From assembly GCF_003011925.2 (NCBI RefSeq), contig NZ_PXXU01000001.1, forward strand, positions 62,001 through 126,000: 64,000 bases of DNA, written 5' to 3'. Under the pieces are notes generated by a model, which did no database searches, was not told the origin of the DNA, and saw nothing but the letters and a program-made list of their open reading frames with translations. Below, piece by piece: positions 1 through 64,000 of this stretch (its first letter is position 1; each line of letters starts with the position of its first letter). The position numbers and the translations under genes are program-made. Source of the DNA: Nitrosomonas supralitoralis. Lineage in GTDB: Bacteria; Pseudomonadota; Gammaproteobacteria; Burkholderiales; Nitrosomonadaceae.

Positions 1-1
1 T

Positions 2-64
2 ACGAAATTTAGCGATGGAGCTGATCGAAATTTTCTGAGCGTAATCAAAATGGAGATAATTTAA
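2..64 (+). CDS. Possible 3' end of an upstream gene
   Basis: One frame is open from the window edge to a TAA at 62-64, one base before the gnd start codon. It gives only about 20 residues, ending KMEII. The tight spacing to gnd would fit an upstream gene of the same operon, but the fragment is too short to assign to any family and could be chance. Confidence 0.25.
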   Translation, partial: TKFSDGADRNFLSVIKMEII

Positions 65-65
65 T

Positions 66-1088
66 ATGCAAGTAGGAATGATCGGTCTTGGACGAATGGG
101 AGCAAACTTGGCGCGGCGTTTAACGAAAGATGGTCATACCTGCGTGGCCTATGACGTCAATAGGGTCGCCGTCGAAGCATTAGCAGGACCAGGGATACAA
201 AGCGCCGATTCACTCGATGATTTTATTGCCAAGCTCACCCAGCCGCGTGTGATTTGGGTGATGGTGCCCGCCGCTGTTACCGGCAAGACGGTCTCGGATC
301 TGGCAACATTACTTGCTCCCGACGACATCATCATTGATGGCGGCAACAGCTATTATCGCGACGATCAAATGCGCGCCAAAGAACTTAAGACACGCGGCAT
401 CCATTACGTAGATTGTGGAACCAGCGGAGGGGTATTCGGACTTGAGCGAGGTTACTGTTTGATGATTGGTGGCGAAGATAGCACAGTCCATTATCTTGAG
501 CCAATTTTTAAAAGCATCGCGCCAGGGGTTGCGGCTGCGTCACGCACTTCCGGTCGGAACGATACACCTGGCCCTGAAGAACATGGTTATCTACACTGTG
601 GTTCGAACGGCGCAGGCCACTTCGTGAAAATGGTTCACAACGGTATCGAATATGGATTGATGGCGGCTTACGCTGAAGGACTTAATATTCTCAAACACGC
701 GGACGTGGGGCTACATTCAAGAACACAAGACGCAGAGACTACTCCTCTGCGCGATCCGGAAGCGTATCAATACCAAATCGACATCGCTAAAGTTGCGGAA
801 GTATGGCGTCGAGGCAGCGTAATTTCATCGTGGCTGCTCGATTTGACAGCAACCGCGCTGGCAGGAGATTCAGAGCTTAAGCAATTCTCTGGACATGTAT
901 CGGATTCGGGCGAGGGGCGCTGGACTACGCTCGCTGCGATTGATGAGGGTGTGCCAGCACCGGTCATCAGCGCCGCATTGTTCGGACGATTTGAGTCTCA
1001 GGGCGAAGCTGATTACGCCGATCGTATACTGTCGGCCATGCGCAAACAATTTGGTGGCCATGATGAAAAACAAAAGGATGTCAAGTGA
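66..1088 (+). CDS. gnd: 6-phosphogluconate dehydrogenase, decarboxylating (short GntZ/YqeC type)
   Basis: Oxidises 6-phosphogluconate to ribulose 5-phosphate and CO2 with NAD(P)+ in the cytoplasm. At 340 residues it belongs to the short class (about 300-340) rather than the 470-residue E. coli type. The N-terminal Rossmann motif GLGRMG lies at residues 7-12, the [12 protein letters not shown] substrate motif near 93-104, and the [13 protein letters not shown] motif carries the catalytic lysine at about residue 188. A TGGAG ribosome site at 51-55 supports the ATG at 66. Its stop overlaps the zwf start, so the two oxidative pentose phosphate enzymes are translationally coupled. Identity is secure. 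Cofactor preference cannot be read from the sequence. Confidence 0.95.
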
Positions 1089-2515
1089 CTATGGATAAAT
1101 CCAATCCTGAATTAGCACCATCCGATGCGCTAGTGCTTTTTGGCGCGACAGGCGATCTCGCGCACAAAAAGATTTTTCCTTCACTCTACGCGCTGGTCAA
1201 GCGAAACGCTTTAAAGGTACCTATCGTCGGCGTCGGTTTTTCGGGATGGGCCTTGACGCAATTGCAAGAACGAGTAAAAGACAGCATAAAAAATGCGGTA
1301 AAAAACATTGATTTAAACGTGCTAAATCAATTACTCTCATTATTGCGTTATGTGGACGGTGACTATAAAAATCCAGAGACGTTTCAAACACTCAAAAATG
1401 CTCTTGACGGAATCCGACATCCGACTTTTTATCTCGCAATACCACCCGCCTTCTTTGCTGCCATCATTAAGGATATTGGATCTGCCGGTCTGGCTGAGCA
1501 CGGGCGTGTCATCGTAGAAAAACCTTTCGGCCGGGATTTAGCTTCGGCCCAAGAACTTAATCGTGCTGCACATTCAGTGTTTCCGGAAAGTTCGATTTTT
1601 CGCATCGATCACTTTCTGGGCAAGGAAGCGATTGAGAACATCCTTTATTTTCGGTTTGCTAATTCATTTCTGGAGCCGATTTGGAATCGTAACTACGTGG
1701 CAAGTGTCCAAATTACCCTGGCAGAGGATTTCGGGGTAGAAGGCCGAGGCAGCTTCTATGACAAAGTAGGCTGTTTACGCGACGTGGTTCAAAACCATCT
1801 CTTCCAGATAGTAGCTCTTTTGGCCATGGAGCCTCCTGCCAGTCGGAATTTTGAAGCTCAGAGAAGTGAAAAAGCCAAGGTATTTCATGCAATGCATTCG
1901 CTCAAGTCTGAAGATTTAGTTAGAGGTCAGTTTGAAGGCTATCTTCAGGAGCCAGGGGTTGCAAAGAATTCTGACACAGAGACTTTTTGCGCCCTACGGC
2001 TCTTTATCGATTCGTGGCGCTGGGCAGGAGTACCCTGGTATCTGCGCTCAGGTAAATGTCTGGCCGAAAGTGGCGCAGAAGTTCTGGTGCAGCTTAGGAC
2101 TCCGCCTCAAAAACTTTTCGAAGATGCCTGGCCGACGGCTGGTCGAGCGAATTATCTGCGCTTCAAATTATCTCCTTGTCCTGCTATTGCATTATCCGCG
2201 CGTGTCAAGCGCGCAGGAGAGGAATTCATCGGCGATCAAAAAGAGCTATATCTCCTGAATACTCAGCCAGACGAGCAAGCGCCTTATGAGCGACTTTTGG
2301 GCGACGCACTGGCAGGTAATGGCGCACTTTTTACCCGGCAAGACACGGTAGAAGCTGCTTGGACAGTACTTGATAAAGTATTGAAAAAACATAGGCCAGT
2401 CAACCTTTATAAACCAGGCAGCTGGGGACCGGAAGAAGCTAATGCGCTGATTTCAACCCATGGTGAGTGGTATAACCCCAAACTCGATCCGGTGACTCGA
2501 GCGATGTTCTTATGA
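1085..2515 (+). CDS. zwf: Glucose-6-phosphate 1-dehydrogenase
   Basis: Catalyses the first step of the oxidative pentose phosphate pathway, glucose 6-phosphate to 6-phosphogluconolactone. The nucleotide-binding motif [11 protein letters not shown] is near residue 19 and the signature RIDHFLGKE at about 173-181 carries the catalytic His and substrate-binding Lys. Length (476 residues) is normal. The GTG at 1085 overlaps the gnd stop codon and has AAGGA at 1074-1078, 6 bases upstream; an ATG at 1091 is the alternative. No 6-phosphogluconolactonase gene is seen next to it, so that step must be encoded elsewhere or be spontaneous. Confidence 0.96.
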
Positions 2516-2558
2516 ATAAATATCGAACCCTGCTCCACACCGGAGATTTCCAGCGACC

Positions 2559-3380
2559 ATGAACACACAGACTTCGCATAATATTTTAGTGATTGATGTG
2601 GGCGGAACAAACATCAAACTCTTAATGACCGGACACCATAAGCCTCTTAAGATACCATCCGGCCCGACCATGAGTCCGAAAAAAATGGTTAAACAGATCA
2701 AGGATGCGACGAGCGACTGGAACTATGATTGCGTGTCAATTGGCTACCCCGGCCTTGTTATTGGCGGTTGTCCGGTCCATGAACCATTTAATCTTGGCAC
2801 CGGGTGGGTAAGTTTTAATTTCCAGAAATCATTCGGTTGTCCTGTGAAACTGATTAACGATGCAGCGATGCAGGCACTCGGAAGCTACTGTCAGGGACGC
2901 ATGCTCTTTCTCGGTTTGGGTACGGGACTCGGATCGGCACTGATAGTCGATGGGATACTAGAACCTATGGAACTGGCCCACCTTCCCTACAAGCATGGAA
3001 AAACATATGAAGACTATCTTGGTCGACGCGGATTAGAAAAACGGGGCAAGAAAAAATGGCGCCGATATGTATTTGAAGTCTCAAACAAATTGAAAACTGC
3101 CCTTGAAGCGGATTATGTTGTATTGGGAGGCGGAAATGCCAAGAAACTTAAAAAACTTCCTGAAGGGCTGCGCATGGGTGACAATGACAACGCATTTCTT
3201 GGAGGCTTCCGTTTATGGGATACCACCGCGATGGATAAGAGTTGTAACTTAGTCTTAAACACAATGTCCAGATCACTTACCTGCTCGTATCTTACCTTGC
3301 CAAAGCATAAAACAGCTCATGAATTTGTACGCCAACGACTGTCAAAAATTCAATCAGTACAAGAGAAAATCCATGACTAA
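2559..3380 (+). CDS. ppgK: Polyphosphate glucokinase, ROK family
   Basis: Phosphorylates glucose to glucose 6-phosphate with polyphosphate and/or ATP. The protein (273 residues) starts with the ROK phosphate-binding motif DVGGTNIK at about 11-18, followed by GYPGLVIGG, the catalytic-base motif LINDAA and LGLGTGLGSALIVDG. The C-terminal half has the stretch YEDYLGRRGLEKRGKKKW and the YVVLGGGNAKKLKKLP motif, which are characteristic of the PpgK subfamily as opposed to ATP-only ROK glucokinases. It sits between zwf and tkt, overlapping the tkt start by 8 bases, so it feeds the pathway directly. Ppk and Ppx genes further along the window fit with polyphosphate as phosphate donor. Confidence 0.88.
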   Translation: MNTQTSHNILVIDVGGTNIKLLMTGHHKPLKIPSGPTMSPKKMVKQIKDATSDWNYDCVSIGYPGLVIGGCPVHEPFNLGTGWVSFNFQKSFGCPVKLINDAAMQALGSYCQGRMLFLGLGTGLGSALIVDGILEPMELAHLPYKHGKTYEDYLGRRGLEKRGKKKWRRYVFEVSNKLKTALEADYVVLGGGNAKKLKKLPEGLRMGDNDNAFLGGFRLWDTTAMDKSCNLVLNTMSRSLTCSYLTLPKHKTAHEFVRQRLSKIQSVQEKIHD

Positions 3381-5436
3381 CGATGAACTCGATCAGCTAT
3401 CCATCAACACTATCCGCACGCTGTCGATCGATGCTGTGCAGGCAGCGAATTCCGGTCATCCTGGCACGCCCATGGCATTGGCGCCGCTAGTTTATACACT
3501 CTGGAATCGCGTGATGCGATTCGATCCTCAGGATCCGATCTGGCCCAATCGAGACCGATTTGTGCTATCGAACGGTCACGCATCGATGCTGTTGTGGTCA
3601 GTGTTACATTTGACTGGAACGCGTGCAGTCAATGCAGACTACGAGAAGCTGGGAGAACTTGCAGTAACACTGGAGGATATTCGTCGTTTTCGTCAACTCG
3701 GCAGCAAGGCTCCCGGTCACCCTGAGTACCATTGGGTTTCAGGAGTGGAAACCACTACGGGGCCGCTCGGACAAGGTGTAGCCACCAGCGTCGGGATGGC
3801 AATTGCCGAGCGATGGCTGGCAAGTCGTTATAACAAACCCAATTTCAACCTCTTCGACTACAATATCTACGCTGTCTGCGGCGATGGTTGTCTGATGGAA
3901 GGCGTGAGTTCAGAAGCTGCTTCCTTGGCCGGTCATCTTGCCCTCGACAACCTGTGCTGGATTTATGACCACAACCATATCACGATCGAAGGCAGCACGC
4001 AGATTACGTTCACTGAGGATGTGGCGGCACGATTTCGCAGTTATCGCTGGAATGTCCTGCATCTGAATGACGCAAACGATATCGAACAAATTGATCGCGC
4101 CATGCAAATGTTCCGGAAAACTAAAGGCCAGCCAACGCTTATAATTCTCGACAGTCATATCGGTTACGGCTCGCCGAATCGGCATGATACTGCCGCAGCC
4201 CACGGAGAACCGCTCGGCACGGACGAAGTGCGCCTCACCAAGCGCGCATATGATTGGCCGGAGGACTCACAATTCCTCGTTCCAGATGAAGTACGTCAAC
4301 ACTTCGCAGATAGTGTCGGCGCACGCGGTGCATCCGAGCATCGTGCGTGGATAGACTTGTTTTCCGAATATCGCACCGAATATCCTGATCTCGCCACTCA
4401 GATTGATCAAATGCAACGCCGTGAACTGCCGGAACAATGGGATCAAAATCTACCGATATTCCCTGAAGACTCAAAGGGACTGGCAGGACGGGAAGCATCA
4501 AGCAAGGTACTGAACATACTGGCGCAGAATATCCCTTGGTTACTCGGTGGCTCCGCCGACCTTGGCACATCAAATAAAACCTTGTTAACGGCTCCAGATA
4601 CCGGAGATATGCAGGCTGAAACACCGGGAGGAAGAAATCTTCACTTCGGTGTTCGAGAGCATGCGATGTACGCAATTGTAAATGGAATGTCGTTATCCAA
4701 ATTGCGACCCTATGGCGCCACTTTCTTCATCTTTAGCGATTACGCGCGTCCAGCGATTCGCTTGTCAGCCTTGATGGAACTGCCGACTATTCTTATTTTC
4801 ACTCACGATGCCATGGGAGATGGAGAGGATGGTCCGACGCACCAACCAATTGAACAACTTGCTTCTTTGCGCGCCATTCCTGGCTTAACACTATTACGTC
4901 CCGGGGATGCTAACGAAGTGGTCGAGGCATATCGAGTGATCATGCAACTGCGTCATCGTCCCGCTGCCCTTGTATTGTCACGCCAGCCTCTTCCAACGCT
5001 GAATCGCAACAAATATGCCCCAGCTTCAGGTGTGGCTCGTGGGGCTTATGTACTTGCAGACTCTCCGGACGGCAAGCCTGAAATTATAATTATAGCAACC
5101 GGCAGCGAGATCAGCCTTGCTGTGCAAGCGCATGAAAAACTTGTTGCTGAAGGTGTCAGTTCTCGCGTGGTATCTATGCCATCATGGGACATCTTCGAGC
5201 ATCAAACACAAGAATACCGTGACAGTGTATTGCCTGCCGACGTGAAAGCACGAGTGGCTGTCGAACAAGCATCCACCTTTGGCTGGGAACGCTATGTGGG
5301 CAATAGTGGTCGTGTTATTGGAATGCAAACTTTTGGTGCTTCTGCTCCCTTGAAAGAACTGCAAAAAGAATTCGGTTTCGAGTCTGAACGCATTGTAACG
5401 GTCGCTAAGGAATTACTGGGAAGATTCAATACATAA
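3373..5436 (+). CDS. tkt: Transketolase
   Basis: Thiamine diphosphate enzyme that moves two-carbon units between sugar phosphates in the pentose phosphate and Calvin cycles. The N-terminal pyrophosphate domain shows NSGHPGTPMALAP, the GDGCLMEGVSSEA ThDP motif and the DHNHITIEG motif. The pyrimidine domain has GVREHAMYAIVNGM with the catalytic Glu, and the C-terminal domain follows. I chose the ATG at 3373, giving 687 residues: it overlaps the ppgK stop (3378-3380), as expected for coupling, and the protein then starts MTNDELDQLSINTIR as in other transketolases. An in-frame ATG at 3319 lies deep inside ppgK. In an autotroph this copy may serve either cycle. Confidence 0.96.
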   Translation: MTNDELDQLSINTIRTLSIDAVQAANSGHPGTPMALAPLVYTLWNRVMRFDPQDPIWPNRDRFVLSNGHASMLLWSVLHLTGTRAVNADYEKLGELAVTLEDIRRFRQLGSKAPGHPEYHWVSGVETTTGPLGQGVATSVGMAIAERWLASRYNKPNFNLFDYNIYAVCGDGCLMEGVSSEAASLAGHLALDNLCWIYDHNHITIEGSTQITFTEDVAARFRSYRWNVLHLNDANDIEQIDRAMQMFRKTKGQPTLIILDSHIGYGSPNRHDTAAAHGEPLGTDEVRLTKRAYDWPEDSQFLVPDEVRQHFADSVGARGASEHRAWIDLFSEYRTEYPDLATQIDQMQRRELPEQWDQNLPIFPEDSKGLAGREASSKVLNILAQNIPWLLGGSADLGTSNKTLLTAPDTGDMQAETPGGRNLHFGVREHAMYAIVNGMSLSKLRPYGATFFIFSDYARPAIRLSALMELPTILIFTHDAMGDGEDGPTHQPIEQLASLRAIPGLTLLRPGDANEVVEAYRVIMQLRHRPAALVLSRQPLPTLNRNKYAPASGVARGAYVLADSPDGKPEIIIIATGSEISLAVQAHEKLVAEGVSSRVVSMPSWDIFEHQTQEYRDSVLPADVKARVAVEQASTFGWERYVGNSGRVIGMQTFGASAPLKELQKEFGFESERIVTVAKELLGRFNT

Positions 5437-5448
5437 CCTGGAATATGA

Positions 5449-7788
5449 TTATTCTGCAATCAACACTTCATAGTCAGTGCTCTCCCATTTTTCCTGATCC
5501 AGCCAATAAAAAGTAAATTGTATTGTATCTCCAGGCTTGAGTCCGACGACCGGAAGTTCTGCCACATATACACCGAGTCCTGTATCTCTGGTGTCTATAT
5601 CCTGAGCATCGTGCCAGGAATTGATACCCCAATGTACCCGTGCAGGGGCTCTGAGTGCAATGGTGAATGTGTTACCGGAACGTATGTGTCGCGGGAGATA
5701 TCGTGGCCCCCAAAGTTCGTGGGTAATTTCAGGACGTATTCCTTGATAGCGTTTCCAGGTAGCGACAGGGCGATCGACTGGATAACCGAGTATACGACTG
5801 TAACACAGCTTGATAAACTCGCTATGCGCCCAAACAAGCGGCATAGCGGAATCGCTCGGTTTGCCTGGATTCAGATGATGTTCGGGAACAGGCTCGCTAT
5901 CCCATACCTGCTCGGGGATAAGACCGCCGACGCCGGTCATGGCAGCCATGGCTTCCAGATAAGGTAGCGGATCATTTCCTGACAGAAGTGCATAATGACC
6001 TCGCTCTCCAGTCAGAAGCGGCCAGCCTCGTCCACGCCCCGAGCCATCAAAAGCGCTGCCGTCTTCATGCTCTCCATAGCCGTCTCCATTATAGCGATGC
6101 CAGACGGGTCCGCTGGGAGTATCAGTCTTAAGCTTTTGATCAATGATTTTCAGACTATCGAGAATACAAGTGTCATCTGCTTTACGCAGCCCGTAGCGCA
6201 CCAACTGCAGAAAATCGGTCGCGATCTGCTCATTGGCGGGCAGATTCGGGTCACATGCACGGTTTTTAATCAGGACATGTTCGGATTGGGCGCCTTCATG
6301 AACCAGCGCATCTTCTGGAGTGATGCGGATATAATAACCGGACACCTTTAATTTCCTGGCGAGTGAGGTATCTGCTACAAATGTCCATTCCTCAAGCCGG
6401 GCATTCCAGCTGTCAGCAAGCTGCAGCGCAAATCCCCGCGCTTCTTCATCGAGAAAAATACTGCCTTCAACAAGTGCTGCAATGGCTACTGCCAGCGTGA
6501 AGGTATTGACGCCCGAGTCTTCTTCCCATCTATCCTGACCGGTAACCGGACCTTCGCGAGCAATGAAGCCTAATGCCCGTCTGACCATATCCTTGCAAGA
6601 AATGCCTCCGAGCTCGCCACGATCACGCAATGCAGAAGCCAGGAGGACAGGGAACGCAGCTTCGTCAAGCTGAATTCCTTGCCAGAAACTTGCACCACCA
6701 AGCCATTGATTCTGAAGCCAGTGGCCATCCGCCTGTTGTGTAGCAATCAGATAACGCAGCACATTACGCGCATCTTCAACTGCGCCCATGGCGATCATTG
6801 CCCCTGCGGTTTCAGCCAGATCACGACACCATACCAGGTGATAACCTCCACGATTATGATTATTCTCCCCCCAAGGCACGGCAAGACTTGCGACCGTAGC
6901 ACCACAATAGGTACGGTCCTCATGAACTTTGAGAACCATGCTGGAGAGTGCCAGTTTTTGCTGAAGATCACGAGATAAATCAGAAACATTGCAATTACAA
7001 CTTTTATACCATTCCTCCCAGACGCGGCATTGGGCATTCCATACTGATGAGAAATCTTCATTCAGACTCGACATTGCCAACGTTGCCGCCGCTTCCATGC
7101 TGGATCCAAAGCCAAGAGCGAGTGTTGCCTGACTTGACAATTCACCCATCAACGTAACAGCGCCGGGACCCGCGCTGTCATACTGCCATATCATACGCCC
7201 ATGTCGATTGAAATCCTGCCAGCCATCGCTCTGTTCCAGGCAACCCACTGAGCAACGCCCCCATGTAACCTCATCTGTTTCACTACTTGCCATCAGCGCC
7301 AAACCAAAAGGCCCTTGATTCGCCCATAAGACTCTGTGTCCGTTATGTTCTGCGACGAAAGCCTGGTTGTTTTTCGCATCACCGCCCAGACGTGCTGATA
7401 AAAGCACATAAGGGCGCAGATTCTGTGTATCTCCCTGCAACTGATAGTGCAACAAAAGTACATCTCGTCGCTGGGACGGACAAATCTTTAAAATAAAAGT
7501 AAAGCGCGCGTGTCGGTGGATAACCTCAACCGCTGGAATATACGGCTTCGGTAAATTAATCTCGTAGTTCCCGAGACGACGCAGCTCAACCCAGAATCCC
7601 TGATCATCAGCAATAATAAAGCCGAGATCCCGAATCTGTGGGATATCGACACGAGGATAATAAACTTCGGTAACAATGCCCTCAGCGACGGTAAACCAGA
7701 GGCGTGAAGATCCGAGACTGGTGCCCACCATATCCTTCCTGGCGGGAGCCCAGGTAGGGTGAGATAAAGCAGATCGAGGAGCTTGCAT
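5449..7788 (-). CDS. Glycoside hydrolase family 15 glucoamylase/glucodextranase-like protein
   Basis: Predicted to hydrolyse terminal alpha-linked glucose from glucans. An N-terminal beta-sandwich region (about residues 20-270) is followed by an alpha/alpha barrel with GGYHLVWCRDLAETAGAM, WQGIQLDEAAFP (probable catalytic acid Glu) and LLTGERGHY (probable catalytic base Glu). A C-terminal beta domain of about 100 residues follows. No convincing signal peptide is seen, so a cytoplasmic role in glycogen breakdown is likely. The ATG at 7788 gives 779 residues; a GTG at 7812 would add eight. It converges on tkt with only 12 bases between the stops. The product, free glucose, is the substrate of the neighbouring PpgK. 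Confidence 0.88.
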   Translation of the reverse strand: MQAPRSALSHPTWAPARKDMVGTSLGSSRLWFTVAEGIVTEVYYPRVDIPQIRDLGFIIADDQGFWVELRRLGNYEINLPKPYIPAVEVIHRHARFTFILKICPSQRRDVLLLHYQLQGDTQNLRPYVLLSARLGGDAKNNQAFVAEHNGHRVLWANQGPFGLALMASSETDEVTWGRCSVGCLEQSDGWQDFNRHGRMIWQYDSAGPGAVTLMGELSSQATLALGFGSSMEAAATLAMSSLNEDFSSVWNAQCRVWEEWYKSCNCNVSDLSRDLQQKLALSSMVLKVHEDRTYCGATVASLAVPWGENNHNRGGYHLVWCRDLAETAGAMIAMGAVEDARNVLRYLIATQQADGHWLQNQWLGGASFWQGIQLDEAAFPVLLASALRDRGELGGISCKDMVRRALGFIAREGPVTGQDRWEEDSGVNTFTLAVAIAALVEGSIFLDEEARGFALQLADSWNARLEEWTFVADTSLARKLKVSGYYIRITPEDALVHEGAQSEHVLIKNRACDPNLPANEQIATDFLQLVRYGLRKADDTCILDSLKIIDQKLKTDTPSGPVWHRYNGDGYGEHEDGSAFDGSGRGRGWPLLTGERGHYALLSGNDPLPYLEAMAAMTGVGGLIPEQVWDSEPVPEHHLNPGKPSDSAMPLVWAHSEFIKLCYSRILGYPVDRPVATWKRYQGIRPEITHELWGPRYLPRHIRSGNTFTIALRAPARVHWGINSWHDAQDIDTRDTGLGVYVAELPVVGLKPGDTIQFTFYWLDQEKWESTDYEVLIAE

Positions 7789-8232
7789 AGACGGACTCAC
7801 ACAGATCGCCACACAACGTTGGCGAGATTGTTTTTTTTAATGAAAACTGTAAAAGATAATTCGACTAATCTAATGCACGAATCTAAATACTGTCAATTGT
7901 AACTGAAAATAATTTCTTGATTGAGAGGCATAAATCTTATTGCGGGTTCCGCAAATGAAAGTTTCACATTCAGTCCAACAATCGATCAATAGGAACTGAT
8001 CCAATGGCCGAAAAACATCTGATTTTTCTAGGCAGAGGCCGGGGAGATTAGGAAGACACAGGGTGGTCAAAGGTAAATCACTCTCCATTTCATAACTTCG
8101 TGTTATGCAACGTTCGGTTCCATGAAAATCACTTACCTCAATTAATTGGCACAACGCGCCTCAGTGATATATTATTTCTCGGTTACTTACACATTTGCGC
8201 AAAGTATTTACAATGCGCATGCATATTATCAA
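7789..8232. other. Intergenic region between divergent GH15 and SCO genes
   Basis: This stretch of about 440 bases separates two divergently transcribed genes and so must hold both promoters. It is AT-rich with a T-run near 7830. I see no convincing gene, tRNA or strong hairpin; a minus-strand frame at 7870-8154 has no recognisable protein character. Confidence 0.4.
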
Positions 8233-8826
8233 ATGCGAAACTCTGGGCTGAGCCATTTTGTTTTATACTTGGTGATATTCGCACTAAGCGGATGCTTTTC
8301 CGAAAATAACTGGCATGTCAAAGAAGTAGCCGGACATTTGCCCGATCTGCAGTTTTCACTGACATCAGATAGCGAGCATCTGGTAACAGCAGAAATGTAT
8401 ACAGGCTACGTACTATTAATGTACTTCGGATTCACCAACTGCCAGGCTGAATGTCCGGTTTCAATGGCAAAATTAAGTCATGTCATCCAGACTCTTGGAA
8501 AAGATGCTGACCGCATACGCGTTTTGTTTGTTACCCTTGACCCTGGACATGATAACCCGGAAGTGTTGCGCCGCTATATCGCGCAATTTGATCCTGAACA
8601 TGTAATCGGATTGACGGGCACAACGAAAGATATCCAGAACTTAACAAAACGATATCGAGCTGCATACCGTCCTCGGTCAAAAAATATCGTACAAAGCGGT
8701 ATTGTCCATGGGGATGCTATCTATATTTTTGATTCACTGGGCCACGCACGTCTGTTGGCAACCTCCACCGACCCCGTTGAGAACTTAGCGAAGGATATTC
8801 GGCGTCTGCTGGATATGGTTTATTAG
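8233..8826 (+). CDS. SCO1/SenC-family copper chaperone lipoprotein
   Basis: Thioredoxin-fold protein that delivers copper to the CuA site of cytochrome oxidase in the periplasm. The ATG at 8233 was chosen because it gives a standard lipoprotein signal: MRNSGLSHF, a hydrophobic stretch, then LSGC as lipobox. The copper-binding set is complete: CQAECP (CxxxCP) and the distal His in VHGDAIYIFD. Product is 197 residues, usual for the family. It is followed by a CtaG-like gene on the same strand and faces the oxidase operon, which points to a role in assembling that enzyme. An upstream in-frame start at 8146 would add a non-signal-like extension. Confidence 0.88.
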   Translation: MRNSGLSHFVLYLVIFALSGCFSENNWHVKEVAGHLPDLQFSLTSDSEHLVTAEMYTGYVLLMYFGFTNCQAECPVSMAKLSHVIQTLGKDADRIRVLFVTLDPGHDNPEVLRRYIAQFDPEHVIGLTGTTKDIQNLTKRYRAAYRPRSKNIVQSGIVHGDAIYIFDSLGHARLLATSTDPVENLAKDIRRLLDMVY

Positions 8827-8916
8827 ATAATAACTGACCATGCAAAACATTATTCCAAGAATTTAAAATCTTCCAGTCGCGATTCTGTCAAAAGCGCTGT
8901 CTTATAGAGCCTAAAT

Positions 8917-9741
8917 ATGCTGGATGTACTTTATTGGTTTACTCCCTGGGAAGAGTCAATTATAGTCGTGGCTGCGATAAGCATCGTTGCTATCTTGTTC
9001 TTAAGAGGTTGTGTCAATTGCAAGCCATCATTTAACCAAAAACTGTATTTTTGGATTGGCCTTATCTCAATATATCTCGTTTCTCATACGCAGTTTGATT
9101 ATTATTCCCAGCATCAATTTTTTATTCATCGACTTCAACATCTAGTATTGCATCATCTCGGGCCCTTTTTAATCGTATTGAGCAGCCCGTTACCTATACT
9201 GTTTAATGGTGTACCCGAAAAAGGAAGGTATTGGGGTAAACTGGCAGCTCGTTGGAAACCATTGCAGTTTCTTGTCTCATTCCTGTGTAATCCTGTTATA
9301 GCCGTTATATTTTTTAGTGGCCTTGTCGGCTTCTGGTTATTGCCCCCGATTCACTTTACAGCGATGATTGATTGGCGTCTATATCGTCTGATGAACTGGA
9401 GCATGTTCATAAACGGATTGATTTTCTGGGGTCTTGTGTTAAATCCAGCTACTGGTTTTTTTACGCATTTATCAGCTGGCACTCGCATTGCCATGATGTT
9501 TGCGGTCATTCCTCCACAAATCATTTTAGGAGCAATGATTTTTTTTGCTTCCCATGAGCTTTATCCCATTTATACTGTTTGTGGTCGAGCTATTGGAGGT
9601 TTAAATGCTATTGAAGACCAACAAATTGGAGGGATAATTCTCTGGGTACATGGAGCGATGATGAGCGCTGTTGGCATTCTTATTGTAGTACGGAAGGAAT
9701 TGATGCCACAGAATTCACCGATTAAGGGTCCAGCGAGTTAA
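8917..9741 (+). CDS. ctaG: caa3_CtaG-type cytochrome oxidase assembly membrane protein
   Basis: Multi-pass inner membrane protein of 274 residues with about seven hydrophobic segments. The His-rich stretch HQFFIHRLQHLVLHHLGP near residues 67-84 is typical of the caa3_CtaG (PF09678) family, which is needed for caa3-type oxidase maturation and is unrelated to the soluble Cox11-type CtaG. It lies 90 bases after the SCO gene, probably co-transcribed, and is convergent with the oxidase operon, with 67 bases between the stop codons. No clear ribosome-binding site is visible. Confidence 0.82.
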   Translation: MLDVLYWFTPWEESIIVVAAISIVAILFLRGCVNCKPSFNQKLYFWIGLISIYLVSHTQFDYYSQHQFFIHRLQHLVLHHLGPFLIVLSSPLPILFNGVPEKGRYWGKLAARWKPLQFLVSFLCNPVIAVIFFSGLVGFWLLPPIHFTAMIDWRLYRLMNWSMFINGLIFWGLVLNPATGFFTHLSAGTRIAMMFAVIPPQIILGAMIFFASHELYPIYTVCGRAIGGLNAIEDQQIGGIILWVHGAMMSAVGILIVVRKELMPQNSPIKGPAS

Positions 9742-9808
9742 GCACTCTCATTTAAATCAGAAGCAGGTAAAGTCAATTCAAATATCAATAATTATTTTAC
9801 GACAAATA

Positions 9809-11104
9809 CTAATTCTTGATACAGCATTTCTGCCGTATTAATGACACTTCGCGTGGTGTGACTGGAGATGCTGAATTGCCCCAGCTTGTACGTACGAAAG
9901 TAAGAACATCCGCAATCTCGCGATCAGTAAATTTCTTCGCAAAGCTTGGCATCTTTTTCGGTTTGGGGCCTTTTATTGTCAGTGGCCCTTTACCTCCCTC
10001 CAACACAAGACGAATTATGGATGCAGCATTCTCTGAAAGAACCATCGAATTTCCCCCCAGCCTTGGAATTCTTGGAGATTCCCCTGTGCCACTATCTCCA
10101 TGGCATTTAGCGCAAAATCCAGAATATAGGCCTGCACCAGGAAGTTCAAATTTATTGATTCCAATATTTACCTCTGTTAAGAGTTTTTGCTCCTGACTAG
10201 CAGGAGGTTCGTAAGGTTTGTATGATGATTTGCCGTTTTGCCCTGGAAGAGATTTAAGATAGTGCGCAATAGCATCCAAATCTTCTTTACAGAAATGCTG
10301 GGTACTGTTCTCAATCACAGTCACCATGCTGCCAAATGCCACTTCATGTCCACTATGGCCTGTTTCCAGAAATTTTGAAATTTCTGCTTTAGACCATCTG
10401 CCCAGACCAGATGCCTTATTGCCAGTCAGATTGGCAGAGTACCAATTATCCACCATAGCACCGCTCAAATAATCGGGCGATGACTCTGAATATGCTTTCT
10501 CCTGGAAAGCCAGCCCTCGCGGCGTATGACAAGCACCACAATGACCCAGACCTTGTACCAGATAGGCGCCCCGATTCCACTGTGCATCGCGATCGGTACG
10601 CGGTTTGAATATATCTTGGGTTGCAAATGCCGCATTCCAGAACATTAATGTCCAGCGCAGATTAAACGGAAAAGGCAATTTGGTTTGTGGTGGGGTGTAA
10701 TTGACTGGCTTAACCCCTTTCATGAAGTAAACGTATAGCGCCAGGATATCACTATCCAGCGTCGCCGCGAACGAAGCATACGGCATTGCTGGATAAAGGT
10801 GTTTGCCATTCTTGGTTATGCCTTGCCGAAGCGCGCGGCTAAAATCATCGTAACTATATTGCCCGATGCCCGTGATCGGATCGGGGGTAATATTAGTTGA
10901 ATAAATTATTCCAAATGGTGAGTTGATTGGCAAACCACCCGCAAAAGCTTCATGATCTGGTCCCGCTGTATGACAGCTTTCACAATCAGCGACTTTGGCA
11001 AGATAAGCGCCGCGAGCGATCAAGTCACGATCGGCAGCAAGCACATTTGCTGCCAACATGCATACTATAACCAATGAATAATGACTAACTTTGCTTAGCT
11101 TCAT
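9809..11104 (-). CDS. Triheme c-type cytochrome, membrane/periplasmic
   Basis: Carries three CxxCH heme-binding motifs in order, CESCH, CGACH and CAKCH, each in its own cytochrome c domain. This matches the cytochrome subunits of membrane alcohol, gluconate and sorbitol dehydrogenases. The ATG at 11104 gives MKLSKVSHYSLVIVCMLAANVLA as an obvious signal peptide (431 residues); a GTG at 11149 that overlaps the upstream stop codon is the alternative and would hint at coupling. As last gene of the oxidase operon it probably brings electrons from a periplasmic dehydrogenase or quinol donor to the oxidase. The C-terminal heme domain has a probable Met ligand in KKMPSFAKK. Confidence 0.85.
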   Translation of the reverse strand: MKLSKVSHYSLVIVCMLAANVLAADRDLIARGAYLAKVADCESCHTAGPDHEAFAGGLPINSPFGIIYSTNITPDPITGIGQYSYDDFSRALRQGITKNGKHLYPAMPYASFAATLDSDILALYVYFMKGVKPVNYTPPQTKLPFPFNLRWTLMFWNAAFATQDIFKPRTDRDAQWNRGAYLVQGLGHCGACHTPRGLAFQEKAYSESSPDYLSGAMVDNWYSANLTGNKASGLGRWSKAEISKFLETGHSGHEVAFGSMVTVIENSTQHFCKEDLDAIAHYLKSLPGQNGKSSYKPYEPPASQEQKLLTEVNIGINKFELPGAGLYSGFCAKCHGDSGTGESPRIPRLGGNSMVLSENAASIIRLVLEGGKGPLTIKGPKPKKMPSFAKKFTDREIADVLTFVRTSWGNSASPVTPREVSLIRQKCCIKN

Positions 11105-11145
11105 AGTATGATTATTGATGAATAAAATTACTGAAATCATCAGAG

Positions 11146-11532
11146 TCACGTCCAGGCGCTACAGGGTGATACTAATAAAACAGCACAAAACGTAAATACT
11201 ATTGCAGCGATGAATATAAAACTCGACATGACTCCCAGCATTGCTAGAAATTGAGTTTGTCCTTCATCAACTACAAAGATTTTCCCATTCGAACCAGACT
11301 TGGTTAATTTTCGCCATGAATCCCATGCGACATATCCAGAAATCAGCCCACCCGCTAAACAAATCAAACTAATCGCAATGAGTATTGCAGACAAATCAAC
11401 CCAAAGGGGTGCAGTAAGCGGAACCTGATGCGGATAACAAGCGTATGCTGCAAGTGGCTCGCTTAAAGACATCTGGATGAACCACGCTGATGGTGCTCCC
11501 AATAACGCTAGCAATATTTTGTATGTACTCAT
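11146..11532 (-). CDS. Small membrane protein of the oxidase operon, function unknown
   Basis: A 128-residue protein with three predicted membrane helices. It lies between subunit III and the triheme cytochrome gene in the same direction, 52 bases after subunit III. I do not recognise a named domain. A similar small membrane protein often follows subunit III in CoxMNOP-like oxidase clusters, so a subunit or assembly role is an inference. The ATG at 11532 starts MSTYKILLALLGAP; a GTG at 11556 is possible. Conserved-looking Cys, Tyr and Pro residues occur in the first loop (AYACYPHQVP). Confidence 0.65.
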   Translation of the reverse strand: MSTYKILLALLGAPSAWFIQMSLSEPLAAYACYPHQVPLTAPLWVDLSAILIAISLICLAGGLISGYVAWDSWRKLTKSGSNGKIFVVDEGQTQFLAMLGVMSSFIFIAAIVFTFCAVLLVSPCSAWT

Positions 11533-11584
11533 GGCATCAAAAAATTCTATAAACACCTTTAATTAATGAGGCTTATTTCGAATT

Positions 11585-12184
11585 CTAGAGATAAGGAAAC
11601 ACGTACAAAGTAGTAAAAACAAATAACCAGACTACATCGACAAAGTGCCAGTAAGCGCCACCAATCGTCACAGCCGCATATCGTTTATCATCAAAATAAC
11701 CAAGCGAGGTCCAGACCAATAGTAGCAACAAAATCGCCAATCCAATGATGACATGGAACAAATGGAACCCCGTGATCGTAAAATACAGCGATCCATATAA
11801 ATTCGACGTGATATCAAAAGATTTTTCGCCCCATTCTATGAGTTGAATTTTTAAAAAACAAAAACCAAGCACGACCGCTATTAACATCCCACCAATACTC
11901 CAGTATTTCTTTTGATGTCGAATTCCATACTCGCTAACCCAAACAAAAACACTGCTAGCGAGTAAAATCGCTGTATTTATAATGGGCATAAGCAGGTTTG
12001 GCAACCCCTCCGGCGGCCATTGCTGTTCGGTCTGAGCTGACAAATAGAAATAGGTAAAGAGCAGAAATCCAAACAGGGATCCCTCGGTCACAATTAACGC
12101 TAAAACACCCCACCAGCCCGTTGAAAGTTTGCCGTCACTGCCCACTGGCAAAGGCTGCTGTTCGAAGTGAATAACTTTGTTCAT
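11585..12184 (-). CDS. Cytochrome c oxidase subunit III
   Basis: A 199-residue integral membrane protein with five helices, the short form found in caa3-type oxidases. The family signature GFHLFHVIIGL is near residues 133-143 and the C-terminal AYWHFVDVVWLFVF is diagnostic of subunit III. The ATG at 12184 overlaps the stop of subunit I as ATGA and is preceded by a strong GGGAGGAG ribosome site. Longer in-frame extensions upstream lie entirely inside the subunit I gene and are not credible. Subunit III normally stabilises the D proton channel, which is notable given the altered D channel in the partner subunit. Confidence 0.93.
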   Translation of the reverse strand: MNKVIHFEQQPLPVGSDGKLSTGWWGVLALIVTEGSLFGFLLFTYFYLSAQTEQQWPPEGLPNLLMPIINTAILLASSVFVWVSEYGIRHQKKYWSIGGMLIAVVLGFCFLKIQLIEWGEKSFDITSNLYGSLYFTITGFHLFHVIIGLAILLLLLVWTSLGYFDDKRYAAVTIGGAYWHFVDVVWLFVFTTLYVFPYL

Positions 12185-14181
12185 GGACTCCTCCCACTGA
12201 GGTGAGCTGTTTTCGGTGCTGTTCTCTGAGCCAGCGACTTGCGTGGCCACATCCAAATCACTAAAGTAATGCAGCATGCTGCAGCTGTCATCCCTGCGAA
12301 ATACCACCAATGAAGCAGCAAACCGACAAAAAATAATGAAACAAATAATCCGACGAAAAAGGGTGCGTAAGAATCCCCCGGCATTTTAAGGATAGTTACT
12401 GGCTCAGCGTCAATAGGCGAAGTTCCCAGTGTTTCATGACCTTCCATAAGTAAATAACCTTGCGTAAGACTGGAACGTTTAGAGTTTTCGTTAAGGCGAT
12501 CTTCCCATAATGGATGGCGACTCGCGATAACGGGAATAACAGCAAAATTATAAGCAGGTGGTGGTGAAGGCGTTGACCATTCGAGTGTCGCTGCATCCCA
12601 GGGATTGGAGCCAGCTAATGCGCCGCGCTTGAGACTGATCAGAATATTGGCCAAAAAAATCAGAATTCCAATGGCGAAGATAAAAGAGCCAATGGATGTA
12701 ATCATGTTGACACTATCCCACCCCATACGAGATGAATATGTGTAGATGCGCCTGGGCATGCCCAGTAAGCCGGCTATGTGCATTGGAAAAAACCCGATAT
12801 TAAAGCCAATGAACATAACCCAGAAGCTCCATTTACCCAGTGTTTCGCTCATCATGCGACCAGTGAATTTAGGAAACCAATAATAAATGCCGCCAATCAC
12901 CGGAAACACATTGATGCCAAGTAAAACATAATGAAGATGGGCAACGATGAAGTAGGTTTCGTTCAACTGCAGATCAAGTGACACAGCTGCTGTCATTACC
13001 CCCGACAATCCCCCGACCACAAACAAAAAGATAAATCCGGCGAAAAACAGAAACGCCGTTTTGAAAACAGGTTTACCCAACCAGATGGTCGCAATCCAGG
13101 CAAAAACAGCAACTGCACTCGGGATCGAGATGATCATGCTGGCAGCTCCAAAAATTGACAAGGCTACAGTCGGCAGACCGGTGGCAAACATATGATGGAT
13201 CCATACCTGAAAACCAAGCAGCATGGTTGCCATGGTGGCCAGCGCCACCGCTGTATACCCCACCAGAGGGCGACGACAGAATGTTGGTAGCGCATCAGAA
13301 ACAATGCCCATTGCCGGCAGCACGATTGCATAAACCCATGGATGGCCGAACATCCAGAATAAGTGTTGCCACAACAGCGGTTTACCCCCGTTAGCCACAT
13401 CAAAGAATTGCGTGCCCACCTGACGATCCAGCCACAGCAGAAAAAAAGCCAGACTGACTGCAGGGATGGCTATAAGATTGGCTACAGACGCGGTGAGTGT
13501 GCCCCAGACCAAAATCGGTACCTTATTGATGGTCATGCCGGGTGCTCGCATTCTGAATAACGAGACAATAAAATTGATTGATCCGACAGTGGTTGAAATG
13601 CCTAAAAGGACCATTCCCAGAGCGAAGACATCAATGTTGGGGCCTGTGTTGTAAATAGGTCCTGAAAAAGGAACATAATTAAACCAGCCCGCATTGGGCG
13701 CCTGCCCCAACGGGAAACTCGCATACATGAAAATGCCCGCAAACAGAAAAATCCAATACGAAAGTGCATTGAGGCGTGGAAATGCCATGTCTCGAGAACC
13801 CAGCAACAATGGCCAGAGATAATTGGAGAAGCCGGACAATATCGGCAAGGCATAAAGAAATATCATCGTCACGCCATGCATCGTGAATAGCTGGTTATAT
13901 TGTTCAGGTGTCAGTAAGGACTGTTCCGGCAGAGCGAGTTGCGCACGCATGATGAGTGCTTCGATGCCACCTATCAACAAAAAAATAAATGCGGTAACGA
14001 GATAGCGCAGACCAATTGTTTTATGATCGACTGTGGAAAACCAACCACGCCAGCCTGGTGTTGTTTCCCATATTTCTGCAAGTCGCACTTCGGCATCTGA
14101 ACCCACTGGAGCACAGCCAAAATCGGGCACGCGTTCCAGGTGACTATCCGGATGATTCTGTTTCGTGTCAGAGAAAGTCAT
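12181..14181 (-). CDS. Heme-copper oxidase subunit I (CoxN-like) lacking usual channel Glu and Lys
   Basis: Catalytic subunit, 666 residues, 12 core helices plus a C-terminal extension with two further hydrophobic segments (about residues 595-635). Metal ligands are present: low-spin heme His in TMHGVTMIF, CuB His280 with cross-link Tyr284 in GHPWVY, CuB His329-His330 in VWIHHMF, and heme His residues in VAHLHYVLLG. The D-channel entrance is kept (SRDMAFPRLN). Two proton-channel residues are replaced: the glutamate of HPEVY is Trp282, and the lysine of IPTGVKVF is Ala358 (IPSAVAVF). A YSHP motif, the alternative in A2-type oxidases, is absent. From memory this resembles the alternative CoxN family; O2 reduction is likely, the pumping mode unclear. 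Confidence 0.9.
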   Translation of the reverse strand: MTFSDTKQNHPDSHLERVPDFGCAPVGSDAEVRLAEIWETTPGWRGWFSTVDHKTIGLRYLVTAFIFLLIGGIEALIMRAQLALPEQSLLTPEQYNQLFTMHGVTMIFLYALPILSGFSNYLWPLLLGSRDMAFPRLNALSYWIFLFAGIFMYASFPLGQAPNAGWFNYVPFSGPIYNTGPNIDVFALGMVLLGISTTVGSINFIVSLFRMRAPGMTINKVPILVWGTLTASVANLIAIPAVSLAFFLLWLDRQVGTQFFDVANGGKPLLWQHLFWMFGHPWVYAIVLPAMGIVSDALPTFCRRPLVGYTAVALATMATMLLGFQVWIHHMFATGLPTVALSIFGAASMIISIPSAVAVFAWIATIWLGKPVFKTAFLFFAGFIFLFVVGGLSGVMTAAVSLDLQLNETYFIVAHLHYVLLGINVFPVIGGIYYWFPKFTGRMMSETLGKWSFWVMFIGFNIGFFPMHIAGLLGMPRRIYTYSSRMGWDSVNMITSIGSFIFAIGILIFLANILISLKRGALAGSNPWDAATLEWSTPSPPPAYNFAVIPVIASRHPLWEDRLNENSKRSSLTQGYLLMEGHETLGTSPIDAEPVTILKMPGDSYAPFFVGLFVSLFFVGLLLHWWYFAGMTAAACCITLVIWMWPRKSLAQRTAPKTAHLSGRSP

Positions 14182-14187
14182 ACACTG

Positions 14188-15186
14188 CTAGTCCAATGTT
14201 GATAAAAATAATGCGAGCGCGGAAATTTCGCTTTCTGACAACTTAAAGCTGGGCATACGTGATCCTGGCTTGAGTAGTTGTGCATTGCCAATCCACTCCA
14301 TCAAATGATCAGGCGTATTGGTTAATACCCCCGCAGCTAGACGACGGCGCGAGTTCAGATGCGTCAAATCCGGGCCATGCTCACCTTTCGCATCCGTTCC
14401 TCTTACAGCGTGACAGCCTGCGCAGCGATCCATGAATAATTTGTAGCCTGAGTCCTGTTCCGCTCTGAGAACCTGCGTTGCAGGCTGTCGTTGAGCATTC
14501 TGCCATTTCTCGAAATCCTCGACGCTCTCAGCCACTACTTCCAGACTCATATGTGCATGACCCACGCCACAAAATTGAGTACATTGTCCAGTATAAACTC
14601 CGGGCACATCGGCCTGAATCCATTGCTGATTTATCAAGCCCGGAATCATTTGGGTTTTTCCGGCAAGCTTTGGCACCCAGAATGCATGAATAACATCCGC
14701 ACTTTTTAACTTAATCAATACAGATTGACCCACCGGAATATGAATTTCATTTGCAGTGATAAAGCGTTTAGCGGGATCATCGTGTTCGTACTCGACCTTC
14801 CACCACCAGTCGTATCCAGTAACCGTTATGGTGATGCTTGGCGTCTGCGAAGGTTTGGCAACTTGGTTCAGAACCGTCAGCGAATAAATCACCAATACAA
14901 ATAAAATAACGGTGGAAATTCCTGTACCGATATAAACCCATTGCAGGCCTTTGCCCTCACTTTCAATTTTGTGTGGATTTGATGTTTTTCGTTTGCGAAA
15001 TATTGCCGTCAATAGCAACAGCGCAATAATGAAACAGATGGCAACCGACAGCCCTGCAAGGGCCCATCCTAAATACATGGTCGGTTTTGCTGCGGGGCCA
15101 TAGCTATGCAAAAAATAATTCAGCGGTGCTTCAACAGCACTTGCCACTATTGCATTCGATGCTCCCAAGAAGAATATATGATTCAC
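14188..15186 (-). CDS. Cytochrome c oxidase subunit II with fused cytochrome c domain
   Basis: A 332-residue protein with two N-terminal membrane helices, a periplasmic cupredoxin domain binding CuA and a C-terminal cytochrome c domain. CuA ligands are visible in VIHAFWVP (His) and CTQFCGVGHAHM (Cys, Cys, His, Met). The heme site is CAGCH and the Met ligand is in SRMPSFKLS. This makes it a caa3-type subunit II that accepts electrons directly through its own heme. I chose the GTG at 15186 because GAGGA lies 7 bases upstream; a GTG at 15204 lacks any ribosome site. It is the first gene of the oxidase operon, 6 bases ahead of subunit I. Confidence 0.92.
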   Translation of the reverse strand: MNHIFFLGASNAIVASAVEAPLNYFLHSYGPAAKPTMYLGWALAGLSVAICFIIALLLLTAIFRKRKTSNPHKIESEGKGLQWVYIGTGISTVILFVLVIYSLTVLNQVAKPSQTPSITITVTGYDWWWKVEYEHDDPAKRFITANEIHIPVGQSVLIKLKSADVIHAFWVPKLAGKTQMIPGLINQQWIQADVPGVYTGQCTQFCGVGHAHMSLEVVAESVEDFEKWQNAQRQPATQVLRAEQDSGYKLFMDRCAGCHAVRGTDAKGEHGPDLTHLNSRRRLAAGVLTNTPDHLMEWIGNAQLLKPGSRMPSFKLSESEISALALFLSTLD

Positions 15187-15676
15187 GATTACATCCTCGA
15201 CCACACATTTAATTGTCTATTGTTTAGAGCAATCCTTTTATGCCCTGACGATACGCCGCATACGCCCGCAAAAAGCGGAATGACTAATCCTGCATCTTTA
15301 ATATAGATTATTTTATTATATAACCCAACAATCTAGATTTTCTTTAATAGAATGATTTTCCCGTATAATGCGCCCGAATTCAGCAGAGGGGAATACTTTT
15401 CATTTAAAAACACAGATTCTTCGCGGCAAAGCACAATTTCATTATGGTTTGCGTTTAAATCTAAGACTGCCATTAACCTATTGTAAAATCAAGTTATATC
15501 ATAGTCTCATCAGCCATCACTCTGGCATTTAATAGATGAACTCAGTAAACTATGAACAATGGGGATGGGCGAATGTTTAATAATTCCTCCATTTTTTGAG
15601 ATCATATCAACCGTTCTTCTATTCAAGAAACGGTAGTAATAAATAACAGTCAGCATGCTGTTGTAAAGGAATCAAT
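15187..15676. other. Intergenic region upstream of oxidase operon and alcohol dehydrogenase
   Basis: About 490 bases between divergent operons. A TATAAT at 15364-15369 in the context GTATAATGCG is a plausible plus-strand -10 box, without a clear -35. An imperfect hairpin (CCGTTCTT...AAGAAACGG) lies at 15611-15633, shortly before the adh ribosome site AAAGGA at 15665-15670. No gene is recognised here. Confidence 0.35.
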
Positions 15677-16681
15677 ATGATTAAAGCATACGCCGCATCC
15701 GAGTCAGGTGGAAAACTTAAGCCTTTCGAATACAATCCAGGACCATTGGGCAGGAACGATGTGGAAATCGCGATTGAGTACTGCGGCCTGTGCCACAGCG
15801 ACCTCAGCATGCTGCATAACAACTGGGGAATCACGCAGTATCCATTTGTACCAGGACATGAAATCATCGGCACGATTGCGGCCAAAGGCGCGTATGTTAA
15901 AAATTTCACGCTGGGACAGCGCGTCGGCCTGGGCTGGCACGCCGGTTACTGTATGGCCTGCCACAGTTGCCTGTCCGGCGATCATAACCTTTGCGCCCAA
16001 TCTGAAGCCACCATTGTCGGCCGTCACGGCGGCTTTGCCGACCTCGTGCGTGCCAAATCGACCAGCATCGTGGCACTGCCGGATGGCTTGAATGCACAAA
16101 GCGCAGGACCGCTTTTCTGCGGCGGCATCACCGTTTTTAACCCGCTGCTGCAATTCAATATTCCATCCACTGCCAGCGTTGCCGTCATCGGCATCGGCGG
16201 ACTGGGCCACATCGCGTTGCAATTTCTCAAGGCATGGGGTTGCCGGGTAACCGCCTTCACCTCCAGCGAAGCCAAGAAGAAAGAAGCCCTGACACTGGGC
16301 GCGCATGACGTACTGGATACCAAAAACCCCGCCGAGCTTGAAGCCGCGGCAAACCGTTTTGACTTGATCCTGGCAACCGTGAATGTAAAGCTCGACTGGA
16401 ACGCCTATATCGCAACCCTGCGCCCCAAAGGCCGCTTGCATCTCCTGGGTGTCCCTCTTGAACCGCTTGAAATCAATGTATTTCCAGTGATTGCCAGCCA
16501 ATGCTCGATTTCCGGCTCCCCCGTCGGCAGCCCCGCCAGTATTGCCACCATGTTGCAATTTGCACAACAGCACAAGATCGAACCCGTCGTGGAAATTTTC
16601 CGCATGGATCAGGTCAATGAAGCTATCGCCCGATTGGCCAGCGGCAATGCCAAGTACCGTGTGGTTTTGAGCAATCTGTAA
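15677..16681 (+). CDS. Zinc-dependent alcohol/aldehyde dehydrogenase (YahK/CAD-like)
   Basis: A 334-residue medium-chain dehydrogenase, close to the NADP-dependent cinnamyl-alcohol-dehydrogenase-like group. The catalytic zinc site is seen in CGLCHSDLSM and GHEIIGTI. The structural zinc site is CMACHSCLSGDHNLC with four Cys. The Rossmann motif GIGGLGH lies near residues 172-178. A good ribosome site (AAAGGA) precedes the ATG. The gene is clearly GC-richer than the oxidase operon beside it, and a nearly full-length open frame runs antisense, which is a by-product of that GC content. It stands alone and is followed by a restriction gene relic, suggesting an acquired block. Confidence 0.9.
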   Translation: MIKAYAASESGGKLKPFEYNPGPLGRNDVEIAIEYCGLCHSDLSMLHNNWGITQYPFVPGHEIIGTIAAKGAYVKNFTLGQRVGLGWHAGYCMACHSCLSGDHNLCAQSEATIVGRHGGFADLVRAKSTSIVALPDGLNAQSAGPLFCGGITVFNPLLQFNIPSTASVAVIGIGGLGHIALQFLKAWGCRVTAFTSSEAKKKEALTLGAHDVLDTKNPAELEAAANRFDLILATVNVKLDWNAYIATLRPKGRLHLLGVPLEPLEINVFPVIASQCSISGSPVGSPASIATMLQFAQQHKIEPVVEIFRMDQVNEAIARLASGNAKYRVVLSNL

Positions 16682-16741
16682 CAAAGAACTGGCCGGAATA
16701 CAACTTCACTGACCGAACCACAAAGACAAAGCGGAATTTCG

Positions 16742-17225
16742 TCACTTCAGAGCGGCAACAATTCCCGCATTCCTATTCACGCCATGAATGCGTTCGACAA
16801 TCTGCTGGCTTAGCTCATCGCCAAAAACGCCGACTACGCCTAATTCATGATAATGGTCAAACGGCGTTTCAAAAATCACCCGCGGTTCCATGACGCCATT
16901 TCTCACCAGATACTCAACAATCTCATTCAAAAAAGCCATTTGATCCGCATTTAACGCGGAGATCTGGCTAAAAACTCGGCAAACACCACCTTGGCGGCGT
17001 TGCGATCCAGACCGACAACCGAGCGCACCAGCATGAAAAACACCCGATTAACGATCTCCGACACGTCCATGCTGGATACCGGCATGTCGACCGAAGCCGT
17101 AATCTGCGGAAATTTATGCTTGAGGCAAATTCATCCATCAGGTTTTGCGCGTATTTCACCGAAAAATCGATTTTCTGGCAGAACTTGCCCGCCTAATGGA
17201 GGTAATTCTTGTCGAACAGTTCGAC
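16742..17225 (-). pseudogene. Relic of a type I restriction enzyme R subunit (hsdR)
   Basis: Reading minus-strand frames in turn gives pieces of an HsdR C-terminal half. VKYAQNLMDEFASSI ends near 17115. A shifted frame then reads KFPQITASVDMPVSSMD and EIVNRVFFMLVRS, the helicase motif region normally seen as ISVDMLDTGIDVPEIVNLVFF. It runs straight into VVGLDRNAAKVVFAEFLA, which in intact proteins lies about 200 residues later. After a further frameshift at about 16967 comes ISALNADQMAFLNEIVEYL to the stop at 16742. So there are at least two frameshifts, an internal stop and an internal deletion. No hsdM or hsdS is nearby. Family assignment rests on remembered HsdR motifs. Confidence 0.6.
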
Positions 17226-17386
17226 GATAAAAGATCGGGCAGACCATTCCATTAAGCAGCAGCGTACACTAACTGATATGGGAAAGAAAAGAGTCTGCAA
17301 CCTGCGCAAGGCAAACCTTGGCGAATTACCGCAAAGACTGTACGCGATATAAATACCGAGATAGCGGAACAGAATGAAATGCGATG

Positions 17387-17427
17387 GCGCAGATTATCCG
17401 ATCAATCTGCGCGTGGTGCGGTTTTTT
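17387..17427 (+). terminator. Perfect 9-bp hairpin with downstream T-run, possible terminator
   Basis: GCGCAGATT at 17387-17395 pairs with AATCTGCGC at 17404-17412 around an 8-base loop. A six-T run follows at 17422-17427, about 9 bases after the stem. The spacing is long for an intrinsic terminator and no live plus-strand gene ends just upstream, so it may be a relic. Confidence 0.3.
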
Positions 17428-17468
17428 AAGTTTGAATTTACAACAAAAATTTACGATTGTTCAGAAGC

Positions 17469-17498
17469 GCCGCGGTTCATGATTCGATTGACCGCGGC
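17469..17498 (-). terminator. GC-rich hairpin downstream of the 98-residue membrane protein gene
   Basis: GCCGCGGT at 17469-17476 pairs perfectly with ACCGCGGC at 17491-17498 around a 14-base loop. It lies about 12 bases beyond the stop of the minus-strand gene at 17511. There is no T-run, so a rho-independent terminator is only possible; it may stabilise the mRNA end. Confidence 0.35.
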
Positions 17499-17510
17499 GG
17501 GGGCATCGAA

Positions 17511-17807
17511 TTATTGCCGTGAAGCTCCTTCAGCCAATTCAGGCTTCAACCTTGATTCAACTCGTTTCTTCCACTCGATCGTGACATAAGTACCTACATA
17601 TGCCCCGATAAATGCAGCCACGATATAAATCTTGTTTTCGACATAATTGGTGACGGCAAAAGCGGTCACCAGAATGATCATCGCTGACCAGAAGGCGGCT
17701 CCATGCGCTCTTCTTTCTTCTACGTCAATAAAGTAAAGTGTAAAACAAATATCAGACACCATCATGGCAGCCATGATTAGAAAAAAAGTAACCAATGAAA
17801 ATTCCAT
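17511..17807 (-). CDS. Small three-helix membrane protein, unknown function
   Basis: A 98-residue protein with three hydrophobic segments (about residues 3-25, 38-55 and 60-78) and a charged C-terminal tail. The region between helices one and two holds YFIDVEERRAHGAAF. A GAGG ribosome site lies 7 bases before the ATG. I do not recognise a named family. It is on the same strand as the dapF-like operon and lies 117 bases beyond it, so it could be a distal member or a separate unit. Confidence 0.6.
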   Translation of the reverse strand: MEFSLVTFFLIMAAMMVSDICFTLYFIDVEERRAHGAAFWSAMIILVTAFAVTNYVENKIYIVAAFIGAYVGTYVTIEWKKRVESRLKPELAEGASRQ

Positions 17808-17903
17808 ACTATTGCCTCATAAAAAAACAATCCAGCACTAACAATGCCGCAAGCGTAACAACCCCGGCAAAAACCTGATACAACGATTCAACTCAAAACG
17901 ATT

Positions 17904-17918
17904 AACAGGCTGTTGAAA
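17904..17918. repeat. Short repeat aacaggctgttgaaa (copy 1)
   Basis: The 15-base sequence here recurs with one change at 63211-63225. Sequences of this form are often seen at the edges of mobile elements or as dispersed short repeats in related genomes, but no element boundary can be shown here. Confidence 0.3.
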
Positions 17919-17924
17919 GGCGAT

Positions 17925-18761
17925 TCACATCCCCTGCCAGGCATAATTGCGTTGCCAGTAACCGACCGGTTCGACGGATCTGGCAAAGACGGCATTGGCA
18001 AATCCAATCACTTTTCCCTGGTAACGCGTCGGGCCGCTGATCGACAACCCGCCGTTATCGTTTCTAACGCGCAGCCTGCCGCCCAGTGAACTCGCCATGA
18101 TCGGCAAGTCGATTCCAAACACCCTGGCTGCCACATAAGCGCTTGCCGCACTGCCAGTGCCGCAGCTTTGCGTCACGTCTTCCACACCCACCTCAAAAGT
18201 ACGCAAAGCAATCCCTTCCGCAGTACGCCAGATGAAATTAACATTCACGCCTTCCGGGTGACCGACAAATTCACACAGGGATTTGTCGTTGCGTAACAAT
18301 TGTCCGAGTGCTCTTGCCGCTTCCAAGCTGATCTCGGAGCCGATAACCACGACATGCGGCACGCCGGTATACACATAATGCAGATTCTGATCGATTTTCC
18401 GGTAATCCCGCGCGGCACCCAGATTGACCTCAACACTTTCGTTATCGACCACCACTTCCTTCGTGCCATCGCCCGTGATGATGTTAAACACGTCATTGCC
18501 TACATAGGTATCGCGGAAATACCGTGTTGCACAGCGCAGCCCATTTCCGCACATGGTTTCTTCGGTGCCGTCGCGATCAAAAATCTTCATCGTAGGCATG
18601 CCTTGCTGTTGATCGACATACAGAATCCCATCGGTATCATGCTGCGTTGCCAGGGCATTTGAAATCCGCGCCCGATCGAATCCGGGCAAAGGATTTTTCA
18701 CTTCATCAACCAGTAAAAACGAATTGCCGCAACCGTCCATTTTTGTCGCCATGATTCTCAT
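17925..18761 (-). CDS. DapF-like amino acid epimerase (diverged diaminopimelate epimerase)
   Basis: A 278-residue member of the PLP-independent DapF fold. Both catalytic cysteines are present: Cys71 in MCGNGLRC and Cys200 in SCGTGSAAS. The N-terminal motif is KMDGCGNSF instead of the usual KMHGLGNDF. The substrate-binding ERG-type motif before the second Cys reads EVGVEDVTQSC, so the carboxylate-binding Arg is replaced by Val191. This suggests a substrate other than meso-diaminopimelate. An AGGG lies about 9 bases before the ATG. It is third in an operon after a Ddl-like ligase and a GNAT, not with lysA or dapA, which again argues against a housekeeping DapF. Confidence 0.8.
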   Translation of the reverse strand: MRIMATKMDGCGNSFLLVDEVKNPLPGFDRARISNALATQHDTDGILYVDQQQGMPTMKIFDRDGTEETMCGNGLRCATRYFRDTYVGNDVFNIITGDGTKEVVVDNESVEVNLGAARDYRKIDQNLHYVYTGVPHVVVIGSEISLEAARALGQLLRNDKSLCEFVGHPEGVNVNFIWRTAEGIALRTFEVGVEDVTQSCGTGSAASAYVAARVFGIDLPIMASSLGGRLRVRNDNGGLSISGPTRYQGKVIGFANAVFARSVEPVGYWQRNYAWQGM

Positions 18762-18783
18762 TGCTTTATGCCCTTTTTCAATG

Positions 18784-19263
18784 TTAAGTAGTAGAAAAAA
18801 CAGGTCTTGTTTCGAGCTCAGGCCGATAGCCCATCCTTCTGGTCAGATGCACCTGGGCCACTCCCGAGATAAACTCATCCTGCACAATGCCAGTCAAAAA
18901 AAAACCATTTTTGAGATAAAAACGCAGGCTTTCGCTTGCATCAGCGTCCGTAATGACATTCAGTATTCTTCCTCCCTGCTTCGCGATTTCAGCAAAAATG
19001 CCGTCCAGCAACAAAGAGCCATATCCCTTGCCGCGATGACTTTCATCCACTGCAATGGTCATTAAGTGATAGGTATCAACCGTTTTTTTTGCAATCACAT
19101 AACCAATCGGCTTGCCCTCACTCACGGCACAAAGCCCAAAACACCGTCCACGCGCAATATCCTCCAGTTCATCATGAACTGCGGATTGGTACATCGAGCC
19201 GATATCTTGCAAGGCAATCTTTACAAGGTCAGGAAACAAGTCTTTTGAAATGGGTACAATCAT
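18784..19263 (-). CDS. GNAT-family N-acetyltransferase
   Basis: A 159-residue GNAT-fold protein. The acetyl-CoA pyrophosphate loop is RGKGYGSLLL near residues 77-86, preceded by the strand LMTIAVDESH. The later segment SESLRFYLKNGFFLTG is motif B. It lies 8 bases after the ATP-grasp ligase stop and 22 bases before the DapF-like gene, all on the minus strand, so the three are one operon. The likely acceptor is an amino group on whatever the ligase and epimerase make, but this is inference from context. Confidence 0.82.
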   Translation of the reverse strand: MIVPISKDLFPDLVKIALQDIGSMYQSAVHDELEDIARGRCFGLCAVSEGKPIGYVIAKKTVDTYHLMTIAVDESHRGKGYGSLLLDGIFAEIAKQGGRILNVITDADASESLRFYLKNGFFLTGIVQDEFISGVAQVHLTRRMGYRPELETRPVFSTT

Positions 19264-19271
19264 GATTTCAT

Positions 19272-20369
19272 TTATTGATGGGTTGATCTTCCGAGCAGAC
19301 TATACATCCGCCCATGATGAGTAAGAAAACCGGCTTTTGGCACTTTGTTGATGGCTGAAATCGCTAATTCCTCGAGTAATTCGATCTTTCCGCAAAAGCG
19401 TTCGGGATGACGTACAGCCAGTCGTTTCACCGCCTTATCCAGGATCAATGCGACCATATCCTGGTGCGCGATACCCACATGCCGGCACATGTTGGTGAGA
19501 TCCGCTTCAGTCGGATGTATACCGGGAATGACATTGGCCTCGAGAAAATATAGCTTACCTTTGCGCATGCGAAAATCCATACGGTTATAGTCGCGCACCT
19601 CAAGCGCTTCATGGGCTGCAATTGCCATCTTGGCAAAGCCTTTGGCCTGATCGGTCCAAGCCAGATGAGAAAGGTAGGGATTCTCCATATCTTTTACGTG
19701 CGGATCACGCAGTTGCGGATGTCCTGGAATCTTCGCAAAATTAATTTCCAGAATCGGCAGCACATAGTCTCCAATTAAACCAATCGTGTATTCATTTCCA
19801 GGCAGGAATTCCTCGACCAGCGCAGCTTGATCAAACTGGGAATAAATCGCTGCAATGGCTACATTGAGCTCTGTTTCATCATGCACTTTACTTTTCTGAC
19901 TGATGCCGATGCTGGTTCCTTCGCTGTAGGGTTTAACCATCAGAGGGAAATTTAAATCATTGAGTTGATCGCCCGGCATCATGAGTTGAAATTTCGCCGT
20001 TGGCACGCCTTCATACGCAACAATCCGCTTTGCCGTTGCCTTATCCATTTTGTTGATGAAGGTCTTGGGGCTGCTGCCGGTATAAGGAATGCCCAAGTGC
20101 TCACAAAAGAAAGGAACAATGGCTTCGCGCAGTTCCTTCTCATCCAGACCTTCCGCGTTATTGAATACCAGATCAGTTTTATCTTTGCGTTTTTCAAGCT
20201 GATGGTAGATATCCGCGCCCACATCAATCACAGCCACATTCGCACCTGCACGTTCAAGCGCTGCAGTCACTGCCGCGATGGTATCCAGACTTTCGAATTC
20301 GCCGTAGCGTTCGCCTTCCATGCCAGGCTTTCTGATATTACAGGTATAAACGATATTGAGTCTTTGCAT
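19272..20369 (-). CDS. D-Ala-D-Ala ligase-like ATP-grasp ligase
   Basis: A 365-residue ATP-grasp enzyme of the COG1181 type that joins a carboxylate to an amine with ATP. Visible features: LGIPYTGSSPKTF, the ATP-binding MVKPYSEGTSIGI loop, VEEFLPGNEYTIGL, and the metal-binding DFRMRKGKLYFLEANVIPG. The N-terminal segment reads DLVFNNAEG where housekeeping Ddl has a HG..GEDG motif, so the first-substrate pocket differs and D-Ala is not assured. First gene of the three-gene operon with the GNAT and DapF-like genes. AGGAG lies 15 bases upstream of the ATG, which is rather far. Confidence 0.82.
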   Translation of the reverse strand: MQRLNIVYTCNIRKPGMEGERYGEFESLDTIAAVTAALERAGANVAVIDVGADIYHQLEKRKDKTDLVFNNAEGLDEKELREAIVPFFCEHLGIPYTGSSPKTFINKMDKATAKRIVAYEGVPTAKFQLMMPGDQLNDLNFPLMVKPYSEGTSIGISQKSKVHDETELNVAIAAIYSQFDQAALVEEFLPGNEYTIGLIGDYVLPILEINFAKIPGHPQLRDPHVKDMENPYLSHLAWTDQAKGFAKMAIAAHEALEVRDYNRMDFRMRKGKLYFLEANVIPGIHPTEADLTNMCRHVGIAHQDMVALILDKAVKRLAVRHPERFCGKIELLEELAISAINKVPKAGFLTHHGRMYSLLGRSTHQ

Positions 20370-20782
20370 GGCTGATTTTATAGAACTCCTGAAAATTCAA
20401 TCAATTGATACCATGAAGCTTAAAATTAAAGCGAAACCATGCACATTAACGCCAGTCCGAATGTTCGGTTTACATATCGCTGAGTAATATTTTTGGAACG
20501 GAGGTTTGTTTTAGCTTGTTTTAATCAGGATGATTATTGCAGGATGCTCAGATAACTGCCATTTCGAGCGCAAAGAGAAATCTGTGCTGTTGATTAAAGC
20601 AGATTCCTCACTTGGTTCGGAATAACCAATGAGGTCGCTCAAAGGTTCGTTAAGTACGACGTCACGGACGCAATATGCGCTGCTTCCTTGAAGATGGTAA
20701 ACACTGTTTTACGGTGGTCATGAAACGTCTCGCGATGATTATTTATCGCGACCGCAACTCATATCACGTCAACGGGTACGGC
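20370..20782. other. Intergenic region downstream of SGNH-like gene, with hairpin
   Basis: About 410 bases between two minus-strand genes. It should hold the promoter of the ligase operon. A perfect 7-bp hairpin, TCGCGAT at 20730-20736 and ATCGCGA at 20745-20751, lies about 30 bases beyond the SGNH-like stop but has no T-run. I see no gene. Confidence 0.35.
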
Positions 20783-21574
20783 TTAATATTTGCAGACCTG
20801 CGATCCATCTGCCAGTTGTCCACTCGGCTGCTGGCAGTACACGGTGCGTCCAAAAACTGTTTTATAAGCAAATTCAGGCCGTTGCTGCCAAGTCAGTAGA
20901 AACTTTCGTTTACCTTCCACTGCTTCAGGTTTATCGCCAGGAACGTGAAACTGATCCAGGAGATCCTGATAAAACGCTTTTCGCTGCCAATAATTCACGT
21001 GGATACCGTCCAGGCCAAGCCAATCCGGTTTCTGTTCATGCAGTTTAAAACGCCGTTGCATGGCCATACCCATCAGGCCGTGATGCACTACCCGCGCACG
21101 ACTGATGGTTTCATTCCTGGATAATCGGCAAGATGGATAAAAAATATTGCGAAAGAAAATGTAACGCCGCTCGGATAAGCTTTCAATCGAAGTCATCGGT
21201 AGATTAGTCACCACAAAGTGCGTCGCGTGTTTCTGCAACTGACCAATGCACCATTCCAGCGCTCGCAAAACCTGTTCCGGCGGCAATCCGTACAAAATAT
21301 CATTGCCAATATCCGTCAACAGCGCATAGGTCGGATATTTCTCCGCCAAATCTAATTGCCGCCACAGCCCGCAGTCGGCAATTCCCGGCAACCCGCGCAG
21401 CAGCATTTGAGAGCACACTCCATATGCACGCCCATGTCCGAGCGCCGTAAAAATCTCACTCGGCCCGCCAAATCGCTGTTGCATTAGATCAATGGCAAGA
21501 CGCAGTGACAAGGTCAGATTGCTTGCTCCAAGCAGAATGAAGCGGTTTCTAGGTGCATCGTGATAACGATCCAT
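20783..21574 (-). CDS. SGNH-hydrolase-like protein
   Basis: A 263-residue protein with the pattern of an SGNH/GDSL hydrolase: FILLGASNLTLS near residues 12-23 (block I, Ser nucleophile in GASN), TDIGNDILYG near 87-96 (block III Gly-Asn) and LDGIHVNYWQ near 197-206 (block V Asp..His). No signal peptide is evident, so a cytoplasmic location is likely. Substrate is unknown. It stands alone between the ligase operon and a divergent PepSY-like gene. Confidence 0.65.
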   Translation of the reverse strand: MDRYHDAPRNRFILLGASNLTLSLRLAIDLMQQRFGGPSEIFTALGHGRAYGVCSQMLLRGLPGIADCGLWRQLDLAEKYPTYALLTDIGNDILYGLPPEQVLRALEWCIGQLQKHATHFVVTNLPMTSIESLSERRYIFFRNIFYPSCRLSRNETISRARVVHHGLMGMAMQRRFKLHEQKPDWLGLDGIHVNYWQRKAFYQDLLDQFHVPGDKPEAVEGKRKFLLTWQQRPEFAYKTVFGRTVYCQQPSGQLADGSQVCKY

Positions 21575-21934
21575 TATGATGGGCTGAAAAATTGATCAAT
21601 TGCAGAGTATGCTTGTGCCTGATCTTTCATACAATCATCTTACTGACTTTCTGTCCAGGCAATGAACTGACATGTCGGTTTCCAGCTATCGCCTATGCGA
21701 TGAATCGGGCTTGGTTTCATGATGCGTGATAGTTGGTTGATCACTTTAATTTTACAAGCTGATTAAAAATGCTTGCGTTTCTTATACATTGAAATATTGA
21801 CAATCTTTCTATCAGAGAGTAGACAGAAGATGGCGGAATTTTTCCGTTATGGTCTTTTCAATCAGATTCAAAAAATATGATTGAATCGATGCACTTTAAT
21901 TAGCATATATTTGGCTTCAGCCAAAGGAGGCATG
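21575..21934. other. Intergenic region between divergent SGNH-like and PepSY-like genes
   Basis: About 360 bases that hold both promoters. A strong AAAGGAGG ribosome site at 21923-21930 serves the gene starting at 21935. No gene, tRNA or clear operator is recognised. Confidence 0.35.
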
Positions 21935-22408
21935 ATGAAAAATCAATTCTTGATTTCAGCGTTAGTGGTCACCCTTTTGATCGCATTCGGTCCAACACAG
22001 GCCAGTGATAAAGAAGTGAGCAAAGATCAAGTACCGAAAGCAGTGCTCGAAGCTTTTGAAAAGGCTTATCCAAACGCTAAAGAGGTAGAATACGAGCAGG
22101 ACATGATCGAAGGCAAAGCTGTCTTTGAAGTTGAATACAAAGAAAACGGCCGAGAGTACGAAATTCTGTATGACTCCAGTGGCGAGATTCTGCAGAGGGA
22201 AGAATCGATTGAGATCAAAGCATTGCCTGAGCCTATCGCCAAGGCCATTTCCATGGCATATCCAAACGCCATTATTGACGAAGCAGAGAAGGTGATGAAA
22301 CCCGATGGAACAGTTACCGGCTACGAAGTTGAAATCAAGTCAGAAGGAAAGAAATTTGAAGTTGAACTGGATACTTTCGGAAAGATCTTAAAAACCGAAA
22401 AGGATTAA
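21935..22408 (+). CDS. Periplasmic protein with two PepSY-like repeats
   Basis: A 157-residue secreted protein with a signal peptide (MKNQFLISALVVTLLIAFG, cleavage near TQA-SDKE). Two tandem copies of a PepSY-like unit (PF11396 type) follow: VPKAVLEAFEKAYPNAKEVEYE...EYEILYDSSGEIL and LPEPIAKAISMAYPNAIIDEAE...FEVELDTFGKIL. Such proteins bind or inhibit periplasmic partners; no enzymatic role is known. The ATG at 21935 lies 4 bases after AGGAGG; an earlier in-frame ATG at 21881 would break the signal peptide. It precedes a TonB-dependent receptor gene by 145 bases. Confidence 0.78.
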   Translation: MKNQFLISALVVTLLIAFGPTQASDKEVSKDQVPKAVLEAFEKAYPNAKEVEYEQDMIEGKAVFEVEYKENGREYEILYDSSGEILQREESIEIKALPEPIAKAISMAYPNAIIDEAEKVMKPDGTVTGYEVEIKSEGKKFEVELDTFGKILKTEKD

Positions 22409-22553
22409 ATCCGGTCGGGTCGTGCATGAGGCTTCAATAACTTGTTGCGTAAGCGATGGGCAAGAAAAATGAACCGACTGATGACCCGTTAAAATTGATT
22501 AATAGGCTATCCGCATTTTATTTGCTGATCTGCGGAGTGATAAACTAGCGTGT

Positions 22554-24680
22554 ATGCTTATTATCACCGTGCTTATCACTCACTTTTTTTGTCTTGGTTT
22601 TTTTTCGCGGACGCGATTCTTGCCTGATTTCCGAGCTGCATTGCCTGTTTTATTGCTGCTGACAACCCCTGGTTGGGCGCAAAACCATCAAACTACTCAG
22701 TCCGTTATTCTGGACCCGATCAACATTTCCGCCACTCGCAGCGAGCGCTCACCCGCGCAGATCCCTAACAGTATTACGCAGATCAGACGTGACCCGCAGC
22801 AGAATTTTCAACCGGGCGCAACTTTGGATGAGTTTGCGCGCGGCACACCGGGAGTTTTCTTTCAGAACCAGTTTAATTTCACACAGGATTTACGCATTGC
22901 CATTCGTGGGTTTGGCGCACGCTCACCATTTGGTGTGAGAGGGATACAAATGCGCGTGGATGGAATTCCGCAGACGCTGCCGGACGGGCAAACGCAATTG
23001 GATTCGATCGATCCATCATTAATCGAGCGTATGGATATTGTACGCGGACCATCGGCAGCGTTGTACGGTAATGCTTCCGGCGGTTTGATCGACATCACTA
23101 CGCGTGAAGCGCCGGCGGATAAATTCGTTGTGATGCCGCGCCAAGTGTTCGGACAGTATGGTTACCTGAAATCCGAGTTGTTCATGGGCGGACGCAGCGG
23201 AAATTTCGGCTATAGCCTGTATGGCTCTCACTTGCAGCAAGACGGCTGGCGTAATCACAGCGCGATGCAAAATACGTTTTCTCAGGTCAAATTGAATTTT
23301 CAAACCAGCACACATTCCGACCTGATGCTGGTTTTACGGGAACTCTATTCACCGCTGGCCAAGGATCCGGGCGCTTTGACCAGCGCGGAGGTACAGACCA
23401 ATCCACGTCAGGCTTCGACACGTAATGTGCAATACAACGCCGGTGAGGAAATCCGCCAGGAAGAAGTGGGCATACGATTTCGTCAAAGACTCTCAGCCGG
23501 AAAGGAATTTACAGTGACAGCGCACATGCTGCACCGCGATTTCCAAAGCCGTCAACCATTCTTCGACGGTGGACAAGTACAGTTTGACCGCCTAGTGGGT
23601 GGATTGATGATGCAGTTTGTCAACGACCATGAATTGTTCAATCGCCCCAACCGTTTTCTGATCGGCGTCGATTACGGCATACAGAATGATGATCGGCAGC
23701 GCTTCAATAACAATTTTGGCGTGCGCAGCGCACTGAATTTGAGCCAGATCGAGCGTGTGCAAAGCATCGGGCCATTTGTACGTAACGAATGGAATATTGC
23801 GGACAAGCTTGATCTGGTGCTTGGCGGCCGATGGGATTGGTTGCAGTATCAAGTCAAAGATCAATTTAAAATTGATGGTAATGAATCCGGTTCGCGCACA
23901 GTATCCCAAGGTAGTGGTTCCGCTGGGCTGGTGTACCATCTAAACGATCAACAGCAACTTTACGCACATGTCACATCCGTCTTTGAAGCGCCGACCACCA
24001 CCGAATTGCTCAACAATCCGGCTGGCAGAGGCGGTTTTAATCCAAATCTGAACGCACAGACATCGCTCAGCAATGAGGCTGGATTTCGTGGTAACACAGC
24101 GGGATTTCAGTACGACACCGCGCTCTTCTTTATCCGCACTTGGGACGAAATCACGCCCTTTGAATTGACCTCGTCGCCCGGCCGGGCATTTTTCCGCAAC
24201 GCCGGCCAATCAAGACGCGTCGGTGTGGAGTCACGTCTCGCCACGCCAGAATGGAAAGGTCTGCGTGGGGAAATCAGTTACACCTTCTCCGATTTTGCGT
24301 TCGATAAATACGTAGTCAATGACATAAATTTAAAAGGTAATGTTTTTCCGGGCATCCCCACGCATCGCTGGGAAGGATTGCTGCGCTACTCACACCCGTT
24401 CGGTTTCTTCGGGCAGTTGCATGTGCACCGTGTCGGCGAATTTTATGTCAACGACTTCAATACCGCGACCAATCCGGCGTATAACCTGGGGCAATTACTC
24501 TTCGGCTGGGAATTGAAACGGAACGGGTTCGATGGTTCGTTGTTTCTCGGCGTCAACAATTTATTCGATGCGCAATATAATGCCAATACTCGCGTTAATG
24601 CGGCACTTGGTCGCTATTATGAGCCGGGGCCACCACTCAATCTGTTTGGCGGAATACGAATGCGCGTTGTGGTATTTTAG
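22554..24680 (+). CDS. TonB-dependent outer membrane receptor (siderophore type)
   Basis: A 708-residue TonB-dependent receptor. After a signal region ending TTPGWAQ comes a TonB box-like stretch DPINISATRSER, a plug domain with RGFGARSPFGVRGIQMRVDG and RGPSAALYGNASGGLIDI, then a 22-strand barrel ending in an aromatic residue (RMRVVVF), the usual outer-membrane insertion signature. Closest in style to ferric siderophore receptors (FecA/PfeA-like, COG4772). No FecI/FecR regulator pair is adjacent. The start at ATG 22554 has only a distant GGAG, so the exact N-terminus is uncertain. Confidence 0.9.
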   Translation: MLIITVLITHFFCLGFFSRTRFLPDFRAALPVLLLLTTPGWAQNHQTTQSVILDPINISATRSERSPAQIPNSITQIRRDPQQNFQPGATLDEFARGTPGVFFQNQFNFTQDLRIAIRGFGARSPFGVRGIQMRVDGIPQTLPDGQTQLDSIDPSLIERMDIVRGPSAALYGNASGGLIDITTREAPADKFVVMPRQVFGQYGYLKSELFMGGRSGNFGYSLYGSHLQQDGWRNHSAMQNTFSQVKLNFQTSTHSDLMLVLRELYSPLAKDPGALTSAEVQTNPRQASTRNVQYNAGEEIRQEEVGIRFRQRLSAGKEFTVTAHMLHRDFQSRQPFFDGGQVQFDRLVGGLMMQFVNDHELFNRPNRFLIGVDYGIQNDDRQRFNNNFGVRSALNLSQIERVQSIGPFVRNEWNIADKLDLVLGGRWDWLQYQVKDQFKIDGNESGSRTVSQGSGSAGLVYHLNDQQQLYAHVTSVFEAPTTTELLNNPAGRGGFNPNLNAQTSLSNEAGFRGNTAGFQYDTALFFIRTWDEITPFELTSSPGRAFFRNAGQSRRVGVESRLATPEWKGLRGEISYTFSDFAFDKYVVNDINLKGNVFPGIPTHRWEGLLRYSHPFGFFGQLHVHRVGEFYVNDFNTATNPAYNLGQLLFGWELKRNGFDGSLFLGVNNLFDAQYNANTRVNAALGRYYEPGPPLNLFGGIRMRVVVF

Positions 24681-24892
24681 TGGGAGTTTTAATAAATGAT
24701 CTATTTTTCCTGCTCTTTTTCAAAATATTAACTACCCTCTATTTGATATACTTACCCTCAATACTTAAAGCTTAACACTTCAGAATCCAGTATAATTCTC
24801 AAGCATGATAATAATAAAAATAGTTGCCTATTTCGTCCTTTCTTGCATGCACACATAATGTCGATATCGGCAAAGCTACAGGAGACTGAATC

Positions 24893-25405
24893 ATGCTAAA
24901 AGAAGAAGCCATCAAGGATCATCAAACGGTAACTGCAGAAGGCGAGCCGACCAGTGTTCTGTTGACGGGGGTCAAACGACAGGAAGTGCCCAATATCATT
25001 ACGGCCAACGGCACCACCACTGAGCTTTATCGTCCGGAATGGGAAGTCGGCCCCGAGCAGATTCAGCATATGATTCACGTCATAATGCGAGCCAATGCTC
25101 TCAGCGCCTGGCATGTGCATGACTTCCAAATTGACACGATCTTTGTGACCAATGGATCGATTAAACTGGTTTTGTTTGATGATCGCGATGATTCAGCGAC
25201 AAAAGGCCAAATCAACGTCTTTCATCTTAGTCGTCTGCGACCCACATTGATCACTATTCCTCCAGGTATCTGGCATGGTTTGCAGAATATGGATAATTCC
25301 GAAAGTAGTTTTATTAACTATTTTAATAACGCCTATATTTATACCGACCCGGATGAATGGCGGTTACCATTTGACACCGATAAAATTCCATATCGTTTTG
25401 AATAA
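24893..25405 (+). CDS. RmlC-like cupin (dTDP-dehydrorhamnose epimerase-related)
   Basis: A 170-residue cupin of the RmlC-like superfamily. The motif WHVHDFQIDTIFVTNGSIKL is followed by LITIPPGIWHGLQN, giving the histidines of a cupin metal or active site. AGGAG precedes the ATG at 24881-24885. It heads a set of three genes (cupin, HpcH-type aldolase, glycosyltransferase-like) with short gaps. It lacks enough of the RmlC signature to be called a true 3,5-epimerase. A TATAAT at 24791-24796 may be its -10 box. Confidence 0.72.
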   Translation: MLKEEAIKDHQTVTAEGEPTSVLLTGVKRQEVPNIITANGTTTELYRPEWEVGPEQIQHMIHVIMRANALSAWHVHDFQIDTIFVTNGSIKLVLFDDRDDSATKGQINVFHLSRLRPTLITIPPGIWHGLQNMDNSESSFINYFNNAYIYTDPDEWRLPFDTDKIPYRFE

Positions 25406-25410
25406 ACTAT

Positions 25411-25429
25411 AATAAGCCGAAAGCTTATT
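25411..25429 (+). other. Intercistronic hairpin between cupin and aldolase genes
   Basis: AATAAGC at 25411-25417 pairs perfectly with GCTTATT at 25423-25429 around a 5-base loop, starting 6 bases after the cupin stop. There is no long T-run, so it may modulate rather than end transcription of the operon. Confidence 0.4.
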
Positions 25430-25454
25430 CAATTCCTTATCAGGAACCCAATTT

Positions 25455-26267
25455 ATGAGTTTTGGCAGCGACTTTGTTCTCACGTTGTTCACCAACGACC
25501 CGGATCTGGCTCGGGCTGGCAATGCAGCTGGCATTAATCGTATTGGCCTAGACCTGGAACGAATTGGTAAGGAGCATCGTCAGGACGCCAAGAAAGCATG
25601 GATTTCTGATCATCAAATACATGAGCTGGAAGCTGTTCGCGATCAATTAACAAAATCGGCTTTATTTACTCGCATCAATCCCATTCACGCCGGCTCACGC
25701 GATGAAATCAATCATTTGATCGATCAGGGAGTAACGGTGCTGATGTTGCCGATGTTTCGCACGATTAAGGAAGCGGCTACTTTTATTGAACTGGTGGATG
25801 GCCGCGCCTTTGTTTCTTTGTTGGTTGAAACGGCTGCAGCTGCCATTCGTCTGCGTGAAATTGTCAAACTTCCAGGCATTGGCGAGATTCACTTCGGTTT
25901 AAACGATATGTATCTGGATATGAAACTATCCAATCATTTCGAGGTGTTGACCTCCGGATTTCTGGATCGGCTCACCGATATCACAGCGACGGCCGGGGTG
26001 CCCTATGGTTTTGCCGGCATTGGGCGGCTTAACGATAGTCGTTTGCCGATACCCAGCGATTTAATTTATGCTCAGTATCCGCGGCTTGGCGCAACACGCG
26101 CACTGGTTGCGCGAGTATTCTATACGCCTGATTTTCGTGACTTGAATCTCACGCATGAAGTCAACACCGCACGCAAGATGCTGGATCAATGGCATCAGGC
26201 CGGCGCAGAAAAGCAAACCACCGCTTTGACGCTTTTAACCACCAAAGTAACTGAATGGGCTGCTTGA
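25455..26267 (+). CDS. HpcH/HpaI-type aldolase (citrate lyase beta-like)
   Basis: A 270-residue TIM-barrel protein of the HpcH/HpaI aldolase family, which splits or forms carbon-carbon bonds with pyruvate or acetyl-CoA-like enolates. Seen: LFTRINPIHAGSRDEI (substrate-binding Arg), VSLLVETAAAAIRLREI with the metal-binding Glu, and IHFGLNDMYLDM with the metal-binding Asp. An AGGA lies upstream of the ATG. Context with a cupin and a glycosyltransferase suggests a sugar-acid or surface glycan pathway rather than aromatic degradation. The substrate is unknown. Confidence 0.75.
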   Translation: MSFGSDFVLTLFTNDPDLARAGNAAGINRIGLDLERIGKEHRQDAKKAWISDHQIHELEAVRDQLTKSALFTRINPIHAGSRDEINHLIDQGVTVLMLPMFRTIKEAATFIELVDGRAFVSLLVETAAAAIRLREIVKLPGIGEIHFGLNDMYLDMKLSNHFEVLTSGFLDRLTDITATAGVPYGFAGIGRLNDSRLPIPSDLIYAQYPRLGATRALVARVFYTPDFRDLNLTHEVNTARKMLDQWHQAGAEKQTTALTLLTTKVTEWAA

Positions 26268-26303
26268 TTCACTCATATTCGTTTTGCAAAAAATTTATTC
26301 GAA

Positions 26304-27464
26304 ATGACCAACGCGCAACTAACTTTTTACGACACGTCGCGCGCTTATTATGCGAGCTATTATCTACAAGGGCTCGGTGAGTTAGCAAAAAGTGGGAAAC
26401 TGCAAGTCAGAGTTGCTCATTCGCTTCCGCCACGCCTGAAATCAGCCATTCAAGATGCTGATTGGCAGCATTTATTGTTTGCAATGGCGCTTTTTAAATA
26501 TCAGCAAGGGGATCACGAATGGTATTTTTGCATTGATACGCATGATGTCAATTCAGTCAACGTTACGAATCATACGGGTGGATATCATTTACCACTGCTG
26601 CAAAGCGTGGATGTTTATTTCAAGGTTAACTATAACCCGGACCAGATCGAGTTCACACCGGCACTTAAAGATTTTCACAAAAAAATTCTCAGCATTTCGC
26701 AGTTTTTTCCAATAAGACCCGGATCATTTGTATCGCTTTGCCGCAGATTATTGCTGACTCCAGCACTGTTTGGATTTAAGCCTGGCATTAATTATAACGT
26801 ACCCTACAAGGGTTACGTGACGGATGCAAAGTTTCGCTTGCGCGACCTGAAAAATTTCCAGCCACTTGAACGAATTTTGGCTCACCGAGAGACTCCAAAG
26901 GATATCGATATTTTCTTTGTAACCAGTTTTCGGCATAATTTCCGTCATCAAGCGGTCATGGAACGCCGATATCGGATTATCAATAAACTTTCCAGTATAG
27001 CTTCACTTAACACGGCTATAGGTTTCTCATGCGAGAAAGCGCTTCCGGAAAAATATGCCCACGCATTTTACCCTCGTTTGAACCAAGAAAAATATCTTGA
27101 AATTCTGGCGCGTGCTAGAGTCGTCATATATACGCAAGGTATTGCAGGTTGCTTATCATCCAAATTCGGCTTAGCCATGGCGCTTGGGGTTGCCGTTATC
27201 GGTGAACCTTTAGGAAATAATCCTGATTTGTTAATTGCAAATCCACATTTAAAAGAGCAGTTCTCCTACTTAGATCCGGATGATATTATTGAGCACGCAA
27301 TCCAACTCGCTACAAATCCGCAACAGGCAGAAAAATTAGGCGCGCTGAATGCAGCCATGTTCGATAGTCAAATGGCTCCTCGTCCGACAGCGGAATATAT
27401 ACTCCAGGCACTACAAAAATATCATTTTCTCGAGCCGCATCATTCAGTGGGCGATACCCAGTAA
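26304..27464 (+). CDS. Glycosyltransferase-like protein (GT-B fold suspected)
   Basis: A 386-residue cytoplasmic protein. The C-terminal third resembles a GT-B donor domain: YLEILARARVVIYTQGIAGCLSSKFGLAMALGVAVIGEPLGNNPDLL, then a helical tail DIIEHAIQLATNPQQAEKLG. The middle contains FFVTSFRHNFRHQAVMERR, typical of the hinge start. The N-terminal part (YDTSRAYYASYYLQGLGEL) is not of a known type. It follows the aldolase gene by 36 bases. Assignment is by pattern only, and donor and acceptor sugars are unknown. Confidence 0.62.
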   Translation: MTNAQLTFYDTSRAYYASYYLQGLGELAKSGKLQVRVAHSLPPRLKSAIQDADWQHLLFAMALFKYQQGDHEWYFCIDTHDVNSVNVTNHTGGYHLPLLQSVDVYFKVNYNPDQIEFTPALKDFHKKILSISQFFPIRPGSFVSLCRRLLLTPALFGFKPGINYNVPYKGYVTDAKFRLRDLKNFQPLERILAHRETPKDIDIFFVTSFRHNFRHQAVMERRYRIINKLSSIASLNTAIGFSCEKALPEKYAHAFYPRLNQEKYLEILARARVVIYTQGIAGCLSSKFGLAMALGVAVIGEPLGNNPDLLIANPHLKEQFSYLDPDDIIEHAIQLATNPQQAEKLGALNAAMFDSQMAPRPTAEYILQALQKYHFLEPHHSVGDTQ

Positions 27465-27527
27465 TGTTGAGATGAACTGGCGACAATGGTACATTTGAAA
27501 GCTATTGTGTAACACCTACCTAAAAAA

Positions 27528-28640
27528 ATGAATTTAATAATTAACATAAGCGTTGTGCTTCTGATTTACAGTTCTTTTATACTGCCTGCTGCACAAGCCC
27601 AGCGTATTCAAACTGAGTTTGATGTCCGCCTTGTGGCTGAGGGTTTGCAATTCCCTTGGGGCATGGCGTTTATGCCGGACGGTAATATACTGATAACAGA
27701 AAAAATTGGCCAATTACGTATTGTCACACCGAATGGCCGTATTTCAGACCCGATAAAAGGCGTCCCTGCCGTGCTGGTGCAACAACAAGGTGGTTTGCTG
27801 GATGTTGCGTTGGATCCGGGTTTTTCCAAGAACCGATTGATTTACTTATCGTATTCTGAGCCAGAAGGGTCAAAAGCCAGTACCGCAGTAGCCAGGGCTG
27901 AACTGAACAATGGCAGCCTGGAAAAGTTACGAGTGATTTTCCGCCAGTGGCCAAAAACTGAAGGCGGTGTGCACTTTGGCTCACGCCTGATATTCTCACC
28001 GGACGGGAATCTGTTTATCACACTGGGTGATCGTGGTGATCAAATGGAAGAAGCCCAGCGTCTGGGCAACCATATCGGTAAAATAATCCGTATCCGACCT
28101 GACGGAACAGTGCCTTCTGACAATCCCTTCGTCAACGACCCGAAAGCGAAACCCGAAATATGGTCGTATGGACACCGTAGTGTTCAGGGCGCGGCGATTC
28201 ATCCCAAAACAGGAGAACTTTGGATTCACGAGCATGGCCCGAAAGGTGGCGACGAAATCAATATTCCGCAGCCAGGTAAAAATTACGGCTGGCCTATGGC
28301 CAGTTATGGTAATCATTACAATGGCGTGCCGATCAAAAATGAACATGCATCACAGGGATTTGAAGAGCCTATTCACTACTGGACACCATCGATTGCTCCT
28401 TCCGGCATGGTGTTCTATACTGGAAAGCAATTTCCGGGATGGCGCGACAGCTTGTTTATCGGCGCGCTGGCAGGGCGGCATCTGGTTCGACTGTCCACAG
28501 ACAACAAGCAAGTTCTCAACGAAGAGCGATTGCTCACCAATACATTGCGTTTCCGCGATGTAGAGCAAGGCCCGGATGATGCATTATATTTACTGACTGA
28601 TGAAGAAAACGGCAAACTTCTAAAGCTAACACCGAAGTAA
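27528..28640 (+). CDS. PQQ-dependent soluble aldose sugar dehydrogenase (YliI/Asd-like)
   Basis: A 370-residue secreted six-bladed beta-propeller of the GSDH family (PF07995) that oxidises aldoses in the periplasm using PQQ. The signal peptide covers residues 1-24 (ending PAAQA). Diagnostic stretches: GLQFPWGMAFMPDG, GGLLDVALDPGF, SRLIFSPDGNLFITLGDRGD, GHRSVQGAAIHP, and LWIHEHGPKGGDEIN with PQQ/calcium-site residues. The ATG has no good ribosome site. Electrons could pass to c-type cytochromes such as the triheme protein encoded earlier in the window, but this is inference. Confidence 0.88.
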   Translation: MNLIINISVVLLIYSSFILPAAQAQRIQTEFDVRLVAEGLQFPWGMAFMPDGNILITEKIGQLRIVTPNGRISDPIKGVPAVLVQQQGGLLDVALDPGFSKNRLIYLSYSEPEGSKASTAVARAELNNGSLEKLRVIFRQWPKTEGGVHFGSRLIFSPDGNLFITLGDRGDQMEEAQRLGNHIGKIIRIRPDGTVPSDNPFVNDPKAKPEIWSYGHRSVQGAAIHPKTGELWIHEHGPKGGDEINIPQPGKNYGWPMASYGNHYNGVPIKNEHASQGFEEPIHYWTPSIAPSGMVFYTGKQFPGWRDSLFIGALAGRHLVRLSTDNKQVLNEERLLTNTLRFRDVEQGPDDALYLLTDEENGKLLKLTPK

Positions 28641-28759
28641 CAATTCAGTTCTGCACCTAATGAGCTAGAATGAAGCTTAATTAATTCCTTATCCGCCTAC
28701 CACACTCAAACAGGGTTCGACTGGCCAGCTACAATAATTTATTCGGGTAATTAACACAG

Positions 28760-30838
28760 ATGGATATTGTCGACCTCAAAGACCCTGCGCTTTATATCAA
28801 TCGAGAACTGAGCCTGCTGGAATTCAACCGTCGCGTGATCGAGCAAGCTAAAGATGAAACTGTCCCATTACTGGAAAGGTTACGTTTTTTATGTATAGCC
28901 AGCACCAATCTTGACGAGTTCTTTGAAATACGCGTAGCTGGGCTAAAACAGCAGATTAAATTAGCCTCGATGCAAACAGGCCCGGATAATTTGTCTCCGA
29001 CAGAAGTGCTCTCGCGTGTCAGTGAAACTGCACATCAGCTTGTACTGGAACAATATAGCGTATGGAATAGCATGATCATACCTGCACTGGCCAAGGATAA
29101 GATCAGGCTATTGCGCCGCTCGCAATGGAAGCTTCAAACTAGTCGCTGGATTCATCGTTATTTTAAAGAAGAAGTGTTGCCGGTATTAAGTCCAATCGGT
29201 TTGGATCCGGCTCACCCATTCCCCAAAGTTCTTAACAAGAATTTGTACTTCATCATTTCATTAGAAGGAAAAGATGCCTTCGGGCGCGACTCAGGTATGG
29301 CGATTGTTCAAGCGCCACGTTCATTGCCGAGAGTGGTAGCCATACCGACCAGATTTAGTGATGAAAACCATGACTTTGTGATGCTTTCCTCAATTATTCA
29401 TGCGCATGTTACCGATCTGTTTCCTGGCATGAATGTCATCGGTTGTTATCAATTCAAAGTGACGCGCAATAGCGATTTACTGATCGACGATGATGAAATA
29501 GATGATTTGTTACGCGCACTGGAAGGTGAATTGCCTTCACGAAGATTTAGCGATGCAGTCCGGTTGGAAGTCGCGGATAATTGCCCGGATTTGCTGAGCT
29601 CTTTTTTATTACAGAAATTTGAGTTACAGTCAAATGATCTTTATCGGGTAACTGGGCCTGTCAACTTGAATCGCCTGCATGCGATCTGCGACCTGGTTGA
29701 TCGTCCGGAATTAAAGTTTGTTGGCTTCACACCCAATATCCCCAAACGTCTGGTCAAGAACACCAATATTTTTGACGCATTGCATAACGGCGATATTCTA
29801 CTGTATCACCCCTATCAATCGTTTGCTCCTGTCATTGACTTTTTACGACAGGCAGCCGTTGATCCGGGCGTGCTCTCGATCAAACAAACGCTATATCGTA
29901 CTGGCATTGACTCAGCGATTGTTGAAGCACTCAAGGTAGCTGCACGTGCAGGTAAAGAAGTCACGGTAGTGATTGAGTTGCGAGCCAGGTTCGATGAAGA
30001 AGCCAATATTGGACTGGCTAGTGAATTACAGCAAGTTGGCGCACATGTTGTATATGGCGTGGTTAATTATAAGACCCACAGCAAAATGATCTTGGTCGTC
30101 AGAAGAGAAGGCCGCACGTTACGGCGTTATGTGCATTTAGGGACCGGTAACTATCATGCACGAACTGCGCGCTTGTATACTGACTACGGACTACTGACTT
30201 GTGACAAGGCCATCGGCGAGGACGTCAACAAATTGTTCCACCAATTAACCGGTTTGGGACGAGCAGGCAAATTAAAAAAGCTTTTGCAATCACCTTTCAC
30301 GCTGCATAAAGGTATATTGAGTTATATTGATAAAGAAATAAATGCCGCAGGTGCAGGAAAGAAAGCCTGGATCATTGCAAAAATGAATGCATTGGTTGAC
30401 CCTGAGATTATTGCAGCGTTATATAAGGCATCACAAGCCGGTGTAAAAATCGACCTGATCATTCGTGGCATATGCTGTCTGCGTCCCGGAGTAAAGAATG
30501 TATCAGAGAATATAAACGTACGTTCCATTGTGGGTCGATTCCTGGAACATACTCGCGTTTATTACTTCCAGAATGGCGGCAATGACGAAGAATTGGTATT
30601 TTGTTCCAGCGCTGACTGGATGACACGCAATTTGCATCACCGGGTAGAAGTATGCTTTCCGATAGAAGAAAAACGCACCAGCGATACAGTCATTGAGTAT
30701 GGACTATTAAGCTATCTTTCCGATAACACTCAGGCCTGGCTATTGCAAAGTGATGGCTCGTATAAACGCTTAAAACCGGGTACTTCTAAACCACGCTCCG
30801 CACAACAGCTTATACTGGAGCATTATTGCGATCTCTGA
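28760..30838 (+). CDS. ppk: Polyphosphate kinase 1
   Basis: Reversibly makes inorganic polyphosphate from ATP; membrane-associated, about 690 residues as here (692). N-terminal domain starts YINRELSLLEFNRRV and contains STNLDEFFEIRVAGL. The catalytic histidine is His459 in RYVHLGTGNYH, and the second essential histidine is His597 in LEHTRVYYF. The C-terminal phospholipase D-like halves are intact. It is convergent with ppx, with only 10 bases between stops. Its product can be used by the PpgK encoded at 2559-3380. Confidence 0.97.
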   Translation: MDIVDLKDPALYINRELSLLEFNRRVIEQAKDETVPLLERLRFLCIASTNLDEFFEIRVAGLKQQIKLASMQTGPDNLSPTEVLSRVSETAHQLVLEQYSVWNSMIIPALAKDKIRLLRRSQWKLQTSRWIHRYFKEEVLPVLSPIGLDPAHPFPKVLNKNLYFIISLEGKDAFGRDSGMAIVQAPRSLPRVVAIPTRFSDENHDFVMLSSIIHAHVTDLFPGMNVIGCYQFKVTRNSDLLIDDDEIDDLLRALEGELPSRRFSDAVRLEVADNCPDLLSSFLLQKFELQSNDLYRVTGPVNLNRLHAICDLVDRPELKFVGFTPNIPKRLVKNTNIFDALHNGDILLYHPYQSFAPVIDFLRQAAVDPGVLSIKQTLYRTGIDSAIVEALKVAARAGKEVTVVIELRARFDEEANIGLASELQQVGAHVVYGVVNYKTHSKMILVVRREGRTLRRYVHLGTGNYHARTARLYTDYGLLTCDKAIGEDVNKLFHQLTGLGRAGKLKKLLQSPFTLHKGILSYIDKEINAAGAGKKAWIIAKMNALVDPEIIAALYKASQAGVKIDLIIRGICCLRPGVKNVSENINVRSIVGRFLEHTRVYYFQNGGNDEELVFCSSADWMTRNLHHRVEVCFPIEEKRTSDTVIEYGLLSYLSDNTQAWLLQSDGSYKRLKPGTSKPRSAQQLILEHYCDL

Positions 30839-30848
30839 TGCAAAATAC

Positions 30849-32333
30849 TTAACTGAATACCAGCTTCATATCAGTATTCTGAAGTAAGCCTTGCTCAGTA
30901 TTCAAGTCAGCGAGTGTTAAAGGGTGTTGGTCTAACCAGTCTGAAGGAAAATCCAGAGTGATGCGGTTCTTGTTCACTTTAATGTGAATTTCCGGCAAGT
31001 CGTTATTGGAACGGCTGCGGTGCAGCACTACTGCCAGCCTTAACAGGACACACAGTCTGATCACTGACGTTTTCATTGAAATGGTCAGCGATTCAAATTC
31101 TTCCAGTGGAAATTTACGGCGATGACTCCGTATCAGCATCGCCAGCTTGATTTGCTCCTGGCGGGAGAATCCTGCCATATCAGAATTGGCGGTTAAATAT
31201 GCGCCATGCCGGTGATACTGACTATGCGCAACTGACAGACCAACTTCGTGGATCAGAGCTCCCCACACCAACAATTTCAAATCCGTTTTTTCATCCAATT
31301 CCCAATCGGCTTTTATCTGATGGAAAAATCTTTCAGCGGTAACTTTGACCCGATTTGCTTGTTCCATGTCAATGCAGTACCTCTGCGCAACAACCTCAAT
31401 AGTTTTGTCCCTGATATCCTCGTTGTGCATCCGGCCTATGAGGTCATACAACAAGCCCTCGCGCAATGCCCCCTCAGATACATTGATCTGTTCCAGATTA
31501 AGTGCCTCAAAAACACCATACAATATTGCCACACCACTGGCAAAGACCGGTTTTCTGCGCTCAGGTACACCTGCAAAATCAATCGACGAACTATCACCAA
31601 TCTCAATTAAAGTTTCCATTAGTTTCGTCAATGCAGATAGAGTAATGCCTGAATCACACCAACCTTTGGCTTGTACTACATCCCGTACTGCTATAATAGT
31701 GCCGGAAGAACCCAAAGCAGAGTCCCAACCTGTTTTTTTGTAAGCCGTTTCTATCGATTCCAGTTCCTGCATCGCAAACAATACGGCTTTGCGCATTTTC
31801 TTGGCTTTTATCTTGCCATCATCAAAAAAGCGCTGGCCGATATTGACGCAGCCCATATGCAGGCTTTCAGTAGCATAGGTATCAAAACCCTGACCAATGA
31901 CTAACTCCGTACTCCCGCCGCCGATATCTATTACCAGGCGTTTATTAGCCTCATCATATAAACTGTGCGCAACGCCTAAATAGATCAGTCTTGCTTCTTC
32001 ACGTCCTGCAATGATCTCTACCGGGTGCCCCAGAGCACTGTGTGCCTGCGACAAAAAAACATTGCCATTTCGAGCCAGGCGAAGCGTATTCGTACCCACA
32101 GCGCGTACATTCAGATGTGGAATTTCTTGAATGCGCTGGCCAAATCGCTGCAAGCATTCCAGGGCCAGTTGCATGGATTCTTTCGATAGCTCTTGCTTAT
32201 CATTCAATCCTGAAGCCAGTCTGACCATCTCCTTCATGCGATCGATAATCTGCAAACGTCCATCCACCTGACTTGCCACGATCATGTGAAAACTGTTTGA
32301 ACCTAAATCAACAGCAGCGTAGGATTCATCCAT
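30849..32333 (-). CDS. ppx: Exopolyphosphatase (Ppx/GppA family)
   Basis: Removes terminal phosphate from polyphosphate; the family also includes guanosine pentaphosphatase. The ASKHA motifs are YAAVDLGSNSFHMIVA at the N-terminus, the catalytic-Glu region GREEARLIYLGVAHSL, and IDIGGGSTELVIGQG. The C-terminal HD-like domain has WGALIHEVGLSVAHSQYHRHG. The ATG at 32333 gives 494 residues starting MDESYAAVDLG; a GTG at 32345 is an alternative. Divergent from sixA, convergent with ppk. Confidence 0.95.
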   Translation of the reverse strand: MDESYAAVDLGSNSFHMIVASQVDGRLQIIDRMKEMVRLASGLNDKQELSKESMQLALECLQRFGQRIQEIPHLNVRAVGTNTLRLARNGNVFLSQAHSALGHPVEIIAGREEARLIYLGVAHSLYDEANKRLVIDIGGGSTELVIGQGFDTYATESLHMGCVNIGQRFFDDGKIKAKKMRKAVLFAMQELESIETAYKKTGWDSALGSSGTIIAVRDVVQAKGWCDSGITLSALTKLMETLIEIGDSSSIDFAGVPERRKPVFASGVAILYGVFEALNLEQINVSEGALREGLLYDLIGRMHNEDIRDKTIEVVAQRYCIDMEQANRVKVTAERFFHQIKADWELDEKTDLKLLVWGALIHEVGLSVAHSQYHRHGAYLTANSDMAGFSRQEQIKLAMLIRSHRRKFPLEEFESLTISMKTSVIRLCVLLRLAVVLHRSRSNNDLPEIHIKVNKNRITLDFPSDWLDQHPLTLADLNTEQGLLQNTDMKLVFS

Positions 32334-32398
32334 ATCGGGGTACACCGAAAATAAAATTTGTGGTCCAATTAATTAATCTCATAATAAAAGTAAGCGTC

Positions 32399-32911
32399 AT
32401 GCCTGAATATCAATTGTTTATTATGCGACATGCCAAATCAGACTGGTCTGAAGAAGGCAGATCGGATTTCGACCGCCCTTTGACAATCCGTGGAATAAAA
32501 GCTGCAAAGCAAATGGCTAAATGGCTAAAGCACAAGCAATATCACATAGATCGTATCATCTGTTCTCCTGCATTGCGAGCAAAACAAACCTGTCAGCTAG
32601 TCGCGAATACGTTGAACTTGTCTGAAAAAGCCGTACGCTTCGAATCCGGAATCTACGATGCATCACGTTATGACTTGACGGCACTGATCAAACAATACAG
32701 CAAGGGAATACATTCATTGCTCATCATTGAGCATAACCCAAGCCTCGATCAATTACTCTGTTATTTATCTCGAGAACCGCCACCCGTTAACAATTCCGGC
32801 AAGTTGTTGACAACCGCTGCCTTGGCTGTATTGAATTATGGTAGCAGTGCAATTTCAGCTACCTCTCATGAAGCACAACTGCGATACTTAATCAGACCCA
32901 AGGAGTTATGA
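32399..32911 (+). CDS. sixA: SixA-type phosphohistidine phosphatase
   Basis: A 170-residue histidine phosphatase superfamily protein. The N-terminal active-site motif is LFIMRHAKSDW (RHA rather than RHG, as in many SixA relatives) and the second His is in LLIIEHNPSLDQLL. The Arg for phosphate binding is in ICSPALRAKQT. Role: removing phosphate from phosphohistidine, for example on Hpt or PTS proteins. The ATG at 32399 gives the usual start MPEYQLFIMRHA; the longer frame upstream overlaps ppx and is rejected. Its last 6 bases overlap the end of the convergent helix-hairpin-helix gene. Confidence 0.88.
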   Translation: MPEYQLFIMRHAKSDWSEEGRSDFDRPLTIRGIKAAKQMAKWLKHKQYHIDRIICSPALRAKQTCQLVANTLNLSEKAVRFESGIYDASRYDLTALIKQYSKGIHSLLIIEHNPSLDQLLCYLSREPPPVNNSGKLLTTAALAVLNYGSSAISATSHEAQLRYLIRPKEL

Positions 32912-33337
32912 CTTCTTTTTGTTCTTTCCTTTTTTCTTGCCATCTTTCTTTTTATCTTTATCTTTCTTTTTTTTAAGTTTTTGCTTGTCTTTGTGCTTAT
33001 CGATATTACGTTTCTTTTTCTTGCTTTCACTGCTAACACTGACTGGTTCAGGTTGACTCACTATCTGACTCGTCACAGTTTTCTTGACTGGAGTTTTTTT
33101 ATCCTTTACCTGCGCACTTTCGATAACAGTCGTTAGTGGTTTAGCTGATTTAGCCTGTAAGCAATCAGCAGCCGATTTTTTGACTGCTCGCGCTCGTATC
33201 GCTCCGCTGAATCCAGGTATCTTCTGCAACTCTGCCAAATTGATAGCGGCCAATGCTTCGACTGTTTTGATTTTATATTCAGCTAAAACCTTGATTGTGG
33301 CAGGGCCGATACCAGTTACATCAGTTAACTTAACCAT
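32906..33337 (-). CDS. Helix-hairpin-helix protein with long lysine-rich tail
   Basis: A 143-residue protein. Residues 1-50 form a helix-hairpin-helix unit (VTGIGPATIKVLAEYKIKTV and LAELQKIPGF), as in the DUF4332-like DNA-binding folds. From about residue 75 the chain becomes low complexity and strongly basic, ending in runs of Lys with Asp and Gly. This is histone H1-like in composition. A sequence-independent DNA or RNA binding role is likely. AGGAGA sits 7 bases before the ATG. The stop overlaps the end of convergent sixA by 6 bases, so the transcripts are antisense to each other there. Confidence 0.72.
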   Translation of the reverse strand: MVKLTDVTGIGPATIKVLAEYKIKTVEALAAINLAELQKIPGFSGAIRARAVKKSAADCLQAKSAKPLTTVIESAQVKDKKTPVKKTVTSQIVSQPEPVSVSSESKKKKRNIDKHKDKQKLKKKKDKDKKKDGKKKGKNKKKS

Positions 33338-33484
33338 GACTAGTCTCCTGTTGGCTTGAAAATCGCATTATAACGGTCTATTCATTAAATACAACGAGCT
33401 TCAATGAAGCCCACTTGTCGATAAAAAATACAAACGAACATCCTGCAATAAGCAAGTCAGCTCACTTTATTTTCCACATTACGT

Positions 33485-33838
33485 CTATTTCTTCAGCATA
33501 TCCTTAAGATTGGCAAAAGGATTATAAGTAGCGACCGATTCAGCTTGCCCGTTATTATCACGGCCCATCGAATCCTTCAACTTGGAATGTTCATTTTCAT
33601 GGCAATAGGTGCAAAGCAATTCCCAGTTACTGCCATCCGACGGATTATCATCATGATTATTGTTCTTGTGATGCACTTCCAGTAATTGTAAATTCTTATG
33701 GTCAAATGTACGGGCACAACGGCCACATACCCAAGGAAACAATTTGAGCGCCTGCGCCCGATAGCCCTGCGCGCGTTTTTCTGCATTCTGGCGTGCTTCC
33801 AGAACCACTTTGTCCAGTTTACCGGGCTCTTTTGCCAT
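33485..33838 (-). CDS. yajD: HNH nuclease family protein (YajD-like)
   Basis: A 117-residue HNH protein. Zinc-binding Cys pairs are CGRCARTF and CTYCHENEH; the HNH core is LLEVHHKNNNHDDNP followed by NWELLCTYC. The N-terminal region is basic. This matches E. coli YajD in length and motif order. A good AAAGGAAA ribosome site precedes the ATG. Cellular role is not established. It is the end of a cluster with the helix-hairpin-helix gene, 147 bases apart on the same strand. Confidence 0.82.
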   Translation of the reverse strand: MAKEPGKLDKVVLEARQNAEKRAQGYRAQALKLFPWVCGRCARTFDHKNLQLLEVHHKNNNHDDNPSDGSNWELLCTYCHENEHSKLKDSMGRDNNGQAESVATYNPFANLKDMLKK

Positions 33839-34040
33839 TGATGTGTTTCCTTTATGCTGAGGGTCAAGTTAAGCAGCTATTTTCCTTATAGAATCGGACA
33901 TACAGTAGATTGATTAGTATCTCCACACTCCACCTTTGCTGTAAAGAATAACCGTATTGTTTTAACAACAGATTATATAGGAAAGCCTCAAATAACTCAC
34001 ATTTGTCATTTCGTTATGCGAAATCCGCTGCCACCTGAAC

Positions 34041-34322
34041 TCAAACCAGCAGCATCGCTTCATCATTGGTAAAAATGTGATAATGGCCAGCAATGCCGCC
34101 ATCGGTCCAATCGCTGCTGAGTCCGACGACAATATCATTGTTATTGCCATCCACTTGCAGGATATTGCTGGTGCTCGACAGATTGAACACGTCCAATGCG
34201 GTTAAAATCAGTGTATGATCTCGTTGCCATTCATCGCAATGACTTCGATCACGCTGATCCTGCCACGCTCACTGGCCCGATCAAGATCCAAGTGATCTGC
34301 AATCCAGTTTAAGTGGATCAAG
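34041..34322 (-). pseudogene. C-terminal relic of a giant RTX/VCBS-type adhesin
   Basis: One minus-strand frame reads HLDLDRASERGRISVIEVI and AMNGNEI. After a one-base shift near 34215 it continues TLILTALDVFNLSSTSN, ILQVDGNNNDIVVG, LSSDWTDGGIAGHYHIFT and ends NDEAMLLV at a TGA (34041-34043). This order, a helix of the form ISxIExI, then LTLTxxDVLxLS, LxVDGxxxDxV, WTDGG and YHxYT, is the usual C-terminal repeat of very large type I secreted adhesins. No upstream part of the gene and no secretion genes are in the window, so it is a dead fragment. The bases from 33839 to 34040 hold nothing I recognise. Confidence 0.5.
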
Positions 34323-34390
34323 CCGGTATTGCGCCGTCCACTAACTCGAATTTAAGGTCACTTATTCTGATCGTGCCATCACACGACCTG

Positions 34391-36223
34391 TTAATGCCCT
34401 GCATAAAGCCCATCGATTTCCGCCTTGTGCTTCTCAAATACCTTGGCGCGCTTCAATTTCAGCGTCGGTGTCAGCAAGCCATTGTCAACGCTCCATGGCT
34501 CTCGCACAACTGCAACACGGCGTATTTTGGCATAGCCTGGAAATCCACTGGTTTGATGTGCAATTTTTTCCAATAAAATTTCTTCAATCCGTTGCCCTGA
34601 TTGCTCATGCACCAGAACTTCCTCCAGACCATGCTGTGTGCTATAACTTTGCCAGTGCTTCGGGTTCAAGACAACCAAAACACTCAAGTAGGGGCGCGCT
34701 TCACCAACCAGCATGACTTGCTCAAATAGCGGATCACGCAAAATCGCCGCTTCCATATCAGCCGGGGGCACTTTTTCTCCGGTAGACAACACAATGATTT
34801 CTTTCAATCGTCCGGTGATGGTCACGTGGCCCTGAACGTCAATCGATGCGATATCGCCAGAATTCAACCAGCCGTCCGGTGATATAATCGCTTGCGTTGC
34901 GTCAGGATTATTCCAATAACCCAGCATTATGTTCGGCCCACGAATCAGCAATGCGTTATTTTCTCCCAGCTTGATTTCTACACCGGGAATCGGCAAACCG
35001 ACACTAGCCGGCACATTATCTTCGAGTCGATTGGCACAGACGACAGGACTGCTCTCAGTCATTCCATATCCTTGCAGAATCGGTAGCCCGAGCCCAATAA
35101 AAACACGCGAAACTTCTGGCGACAATGCGGCACCGCCGCTCATCACCATACGCAATCGACCACCCAGTTTACCCATCACTTTATCAGCCACCAATTTTTT
35201 CAATAATGGCCACAACACATGTGACAGTCGCCTATATCCTCTGCCCTGCTGGCACTCAAACCGACTGTAACCCACATCGACGGCAAGATTAAATAACCAG
35301 CGCGCAAAACCGGAGCCTTCAGCCAGTTTTGCCTGTATGCCCGCATAAACCCGTTCATAGATACGCGGCACTGAAATCATTATTGTTGGCCGGATTATCA
35401 ACAGATCATCCTGCAATAGCGGAATCGAACGTGCGTAAGCAATTGTGGCGCCCGTCATCATGGGCACATAATAACCAGCAGTGCGCTCAAAGGTATGTGA
35501 TAAAGGCAAGAAAGAAAGCAGTATATCCTCGGGTATCACCTGGATAACTTTCAGACAGCTATATGCATTGGTCAGAATATTATGGTGACTGAGCATCACA
35601 CCTTTGGGACGACCTGATGTGCCGGATGTATAGATGATCGTAGCAAGCGAATCCGGACTGCTGTTAATATGCTTCACCTCGGTGGCGCGCACTGACAGCC
35701 ATTCCACTGCGGAAACGACGCGATCGTTATCGCAAGCGCCAGCATTATCCGATTCGTAAGGCCGGAGTATAATAATCCTTTGCAACTCCTCTATTTCATT
35801 CTGCAGAGTTACAAATTGCCGCCATTGTTGTGAATTTTCCAGTAACAGTAATTTTACATTTGCATCATTAATAACATAAGCCGCATTTTCAACTCGATCA
35901 TCGGTATATAAAGGAATTACAACGAGCCCCAGACCCATTGCTGCCTGCTCGAACATCACCCATTCCGGACAATTTCTCATCATTACCGCGACACGGTCCC
36001 CAGGAACCAGAGCTTTTTCGTTAAGCAAAGCCGCCTGCCACCGCGCCACTTGTTGATTCATATGCTCCCAGGTATAGCTGCACCACTGCTCACTGATCGG
36101 ATCAAAATACCGATAAGCGACTGACTGCGGCGAGCGCTGCACGCGCTCTCTGAAAAGACCATCCAGTGTTTTCGCTTTTTCCACCGGAATAACGCTGGTC
36201 ATTGCGTCTTGCTCGATTTGCAT
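34391..36223 (-). CDS. fadD: Long-chain acyl-CoA synthetase (AMP-forming)
   Basis: A 610-residue ANL-superfamily enzyme that activates fatty acids to acyl-CoA with ATP. The AMP-binding signature is IIYTSGTSGRPKGVMLSH; further motifs are GYGMTESSPVV, GWLNSGDIASID and the hinge GRLKEIIVLSTGEKVPP. The chain is of the LC-FACS (FAA1/COG1022) subtype by length and motif spacing. I chose the ATG at 36223 because AAGAGGG lies 6 bases upstream; a GTG at 36244 is less likely. It follows the fadE-like gene by 80 bases on the same strand, so activation and first oxidation may be co-expressed. Confidence 0.92.
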   Translation of the reverse strand: MQIEQDAMTSVIPVEKAKTLDGLFRERVQRSPQSVAYRYFDPISEQWCSYTWEHMNQQVARWQAALLNEKALVPGDRVAVMMRNCPEWVMFEQAAMGLGLVVIPLYTDDRVENAAYVINDANVKLLLLENSQQWRQFVTLQNEIEELQRIIILRPYESDNAGACDNDRVVSAVEWLSVRATEVKHINSSPDSLATIIYTSGTSGRPKGVMLSHHNILTNAYSCLKVIQVIPEDILLSFLPLSHTFERTAGYYVPMMTGATIAYARSIPLLQDDLLIIRPTIMISVPRIYERVYAGIQAKLAEGSGFARWLFNLAVDVGYSRFECQQGRGYRRLSHVLWPLLKKLVADKVMGKLGGRLRMVMSGGAALSPEVSRVFIGLGLPILQGYGMTESSPVVCANRLEDNVPASVGLPIPGVEIKLGENNALLIRGPNIMLGYWNNPDATQAIISPDGWLNSGDIASIDVQGHVTITGRLKEIIVLSTGEKVPPADMEAAILRDPLFEQVMLVGEARPYLSVLVVLNPKHWQSYSTQHGLEEVLVHEQSGQRIEEILLEKIAHQTSGFPGYAKIRRVAVVREPWSVDNGLLTPTLKLKRAKVFEKHKAEIDGLYAGH

Positions 36224-36303
36224 AGCATTCCCTCTTATGCGCACACTCCAACTTTGACTACCGATACTGCGTCATCGTATTCACTGATATCTTACATACC
36301 AGT

Positions 36304-38838
36304 TCATTTAACTGTTTCCACAATCTCAGTATCTTCTGTCACAGGATTACTTTTCTTTCTGCTCGTGGTTTTGGCACTATTTTTAACTTTACCAGTGGTA
36401 GTTGTGTCATCAGTCTCATCCACAATATCATTATCGATAACATAATTAGCGTTGATAGCGCCTTTAGCGCTCATCACAGCATCAATGCTTCTGGTTGCAC
36501 TAATACTTTCGTTATTAGAAGATTTTGCCTCTCTTTCAAAATCCTGTTTAAAATCATCAACTTTTATTACCTTGCTGCGTAAATCTTTCAATTTGTTCAG
36601 CAGGCTTGCTTCTACCTCGGTGATCACGTTCAATTGCACTGCCTGATCAATCTGTCCATCACCATGGTCGGAAATTTTGCGTAACTTGACAGCTTCCCGC
36701 AGCTTAGCTTCGATCGCTCCACATTCGATAACGCATTGCAATGCCTGCTCCAACTCAGCCATCGGTTCATGTTCTGCAGTCGGCACATGAATGCCGGCAG
36801 TCAATCGATCACGCACAGCACCGGGTGCCATCATTAGCCTGGCAACTTCATGTGCCAGCACATCAAGAGGCGGTCTACAACGCTTACCGAGCGGGAAGAC
36901 CAAGACTCTCAGCAACCAAACGAAGGTAAAATGTCCCGGAATATTGGCCAGGAATTCATCGAATGCTTGTTGCATACGATAAATGCCATCCTGCATGGAC
37001 CAGTGCAGCAATGGTAAATCAGAATTTGGACGGCCATCATCCTCAAAGCGCTTCAGCGTCGCCGAACATAAATACAACATACTCAGAATATCACCTAACC
37101 GGGCTGATAACCTTTCCCTGCGTTTAAGTGATCCACCCAAGCGTATAAGTCCGATATCCGCAATAAAGGCGAAACTGGCGGAAAAACGAGCCAATTGGCG
37201 ATAATAGGCAGCCGTCTCCGGCGTACAGTTTTCCGGCGCATTGTCCTTGATGTGATTGCCGAACAATGCATACACAAAACTGTTCGCGGTATTCCGCAAT
37301 ATGAACTTTGCATGCCCGATTAAGGCTTCATCAAATGCCAGCGACGCACTATCTTGATTTTTATCATGCGCAGCATTCACCTCTTTTAACAGATAAGGAT
37401 GGCAGCGTAATGCACCCTGGCCGAAAATAATCATGTTACGTGTCAGAATATTGGCACCTTCAACGGTGATACTGACAGGAATCTGCTGATAAGTGCGTCC
37501 CAGATAGTTTCTTGGGCCGATACAAATACCTTTACCACCGTGAATATCCATGGCATCGTTGATCGCCAATCGTCCACGCTCGGTCAAATGGTATTTGACG
37601 ATTGCCGATGCCACCGAAGGTTTCTCACCCAGATCAACTGCAGCGATTGTCAAGACACGCGCGGCATCCATCATGTAGGTGTTACCGCCAATACGACCCA
37701 ATGCTTCCTCGACGCCTTCAAAGTAACCGATCGGAGTTTTGAATTGCGTACGTACCCGGCTATAGGCGCCACAGGTGCGGGCAGCCAATTTAGCCGCACC
37801 CACACTGGTCGCTGGCAACGAAATGGCTCGCCCTACGGACAGACAATTCATCAGCATACGCCATCCTTGCCCAACACCTTCTTGTCCACCGATAATCCAG
37901 TCCATTGGAATAAATACTTCTTTACCAGAATTTGGACCATTCTGGAATGCGCCATTCAATGGATAGTGACGACGACCAATATTGACACCCGGCGTATTCG
38001 TGGGAATAAGAGCCAACGTAATGCCCAGGTCTTCCTCTTTACCTAACAACCGATCCGGATCATATAGTTTGAAAGCCAATCCCAGAATAGTTGCAACCGG
38101 TCCCAGCGTAATATAGCGCTTTTCCCAGGTTACCCGCATACCCAGGATGTCTGCTTTACCGTCATACTCGCCGCGGCACACGACACCAAAATCCGGCATC
38201 GCACCGGCATCGGAACCCGCTTCCGGTGAAGTCAGCGCAAAGCAAGGCACTTCCAATCCTTTGGCAAGACGCGGCAAATAATATTCCTTCTGATTTTCAG
38301 TGCCGTAATGCAATAGAAGTTCAGCCGGCCCGAGTGAATTTGGCACCATTACCGTCACCGCCGCCGTACCGCTACGCGAGCCGATCTTCATCACAACTTC
38401 TGAATGGGCCAACGCTGAAAAACCGTAACCACCATATTGCTTGGGAATAATCAAACCAAAGAAACCTTTTTCCTTGACGAATTGCCACACCTCCGGTGGC
38501 AAATCCTTTAATTCATGCGTAATCTTCCATTCATCCAGCATCACACACAACTGCTCTACCGGACCATCGAGGAATGCTTGCTCCTCTGGTGTTAATTGCG
38601 GCTTAGGATAAGCCAGTAATTTTTTCCAATCGGGTTTTCCGCTGAATAAATCGCCTTCCCACCACACCGTACCGGCATCCAATGCTTCCTGCTCCGTTTG
38701 CGAGATTTGCGGCAGCATTTTGCGAAAAATTTTCAATATTTGATTGGTAACCAAATGACGGCGTATCAATGGAACGGCCAGAATCAGACCAACGATGACA
38801 ACCACGAACAAAATGACGTAGAAGAGAAACGCGAGCAT
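36304..38838 (-). CDS. fadE: Acyl-CoA dehydrogenase, FadE type
   Basis: An 844-residue FadE-class enzyme that introduces the first double bond of beta-oxidation. Residues 1-25 form a membrane anchor. FadE motifs include IPKQYGGYGFSALAHSEVV, CFALTSPEAGSDAGAMPD and MDIHGGKGICIGPRN, followed by VSITVEGANILTR, which contains the catalytic Glu region. The last 70-80 residues are a low-complexity Ser/Thr/Lys/Asp-rich tail not seen in E. coli FadE (814 residues). An AAGGGG site precedes the ATG. Upstream of fadD on the same strand. Confidence 0.92.
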   Translation of the reverse strand: MLAFLFYVILFVVVIVGLILAVPLIRRHLVTNQILKIFRKMLPQISQTEQEALDAGTVWWEGDLFSGKPDWKKLLAYPKPQLTPEEQAFLDGPVEQLCVMLDEWKITHELKDLPPEVWQFVKEKGFFGLIIPKQYGGYGFSALAHSEVVMKIGSRSGTAAVTVMVPNSLGPAELLLHYGTENQKEYYLPRLAKGLEVPCFALTSPEAGSDAGAMPDFGVVCRGEYDGKADILGMRVTWEKRYITLGPVATILGLAFKLYDPDRLLGKEEDLGITLALIPTNTPGVNIGRRHYPLNGAFQNGPNSGKEVFIPMDWIIGGQEGVGQGWRMLMNCLSVGRAISLPATSVGAAKLAARTCGAYSRVRTQFKTPIGYFEGVEEALGRIGGNTYMMDAARVLTIAAVDLGEKPSVASAIVKYHLTERGRLAINDAMDIHGGKGICIGPRNYLGRTYQQIPVSITVEGANILTRNMIIFGQGALRCHPYLLKEVNAAHDKNQDSASLAFDEALIGHAKFILRNTANSFVYALFGNHIKDNAPENCTPETAAYYRQLARFSASFAFIADIGLIRLGGSLKRRERLSARLGDILSMLYLCSATLKRFEDDGRPNSDLPLLHWSMQDGIYRMQQAFDEFLANIPGHFTFVWLLRVLVFPLGKRCRPPLDVLAHEVARLMMAPGAVRDRLTAGIHVPTAEHEPMAELEQALQCVIECGAIEAKLREAVKLRKISDHGDGQIDQAVQLNVITEVEASLLNKLKDLRSKVIKVDDFKQDFEREAKSSNNESISATRSIDAVMSAKGAINANYVIDNDIVDETDDTTTTGKVKNSAKTTSRKKSNPVTEDTEIVETVK

Positions 38839-39547
38839 GGTGATTTTCCCCTTAATGAGTTAAGTCCGATCAAGCTATAACATGACAATTACATAAGTCC
38901 TGATCCAGACGTGCAAAATCCTGCATCTTCCTAAAAAAAAGCTTTCAGCTTCAAATTTACATGATAATCCTTCAAATCCCTACTGTAACACCGAAGTTTC
39001 GACTTTATATTGTTGTGTAATTCATACACTCATATTTTTTATATGCTGAGTTTGTTTTCTCTTGATAATTATTATTCTAGGCTATTAGCATGATATATAA
39101 CTACTTTTAAGGTGGCATTGAATCGGAATTTTAATAATGAACTGCTCCAGTTTTACCGAAGATTCTTTTTCTTATGAGGAGAGAGTTATAAAAAACCTGA
39201 TATGCACCGGAAATATAGAAAGGGGCAATACGCTTGATTTATGAGCACCAAAGAAATATCTCTCAAGAGAATTTAAATTTCTCGCAGAATAACACTCTGT
39301 AATAAAAGATGTTTAGGAAAAATGTGTTAGCTCAGAATTGAGCTTATAAATCTACAATTTTCGTAATTAACAAGAACAAATTTAACTTCAATTGTAATAA
39401 AAATGATATTGTCAGCTGTTTTTGTTGACACTTTATTAACACATTCATAACATTCTATTAACATTTTCTCAACTTCCTTGTGATAATGTGCAAGCCACAT
39501 TTTGCAAATTGTGAATAAAAATCTTTCTTTAATTAAAGAGGAAAATC
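38839..39547. other. AT-rich intergenic region
   Basis: About 700 AT-rich bases between divergent fadE and the small lipoprotein gene. It contains the candidate promoter at 39425-39453. A 33-codon open frame from ATG 39137 has a weak ribosome site and no recognisable feature. Apart from those I see nothing definite. Confidence 0.4.
39425..39453 (+). promoter_or_regulatory. Candidate sigma70 promoter for lipoprotein-carbonic anhydrase pair
   Basis: A perfect TTGACA -35 box at 39425-39430 is followed after 17 bases by TAACAT at 39448-39453, a four-of-six match to the -10 box. It lies about 95 bases before the lipoprotein start and points the right way. The repeated ATTAACA words around it could be part of an operator. 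Confidence 0.45.
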
Positions 39548-39802
39548 ATGCTTATAAAACTATTTTTGGCTGTGTCATTAAGTTTAAGTATTGCTTCATG
39601 TTTTGCTGAGTCAGATGATAGTAAATCAAAATTGCTGATTGAACCTAGTCAGCAAAAAAGATCATCGCCTGACGCTAGCCAGCAGAAACAATCCGCTCAA
39701 CCCAATGCGTCAACTGAGAGCACAAGCTCTCAATCATCTCAAGACTCCAATCAGGATAATAAGCCATCAATGATTGAATACTGTAGAAATCACCCTTGCT
39801 AA
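39548..39802 (+). CDS. Small Ser/Gln-rich lipoprotein
   Basis: An 84-residue protein. The N-terminus is a short signal ending in the lipobox-like IASC at residues 14-17, so it is probably a lipoprotein. The rest is low complexity, rich in Ser, Gln, Asp and Asn, with two copies of a SQQKxSxxD-like unit, and ends IEYCRNHPC with two cysteines. An AGAGG site is 6-7 bases before the ATG. No family is recognised. It is 31 bases ahead of the alpha-carbonic anhydrase gene and likely in one transcript, so it may be an anchoring or envelope partner. Confidence 0.65.
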   Translation: MLIKLFLAVSLSLSIASCFAESDDSKSKLLIEPSQQKRSSPDASQQKQSAQPNASTESTSSQSSQDSNQDNKPSMIEYCRNHPC

Positions 39803-39833
39803 TCCAATTACTATTTGCAATCGGAGTTAATTC

Positions 39834-40634
39834 ATGAATACAAAGATATTGAGAAACTTGGCTTTTACAATTTTTACATGTTACGCAACCCTGGCTGTCT
39901 CTGCTTCACCGCACTGGAGCCATGATGAACAGGCAACTTGGTGGGCAATTCAGGATCCAACACAAAACGTGCCACTGAACTATCCTTTTGGAGAATGTGG
40001 TATAGGCAAGCATCAATCCCCGATTGATCTTGGAGCTGCAACTATCAACGACTCAAAACCTCTCAGTAAACTAGCAGCTTTATATGGCACTGACACTGCA
40101 CCGGTTTTCTTCAATAGCGGGCATGGCGTGCAAGTAAATACATCTACAGATTATAAGGGTGCGTTGATGATAGGAGAGGAATCATTTCCATTGATTCAAT
40201 TTCACTTTCATGAACCCAGTGAACATGTCGTGAAAGGCAAAAATTTTCCGGCCGAACTGCATTATGTTCATATCAATGAGGATGGAAGGATTATAGTCCT
40301 GGCTGTCGCAATTGATATTGGTGATGAGAATCCAATATTTGGAACCATTCTGGAAAACACTCCACATGAAGAAAACGGTAAGAACGCAAGTGCCGGCATA
40401 CAGATCAATCCTGCACAATTGCTTCCTGCTGATCTGGATCCCGCAAACCTGGATTACTATACAATTGCAGGTTCATTAACTACGCCACCATGCAGCGAAG
40501 GCGTACAATGGTATCTTCTGCCCAAAGTAATCACGGTTTCAGCTGCACAACTTGAGCAGCTCAAAGGGTTTTATACCAATAATGCAAGAGAAGCTAAAGA
40601 TTTGAATGGACGATCTTTGCTTTCATCGCAATAA
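39834..40634 (+). CDS. cah: Periplasmic alpha-class carbonic anhydrase
   Basis: Interconverts CO2 and bicarbonate. The 266-residue precursor has a signal peptide (cleavage near VSA-SPHW). The alpha-CA fingerprint is complete: WSHDEQATWWAI, QSPIDL, the zinc ligands in LIQFHFHEPSEH (two His) and AELHYVHIN (third His), and the substrate pocket YTIAGSLTTPPCSEGVQWYLL. Two Cys (in GECGIG and PPCSEG) can form the usual disulfide. A GGAG lies 8 bases before the ATG. A periplasmic enzyme would supply inorganic carbon to an autotroph. Confidence 0.95.
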   Translation: MNTKILRNLAFTIFTCYATLAVSASPHWSHDEQATWWAIQDPTQNVPLNYPFGECGIGKHQSPIDLGAATINDSKPLSKLAALYGTDTAPVFFNSGHGVQVNTSTDYKGALMIGEESFPLIQFHFHEPSEHVVKGKNFPAELHYVHINEDGRIIVLAVAIDIGDENPIFGTILENTPHEENGKNASAGIQINPAQLLPADLDPANLDYYTIAGSLTTPPCSEGVQWYLLPKVITVSAAQLEQLKGFYTNNAREAKDLNGRSLLSSQ

Positions 40635-41217
40635 ATAATATGGTGAGTGTATTGACACCATCGCTCAGTAATAATTGAGTTGAACGGACCTCAACCGCAG
40701 GACACACCGAAAAAAAAATTTTATTTAGCTTTTAGTATGAGTTAAAGATTTGATAAGTGCTGCGATTTTAACAACCTGTTCAACTATTACTGCTTGTTGC
40801 TTCAACAGTGTTGATATACAAGATATTGTCTTGAAAACTCAATCAGCGCATCTGTTATAACACTGCCGGCGATACCAACCGTCGGCAGTGTTATTTTCTT
40901 GCGCATTCCCACATCTAGTCATGCGCTATAGCGCATCGACAGAAACTCGGCGTCCAAAAGACCTCAGCTCATGACCACGAGTTGGTAGTATGATATATAC
41001 ATGCCTTCTGGATGAGACGAACCAGATTTATAATGACAAGAATACGAGCACATCTGGGGACAACCAGGATTGCAGTCCAATATAGCAAGGATAATTTCCA
41101 CAACAAACATCAACCTTCGCAGCCAAGAATATAAATTTTTCTGCTTCTATCATATACTTATGAAGATACGATAGTGGAGCTTGGAAGAATCTGGTCTTTC
41201 AGTATGCAGGCAAAAAC
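40635..41217. other. Intergenic region between carbonic anhydrase and MFS genes
   Basis: About 580 bases with no recognised gene. The hairpin at 40859-40892 is the only clear structure. Positions 40930-41217 should hold the promoter for the MFS gene but no clear boxes stand out. Confidence 0.35.
40859..40898 (+). terminator. Intrinsic terminator-like hairpin
   Basis: AACACTGCCG at 40859-40868 pairs with CGGCAGTGTT at 40883-40892 (10 bp), followed by TTATTTTCTT-like sequence. It reads as a rho-independent terminator on the plus strand, though it is about 225 bases beyond the carbonic anhydrase stop. Confidence 0.55.
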
Positions 41218-42828
41218 TTGAACGACTTAATCAATACGACATCGACATGGTCTCCGCTTAGGATTCCTGTTTTTCGTATGTTATGGGTGGCCACCCTCGT
41301 GTCAAACATCGGAACCTGGATGCATGATATCGGCGCTAGCTGGTTAATGACCACTTTGTCGCCAACACCGATAATGGTAGCGATGATCCAGACCGCTACC
41401 ACTCTGCCCATTTTTTTATTGGCCATGCCCGCGGGCGCCTTGGCTGATATCGTTGATCGACGCAGCTATCTTATCGTAGTGCAGTTATGGTTGGCACTGG
41501 TAGCTGGGCTACTAGGATTTATGACGCTGAGTGGTATTACCTCGGCATGGACTTTGATCGCATTGACTTTTGCGATGGGAATCGGGACAGCAATGATGAT
41601 GCCAGCGTGGGCTGCGATGACGCCGGAACTTGTGCCGCGCACTGAGTTACAGTCTGCTATCGCTTTGAATAGCCTCGGTATCAATATGGCACGTACAATT
41701 GGTCCGGCACTGGCCGGAATAATTGTATCCTTTGCTGGAACGGGTCCAGTATTCATTTTAAATGCGTTCTCATATTTACTTGTCATCTTAGCTCTGGCAC
41801 GCTGGCAACGCGAGGTTCCGATCAGTGAATTGCCGAACGAAAGATTTTTTAGTGCTCTACGTTCCGGCTTTCGTTTTGCACGTCACGCACCTGATCTTCA
41901 AGCAGCTATCATTCGAGGGTTTGGATTTTTTCTTTTTGCCAGTGCTTCCTGGGCTCTATTGCCACTATTGGTCAAGAGCATGACAATTGGAGGGCCGGAG
42001 ACATTCGGTATCCTGGTAGCTTCCATCGGCGCTGGAGCTGTCATCGGAGCTCTCGTGTTACCCAAGCTTCGTAAAAAAATCTCACGTGATATGTTAGTTG
42101 CGTTAGCGGCAGTCGTGTATGCAAGCACCATGTTTGCGTTGGCAATCTTTGATCAATTGATTTTTCTGTGTTTGGCGATGAGTGTGAGTGGAATTGCATG
42201 GATCACTGTCTTGTCATCACTCCAGGTAACGGCGCAAATGGCACTTCCGAATTGGGTGCGCTCACGTGGGCTCGCTGTATTTATGGCTGTCTTCATGGGT
42301 TCTATGGCACTTGGCAGCCTGCTGTGGGGAAAAGTTGCTGAAATGACAAGCATTTCAACATCATTGATGCTTGCAGCGATCGGTACATTAGTAGCCGTAC
42401 TGGTCACTTGGCGCTGGCACATCGGTGACGTTGATGATGTTGATCTCACACCTTCAATGCATTGGCCGACGCCATTAGTGCATGAGAGTGTGTCACATGA
42501 TCGCGGGCCGGTCCTGATAACGATTCAGTATACGGTTCGGAACGACAAAACAAGTGAGTTTTTAACCAAGATACGTGAACTCAGTAAACGCCGTCGTCGC
42601 GATGGTGCTTTTGCCTGGGGCGTGTTCGAGCATACCGAGAAGCCACATCACTTTATTGAATCCTTTTGCGTCGACTCATGGATCGAACATCTTCGTCAGC
42701 ACGAACGCGTAACTCATGCGGATCGAGATTTACAGACAGAAATTCATACATTACTCGTAAGCGGAAGCGAACCTATAGTCACCCATTATGTAGCGCCCAA
42801 ATTCACCGCTGCAAAGACAAAAAGATAA
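41218..42828 (+). CDS. MFS transporter, MFS_3/EntS-like, with C-terminal ABM-like domain
   Basis: A 536-residue protein: 12 membrane helices (residues about 10-400) followed by a soluble domain of roughly 110 residues. The start is TTG at 41218, giving MNDLINTTSTWSPLRIPVF, which fits the usual beginning of this family; AGG lies 7 bases upstream. Typical segments are SNIGTWMHDIGASWLMT and LVPRTELQSAIALNSLGINMARTIGPALAG. The C-terminal part (VLITIQYTVRNDKTSEFL onward) resembles a dimeric alpha-beta barrel of the antibiotic-biosynthesis-monooxygenase type that is common in PF05977 proteins. Substrate unknown; exporter of siderophore or drug-like molecules by family. Confidence 0.85.
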   Translation: MNDLINTTSTWSPLRIPVFRMLWVATLVSNIGTWMHDIGASWLMTTLSPTPIMVAMIQTATTLPIFLLAMPAGALADIVDRRSYLIVVQLWLALVAGLLGFMTLSGITSAWTLIALTFAMGIGTAMMMPAWAAMTPELVPRTELQSAIALNSLGINMARTIGPALAGIIVSFAGTGPVFILNAFSYLLVILALARWQREVPISELPNERFFSALRSGFRFARHAPDLQAAIIRGFGFFLFASASWALLPLLVKSMTIGGPETFGILVASIGAGAVIGALVLPKLRKKISRDMLVALAAVVYASTMFALAIFDQLIFLCLAMSVSGIAWITVLSSLQVTAQMALPNWVRSRGLAVFMAVFMGSMALGSLLWGKVAEMTSISTSLMLAAIGTLVAVLVTWRWHIGDVDDVDLTPSMHWPTPLVHESVSHDRGPVLITIQYTVRNDKTSEFLTKIRELSKRRRRDGAFAWGVFEHTEKPHHFIESFCVDSWIEHLRQHERVTHADRDLQTEIHTLLVSGSEPIVTHYVAPKFTAAKTKR

Positions 42829-42864
42829 GAATCGTATCATCGTCATTTTCAGTGCCTGAGTATT

Positions 42865-43437
42865 TTATTTCTGCACCTTGTCGTTGACTTGAATAAATTC
42901 GACAAACCCAATAAGGAAGTCTGCCAGTTGTTTGCGCACCTTTTCATCTACCATCTCGCCGGACTCATTGAAGACTTGATGTGCCCGAGAAACCAATAGT
43001 CGTCCACCGAACCACGGATGCGTTCCTAATGTTCGTAACACAGGCAGCCAGGCATTTTGTGAAAGTACTGTACCAAATCCACCGGGAGTGGTGCCTATTA
43101 TTGCAACCGGACGACTACCGAAAACCCGTGCAGTCGCGCTCGGTGGCCGTGACAGCCAGTCCAACGCATTCTTGAATACGCCGGGTATGGAGTTATTGTA
43201 CTCCGGCGTAGCCAGTAATAATCCATCAGCAGCCGCAATTTTCTCCTGTAGCGTAATTACTGTTTCGGGAATACCTTCGGCACTCTCAATATCTCCGTCG
43301 TAGAGTGGGATACCCTTGAGCGTTTCGATCTCAAATGCAACATTGTTGGGAGCCATTTCTTTGGCTGCACGTAAAAGTGCAGTATTGAATGAGCCACTCC
43401 GCAGACTACCCGTAATTCCGATAATTTTTATCATCAT
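42865..43437 (-). CDS. NADPH-dependent FMN reductase (chromate/quinone reductase-like)
   Basis: A 190-residue flavodoxin-like reductase (PF03358). Flavin phosphate loop is ITGSLRSGSFNTALLRA; the isoalloxazine-binding motif is LLLATPEYNNSIPGVFKNALDWLSRP; GTTPGGFGT lies later. It uses NADPH to reduce FMN, quinones or metal ions. AGAGGAAG precedes the double ATG. It is the only living member of what looks like a former lysR - pirin - reductase locus, whose other members are pseudogenes just upstream. Confidence 0.9.
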   Translation of the reverse strand: MMIKIIGITGSLRSGSFNTALLRAAKEMAPNNVAFEIETLKGIPLYDGDIESAEGIPETVITLQEKIAAADGLLLATPEYNNSIPGVFKNALDWLSRPPSATARVFGSRPVAIIGTTPGGFGTVLSQNAWLPVLRTLGTHPWFGGRLLVSRAHQVFNESGEMVDEKVRKQLADFLIGFVEFIQVNDKVQK

Positions 43438-43519
43438 ATCTTCCTCTTATGTTTTAACTGGCTAAATATTTATGAGTATCTTCTTATCAAAAAACAATCG
43501 ACATCTTCAAATCTCTTTC

Positions 43520-44056
43520 TCAATGAGGATCTCTGCCAGACAAAGCAACCAGATGATCAATGATCATACGAACTTTATTTAACAGATGACGATTTTGTGA
43601 ATAAATCTCGTAGATTTTATCTGCCATCGGGTGATGAACGGCAATGCATTGATTAACTGACCTTCCATCAAGACTCCCACAGCTATAAATATTGGAAAAA
43701 TAGTAATTCCAAGCCCTGAAATCGCTACATTGCGCATTGGCTAGCCATCATTAGGACGATTCGACTGCGATTAATCTTTGAACGGAGCCTATGTCTTGTT
43801 CAATAAGTGCTTCTGTTGACTGATCAAACTGCAACATTATTGCACGCTCACGCTGATAGAATGCAGTTTCTTTATCTGTCGAGGGCACACTACGCCTGAT
43901 CAATGCAACCACTCAACCTTTAAGACAGTTTCGGGATCTCTGGTACGTTTACTGACAACGAATTTTGACAGACCAATACGCTGTGCTGCACACGCTGATA
44001 CTGCCAGTTACCATTGCCTGTAGAAAGGCATTCATGTTATCAAATTGATGTTGCAT
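43520..44056 (-). pseudogene. LysR-family regulator, decayed
   Basis: From ATG 44056 the minus strand reads MQHQFDNMNAFLQAMVTGSI, the start of a LysR helix-turn-helix domain. After frameshifts and a stop it continues RRSVPSTDKETAFYQRERAI and MLQFDQSTEALIEQD. The far end reads EIYSQNRHLLNKVRMIIDHL and stops at 43520, a typical LysR C-terminus. The middle of the effector domain is largely missing. It lies divergent from the pirin relic, the common LysR arrangement. Confidence 0.75.
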
Positions 44057-44116
44057 TGTTCTGTATTCCCGAACGCGACTTTTGAAGAAACCTAGGTTTT
44101 CAACAGTGTGTGAACG

Positions 44117-44136
44117 TATAGCCTACGAAGGCTATA
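44117..44136. promoter_or_regulatory. Inverted repeat, likely former LysR-type operator
   Basis: TATAGCC (44117-44123), six bases, then GGCTATA (44130-44136) is a perfect 7-bp dyad. It lies between the divergent lysR relic and pirin relic, about 20 bases before a good ribosome site (AGGAGG), where a LysR-type dimer would bind. Confidence 0.5.
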
Positions 44137-44158
44137 TTATAGTAGGAGGAAAAAGAAG

Positions 44159-44764
44159 ATGCTCACAACCAAACTTGGGTCAACTGCCGAGAAACTCCAA
44201 CATATAATGCGTAGTAATGAGCTTTATTGGATCGACAACAGCTTTCCTGTTCCTTCCCTGTTTAGTTAGCCACAGCCGGGAGTAACCATTAGTTCTTTTT
44301 TACTGTTTGATTATGCAGACCCGCTGGAATTTCCGCCGACAACTAAACGCATAGGCGTAGATGAACATCCTCATCGTGGCTTTGAAATATAGTAGCGAAG
44401 TAGAACATCACAACAACTCAGACGAGGGGGAAAGATAGGCCCTGGAGATGTGCAATGGATGTCTGTCGCTTCGGGTATTGTTCACAAAGAATTTCATGAT
44501 AGAGATATTGCACAGCGCGATGGATTGTTTGAAATAGTGCGGCCATGGATGAATTTACCTGCCAAAGATAGAATATCACCAGCACGTTACCAGAATATTC
44601 TGAACAACCGAATACCTATCTCTAAACTTCCTGATGATCAGGGAAGCGTGCGCGTTTATACCGTGCAAAGGAGCGCGTCCAATCAACTGCCTGCGGTCAA
44701 AGCAGAATCGCAGGGAACCTGGAATCGTTCAGATGCATTGAAAATTATTCATACTTATGCTTAG
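44159..44764 (+). pseudogene. Pirin-family protein, decayed
   Basis: From ATG 44159, with AGGAGG about 10 bases upstream, the frame reads a pirin: NSFPVPSLFS then TAG at 44267, FLLFDYADPLEFPPTTKRIG, the metal-binding DEHPHRGFE, two TAG codons at 44390 and 44393, then KIGPGDVQWMSVASGIVHKEF, WMNLPAKDRISPARYQ and on to 44764. In the stretch 44396-44435 a neighbouring frame keeps GEVEHH, so compensating frameshifts occurred too. The metal-site His and Glu residues are still readable, showing recent decay. The C-terminal third of the usual protein is missing. Confidence 0.8.
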
Positions 44765-44817
44765 CTTGTTGAGGCAAGTTTGGCATGATCACTTCCATGA
44801 GTTGCAAGAGCGATTGA

Positions 44818-45022
44818 TATAACAATGCTTCAATGGAAAAAAAACTTCTGGAACATACTTAAAACTGAACTGGCGTATTCTTAAAATTCTTGACGCGACC
44901 AAGCAGCAATTCAGGAGAATACCGAATACACAGGAAACTTCTATAATCGGCAACGAAAGCAGAAAGAACCGTGTTATTTCTCACCATCAAAATTTATACA
45001 CTACGATACTATACAAATCTAG
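44818..45022 (+). mobile_element. Relic of IS3-family transposase (OrfB C-terminus)
   Basis: The plus strand reads YNNASMEKK, then after a one-base slip in an A-run NFWNILKTELAYS, two stops, RDQAAIQENTEYTGNFYNRQ and RKQKEPCYFSPSKFI to a TAG at 45020. The order YDNAxMESFxxxLKTELVY ... YIExFYNRQRxHxxLGYLSPxxF is the end of the IS3-family DDE transposase, including its catalytic Glu region. No terminal repeats or OrfA are found. It sits immediately after the dead pirin gene. Confidence 0.65.
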
Positions 45023-45096
45023 TCACTGCTGAACCTTAACCACATGGATTCCATTTTTTACGGCTTCTATCAAACTTGTAAACAAGCATAATTACA

Positions 45097-45138
45097 GAGA
45101 CAAAAAAAACCGCCTCTTCAGGCGGCTTTTTTTGTCTC
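45097..45138. terminator. Strong bidirectional intrinsic terminator
   Basis: A near-perfect palindrome: GAGAC and an A-run, then CCGCCT, loop CTTC, AGGCGG, then a T-run and GTCTC. The GC core flanked by A's on one side and T's on the other works on both strands. It lies about 40 bases downstream of the minus-strand lipoprotein gene that ends at 45180. Confidence 0.8.
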
Positions 45139-45179
45139 ACGTTTGAATGAGATTATTGTGCTATGAAAATCTTTGACAA

Positions 45180-45362
45180 TTAATGTCCAGGTTTGCTGGT
45201 TCCACCGTAAGGGCGGGGATCTTGTCCCTCTTTCAGGCAATTACCATTACCATCTATTCCAAATTGGCAGTCATCGGCGCTAGCGCTTGGATCGCCCATA
45301 TCAGCGCTTCCGCAGGCTGTTAAAAAAACTAAAAGCGCTACAGTAAAAATTGATAATTTCAT
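45180..45362 (-). CDS. Small lipoprotein, unknown function
   Basis: A 60-residue precursor: MKLSIFTVALLVFLTAC is a clean lipoprotein signal with lipobox LTAC at residues 14-17, leaving a mature peptide of about 44 residues. It contains two more cysteines (DDCQFG and GNCLKEG) and a Gly/Pro-rich tail DPRPYGGTSKPGH. AAGGAAA lies upstream; I chose the ATG at 45362 over a GTG at 45365. The strong terminator just downstream supports it as a real short transcript. No family is recognised. Confidence 0.68.
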   Translation of the reverse strand: MKLSIFTVALLVFLTACGSADMGDPSASADDCQFGIDGNGNCLKEGQDPRPYGGTSKPGH

Positions 45363-45490
45363 CACATAATTTCCTTATTTATATTTACCATATTTATTTT
45401 GAGGATTTGAGTATATAACAGAACAGAAAAAAATTTCAAGCACTTGGTTATCAACACCCCTTAACTTAAATCATGTCAAGCGATGCTTTC

Positions 45491-47290
45491 TTAGCTCCCA
45501 CGCAGGATTTCCACCAGGTGATGGCCATATTTATCGAGTTTGCGTGCACCGACGCCTGTCACTTGGCTCAATTCCTCTTCCGTTTGTGGGCGTAAACGCA
45601 CCAATTCATGCAAAGTAGCGTCATGAAAAATTACGTAGGCCGGAACACCATGCTCTTTGGCTATCTTCGCCCGCCATAAACGTAACTGCTCCCACAAATA
45701 ACGCTCAGCTGAATCCAGAGGCATCGGATCATCATCACTGCGCTTTCCAGATAATCGCTCTGTTCTTGTTTGCTGACGCAAATAGACGCTCTGCTGGCCT
45801 TTAAGTACAGCACGGCTAGCCTCTGTCAGATGCAAAGCACCGTGCCCTTCACTGTCCGTTGTCAACAAGCCTAGCGCAACAATTTGGCGAAATATCGCAC
45901 GCCAGGTTTTTTCAGGCAACTTTTCTCCAATCGCAAAAGTACTGATTCTGTCGTGATGCCATTCTTTTACACGAGCGGTCAGATTGCCACGCAAAACATC
46001 AATCAAATGGCCTGCGCCGAAAATCTGTCCGGTACGATAAACGCACGACATAGCCTTTTGCACTTCGACTGTAGCATCCCAGACTTTGGGCGGGTTTAAG
46101 CAAGTGTCACAATTTCCGCACCCCATTGTGTCGATTATCTCACCAAAATAACTTAACATTCGAATACGACGACAGTTAGTCGTCTCGCATAGCGACAACA
46201 TGGCCTCCAGTTTACGCGCGGAAACTTGCTTAAATTTAAGCTGCGCATCGGATTCTTGAATCATACGTCGCAGCTGAATAACGTCGCCGAGACCATATGC
46301 CATCCAGGCATTAGCTGCCTGTCCATCGCGCCCAGCCCGCCCGGTTTCCTGATAATATCCCTCAATGCTTTTCGGTAAATCCAGATGCGCAACAAAACGT
46401 ACATCCGGCTTGTCAATACCCATACCGAACGCAATCGTAGCAACCATCACGACACCCTCCTCGCGCAAAAATTTTTCCTGATTCATGCTTCGCTGTTGCA
46501 TGCTCATCCCAGCATGGTAGGCTACCGCATGCAGGCCTTGTTTCTTCAACCAAAGAGTCGTTTCTTCCACCTTTTTACGCGACAGACAATACACAATTCC
46601 AGCATCTCCTGGATGTTCCGCTTGAATGAAAGTCAGTAGTTGCGAGCGGCTGTTGGTTTTATCGACGATCTGATAGCGAATATTCGGCCGATCAAAACTC
46701 GACACAAATATCTTGGCGATATCCAGCCCAAGCCGCTCAATGATTTCCTTACGCGTTTCCATGTCAGCAGTTGCCGTTAATGCAATACGGGGAACCTCAG
46801 GAAAGCGTTTGTGCAAAATGGATAACTGAATGTATTCTGGACGAAAGTCATGTCCCCATTGCGAAACACAATGGGCCTCATCAATTGCGAACAAGGCAAG
46901 CGGAATGCGTGCAATTAGATTCAGAAACCGCGCAGTCAACAAGCGCTCAGGTGCCACATACAGCAAATCATATTGGTTTGCTAAAAGCCTCTGCTCAACC
47001 TGCATAGCTTCTTGTTGTGATAGTGAAGAATTCAGAACCGCGGCACGCACTCCAATCTCGTGCAATGCAGTAACTTGATTCTGCATCAAAGCAATGAGCG
47101 GAGACACGACAATAGCGACACCATTACGCAATAACGCTGGAATTTGATAACACAACGACTTACCACCGCCCGTTGGCATCAATACCAAACAGTCGCCTCC
47201 ATTGGCAAGATGCGCAATTACTTCCGCTTGCTGCCCGCGAAAAGCTGGATAACCAAAAACTTCCTTTAGTATGTTAAGTGCTTCGGACAT
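45491..47290 (-). CDS. recQ: ATP-dependent DNA helicase RecQ
   Basis: A 599-residue 3'-5' helicase acting in recombination and repair. Order of domains: helicase core with FRGQQAEVI (Q motif), [13 protein letters not shown] (Walker A), [20 protein letters not shown] (DEAH) and the TGRAGRDG motif VI; zinc-binding RecQ-C domain with CETTNCRR and CGNCDTC; winged helix; C-terminal HRDC domain starting near residue 520. Length is standard. No good ribosome site is seen before the ATG. Confidence 0.96.
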
Positions 47291-47501
47291 TCAGAATAGA
47301 ACTACTGCAAATTCCCACTGATTAACCAGAACAATGCATTATTGATATACACATTGCCTGCAAATTGACTTCCCGCGAACCAAAACGACATTGTTCATGA
47401 TACTACAATAGAATGCACAGCCAGATACATGCTGATCTATTCCCATTCAGTTTGGTTGATAATAATCGTTAATATCGTTTCAAATTATTCGGCTGTTGTG
47501 C

Positions 47502-47510
47502 TGGTATAAT
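47502..47510 (+). promoter_or_regulatory. Extended -10 promoter element upstream of glnA
   Basis: TGGTATAAT is a perfect extended -10 (TGn-TATAAT), 57 bases before the glnA start. No good -35 is seen, as is allowed for extended -10 promoters. I did not find a sigma54 GG-N10-GC element, which often drives glnA. Confidence 0.5.
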
Positions 47511-47566
47511 CTTATCTGAGTGTGCTTCTTTTATAAAATACGTGACGTTAGTTGGGAGAAATAAAT

Positions 47567-48976
47567 ATGGTGGTAGCTGATGTTTTGAAATTGATTCAAG
47601 ACAATGAAATCAAATTCGTTGATTTGCGTTTTACCGATACCAATGGAAAAGAACATCATGTCACTCTGCCGGCACACACTTTTGATGCAGATAAATTTGA
47701 AGATGGTCACTCTTTTGACGGATCATCAATTGGTGGTTGGAAAAGCATTCAAGCTTCAGATATGTTATTAATCCCTGACCCTGATACCGCCAATTTAGAT
47801 CCATTCATGGATGAACCCACACTGTTGCTTACCTGCGATGTGGTCGAGCCCGCTGATGGCAAAGGGTATAGCCGCGATCCACGCTCATTAGCCAAGCGTG
47901 GAGAAATTTACCTAAAATCAACTGGCATAGGAGATGTTGCCTACTTCGGCCCGGAACCTGAATTCTTTATTTTCGATTCGGTACGTTGGCATACCGGCAT
48001 GTCGGGTTGTTCGGTCAAAATAGAATCAGATGAAGCAGCCTGGAGTTCGGCAATCAAATACGAAAGCGGTAACGTCGGTCATCGCCCCGCCATCAAAGGA
48101 GGCTACTTTCCTGTCCCTCCGGTAGACTCATTACAGGATATTCGCTCTGCAATGTGCTTGACTCTGGAGGAAATGGGTGTAGCCGTGGAAGTTCATCACC
48201 ATGAAGTAGCTACCGCAGGTCAATGCGAAATAGGCACGCGCTTTAACAGTCTTGTAAAACGCGCGGACTGGAACCAGGTCCTTAAATATGTCATACATAA
48301 CGTTGCGCATTCATACGGCAAAACGGCAACTTTTATGCCCAAGCCGATCGTGGGCGATAATGGTTCCGGCATGCATGTGCATCAGTCGATCTGGAAAGAT
48401 GGCAAAAATTTATTCTCTGGCAATGGTTACGCAGGCTTATCTGAGATCGCTTTACATTATATCGGCGGCATCCTCCGGCATGCCAAAGCACTTAATGGCA
48501 TCTGCAATCCTAGCACAAACTCATATAAACGATTGGTCGCCGGATTTGAAGCTCCGATCAATCTGGCTTATTCAGCCAGCAACAGATCGGCTGCAATTCG
48601 TATTCCACATACTAGCAATCCCAAGGGGCGACGCATTGAGGTTCGTTTTCCCGATCCAACTGCGAATCCTTATCTAGCCTTTACTGCATTAATGATGGCT
48701 GGTTTAGATGGTATCCAAAATAAAATACACCCTGGTGATCCAATGGATAAGAATCTTTATGACTTACCGCCAGAAGAAGCCGCCAAAGTACCTAATGCCT
48801 GTGCCTCGTTAGATGAAGCTTTGGAATGCTTGGATAAAGATCGGGATTTTCTGATTCGTGGTGGCGTGTTCTCCAATGATCTGATCGACGCATTTATTCA
48901 GCTTAAGATGGATGAGGTGAAATTATTACGCGCCACTACACATCCAATTGAATTCGATTTATATTACAGCTTATAA
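47567..48976 (+). CDS. glnA: Glutamine synthetase type I
   Basis: Makes glutamine from glutamate, ammonia and ATP as a dodecamer. The ATG at 47567, with GGGAGAA upstream, gives 469 residues, the exact usual length. Motifs: [68 protein letters not shown]. The adenylylation Tyr398 is in [10 protein letters not shown], so activity is probably controlled by GlnE. No ntrBC genes follow. In an ammonia-rich oxidiser it is the route of nitrogen assimilation under limitation. Confidence 0.97.
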
Positions 48977-49165
48977 TTTTTACAAATTCAGCAAAATAGA
49001 ATACGCTGAGCAACACTAATAACCCATAAGATTGACGTATACCTGATACATATTAAGTAGAGTAATAAGGAGGAATTGGTAGTTCTTTTTTTGCTTTTCA
49101 TTAAAGAAAACTTTGATAAACTTATCAGTCGGTTGCAACTGTCATCAATATTCTTTCAGAAAAAT

Positions 49166-49615
49166 ATGAAAACTAGAACATTATTGATTTTATTGATCTT
49201 TATACTTCCGGTTGGCTTCCCTCAGGCAATAGCCGGTTCAGAAATTTATAAATTTGTAGATAAAGACGGCAATATCACATTCACAAATCGCCGCATTTCA
49301 AATGCAGAAAAAATTTCTATTACCTCGTTCTCCAGAAATACAATATCCAGTCAACCAAAAACAAGCCTAAACTCAAATCTTCCGCGCATAAAAGAAACAG
49401 CACAGAAAGATCGTGATGGCATGCGTCACCAAATTCTCAAGCAAGAGCTCATAGCTGAAGAAAAGCTATTTAATGATACGCAGAAATTTTTGGATGAGAT
49501 CCGCAATAAGCCCGAATTAAACAATAGTTCTCAGGAAAAGGTTGTACAGTTGCGAAATAAATTGTTCAAGCATCAAAGAAACGTTGCGGCTTTAAAAAAA
49601 GAACTCAACCGATAA
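49166..49615 (+). CDS. Secreted DUF4124 protein
   Basis: A 149-residue protein: signal peptide (MKTRTLLILLIFILPVGFPQAIAG), then the DUF4124 unit SEIYKFVDKDGNITFTNR, a linker, and a charged coiled-coil C-terminal half. Function unknown; periplasmic. The start is uncertain: ATG 49166 gives a proper signal peptide but has no ribosome site, while a strong AAGGAGG at 49068-49073 lies just before a TTG at 49076 in the same frame, which would add 30 mostly hydrophobic residues. Followed after one base by a second DUF4124 gene. Confidence 0.68.
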   Translation: MKTRTLLILLIFILPVGFPQAIAGSEIYKFVDKDGNITFTNRRISNAEKISITSFSRNTISSQPKTSLNSNLPRIKETAQKDRDGMRHQILKQELIAEEKLFNDTQKFLDEIRNKPELNNSSQEKVVQLRNKLFKHQRNVAALKKELNR

Positions 49616-49616
49616 A

Positions 49617-50066
49617 ATGTCAAGAAACAATCTTTTGTTCATTACTTTAATTTTCTTCTCTAGCTTATCTTATGCGGATGTTTATAAACAGATCGATGAG
49701 CATGGCAACGTAACTTACTCGAATATCCCTTCCAACGATGCCAAGCGCATTGATTTACCATCGATTATTGTCGTACCACCTGTAGATTTGGGAGCAGTTG
49801 AAGAGCGTATTGAGAAGCGAAGAGAATCGATGAAAGTCGAAACCCAACGCGAACAACTGCAAAATAAAATTGCCGAGGAAGAGAATCAGCTCAATGAGGT
49901 AAAAAACGAATATAAAGATGGCATGCCGGATCGCCTGGGAAGTGAACGCAATTACCAAAGATATCTCAATCGGGTAGATAGATTACGAGAGGAAATCAGT
50001 ACTCGCGAAAAAAATCTGGAATTAATGAAGGATGATCTGAAAAAGATACCGAGTAAAATTAGATAA
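49617..50066 (+). CDS. Secreted DUF4124 protein with coiled coil
   Basis: A 149-residue protein: signal peptide (LLFITLIFFSSLSYA), DUF4124 unit DVYKQIDEHGNVTYSNIPS, then a highly charged helical region (residues 60-149) predicted as coiled coil. The start is one base after the preceding stop, so the two genes are translated together and are probably diverged duplicates. Role unknown. Confidence 0.75.
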   Translation: MSRNNLLFITLIFFSSLSYADVYKQIDEHGNVTYSNIPSNDAKRIDLPSIIVVPPVDLGAVEERIEKRRESMKVETQREQLQNKIAEEENQLNEVKNEYKDGMPDRLGSERNYQRYLNRVDRLREEISTREKNLELMKDDLKKIPSKIR

Positions 50067-50747
50067 TACACTAACCCACTTTTGATTCTGACAGTTTCAA
50101 CAATTACTCCGAATTGAATCTGACATCGCTTGACTGAATTCGACACCAAGCAGATAACAAAATAGAGGGAAATTTATTGTGCGAGCTTATCGGTCGGTGC
50201 ATATCTCTAGTTTCATCTGTTAGCTCTTCTAATGGTTTGTGATAACTTTCGTTTGCTATTGATTTCTCCTGCGGTACAGTTATGTGTGATTTAAGCAGAT
50301 GATTTATAATACTTAACAAGTAAAAATATGGCTTTCACATATCGGTCAGACTTTTAGCATTAACAGCAATAAAGCTATTATATTTATGTGGTTAATTATT
50401 TACTTTATTCCATCCTATATGGAGCGATATAAAGTTTTAGTAAAAATGGTGTTTATAGTTACTTCATGAAATTTTACCTAATTATCAAATATTTATTGAA
50501 GGATAAAGTCTAGAGATAACAGTAACTGGGTGATGCCAATAGTCGAAATTTATTTAATTCTATTTTTAAATACATGAGATAAATCTCAAACTTAACAGAT
50601 ATTCTTAAACAAAATAATATGGGTTGCTATTGCGACGTTTGAATCAGGCTCAAAATATCTTGTTTCGACATAAATTACGCTCTATCGCCAGTAAATTACT
50701 TGCATCGACTCCATCAATAACGATGTACAACAACCTTAGTATCCGGT
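50067..50747. other. AT-rich intergenic region
   Basis: About 680 AT-rich bases between a plus-strand gene and the end of minus-strand xthA. Apart from the ferritin-like relic at 50104-50259 I see no gene, repeat or terminator. Confidence 0.4.
50104..50259 (-). pseudogene. N-terminal relic of an encapsulated-ferritin-like gene
   Basis: The minus strand has AGGAGAAATCA followed by ATA at 50259-50257 where an ATG would be expected, then ANESYHKPLEELTDETRDMH and RPISS. Encapsulated ferritins begin in just this way (HEPLE...L..ET..MHRAI.S) before their EELEAVDWY helix. After about 26 codons the similarity ends and the frame runs on with unrelated sequence to a stop at 50104. The start codon appears mutated and the gene truncated. 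Assignment depends on a short match from memory. No encapsulin shell gene is in the window. Confidence 0.4.
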
Positions 50748-51515
50748 TCAGAGAGATAGCTCAACTATAACGGGCACATGATCCGATGGGCGTTCTAATT
50801 TGCGCACCGCTTTATCAACCGTACATGCCACACATGCACTGGAGAGTTCGCCGCTGAGTAATATGTGATCGATCCGCAACCCCTGGTTACGGCGAAAAGC
50901 CATCATACGATAATCCCACCAAGTATATGATTTTTCTGGCTGTTCAAACAAGCGAAAGCTATCTGTCAATCCCAAGCTAAGTAAATTCCTGAAAGCAGTG
51001 CGTTCCGGTTCGCTACATAACACCCTCCCTTCCCAGAGCTTAGGATCATAAACATCGCGATCCTCCGGCGCGATATTAAAATCGCCTAACACTGCCAATT
51101 TCTTATAATCTATTAATTCCTGCTGCAGCCATTGTGTAAAGTGCGGCAACCAGCGTAGTTTGTAACTATATTTCTCTGATCCAACCTGTTCCCCATTCGG
51201 TACATATGCAGAAATGACACGTAGATCACCATAAGTTGCAGCAATTACTCTCTTCTGTTCGTCCGCCAAACCGGGTATTGCGGTAATGACTTTACTTGCT
51301 GCTTGTTTACTGAGTATCGCAACCCCATTATAAGTTTTCTGCCCAATAAATACTGATTCATATCCTGCAACTTTTATTTCATTTACAGGAAAGTTTTCAT
51401 TAATTAATTTAATTTCCTGCAAACATAGCACATCAGGTTGATTTTCCATTAACCAGTCAATGACTTGTGACAAACGCACTTTGAGTGAATTAACATTCCA
51501 TGTTGCTAATTTCAT
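50748..51515 (-). CDS. xthA: Exodeoxyribonuclease III / AP endonuclease
   Basis: A 255-residue endonuclease/exonuclease/phosphatase-fold enzyme that cuts at abasic sites. Motifs: MKLATWNVNSLKVRL, VLCLQEIKL with the metal-binding Glu, VISAYVPNG, LGDFNIAPEDRDVYDP, RIDHILLS, and the catalytic ERPSDHVPVIVEL at the end. Length fits the family. It is 66 bases downstream of a DinG-like helicase gene on the same strand. Confidence 0.94.
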   Translation of the reverse strand: MKLATWNVNSLKVRLSQVIDWLMENQPDVLCLQEIKLINENFPVNEIKVAGYESVFIGQKTYNGVAILSKQAASKVITAIPGLADEQKRVIAATYGDLRVISAYVPNGEQVGSEKYSYKLRWLPHFTQWLQQELIDYKKLAVLGDFNIAPEDRDVYDPKLWEGRVLCSEPERTAFRNLLSLGLTDSFRLFEQPEKSYTWWDYRMMAFRRNQGLRIDHILLSGELSSACVACTVDKAVRKLERPSDHVPVIVELSL

Positions 51516-51581
51516 AATCCTAACTATTTATACCTTAGTTAATTCTTTGATAACTGCGGAGAAAGATTCAGTCAACCCTGT

Positions 51582-53510
51582 CTAAGCAACACCGAAAAAG
51601 CGTTCAACCTCTGCCAAATCACGCGTTCGCTTCATGGGAGGCAAACTCTGCCATATTTGCCTGCCATAAGCTTTTGTTGTCAAACGCGGATCACAAATCA
51701 TCAAAACACCACGATCCGTTTCATCCCGGATCAATCGGCCAGCGCCTTGCTTCAAATTAATAATAGCGCGAGGTAATTGATACTCCATAAAAGCATTGCG
51801 ACCTGCGCTATTAATCTTCTCAATTCGTGCTGATAAAACAGGATCATCCGGAGGGGCAAACGGAAGTTTATCAATAATAACCAGTGACAATGCCTCACCT
51901 CGCACATCGACCCCTTCCCAGAAAGATTGACTGCCCACCAGGATTGCATTCTCTAATTCGCGGAAACGCTCCAGCATATATGTGCGCGACCCCTGCCCCT
52001 GCAGTAATAGCGGAAAATCGTCGAAATCATCGGAATTCTGTAATAACTCATAAATCCGCTGCATCGCGCGTAAACTGGTGCACAGGAAAAATGCGCGTCC
52101 CCGACTGGCGCGCAAAACCGGCAATGCCGATTGAACAACCTGATCGATATAAGTTTTATGATGCGGTTCCGGCAACCCAACCGGCACATAGAGCAGCGCC
52201 TGCTCAGAAAAGTTGAATGGGCTATCCCAACAGGCGGTTTGTGCTGTGATCAATCCCATTTCACTATTGTAATGAAAAAAATCCTTTTTGACCGACAACG
52301 TCGCTGAAGTAAAAATCCAAGCACGTGGCGATGCCAGCATTTGTTTCTGGAAGATTTCAGAAATCGATAGTGGAGTCGCATTGAGTTGCAATGCTTGATG
52401 GTAAACTTCAATCCAGCGAACATAATCTTGCATCTCTGTTTCATCACACCAGCGTTGAATCAAATACAGATGATTGGTTGCTCGCTGGCGGCAATTTTCC
52501 AACCCCTCGGATCGTTCAGCCTGACTCTCCAGCAACTTGACCAAGTGAATCAACTGCTCCAGCAGTTGATTCAATGCAACATTAAAATTCGGCTGTTGAT
52601 TTATCGCCGATAACGATAGCCGCGTGTTATCTTCTATGATGGTCAGGCGCAAATCCCGCGCAGCTTTTTCCATAGCAGCAATTGCGTCAGGCAGCGGCAC
52701 AAAATCACCTGCGGACTGGATGGCCTCCAATTTTGCATCGCGTGCAAGATCCAGCAACTGTCCGGTACTGATCGATTCACCAAAAAACAAACTGGCCGTT
52801 TCCGGTAATTGATGTGCTTCATCAAAAATAACCGTACTACAGGCAGGCAACAATTCAGACAAACCTTCATCACGCAACATGACATCCGCAAAAAACAAGT
52901 GATGATTAACCACTACAATATCTGCCGCTAATGCTTGCTTGCGCGCCTCCATTACAAAACATTGTTTATAGCTGGGACATTCGGAACCCAAGCAGTTATC
53001 TCGGGTTGAAGTTACATGCTGCCAAATGGCAGCCATTTCGGGCACTTCACTAAGACCACTTTTATCTCCGCTTTTACTGATGTTAGCGTAGCGTTTAATT
53101 TTTTGCAGATATTGAATTTCGTCATGATCGATAAAGCTTAGATGAGTATCTTGCAGACTTCTTTCCAAATGATAATGACAAATATAATTGGCACGCCCTT
53201 TTAATAATGCAGTCGTAACCGGTATTTTAAGGGCTGCACGTATCGTCGGAATATCGCGCTTAAATAATTGATCTTGTAGTGTTTTTGTGCCAGTTGAAAT
53301 TATCACCTTACCGCCCGCCAGCAAAGCTGGCACCAAATAGGCGAAAGTCTTGCCGGTTCCAGTACCTGCTTCGGCAACCAATACTTGATTCTTGGCTATG
53401 GTTGTCGCAATAGTTTGCGCCATTTCTAATTGCTGTGAGCGCGCGCGAAATCCTGTGATGTGATTGGAAAGTGCGCCACCAGATGAAAAAATGGATACAA
53501 TATCAAGCAT
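51582..53510 (-). CDS. DinG/YoaA-family ATP-dependent helicase
   Basis: A 642-residue XPD-like iron-sulfur helicase. Walker A is VAEAGTGTGKTFAYL; the iron-sulfur cysteines lie in NYICHYH, CLGSECPSYKQC; the DEAH box is VIFDEAHQLPE; motif VI is QGAGRLIRDETDRG. Length and motif order match the YoaA/DinG group of E. coli. Functions in repair and R-loop resolution by family. The same-strand neighbour xthA suggests a repair pair. Confidence 0.92.
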   Translation of the reverse strand: MLDIVSIFSSGGALSNHITGFRARSQQLEMAQTIATTIAKNQVLVAEAGTGTGKTFAYLVPALLAGGKVIISTGTKTLQDQLFKRDIPTIRAALKIPVTTALLKGRANYICHYHLERSLQDTHLSFIDHDEIQYLQKIKRYANISKSGDKSGLSEVPEMAAIWQHVTSTRDNCLGSECPSYKQCFVMEARKQALAADIVVVNHHLFFADVMLRDEGLSELLPACSTVIFDEAHQLPETASLFFGESISTGQLLDLARDAKLEAIQSAGDFVPLPDAIAAMEKAARDLRLTIIEDNTRLSLSAINQQPNFNVALNQLLEQLIHLVKLLESQAERSEGLENCRQRATNHLYLIQRWCDETEMQDYVRWIEVYHQALQLNATPLSISEIFQKQMLASPRAWIFTSATLSVKKDFFHYNSEMGLITAQTACWDSPFNFSEQALLYVPVGLPEPHHKTYIDQVVQSALPVLRASRGRAFFLCTSLRAMQRIYELLQNSDDFDDFPLLLQGQGSRTYMLERFRELENAILVGSQSFWEGVDVRGEALSLVIIDKLPFAPPDDPVLSARIEKINSAGRNAFMEYQLPRAIINLKQGAGRLIRDETDRGVLMICDPRLTTKAYGRQIWQSLPPMKRTRDLAEVERFFGVA

Positions 53511-53699
53511 AAAATCAGATCTGTGGAAATTCCAAGGCTATCGATACATCACAATTTGTAGGAAGCGTGATCTTCAGGCAAGATTGAGATAGCTAAGAAG
53601 TAACAATCAAAACTCAGAATAAAAATAAACGCAAAATTCAATTTTAGCAGGATAACCTGATGATAAATTAGTCTTATAAATATCTTTCAGTAATGACGA

Positions 53700-54002
53700 T
53701 TATCGTCGATTTTCTGAGCATACTGAACGTTTAGCACGCATTCTTCTGACTTCCTTCGGATCGATTATCAGTGGTCGGTAAATTTCGAGCCTGTCATCAG
53801 GTCGCAATTTCGTATCCAGTTGCACAAATTTTCCAAAAATACCGAGCTTATTCTTAGTCAGATCAATTTCCGGGAATTGCTCCAGAATTACTGAAATTGC
53901 TATCGCTTGCTCAACTGTGCAACCATCTGGCACATTAATTTTTTTCACAATTTGAATCTCCGGCAGTGCATAAGCAATTTCAATTTGAAAAACTGTAGTC
54001 AT
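53700..54002 (-). CDS. rnfH: RnfH-family ubiquitin-like protein (UPF0125)
   Basis: A 100-residue beta-grasp protein. The pattern QIEIAYALPEIQIVKKINVP, then LGIFGKFVQLDTKLRPDDRLEIYRPL, is the RnfH/YfjF signature, with a basic tail RRMRAKRS. Its start overlaps the ratA stop as ATGA, the usual toxin-antitoxin-like pairing in which RnfH is a suggested partner of RatA. Precise function is unclear. Confidence 0.88.
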   Translation of the reverse strand: MTTVFQIEIAYALPEIQIVKKINVPDGCTVEQAIAISVILEQFPEIDLTKNKLGIFGKFVQLDTKLRPDDRLEIYRPLIIDPKEVRRMRAKRSVCSENRR

Positions 54003-54436
54003 CGCTTGCCGTAAACTACTTGCGCCCGCTCAATGAAGGATTCCACGAAGCTATTCGCGATCATGTGAAACACCGGTCCAACAAGTTTCTCCAGGATTTT
54101 ATTCGAAAAAGTGTAGTGCAAACGAAATTTTATTTTGCAGGCATCTTCTGCTAATGAAACGAACTGCCAATAACCATCCAGATGCTCGAATGGACCATCC
54201 AACAGACTCATTTCAATCAAATCAGGTGGGTAGCGCTTATTTTCAGTGGTAAAGCTATGTCGGATATGATGATAGTCAATCTTGACTGTAGCATGTGTAG
54301 TTACTTCATCCTGAGGGTCAACCGAAGTACCGCCGCACCATGGAAGGAATTTTGGATATTCCTCGACATTATCAACCAATGCAAACATTTGACTTGCTGA
54401 GTATTCAACCAAAACTGATTTTTCTATTTCTGCCAT
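53999..54436 (-). CDS. ratA: RatA-family START-domain protein (ribosome association / CoQ10-binding type)
   Basis: A 145-residue polyketide cyclase/START-fold protein. N-terminal IEKSVLVEYSASQMFALVDNVEEYPKFLPWCG and C-terminal FHMIANSFVESFIERAQVVYG are the family pattern shared by E. coli RatA/YfjG and mitochondrial Coq10. It either blocks 70S formation or binds ubiquinone. The ATG at 54436 (MAEIEKSV) is preferred over a TTG at 54448. Divergent from smpB, a widely kept arrangement in Beta- and Gammaproteobacteria. Confidence 0.9.
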   Translation of the reverse strand: MAEIEKSVLVEYSASQMFALVDNVEEYPKFLPWCGGTSVDPQDEVTTHATVKIDYHHIRHSFTTENKRYPPDLIEMSLLDGPFEHLDGYWQFVSLAEDACKIKFRLHYTFSNKILEKLVGPVFHMIANSFVESFIERAQVVYGKR

Positions 54437-54524
54437 AAAGTAAATCAATCCGTATCAATGAGGAAACACCGAAAAACTGATAAAATACGTGAAATTTTAG
54501 CCATTCCCACTGCTTAGTTCCAGT

Positions 54525-54968
54525 ATGAGTATAGTACAAAACAAAAAAGCCTTTCACGATTATTTTATCGAAGAGAAGTATGAAACAGGCCTGGTACTGG
54601 AAGGATGGGAAGTTAAAGCCATACGTGATGGTCGAGTTCAACTAAAAGAAGCTTATGTTATAATTCGAAACAGCGCATTATATCTCATAGGCTGTCATAT
54701 CAGTCCACTTAATACAGCCTCCACGCATATCAACCCTGATCCGATACGTACTCGCAAATTGTTGTTGCACGCAGAACAAATCAGGCGACTTATCGGAAAA
54801 GTCGAGCGTTCTGGATATACTCTGGTCCCATTGGATATGCATTATAAAACAGGCAAGATTAAACTGGAAATCGGTTTGGCCAAAGGCAAGAAACAACATG
54901 ATAAGCGCGAATCCGAGAAGCAAAAAGAATGGGAACGCACTAAGCATCGTTTGATGCGTGCCAAGTAA
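54525..54968 (+). CDS. smpB: SsrA-binding protein SmpB
   Basis: A 147-residue partner of tmRNA in rescuing stalled ribosomes. Conserved segments: [35 protein letters not shown], then [15 protein letters not shown] and the basic tail [25 protein letters not shown]. Length is standard. No ssrA gene was found beside it in the window. Confidence 0.96.
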
Positions 54969-55021
54969 AACAATCCATCATGATTCATTGATTTATTTTC
55001 TGAAATAATTTTTTTACGACT

Positions 55022-56035
55022 ATGCAAAAACCTATAGCAATCTGGTTACTTATTTGTTGTGTCATGGTGTTTGCCATGATAGTAGTTGGTGGTGTTACGC
55101 GATTAACCGAATCAGGGCTTTCGATTGTTGAATGGCAACCCATAGTGGGTACCATGCCTCCAATCACACAGGAAGATTGGGATGTTCTACTAGAAAAATA
55201 CCGTGCTTCACCACAGTATCAGAAAATCAATAAGGGCATGAGTGTTGGTGAATTTAAAAATATTTTCTGGTGGGAGTACTTTCATCGCTTGCTGGGGCGG
55301 CTTATCGGAGTAGTATTTTTTGTCCCTTTTGTTTACTTTCTGGTTAAAAAAAGTATTGATCGATCCTTGGGAATTAAGCTAACGGGGATATTTATTCTGG
55401 GAGGATTGCAGGGTTTTATGGGATGGTACATGGTCATGAGTGGATTAGTTAACGATCCGCATGTTAGTCAGTACCGGCTTACCGCACATCTGGGATTGGC
55501 CTTTGTGATTTTCGCCGCAATGTTCTGGGTCGCATTAGGTCTACTTGTGCCGCAAAGCGAGCACCCCAAACCCAATGAAAAAATTCAAAGCTTACGGCGA
55601 TTCTCCTATAGCCTCACTTCATTAATTTTTATCATGATCCTGTCCGGTGGTTTTGTTGCCGGTATCCGCGCTGGCTTAGCTTACAATACCTTTCCGTTAA
55701 TGAACGGACATTTAATCCCGCCAGACCTCTTTATTCTGGAGCCATGGTATCGAAATTTCTTTGATAATATTACCACGGTACAATTTGATCATCGGTTGAT
55801 TGCATGGTTATTAGCTTTTTTAGTACCACTCTTTTGGTTCAAATCGCGCAAAGCTGAACTATCCGACACTACACGCCTTGCATGTAATCTTTTTTTATTA
55901 ATGCTGGCAGTGCAAATCAGCTTAGGTATCACAACGCTATTGCAGGTAGTGCCAATTCATCTGGCAGCTTCCCATCAAGGCGGCGCAGTGCTGCTATTTG
56001 CGGCATCGCTATGGGTCAGTCACCGATTACGGTAA
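55022..56035 (+). CDS. ctaA: Heme A synthase (COX15/CtaA)
   Basis: Converts heme O to heme A for aa3-type oxidases. A 337-residue, eight-helix membrane protein. The four heme-ligand histidines occur in [32 protein letters not shown] and [11 protein letters not shown]. The N-terminal [19 protein letters not shown] is the COX15 signature of the proteobacterial type. Its presence shows that heme A is made, supporting an aa3-type oxidase product from the cluster at 9.8-15.2 kb. It follows smpB by 53 bases. Confidence 0.94.
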
Positions 56036-56126
56036 TACATTTAAAAGCCGGGCGAGCTTGACTGACCGGCTTTTGAATTTAGTAAAAAAACTGTTTTTTC
56101 ATCAGTTTTTACGCTGCATCGGTTTG

Positions 56127-57326
56127 TTAAAGCGCCTCAAACACTCCTGCTGCACCCATACCGCTGCCAACACACATGGTGACCATGCCATATTTCTGCT
56201 TATGGCGCCGCAACCCATGCAGCAATGTAGCCACCCGGATTGATCCGGTTGCGCCTAACGGATGACCCAAGGCAATTGCACCACCCAGAGGATTTACTTT
56301 ATTATGATCCAGCCCCAGCTCACGAATCACGGCAAGACTTTGCGCCGCGAATGCCTCGTTTAGTTCAATCCAATCCAAATCATCCTGCTTGATTCCAGTT
56401 TGTGCGAGCACTTTGGGAATGGCTTTGATCGGACCGATACCCATAATTTCTGGCGGCACCCCCGCTACCGAAAATCCAATAAATCGACCTAATGGGGATA
56501 GATTATAACGTTTCATCGCCGCCTCACTCATCAGAACCACCGCCCCGGCACCATCTGACATCTGCGAGCTATTTCCTGCGGTTACCGAGCCTTTGGCAGC
56601 AAAAACCGGTCTCAATTTGGCCAGCACATCCAGATTGGTATCGGCACGCGGCCCTTCGTCAGTATTTTTTAAGATCACTTTTTCACGCACATTGTGCGTA
56701 ACCAAATCAGGGCGCTTTTCGTCCACCGGATAAGGTGCAATTTCCTGCTGGAACTCGCCAGATTCGATGGCTTTTATTGCGCGTTGATGACTGGTCAGCG
56801 CAAACTCATCCTGATCCTCACGTGAAACCTTCCATTGTTCGGCCACTTTCTCTGCGGTCATACCCATCCCATAAGCGATCGCAACATTTTCTTCATGTTG
56901 AAACATCAATGGGTTCATGGAAACTTTGTTACCCATCATAGGTATCATGCTCATGCTTTCAGTGCCTCCCGCAATCATCACGTCGGCTTCTCCTAGGCGA
57001 ATACGATCCGCTGCCAGAGCTACCGACTGAAGGCCTGATGCACAAAAACGATTGATCGTCATACCTGCTACGCTATTGGGCAAGCCCGCCAATAACAACG
57101 CCACACGTGCGACATTAATCCCTTGTTCCGCTTCCGGCATGGCACAACCAACAATCACATCATCAATCGCTGCCGGATCCAAACCTTCGCATTGTTTCAT
57201 CACCGCATGCAGCACATGCACCAACATATCATCAGGACGTACGTTTTTAAACATGCCGCGCGGCGCTTTTCCCACCGGAGTACGTGCAGCAGCTACAATA
57301 TAGGCTTCTTGAGTTTGCTTAGTCAT
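56127..57326 (-). CDS. fadA: Acetyl-CoA acyltransferase (thiolase)
   Basis: Last enzyme of a beta-oxidation round, cleaving 3-ketoacyl-CoA. A 399-residue thiolase with nucleophile Cys95 in [27 protein letters not shown], the His motif [15 protein letters not shown] and the second Cys in [13 protein letters not shown]. It follows the fadN-type gene by 23 bases on the same strand, so the two make a trifunctional complex-like pair. Confidence 0.94.
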
Positions 57327-57349
57327 AGGATTCTCCGTGAATCGTGATA

Positions 57350-59878
57350 TCAGTTTCTAAGTGGTTTACCGGTTTTCAGTGTATGTGCAATACGTGCCTG
57401 GGTTTTTTCGGTTGCCAGCAACTCCATAAATGCTGCACGTTCCAGTTCCAGGAACCAATCTTCATCGACCAAACTGCCTGGTGTTAAATCACCGCCACAC
57501 ATTACGTGCGCAACCTTAGTAGCAATCAGATAGTCATGCTCGGAAATAAAATCACCTTCGCGCAGATTAACCAACTGACTCTGGATCGTTGCAATACCAC
57601 TGCTGCCTGCTACTGGGATTTCCCGCAAACGTAAAGGTGGACGATAGCCAGTTTCGGCTAACGCTATTGCCTGTGCCTTAGCCACGTGCAACAATTCAAA
57701 ACGATTCATCACCACGGTATCGGCAAGGCGCAAATAGCCAAGTTCTTTCGCCTGTTCTGCGCTTCTCGCCAGTTCTGCCATCGCCACTGTTTGAAAATAA
57801 TATTTCAATGAAGGAAAAGGATCTCCGTCTTTGGCATAGTGCGCCGCTCTCACGGCAAACTCCTTACATCCACCGCCTGCGGGAAGCAATCCAACGCCAG
57901 TTTCCACCAAGCCAATATAACTTTCCAACGTTGCCACAGCACGATCACAATGCATGACAAATTCGCATCCGCCGCCCAGCGCCAAACCATCCACGGCAGC
58001 AACGGTCGGAATCATCGAATAACGTAGTGCTTGCGAAGCTTGCTGAAACTGCTTAATCATTCCTTCCACTTCTGCTAGTTTCTTGGCCATTAATGCATCG
58101 GCGAGATCAAGTTCACGCGCCACTTGCAATACTGTAGCCTGCGCCGATTTTCTAAATTTTTTCATAAATGACTGAAACGCAGTCGGTGGCTGCGGTGGTG
58201 CAGACGGCGCACTGCCATGTTGGGCATCTATCTTGGGTCGCTCAGTGGCTTTCTGCAAATTAGCACCGGCAGAGAACGGCGGCTCAGTCTGCCAGATCAC
58301 CAGGGCACGCCAATTTTGCTCAGCCTCTTTAACCGCCTGTTGCACACCGTCCAGCACATCGACACCGATAGTGTGCATTTTGCTCTTGAAACTGAGTATG
58401 GCGATACCATCGCCGCTTTGCCACATTCTTACGGCATCTGTCTCAAATATGGTCTCACCGTATATCGCTTCTTCACCAACCAATCGATCAGGAAAGAGCT
58501 GGCGTTGATATACTGGCAGTTCTGAACGCGGTTGCAGTTCTCCGGAAGCAGGAGCAAACGAACCTTGGTCAGTATGTACGCTTTGCTTGTCGCTTGCGGC
58601 AATTGTCATTACCCATTGCGGCAATGGCGCCTGGCTCATGCTTTTTCCTGTAGATATATCTTCTTGTATCCATTCGACAATTTGTCCCCAACCCGCTGTC
58701 TGCCAAATTTCAAATGGCCCTTGGTTCCAGCCAAATCCCCACCGTACCGCCAGATCAACATCACGTGTATTATCAGCAATCGCTTCCAGTTGCACCGCAC
58801 AGTAATGAAACAAATCGCGAAAAATAGACCACAAAAACTGCGCTTGCGGCTGTTGACTATTGTGTAACGCAGCAAATTTTTCTGCAGGATTGCTGTACTT
58901 GAGCAGTCGCTTCAGTTCTTCATTCACGTCACTTGCGGACAAACGATAAGCTTGCGTCGACAGGTCAAGCACATGAATTTCACTTTTTATTTTCTGATAC
59001 ACTCCACGCTTGACTTTTTCACCCAGTGCACCCTTTTCAATCAGCCCTTGCAGCCATTCTGGCACAACAAAATAACGATGCCAGGGATCATCCGGCAGCG
59101 TATCGCGCATGGTATTGATGACATGCGCCAAAGTATCCAGGCCGACCACGTCCGCGGTACGGAATGTTGCGCTTTTAGGACGTCCAATCAGGGAACCCGT
59201 CAGGGCATCAACCTGATCAAATCCAAAATTAAATTCCCGTCCATGATGCATCGTCGCGAGCAACGAAAACACACCAATGCGATTGGCAATAAAATTGGGG
59301 GTGTCTTTGGCGCGTATCACGCCTTTGCCCAGATCGGTCACCAGAAACTCTTCCAAATGATCAAGCATAGCTGCATCACTGATTTGACAAGGAATCAATT
59401 CAACCAGATGCATATAACGCGGCGGGTTAAAAAAATGTATGCCGCAGAAACGGTGTCGCAATGCTTGTGGAAAAGCTTCTGCCAGTTGATTGATTGATAA
59501 TCCGGAGGTATTACTGGCGAAAATCGTATGTTCACCCAGATAAGGCGCAACCTTGACGTACAGATCACGTTTCCAATCCATACGCTCGGCAATCGCTTCG
59601 ATCACCAGATCACAATCTTTGAGCAATTCCAGATGTTGATCATAATTCGCCGGTTGAATGCAGGCAGCTTTGGTTTTGATCGATAACGGAGCTGGTTCCT
59701 GCTTTTTAAGTTTCTCCACTGCCTTAATTACACTGACATTGGGATTATCTTCTTCACCCGGTAACTCAAACAACAATGTTTCTATATTAGCATTGACCAG
59801 ATGCGCAGCAATCTGCGCTCCCATCACACCAGCACCCAATACCGCCGCCTTACGCACTAAAAAACGTTGATCTCTCAA
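57350..59878 (-). CDS. 3-hydroxyacyl-CoA dehydrogenase / enoyl-CoA hydratase fusion (FadN type)
   Basis: A multifunctional beta-oxidation enzyme, 842 residues. Unlike E. coli FadB, the NAD-dependent dehydrogenase is N-terminal (VLGAGVMGAQIAAHLVNANI, then FASNTSGLSINQLAE and HRFCGIHFFNPPRYM). The enoyl-CoA hydratase/crotonase part is C-terminal (PPFSAGANLQ, VDGLALGGGCEFVMHCDR, VGLLPAGGG). This is the FadN/YusL order. The start is TTG at 59878, with AGGAGG 5 bases upstream; the open frame continues further but without a start this good. Co-transcribed with fadA. Confidence 0.9.
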   Translation of the reverse strand: MRDQRFLVRKAAVLGAGVMGAQIAAHLVNANIETLLFELPGEEDNPNVSVIKAVEKLKKQEPAPLSIKTKAACIQPANYDQHLELLKDCDLVIEAIAERMDWKRDLYVKVAPYLGEHTIFASNTSGLSINQLAEAFPQALRHRFCGIHFFNPPRYMHLVELIPCQISDAAMLDHLEEFLVTDLGKGVIRAKDTPNFIANRIGVFSLLATMHHGREFNFGFDQVDALTGSLIGRPKSATFRTADVVGLDTLAHVINTMRDTLPDDPWHRYFVVPEWLQGLIEKGALGEKVKRGVYQKIKSEIHVLDLSTQAYRLSASDVNEELKRLLKYSNPAEKFAALHNSQQPQAQFLWSIFRDLFHYCAVQLEAIADNTRDVDLAVRWGFGWNQGPFEIWQTAGWGQIVEWIQEDISTGKSMSQAPLPQWVMTIAASDKQSVHTDQGSFAPASGELQPRSELPVYQRQLFPDRLVGEEAIYGETIFETDAVRMWQSGDGIAILSFKSKMHTIGVDVLDGVQQAVKEAEQNWRALVIWQTEPPFSAGANLQKATERPKIDAQHGSAPSAPPQPPTAFQSFMKKFRKSAQATVLQVARELDLADALMAKKLAEVEGMIKQFQQASQALRYSMIPTVAAVDGLALGGGCEFVMHCDRAVATLESYIGLVETGVGLLPAGGGCKEFAVRAAHYAKDGDPFPSLKYYFQTVAMAELARSAEQAKELGYLRLADTVVMNRFELLHVAKAQAIALAETGYRPPLRLREIPVAGSSGIATIQSQLVNLREGDFISEHDYLIATKVAHVMCGGDLTPGSLVDEDWFLELERAAFMELLATEKTQARIAHTLKTGKPLRN

Positions 59879-60052
59879 TTTCGCCTCCTGCTTGATCCGG
59901 TTATGGAATAACACACTGTTCGTATCGATCGTGGCTGAAAGAGTACAAGCATGACACATAAAGCGCAAGCTTGTTTATTTCTGGAACTAGAAATAGTACG
60001 CGCAGCGTTACACCCTGCGGATGCCTGAGTACAGAACCTGTAGGTGAAAACG

Positions 60053-60406
60053 TTAATTCCAGATAAGCGCAAACCTCTCAGCGTCAAAACCTACGGTTGC
60101 GCGTTTCCCATTGGTAATCAATGGCCTTTTGATCAGACGGCCATTGCCAGCGAGCATCGTGAGTATCTCCCTGTTAGATAATGCGGGCAATTGTTCTTTG
60201 ATTTTTAGTTGACGGTACTGCACCCCGCTGGCATTAAAGAGTTTGCTCAGTGAAACGTTGGCGCTTTCTGCAATAGCAGCTAATTCATCTGCGGTTGGCG
60301 GATTTTCGGTGATATCGATGAATTCATAATCAATTCCGGCTTGCTGTAAAAATTGCTCAGCTTTGCGGCACGTGTCACACTTCTTATAGCCATAAAATTT
60401 GTACAT
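60053..60406 (-). CDS. Spx/ArsC-family (YffB-like) protein
   Basis: A 117-residue thioredoxin-like protein. N-terminal MYKFYGYKKCDTCRKAEQFL contains a CxxC; the middle FNASGVQYRQLKIKEQLP and the C-terminal GRLIKRPLITNG are the ArsC/Spx fold signature. In YffB-type proteins the role is uncertain (glutathione-dependent thiol chemistry is suspected); nothing here supports arsenate reduction. The ATG at 60406 is preferred; an upstream TTG/ATG adds seven residues. It lies just 30 bases from the next cupin gene, same strand. Confidence 0.82.
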   Translation of the reverse strand: MYKFYGYKKCDTCRKAEQFLQQAGIDYEFIDITENPPTADELAAIAESANVSLSKLFNASGVQYRQLKIKEQLPALSNREILTMLAGNGRLIKRPLITNGKRATVGFDAERFALIWN

Positions 60407-60436
60407 AATCGTTATAAATTCTGTCACTTAGAACAT

Positions 60437-60775
60437 TCATTCGCCACCTTTAGGACCCCAGAACACAACCCAGGTACAAAAATCCGGAGAAAAATTTTCA
60501 AAACGATGCTCCACATGAGCTGCAACAAAGAACACCATACCTGGCTCAAATTTATGGCGCTCGCCCATTACCACCAGCTCACCCTGACCCGATTGAATGA
60601 AATACAACTCATCTTGATCATGCGGCGTTTGTATATCGGTATCCTTGGGCGCATAAACCTCAACCGACATGGTGCCATGCGCTAAAGCAAGCGTAAAAGG
60701 CTCGCCCGTAGGCCATTCCGAACTTGCTTTTCCGGGTATTTTCCGTATTAGTTCCGATAATATTGCCTTCATCAT
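60437..60775 (-). CDS. Single-domain cupin protein
   Basis: A 112-residue cupin. The first motif is TPHDQDELYFIQSGQGELVVMGE and the second is FEPGMVFFVAAHVEHRFENF, with His, Glu and His positions for metal binding. An AGAGG site precedes a double ATG. Substrate and role are unknown. It precedes the Spx-like gene by 30 bases and may be co-transcribed. Confidence 0.75.
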   Translation of the reverse strand: MMKAILSELIRKIPGKASSEWPTGEPFTLALAHGTMSVEVYAPKDTDIQTPHDQDELYFIQSGQGELVVMGERHKFEPGMVFFVAAHVEHRFENFSPDFCTWVVFWGPKGGE

Positions 60776-60892
60776 GCCTCTATCACCTTACATCCTATTA
60801 AAACCACGCTATTAAACATAAACAATATCACAAGTATAAGGAATTATGGCAATTGATACTGACAATCGAGCACTAACAATGCATGTTGATGA

Positions 60893-62185
60893 TCAGTCCG
60901 GCGCGTGCAACCGATGCTCCATCCATTGCACAATATTCCTCAAAAGCTCGGTACGCGCAGGCTCTTTTAAAAATAAGTGCTGATGATAGTGAAAATTTGA
61001 AAATATCAGAACCTCGTTATCAGGTTGATGCTGTACAGTCGCATGAGCAAAATCCTTACTGCCCCACGCGGGCGTAATTGGGTCATGCTCCGAATACACC
61101 AGAAAATAAGGTATTGTGAAATTTGTCATCTGACGGCGGAAATGCACAATCTCTGCTTCAATACCTTTCACAAAACGCAACAAGGTACGGCGAACAATCC
61201 AGCCATCAAAACGCAGGCGTGCTTTTTCTTCTTCACTATCGGTCAAATAATTCTGCACCCAATCTGGAGAAATGGGTGTCAGAATGCAGCGCAAACCAGG
61301 CCAAGATAATATTTCAAACAGGCTATCTAATATGGGCACGGTCACTAATGCTAGTGTCTGATTAAACATTAGCAATGGCAAAGGTTCATTCTGGGGATGC
61401 AAGAAATGCGTTTCGGCATGGAAAGATAGCTTGATCAATGGATTCGCCACCCAACCGCGCCAACCAGGCGGTTCGCTAACAGCAAACGCTGGGGCCAGAA
61501 AAATAACTCCTCGCACGCGCCGGATCAAATCATCTTCCTCTCGAAGTTGTATCAAGTAAGAAGCGGTCACCAATGCGCCCAAGCTATGCGCAACGATAAA
61601 TAATGGACGTCTCTGCTCACTCTCTTTGTCGCACAGCGTAATCATTTTTCTCAGCGCACGGTTCAGATTGCGGCGAAGCGGCTCCAAATTAATTAATGTG
61701 GATTGTGCCAGATAGGCATTACTGACATTTTGCTTGCTCGAACCACTGGTTAACGCCGAATCCGCCCGTTGTAATACTGAATTGGAAAGGCCATGGGCAT
61801 AGTGATCAAAACCCGCTACCATGTACTGCCGCGAAAAATAATGCGCTACTTCGCCATAGCGTCCGATATGTTCGTTCATACCGTGAACCAGGAGCACGCA
61901 CGCTGGCGCTGCAACAGAATCTGGTGGAGAAAGCGTTCGCAGAATCAATGTCTCATCACCATCAATATCATCAATACGTACTTCTTTCCCCCAGCGAGGA
62001 TAAGGCTCAGTGACGAATTTTTGATGCACACAACCGGGTAAAATCAGCACTAGCAAGAGCATCCCCATCAAACCTGCCAGCTTGTCAGATGAATAAGTGT
62101 TTTGCGTCAATGCGCATTGCTTTCCTATTCCAGCGGATAGGCTGCGTGCACAAATAATTTTAAACAAAATACCACGAATGACCAT
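60893..62185 (-). CDS. Alpha/beta-hydrolase lipase-like lipoprotein
   Basis: A serine hydrolase of the lysophospholipase/Hydrolase_4 type. The lipobox LILPGC is at about residues 47-52, oddly deep in the sequence if the ATG at 62185 is right; a later start near 62068 (MGMLLLVLILPGC) would place it normally. Catalytic parts: VLLVHGMNEHIGRYGE (oxyanion region), IVAHSLGALVTAS (nucleophile Ser in an AHSLG variant of GxSxG), YSEHDPITPAWGS (Asp) and SNFHYHQHLFL (His). Probably anchored to a membrane, facing the periplasm. Confidence 0.78.
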   Translation of the reverse strand: MVIRGILFKIICARSLSAGIGKQCALTQNTYSSDKLAGLMGMLLLVLILPGCVHQKFVTEPYPRWGKEVRIDDIDGDETLILRTLSPPDSVAAPACVLLVHGMNEHIGRYGEVAHYFSRQYMVAGFDHYAHGLSNSVLQRADSALTSGSSKQNVSNAYLAQSTLINLEPLRRNLNRALRKMITLCDKESEQRRPLFIVAHSLGALVTASYLIQLREEDDLIRRVRGVIFLAPAFAVSEPPGWRGWVANPLIKLSFHAETHFLHPQNEPLPLLMFNQTLALVTVPILDSLFEILSWPGLRCILTPISPDWVQNYLTDSEEEKARLRFDGWIVRRTLLRFVKGIEAEIVHFRRQMTNFTIPYFLVYSEHDPITPAWGSKDFAHATVQHQPDNEVLIFSNFHYHQHLFLKEPARTELLRNIVQWMEHRLHAPD

Positions 62186-63348
62186 CAAATACAGATTAAA
62201 TAATTTTTATAAATCAACAGATTATATTTTTTTACCCTTTTATTCTGATTGGTGGTCACGTTGTTTATTCAAAAAATCCGGCAAAAGCTTGCAATCCAGA
62301 TCAAATTGCCACCATATCCTCATCCGTCTGGGTTAATCCGCTGCGTTAAAGATAGCAATTTAAGTTGCTGCGTTTGAAGCGCTTGCTGCCGATAAGCAGG
62401 CACATACGAAGATCTGTAATACAGTATGACGCAGTCCGCCTTTCTGTCAATATTCCACAACGACAAGCCCAATAATCATTGGGCCCTCCAACCGATGCGG
62501 ATGCACCGAGTAATTTAATCCCTCTGTGATGGGATTTTCCCGCGCTTTTGTAAGATCGGATAAATCATCGCTTCGCAGTGCAATAGATTTTTTGTAGCTA
62601 AATGAAAGACTTTCTTTTATTTGGCAGCAATGTCCTCCGAATCTACCGGTTGTGCAACTCGTAGCAAACTAACCATCTGCGTCGGTTGACTCAACCCAGG
62701 GCATTTCGCGGTCGGCTTAGCGAGTCATTCATCCACTTGATTCAGGGAGGGAAGCCAGGCGAATAACACCTTCATTCCGAAAGCCGAGCACTCTGTGTTG
62801 ATGCACATCGACTAACACCACAGCATTAAAAAATCCTTCGAATACTCCACCAACATGCAGCACGTGTTATGTATCACCCGTATCCAGACTGATTATAGCC
62901 AAATCCACATTACGTAAACTTAATTTCAGTCGTTAACCGGGCTTCCAATGGAAGACCCGTAAGCGCTTTTGAGCGTAGCTGTGACAATGCAACCAAAACA
63001 TAAATGTTCCCAACCGTTCCAAAACGCGAGGCCACGCGCAAGACCCAGGCAGAATTACTGGTACAAATTTATGGTTAAAGTGGTTATATGCCAGTATGAC
63101 GCTTCATTCAGCGCGCTGCATACGATGGCACATACATGGGCTGATCAGCTTGCATCGCCATCCCACCCGTCGAGATGGTGCTCCCAGTTTGGTGATAAAA
63201 ATCGGCTTCTAACAGGCCGTTGAAAAACGTTTTCATGGTAACTGGTGCAAGGCAAAAGTAGGCGAAGTGCCGGGAAGGGGTTGTTGTGTCGTGAACTGAC
63301 GTTCAATGCAATGAATCGTTTGCATGCAATGCGATTAATTTTAGCTGG
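62186..63348. other. Long region without intact genes, probably decayed coding DNA
   Basis: Nearly 1.2 kb with no credible intact gene on either strand. On the minus strand several short in-frame stretches look protein-like, such as SLRNVDLAIISLDTGDT and HVLHVGGVFEGFFNAVVLV (about 62720-62930), and LSDLTKARENPITEGLNYSV with HPHRLEGPMIIGLVVVEY (about 62450-62580). They are split by stops and frame changes. I cannot assign a family. A plus-strand frame at 62969-63223 has no recognisable features. Confidence 0.35.
63211..63225. repeat. Short repeat aacaggccgttgaaa (copy 2)
   Basis: Matches the 17904-17918 copy in 14 of 15 bases. It lies at the end of the decayed region, in line with a past insertion, but no paired end is found. 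Confidence 0.3.
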
Positions 63349-64000
63349 TTAATCAAAACTGCCATATGGTGAACGTTTTCTTCTGCTGAACATCGGGAGA
63401 ACTACACCCAGAACTATTCCGCCGCATAATACTAGAGCCCCGGCAATAAACCAGTCTTTTTGGTTATGGTTTTCTAATTCACGATTTTCCAGTTGCAATG
63501 AAATGAGTCGCTCTTCGTTTGTGATTAATTTTTCATGCAATTCCTTGTTTTCCCCATCAATGCGCAACACATTGGCAGAAGTTTTTTTAATCGACTCCAT
63601 TTGCTCTACTAATTGTTTGTTCTCACTTTCAAGTGTTTGCAAGCGCTTCCGCGTACGCTCATACTCAGCTCTGACAGCCTTTAACTGATCACTCACAGAG
63701 CCTTCATTCGCGTCTGCAAGATCAATCTGTTTGATCATTTTTATCAGTTGTGATCTGGTATCAGGTTCAACACTCAAATAGCGGCTCAATATCCAACCTT
63801 CCATGCCATTGGAAATTTTGACGCGCGTATGTCCAGTCTCCGGATCATTTTCAAGAACCTCCACGGGAGTACCGCTTTTCAACATTCTGAGAACCGCATG
63901 GCTAAGACTCGGCCCCCTGCGGAAGGTCACTTCCAATTGATCTGATACGTAACGAGTTTCAGCAGAAATTGAAGCAGAATAGGGAAAGCAGACAATAAGC
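63349..64000 (-). CDS. SH3-domain protein with coiled coil and C-terminal anchor (TIGR04211/YgiM-like), 5' end cut off
   Basis: The frame is open through the window edge; upstream of 63936 it reads LIVCFPYSASISAETRYVSDQ, the end of a signal peptide and the start of the mature protein, so the true start lies outside. A bacterial SH3 domain (VTFRRGPSLSHAVLRMLKSGTPVEVL ... GWILSRYL) is followed by a coiled coil of about 100 residues and a C-terminal membrane helix (WFIAGALVLCGGIVLGVVL) with a basic end RRKR. This is the architecture of E. coli YgiM and its relatives. Function is not settled; envelope-associated. Confidence 0.85.
   Translation of the reverse strand, partial: LIVCFPYSASISAETRYVSDQLEVTFRRGPSLSHAVLRMLKSGTPVEVLENDPETGHTRVKISNGMEGWILSRYLSVEPDTRSQLIKMIKQIDLADANEGSVSDQLKAVRAEYERTRKRLQTLESENKQLVEQMESIKKTSANVLRIDGENKELHEKLITNEERLISLQLENRELENHNQKDWFIAGALVLCGGIVLGVVLPMFSRRKRSPYGSFD

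What the first reader, a model, noticed from the sequence alone, without database searches (positions are those of the whole stretch)
17925..20369. Three-gene operon: Ddl-like ligase, acetyltransferase, diverged DapF
An ATP-grasp amide ligase without the usual Ddl first-substrate motif, a GNAT, and a DapF-fold epimerase keeping both Cys but with EVG in place of ERG lie in one operon with 8 and 22 base gaps. No cell-wall or lysine genes are nearby. Together they could epimerise an amino acid, couple it and N-acetylate it. I know of no named pathway with this set, so it is the best candidate for an undescribed small-molecule system here.
Basis: partly seen in the sequence, partly recalled or inferred. 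Interest (0 to 1): 0.66.

Follow-up and report, generated by a model that had tools for sequence, protein, structure and literature searches.

The report
Racemase–ligase–acetyltransferase cassette of nitrifying bacteria
Some ammonia-oxidising bacteria carry a conserved set of four neighbouring genes that probably flips the handedness of an amino acid, joins it to another molecule and caps it with an acetyl group, making a small compound that I could not match to any pathway I know.

Summary
The trio is real, at the stated coordinates, with 8 and 22 base gaps. Ligase, GNAT and DapF-like gene lie in that order in 57 of 57 fetched loci (overlapping sets). The ligase occurs in 33 of 120 family genomes; samples of order and phylum gave none outside the family. 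A fourth gene was missed: a ~90-aa membrane protein (17511-17807), present in all 33 carriers. The genome also holds a canonical DapF and a canonical Ddl, so these are specialised paralogs. In 33 of 33 distinct DapF-like sequences both catalytic Cys are kept, while residues gripping the far carboxylate of diaminopimelate are lost (Asn to Asp, Asn to Val, Arg to Val/Met) and the Glu of the amine contact is kept: a pocket that suits a basic amino acid. The ligase groups with Ddl-like ligases found beside lysine 2,3-aminomutase in 10 of 11 loci, support 97/91; grouping with true Ddl is not rejected (p-AU 0.13). Best reading: a lysine-like amino acid is racemised, ligated and N-acetylated. Substrates and product are inferred. 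A new variant of a known kind.

The parts
19272..20369 (-). Ddl-like ATP-grasp amide ligase (365 aa)
   Evidence: PF07478 78.4 bits; below the curated cut-offs of the NCBIfam Ddl models listed (25 of 40 shown); K146, R263, D265, E277 and N279 invariant in 18 of 18 and the same letters in Ddl rows; 33 of 120 family genomes
18784..19263 (-). GNAT acetyltransferase (159 aa)
   Evidence: PF00583 56.5 bits; directly downstream of the ligase in 57 of 57 fetched loci, gap -4 to 21
17925..18761 (-). DapF-fold racemase/epimerase with altered distal pocket (278 aa)
   Evidence: PF01678 90.5 bits; fold match Z 30.6 to O-ureidoserine racemase, 29.6 to DapF; C71/C200 kept and distal clamp changed in 33 of 33
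17511..17807 (-). small hydrophobic, probably membrane, protein (98 aa), fourth gene of the cassette
   Evidence: no Pfam or NCBIfam family; in 33 of 33 trio genomes, 32 on the same contig and strand 1,394-2,165 bases beyond the ligase end; hydropathy peaks

Best explanation
The cassette makes a small N-acetylated amide (most simply an N-acetyl dipeptide) that contains an amino acid whose alpha-carbon has been inverted. Steps: (1) the DapF-like enzyme racemises a basic amino acid, most likely lysine or a close relative (ornithine, diaminobutyrate, arginine), by two-cysteine acid/base catalysis; (2) the Ddl-like ATP-grasp enzyme activates a carboxylate with ATP and joins it to an amine; (3) the GNAT acetylates a free amine; (4) the small membrane protein helps to place or move the product. 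Shown: conservation as one unit under purifying selection, separate canonical DapF and Ddl in the genome, catalytic Cys of the racemase and ATP-grasp signature residues of the ligase in place, loss of the DAP distal-carboxylate clamp. Inferred: every substrate, the order of steps, the product and the role of gene 4.
For: Unit conserved in 33 of 120 family genomes and in order in 57 of 57 fetched loci; gene 4 in 33 of 33; dN/dS 0.03-0.13. Canonical DapF and Ddl elsewhere. Pocket: of the residues that bind the distal carboxylate in Anabaena DapF (Asn66, Asn164, Asn197, Arg216; passage of PMC12039745) only the third is kept (D62, V134, N173, V/M191), while the Glu of the amine contact (E190) is kept, 33 of 33. 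Ligase sister group lies beside lysine 2,3-aminomutase in 10 of 11 loci, tree support 97/91 and shared insertions; a GNAT also sits in 3 of those 11 loci.
Against: No biochemistry. The join of cassette ligase and lig1 rests on a long branch, and grouping with canonical Ddl is not rejected (p-AU 0.13). The cassette GNAT is only weakly similar to the GNATs of those operons (24-30% over 80-131 residues). The DapF-like protein scores above the DapF equivalog cut-off (146.6 against 114.65). One of 11 lig1 loci has no aminomutase match (L144). Gene 4 also occurs in second copies without the trio.
Confidence: 0.4

Rival explanations
1. Racemase plus ATP-grasp enzyme close a ring or make another non-peptide amide, as DcsC and DcsG do in D-cycloserine formation, with the GNAT as a protecting or resistance step.
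For: The top fold match is O-ureidoserine racemase (Z 30.6, tied with DapF at 29.6); a DapF-type racemase working with an ATP-grasp enzyme has precedent there (DcsG recalled).
Against: The ligase is of the Ddl type and its nearest group lies beside lysine 2,3-aminomutase; no further D-cycloserine-type gene was recognised among the 28 window ORFs scanned, though no profile for such genes was run.
Confidence: 0.13
2. The genes protect against or recycle D-amino acids or a foreign amine: the racemase returns a D-amino acid to the L form and the GNAT inactivates it, the ligase being a side branch.
For: Reversible racemases can work either way (family knowledge); the GNAT has weak matches to several resistance acetyltransferases, all far below cut-off.
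Against: A conserved ATP-grasp ligase spends ATP to build, not to degrade; apart from gene 4 no other gene family is constant beside the cassette.
Confidence: 0.1
3. The ligase and GNAT modify a protein or peptide (as lysine 2,3-aminomutase paralogs serve EF-P), the racemase supplying the amino acid attached.
For: ATP-grasp enzymes can modify proteins (listing of PMC4431377); EF-P receives beta-lysine (listings).
Against: The ligase is Ddl-like, and the canonical enzymes of that family join free amino acids; no conserved target gene is next to the cassette.
Confidence: 0.1
4. [quoted passage not shown]
For: TIGR00652 score above its cut-off (146.6 against 114.65).
Against: Canonical copies elsewhere; distal clamp lost in 33 of 33; ligase below the Ddl model cut-offs listed and both Ddl amino-acid motifs changed.
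Confidence: 0.05

Closest known systems
Diaminopimelate epimerase DapF (TIGR00652)
   Same: Fold, two catalytic Cys, GNG and GTG loops, equivalog model score above cut-off
   Different: 27% identity to the genome's own DapF; Asn to Asp, Asn to Val and Arg to Val/Met in the distal site, about 19 residues missing between the halves, invariant D9 and C11
O-ureidoserine racemase DcsC with the ATP-grasp enzyme DcsG (D-cycloserine)
   Same: Best structural match, tied with DapF; racemase paired with an ATP-grasp enzyme (DcsG recalled)
   Different: 25% identity; Ddl-like ligase and GNAT here; substrate unknown
DapF-fold histidine racemases CntK and HisR
   Same: DapF fold turned to a non-DAP basic amino acid, with acidic residues proposed for the side chain (passages of PMC11602996)
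   Different: 14-15% identity, Z 24.5-25.5
D-alanine-D-alanine ligase Ddl
   Same: ATP-grasp C-terminal domain PF07478, ATP-grasp residues
   Different: Below the Ddl model cut-offs listed; first-substrate and SHSLVP-type motifs replaced
Ddl-like ligases beside lysine 2,3-aminomutase (lig1), apparently uncharacterised
   Same: 30-35% identity, tree join 97/91, shared insertions; operon with an amino-acid isomerase and, in 3 of 11, a GNAT
   Different: Aminomutase there, DapF-like racemase here; no aminomutase in the window or the 27 named loci
N-acetylglutaminylglutamine amide synthesis (recalled, not tested)
   Same: GNAT plus ATP-grasp building an acetylated dipeptide (recalled)
   Different: No racemase, extra amidotransferase, another ATP-grasp type (recalled)

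Membership tests
DapF (diaminopimelate epimerase) | Score above the equivalog cut-off TIGR00652 | tested here: met
   146.6 against 114.65
DapF (diaminopimelate epimerase) | Two catalytic cysteines | tested here: met
   C71 and C200 in 33 of 33 distinct sequences
DapF (diaminopimelate epimerase) | Distal carboxylate site Asn/Asn/Asn/Arg | tested here: not met
   D62, V134, N173, V or M191 in 33 of 33; contacts from a passage of PMC12039745, mapped by alignment with the genome's own DapF
DapF (diaminopimelate epimerase) | DAP activity | not testable with these tools
   needs an assay
O-ureidoserine racemase (DcsC) | Structural match clearly better than to other DapF-fold families | tested here: inconclusive
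   Z 30.6 against 29.6 for DapF, a tie
O-ureidoserine racemase (DcsC) | D-cycloserine gene cluster | tested here: inconclusive
   Only Ddl-type ligase and GNAT found beside it; no profiles of the Dcs proteins were run
Ddl (D-Ala-D-Ala ligase) | Score above the curated cut-off of a Ddl model | tested here: not met
   Best 149.1 against 243 (PRK01372); 108.5 against 245.65 (TIGR01205); 25 of 40 models shown
Ddl (D-Ala-D-Ala ligase) | SAERE(I/V)SL and (S/G)HSLVP substrate motifs of Ddl | tested here: not met
   GEFES and HPTEADL instead; roles of the motifs recalled
Ddl (D-Ala-D-Ala ligase) | ATP-grasp signature residues | tested here: met
   K146, R263, D265, E277, N279 invariant in 18 of 18, same letters in Ddl rows
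Lysine-2,3-aminomutase-linked ligase (lig1) | Sequence clade | tested here: inconclusive
   Sister group at 97/91, but grouping with Ddl not rejected, p-AU 0.13
Lysine-2,3-aminomutase-linked ligase (lig1) | Lysine 2,3-aminomutase in the operon | tested here: not met
   No match in the window or 27 named loci at E 1e-3; none in the own genome, a search without positive control
GNAT N-acetyltransferase | GNAT domain above the Pfam cut-off | tested here: met
   PF00583 56.5 against 20.7; substrate not testable

The most novel reading that the evidence does not exclude
Ammonia-oxidising Nitrosomonadaceae make an undescribed N-acetylated, D-lysine-type (or D-ornithine/D-arginine-type) dipeptide with a dedicated PLP-free basic-amino-acid racemase of the DapF fold and a Ddl-like ligase, parallel to a second undescribed family of beta-lysine-type amides made by lysine 2,3-aminomutase/Ddl-like ligase operons.
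Probability: 0.25. Interest if true: 0.66.

Novelty: new variant of a known kind. Interest (0 to 1): 0.52.

Why it matters
If true, it adds a metabolite pathway to a group of bacteria that drive nitrification, and a DapF-fold racemase with a new substrate. The NCBIfam model would name the racemase DapF; the same kind of misnaming hid FN1732 of Fusobacterium, predicted as DapF and found to be a histidine racemase (passage of PMC11602996). The hypothesis is concrete: three proteins, a short list of amino acids, and a compound that should vanish on deletion.

Tried and rejected
Housekeeping reading: rejected because a canonical DapF and a canonical Ddl lie elsewhere in the genome.

Neighbours as part of the system: the alcohol dehydrogenase (15677-16681) recurs in 1 of 27 named loci and the TonB receptor (22554-24680) in 1 of 27; the 263-aa ORF upstream (20783-21574) in 3 of 27. 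The oxidase genes were not searched for in the other loci beyond the family clustering. So these are not treated as parts.

Phage or plasmid origin: of 154 plasmid records matched, the 25 listed are under 35% identity and annotated as Ddl or ATP-grasp where annotated; the 15 phage records are under 30%. A viral-contig scan gave one weak partial match.

Second copies of the small membrane gene: 9 further places in 8 trio genomes; in the 7 places that I fetched no trio gene is nearby. Three genomes without the trio hold a fragment or stop-bearing copy of it, without trio remnants within about 5-6 kb. So that gene is not tied to the trio alone.

Regulation: promoter-like and terminator-like matches were at or below the shuffled mean (6 against 5.7; 2 against 3.7), so no claim is made, including whether gene 4 is co-transcribed. 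The ligase structure model was too poor to use (pLDDT 53.4). Rfam (gathering threshold) and tRNA scans of the window were empty. VIA-align and Foldseek are fold matches only; families absent from the list are not excluded.

Literature: ten searches of the open-licence library. Searches returned nothing; for the others I saw listings, plus passages of PMC12039745, PMC11602996 and PMC8142540. None of what I saw describes this gene set. A survey of amidoligase operons that I recalled by identifier is not held, so the arrangement may be mentioned there.

Full report
What is there. Three minus-strand ORFs, 20369-19272 (365 aa), 19263-18784 (159 aa) and 18761-17925 (278 aa), lie 8 and 22 bases apart. 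They match PF07478 (Ddl C-terminal ATP-grasp), PF00583 (GNAT) and PF01678 (DAP epimerase) above the curated cut-offs.

Where. The window lies in a 3.75 Mb assembly of 239 contigs. The genome carries no name, but the closest named loci are Nitrosomonas (91% ligase identity in a MAG titled Nitrosomonas sp., 84% in N. ureae Nm13). I therefore place it in Nitrosomonas by inference.

Not housekeeping. The genome has another, canonical DapF on contig C179 (116.8 and 110.7 bits for the two halves, against 54 and 40.8 here) and a canonical Ddl on C190 (198 bits against 79.6 here). The canonical DapF is 27% identical to the window copy.

A conserved unit, with a fourth gene. Of 120 genomes of the family, 33 have the ligase at 68-100% identity; the other matches at E 1e-20 or better are 36% or less. 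In the loci fetched (30 of these 33 genomes, and 27 named records, sets that overlap) ligase, GNAT and DapF-like gene lie in that order in 57 of 57, with gaps of -4 to 21 and -4 to 528 bases. Behind them lies a hydrophobic protein of about 90 aa (17511-17807 in the window) without a Pfam or NCBIfam family. It occurs in 33 of 33 trio genomes: in 32 on the same contig and strand, 1,394-2,165 bases beyond the ligase end, and in one (G066) at the end of another contig. Of the 87 genomes without the trio three give matches, two of 39 residues and one with three stops. Flanking genes vary: apart from the four genes no ORF family recurs in more than 7 of 28 loci. Pairwise distances of the four genes correlate over 20 loci (Pearson 0.37-0.80, 0 of 999 permutations as high), as expected of inheritance together, though related genomes alone would give part of that. 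dN/dS (NG86) is 0.03-0.13 in 8 comparisons with close relatives. At E 1e-45 the ligase gave 4 matches in 300 genomes of the order, all in the own genus, and only the own genome in 398 of the phylum; the DapF-like profile gave only the own genome at E 1e-40 in 398. One carrier belongs to another genus of the family (G050, 73%), and one named locus is Nitrosovibrio sp. Nv4. These are samples; other phyla were not searched.

The racemase. The AlphaFold2 model (pLDDT 84.7, residues 257-278 below 50) matches O-ureidoserine racemase 7vdy (Z 30.6, rmsd 2.1, 246 aligned) and DapF structures (Z up to 29.6), a tie, with histidine racemases CntK and HisR at Z 24.5-25.5 for the best entries. A passage of PMC12039745 gives the Anabaena DapF contacts: distal carboxylate to Asn66, Asn164, Asn197 and Arg216; distal amine to Asn66, Glu215 and a backbone NH. 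By alignment with the own canonical DapF, which keeps these residues, the window protein has D62, V134, N173, V191 and E190. Over 33 distinct sequences D62, V134, N173 and E190 are invariant and position 191 is V in 28 and M in 5. The carboxylate clamp is thus largely lost, while the amine side is kept and made more acidic. I read this as a pocket for a basic amino acid without a second carboxylate; that is inference. About 19 residues between the two halves are also missing, and D9 (His in DapF) and C11 (Leu in DapF) are invariant.

The ligase. It scores below the cut-offs of the Ddl models listed. The Ddl motifs SAERE(I/V)SL and (S/G)HSLVP of the genus are replaced by GEFES and HPTEADL, while ATP-grasp residues are kept. 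Weaker relatives led to three other settings: a fusion to an M20 peptidase beside gamma-glutamyltransferase and N-formylglutamate amidohydrolase in other Nitrosomonas; ATP-grasp genes on rhizobial plasmids, one of four beside an annotated lysine 2,3-aminomutase, gamma-glutamyltransferase and 7TM gene; and, in Nitrosomonas genome G109, an operon of lysine 2,3-aminomutase, two Ddl-like ligases and a GNAT-deacetylase-GNAT fusion. A search with the first of these ligases (lig1) found it at E 1e-40 or better in 18 further genomes of four other families, in 329 searched; the 19th match is the cassette ligase. I fetched ten of the 18: nine have lysine 2,3-aminomutase on the same strand, eight of them within about 110 bases of lig1 and one about 1.2 kb away; the tenth (L144) has no match. 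With G109 that is 10 of 11. A GNAT follows in three of the 11. In the tree of 44 rows cassette and lig1 join at 97/91, and at 100/99 without Ddl and lig2; but holding cassette and Ddl together is not rejected (p-AU 0.13), and the cassette branch is long. Shared insertions, three residues in the GIS/GCD loop and one before ADL/SDL, absent from the Ddl, rhizobial and M20-fusion rows shown, support the join separately. The window and the 27 named loci have no aminomutase match, nor has the own genome in a search without positive control.

Reading. The isomerising enzyme differs (racemase here, 2,3-aminomutase there), the ligase appears related, and a GNAT is present here and in some of the others, though not a close relative. 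The shortest account is a pair of parallel pathways that rearrange a lysine-like amino acid, ligate it and acetylate it. N-acetyl-beta-lysine is a known compatible solute, and acetylated dipeptides serve as osmolytes in other bacteria (both recalled), so an osmolyte role is plausible but untested. An exported metabolite is equally open; the small membrane protein would fit that, but it also occurs in second copies without the trio nearby.

What would change my mind. DAP activity of the racemase, or D-Ala-D-Ala activity of the ligase, would turn this into an accessory cell-wall set. A ring-closed product would favour the DcsC/DcsG-like rival. The literature check is limited to ten searches of an open-licence library; the survey that I thought most likely to mention such operons is not held.

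Noticed in passing
L075:1097-6895 (Nitrosomonas genome G109): Operon of lysine 2,3-aminomutase, two Ddl-like ligases and a GNAT-histone-deacetylase-GNAT fusion; lig1 relatives with an aminomutase beside them in other Pseudomonadota families.
   Followed up: partly
L074:3082-7748 (also L076, L078): Ddl-like ligase fused to an M20 peptidase, followed by gamma-glutamyltransferase and N-formylglutamate amidohydrolase, next to flagellar-type genes in other Nitrosomonas.
   Followed up: partly
L073:2213-6978 (Bradyrhizobium plasmid): Annotated lysine 2,3-aminomutase, gamma-glutamyltransferase, 7TM-transglutaminase-type gene and a Ddl-like ATP-grasp gene in a row.
   Followed up: no
window 20783-21574 (-): 263-aa ORF without Pfam or NCBIfam match, upstream of the ligase on the same strand; also upstream in L047, L064 and L069.
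   Followed up: partly
window 17511-17807 (-) and second copies, e.g. L112:6285-6545: Paralogs of the small membrane gene at 48-58% identity elsewhere in eight trio genomes, without trio genes nearby in the seven places fetched.
   Followed up: partly
window 5449-7812 (-): Glucodextranase N domain plus GH15 enzyme in an ammonia oxidiser.
   Followed up: no
window 22554-24680 (+): TonB receptor whose best NCBIfam match is PqqU (345.6 bits, far below the cut-off of 1200).
   Followed up: no
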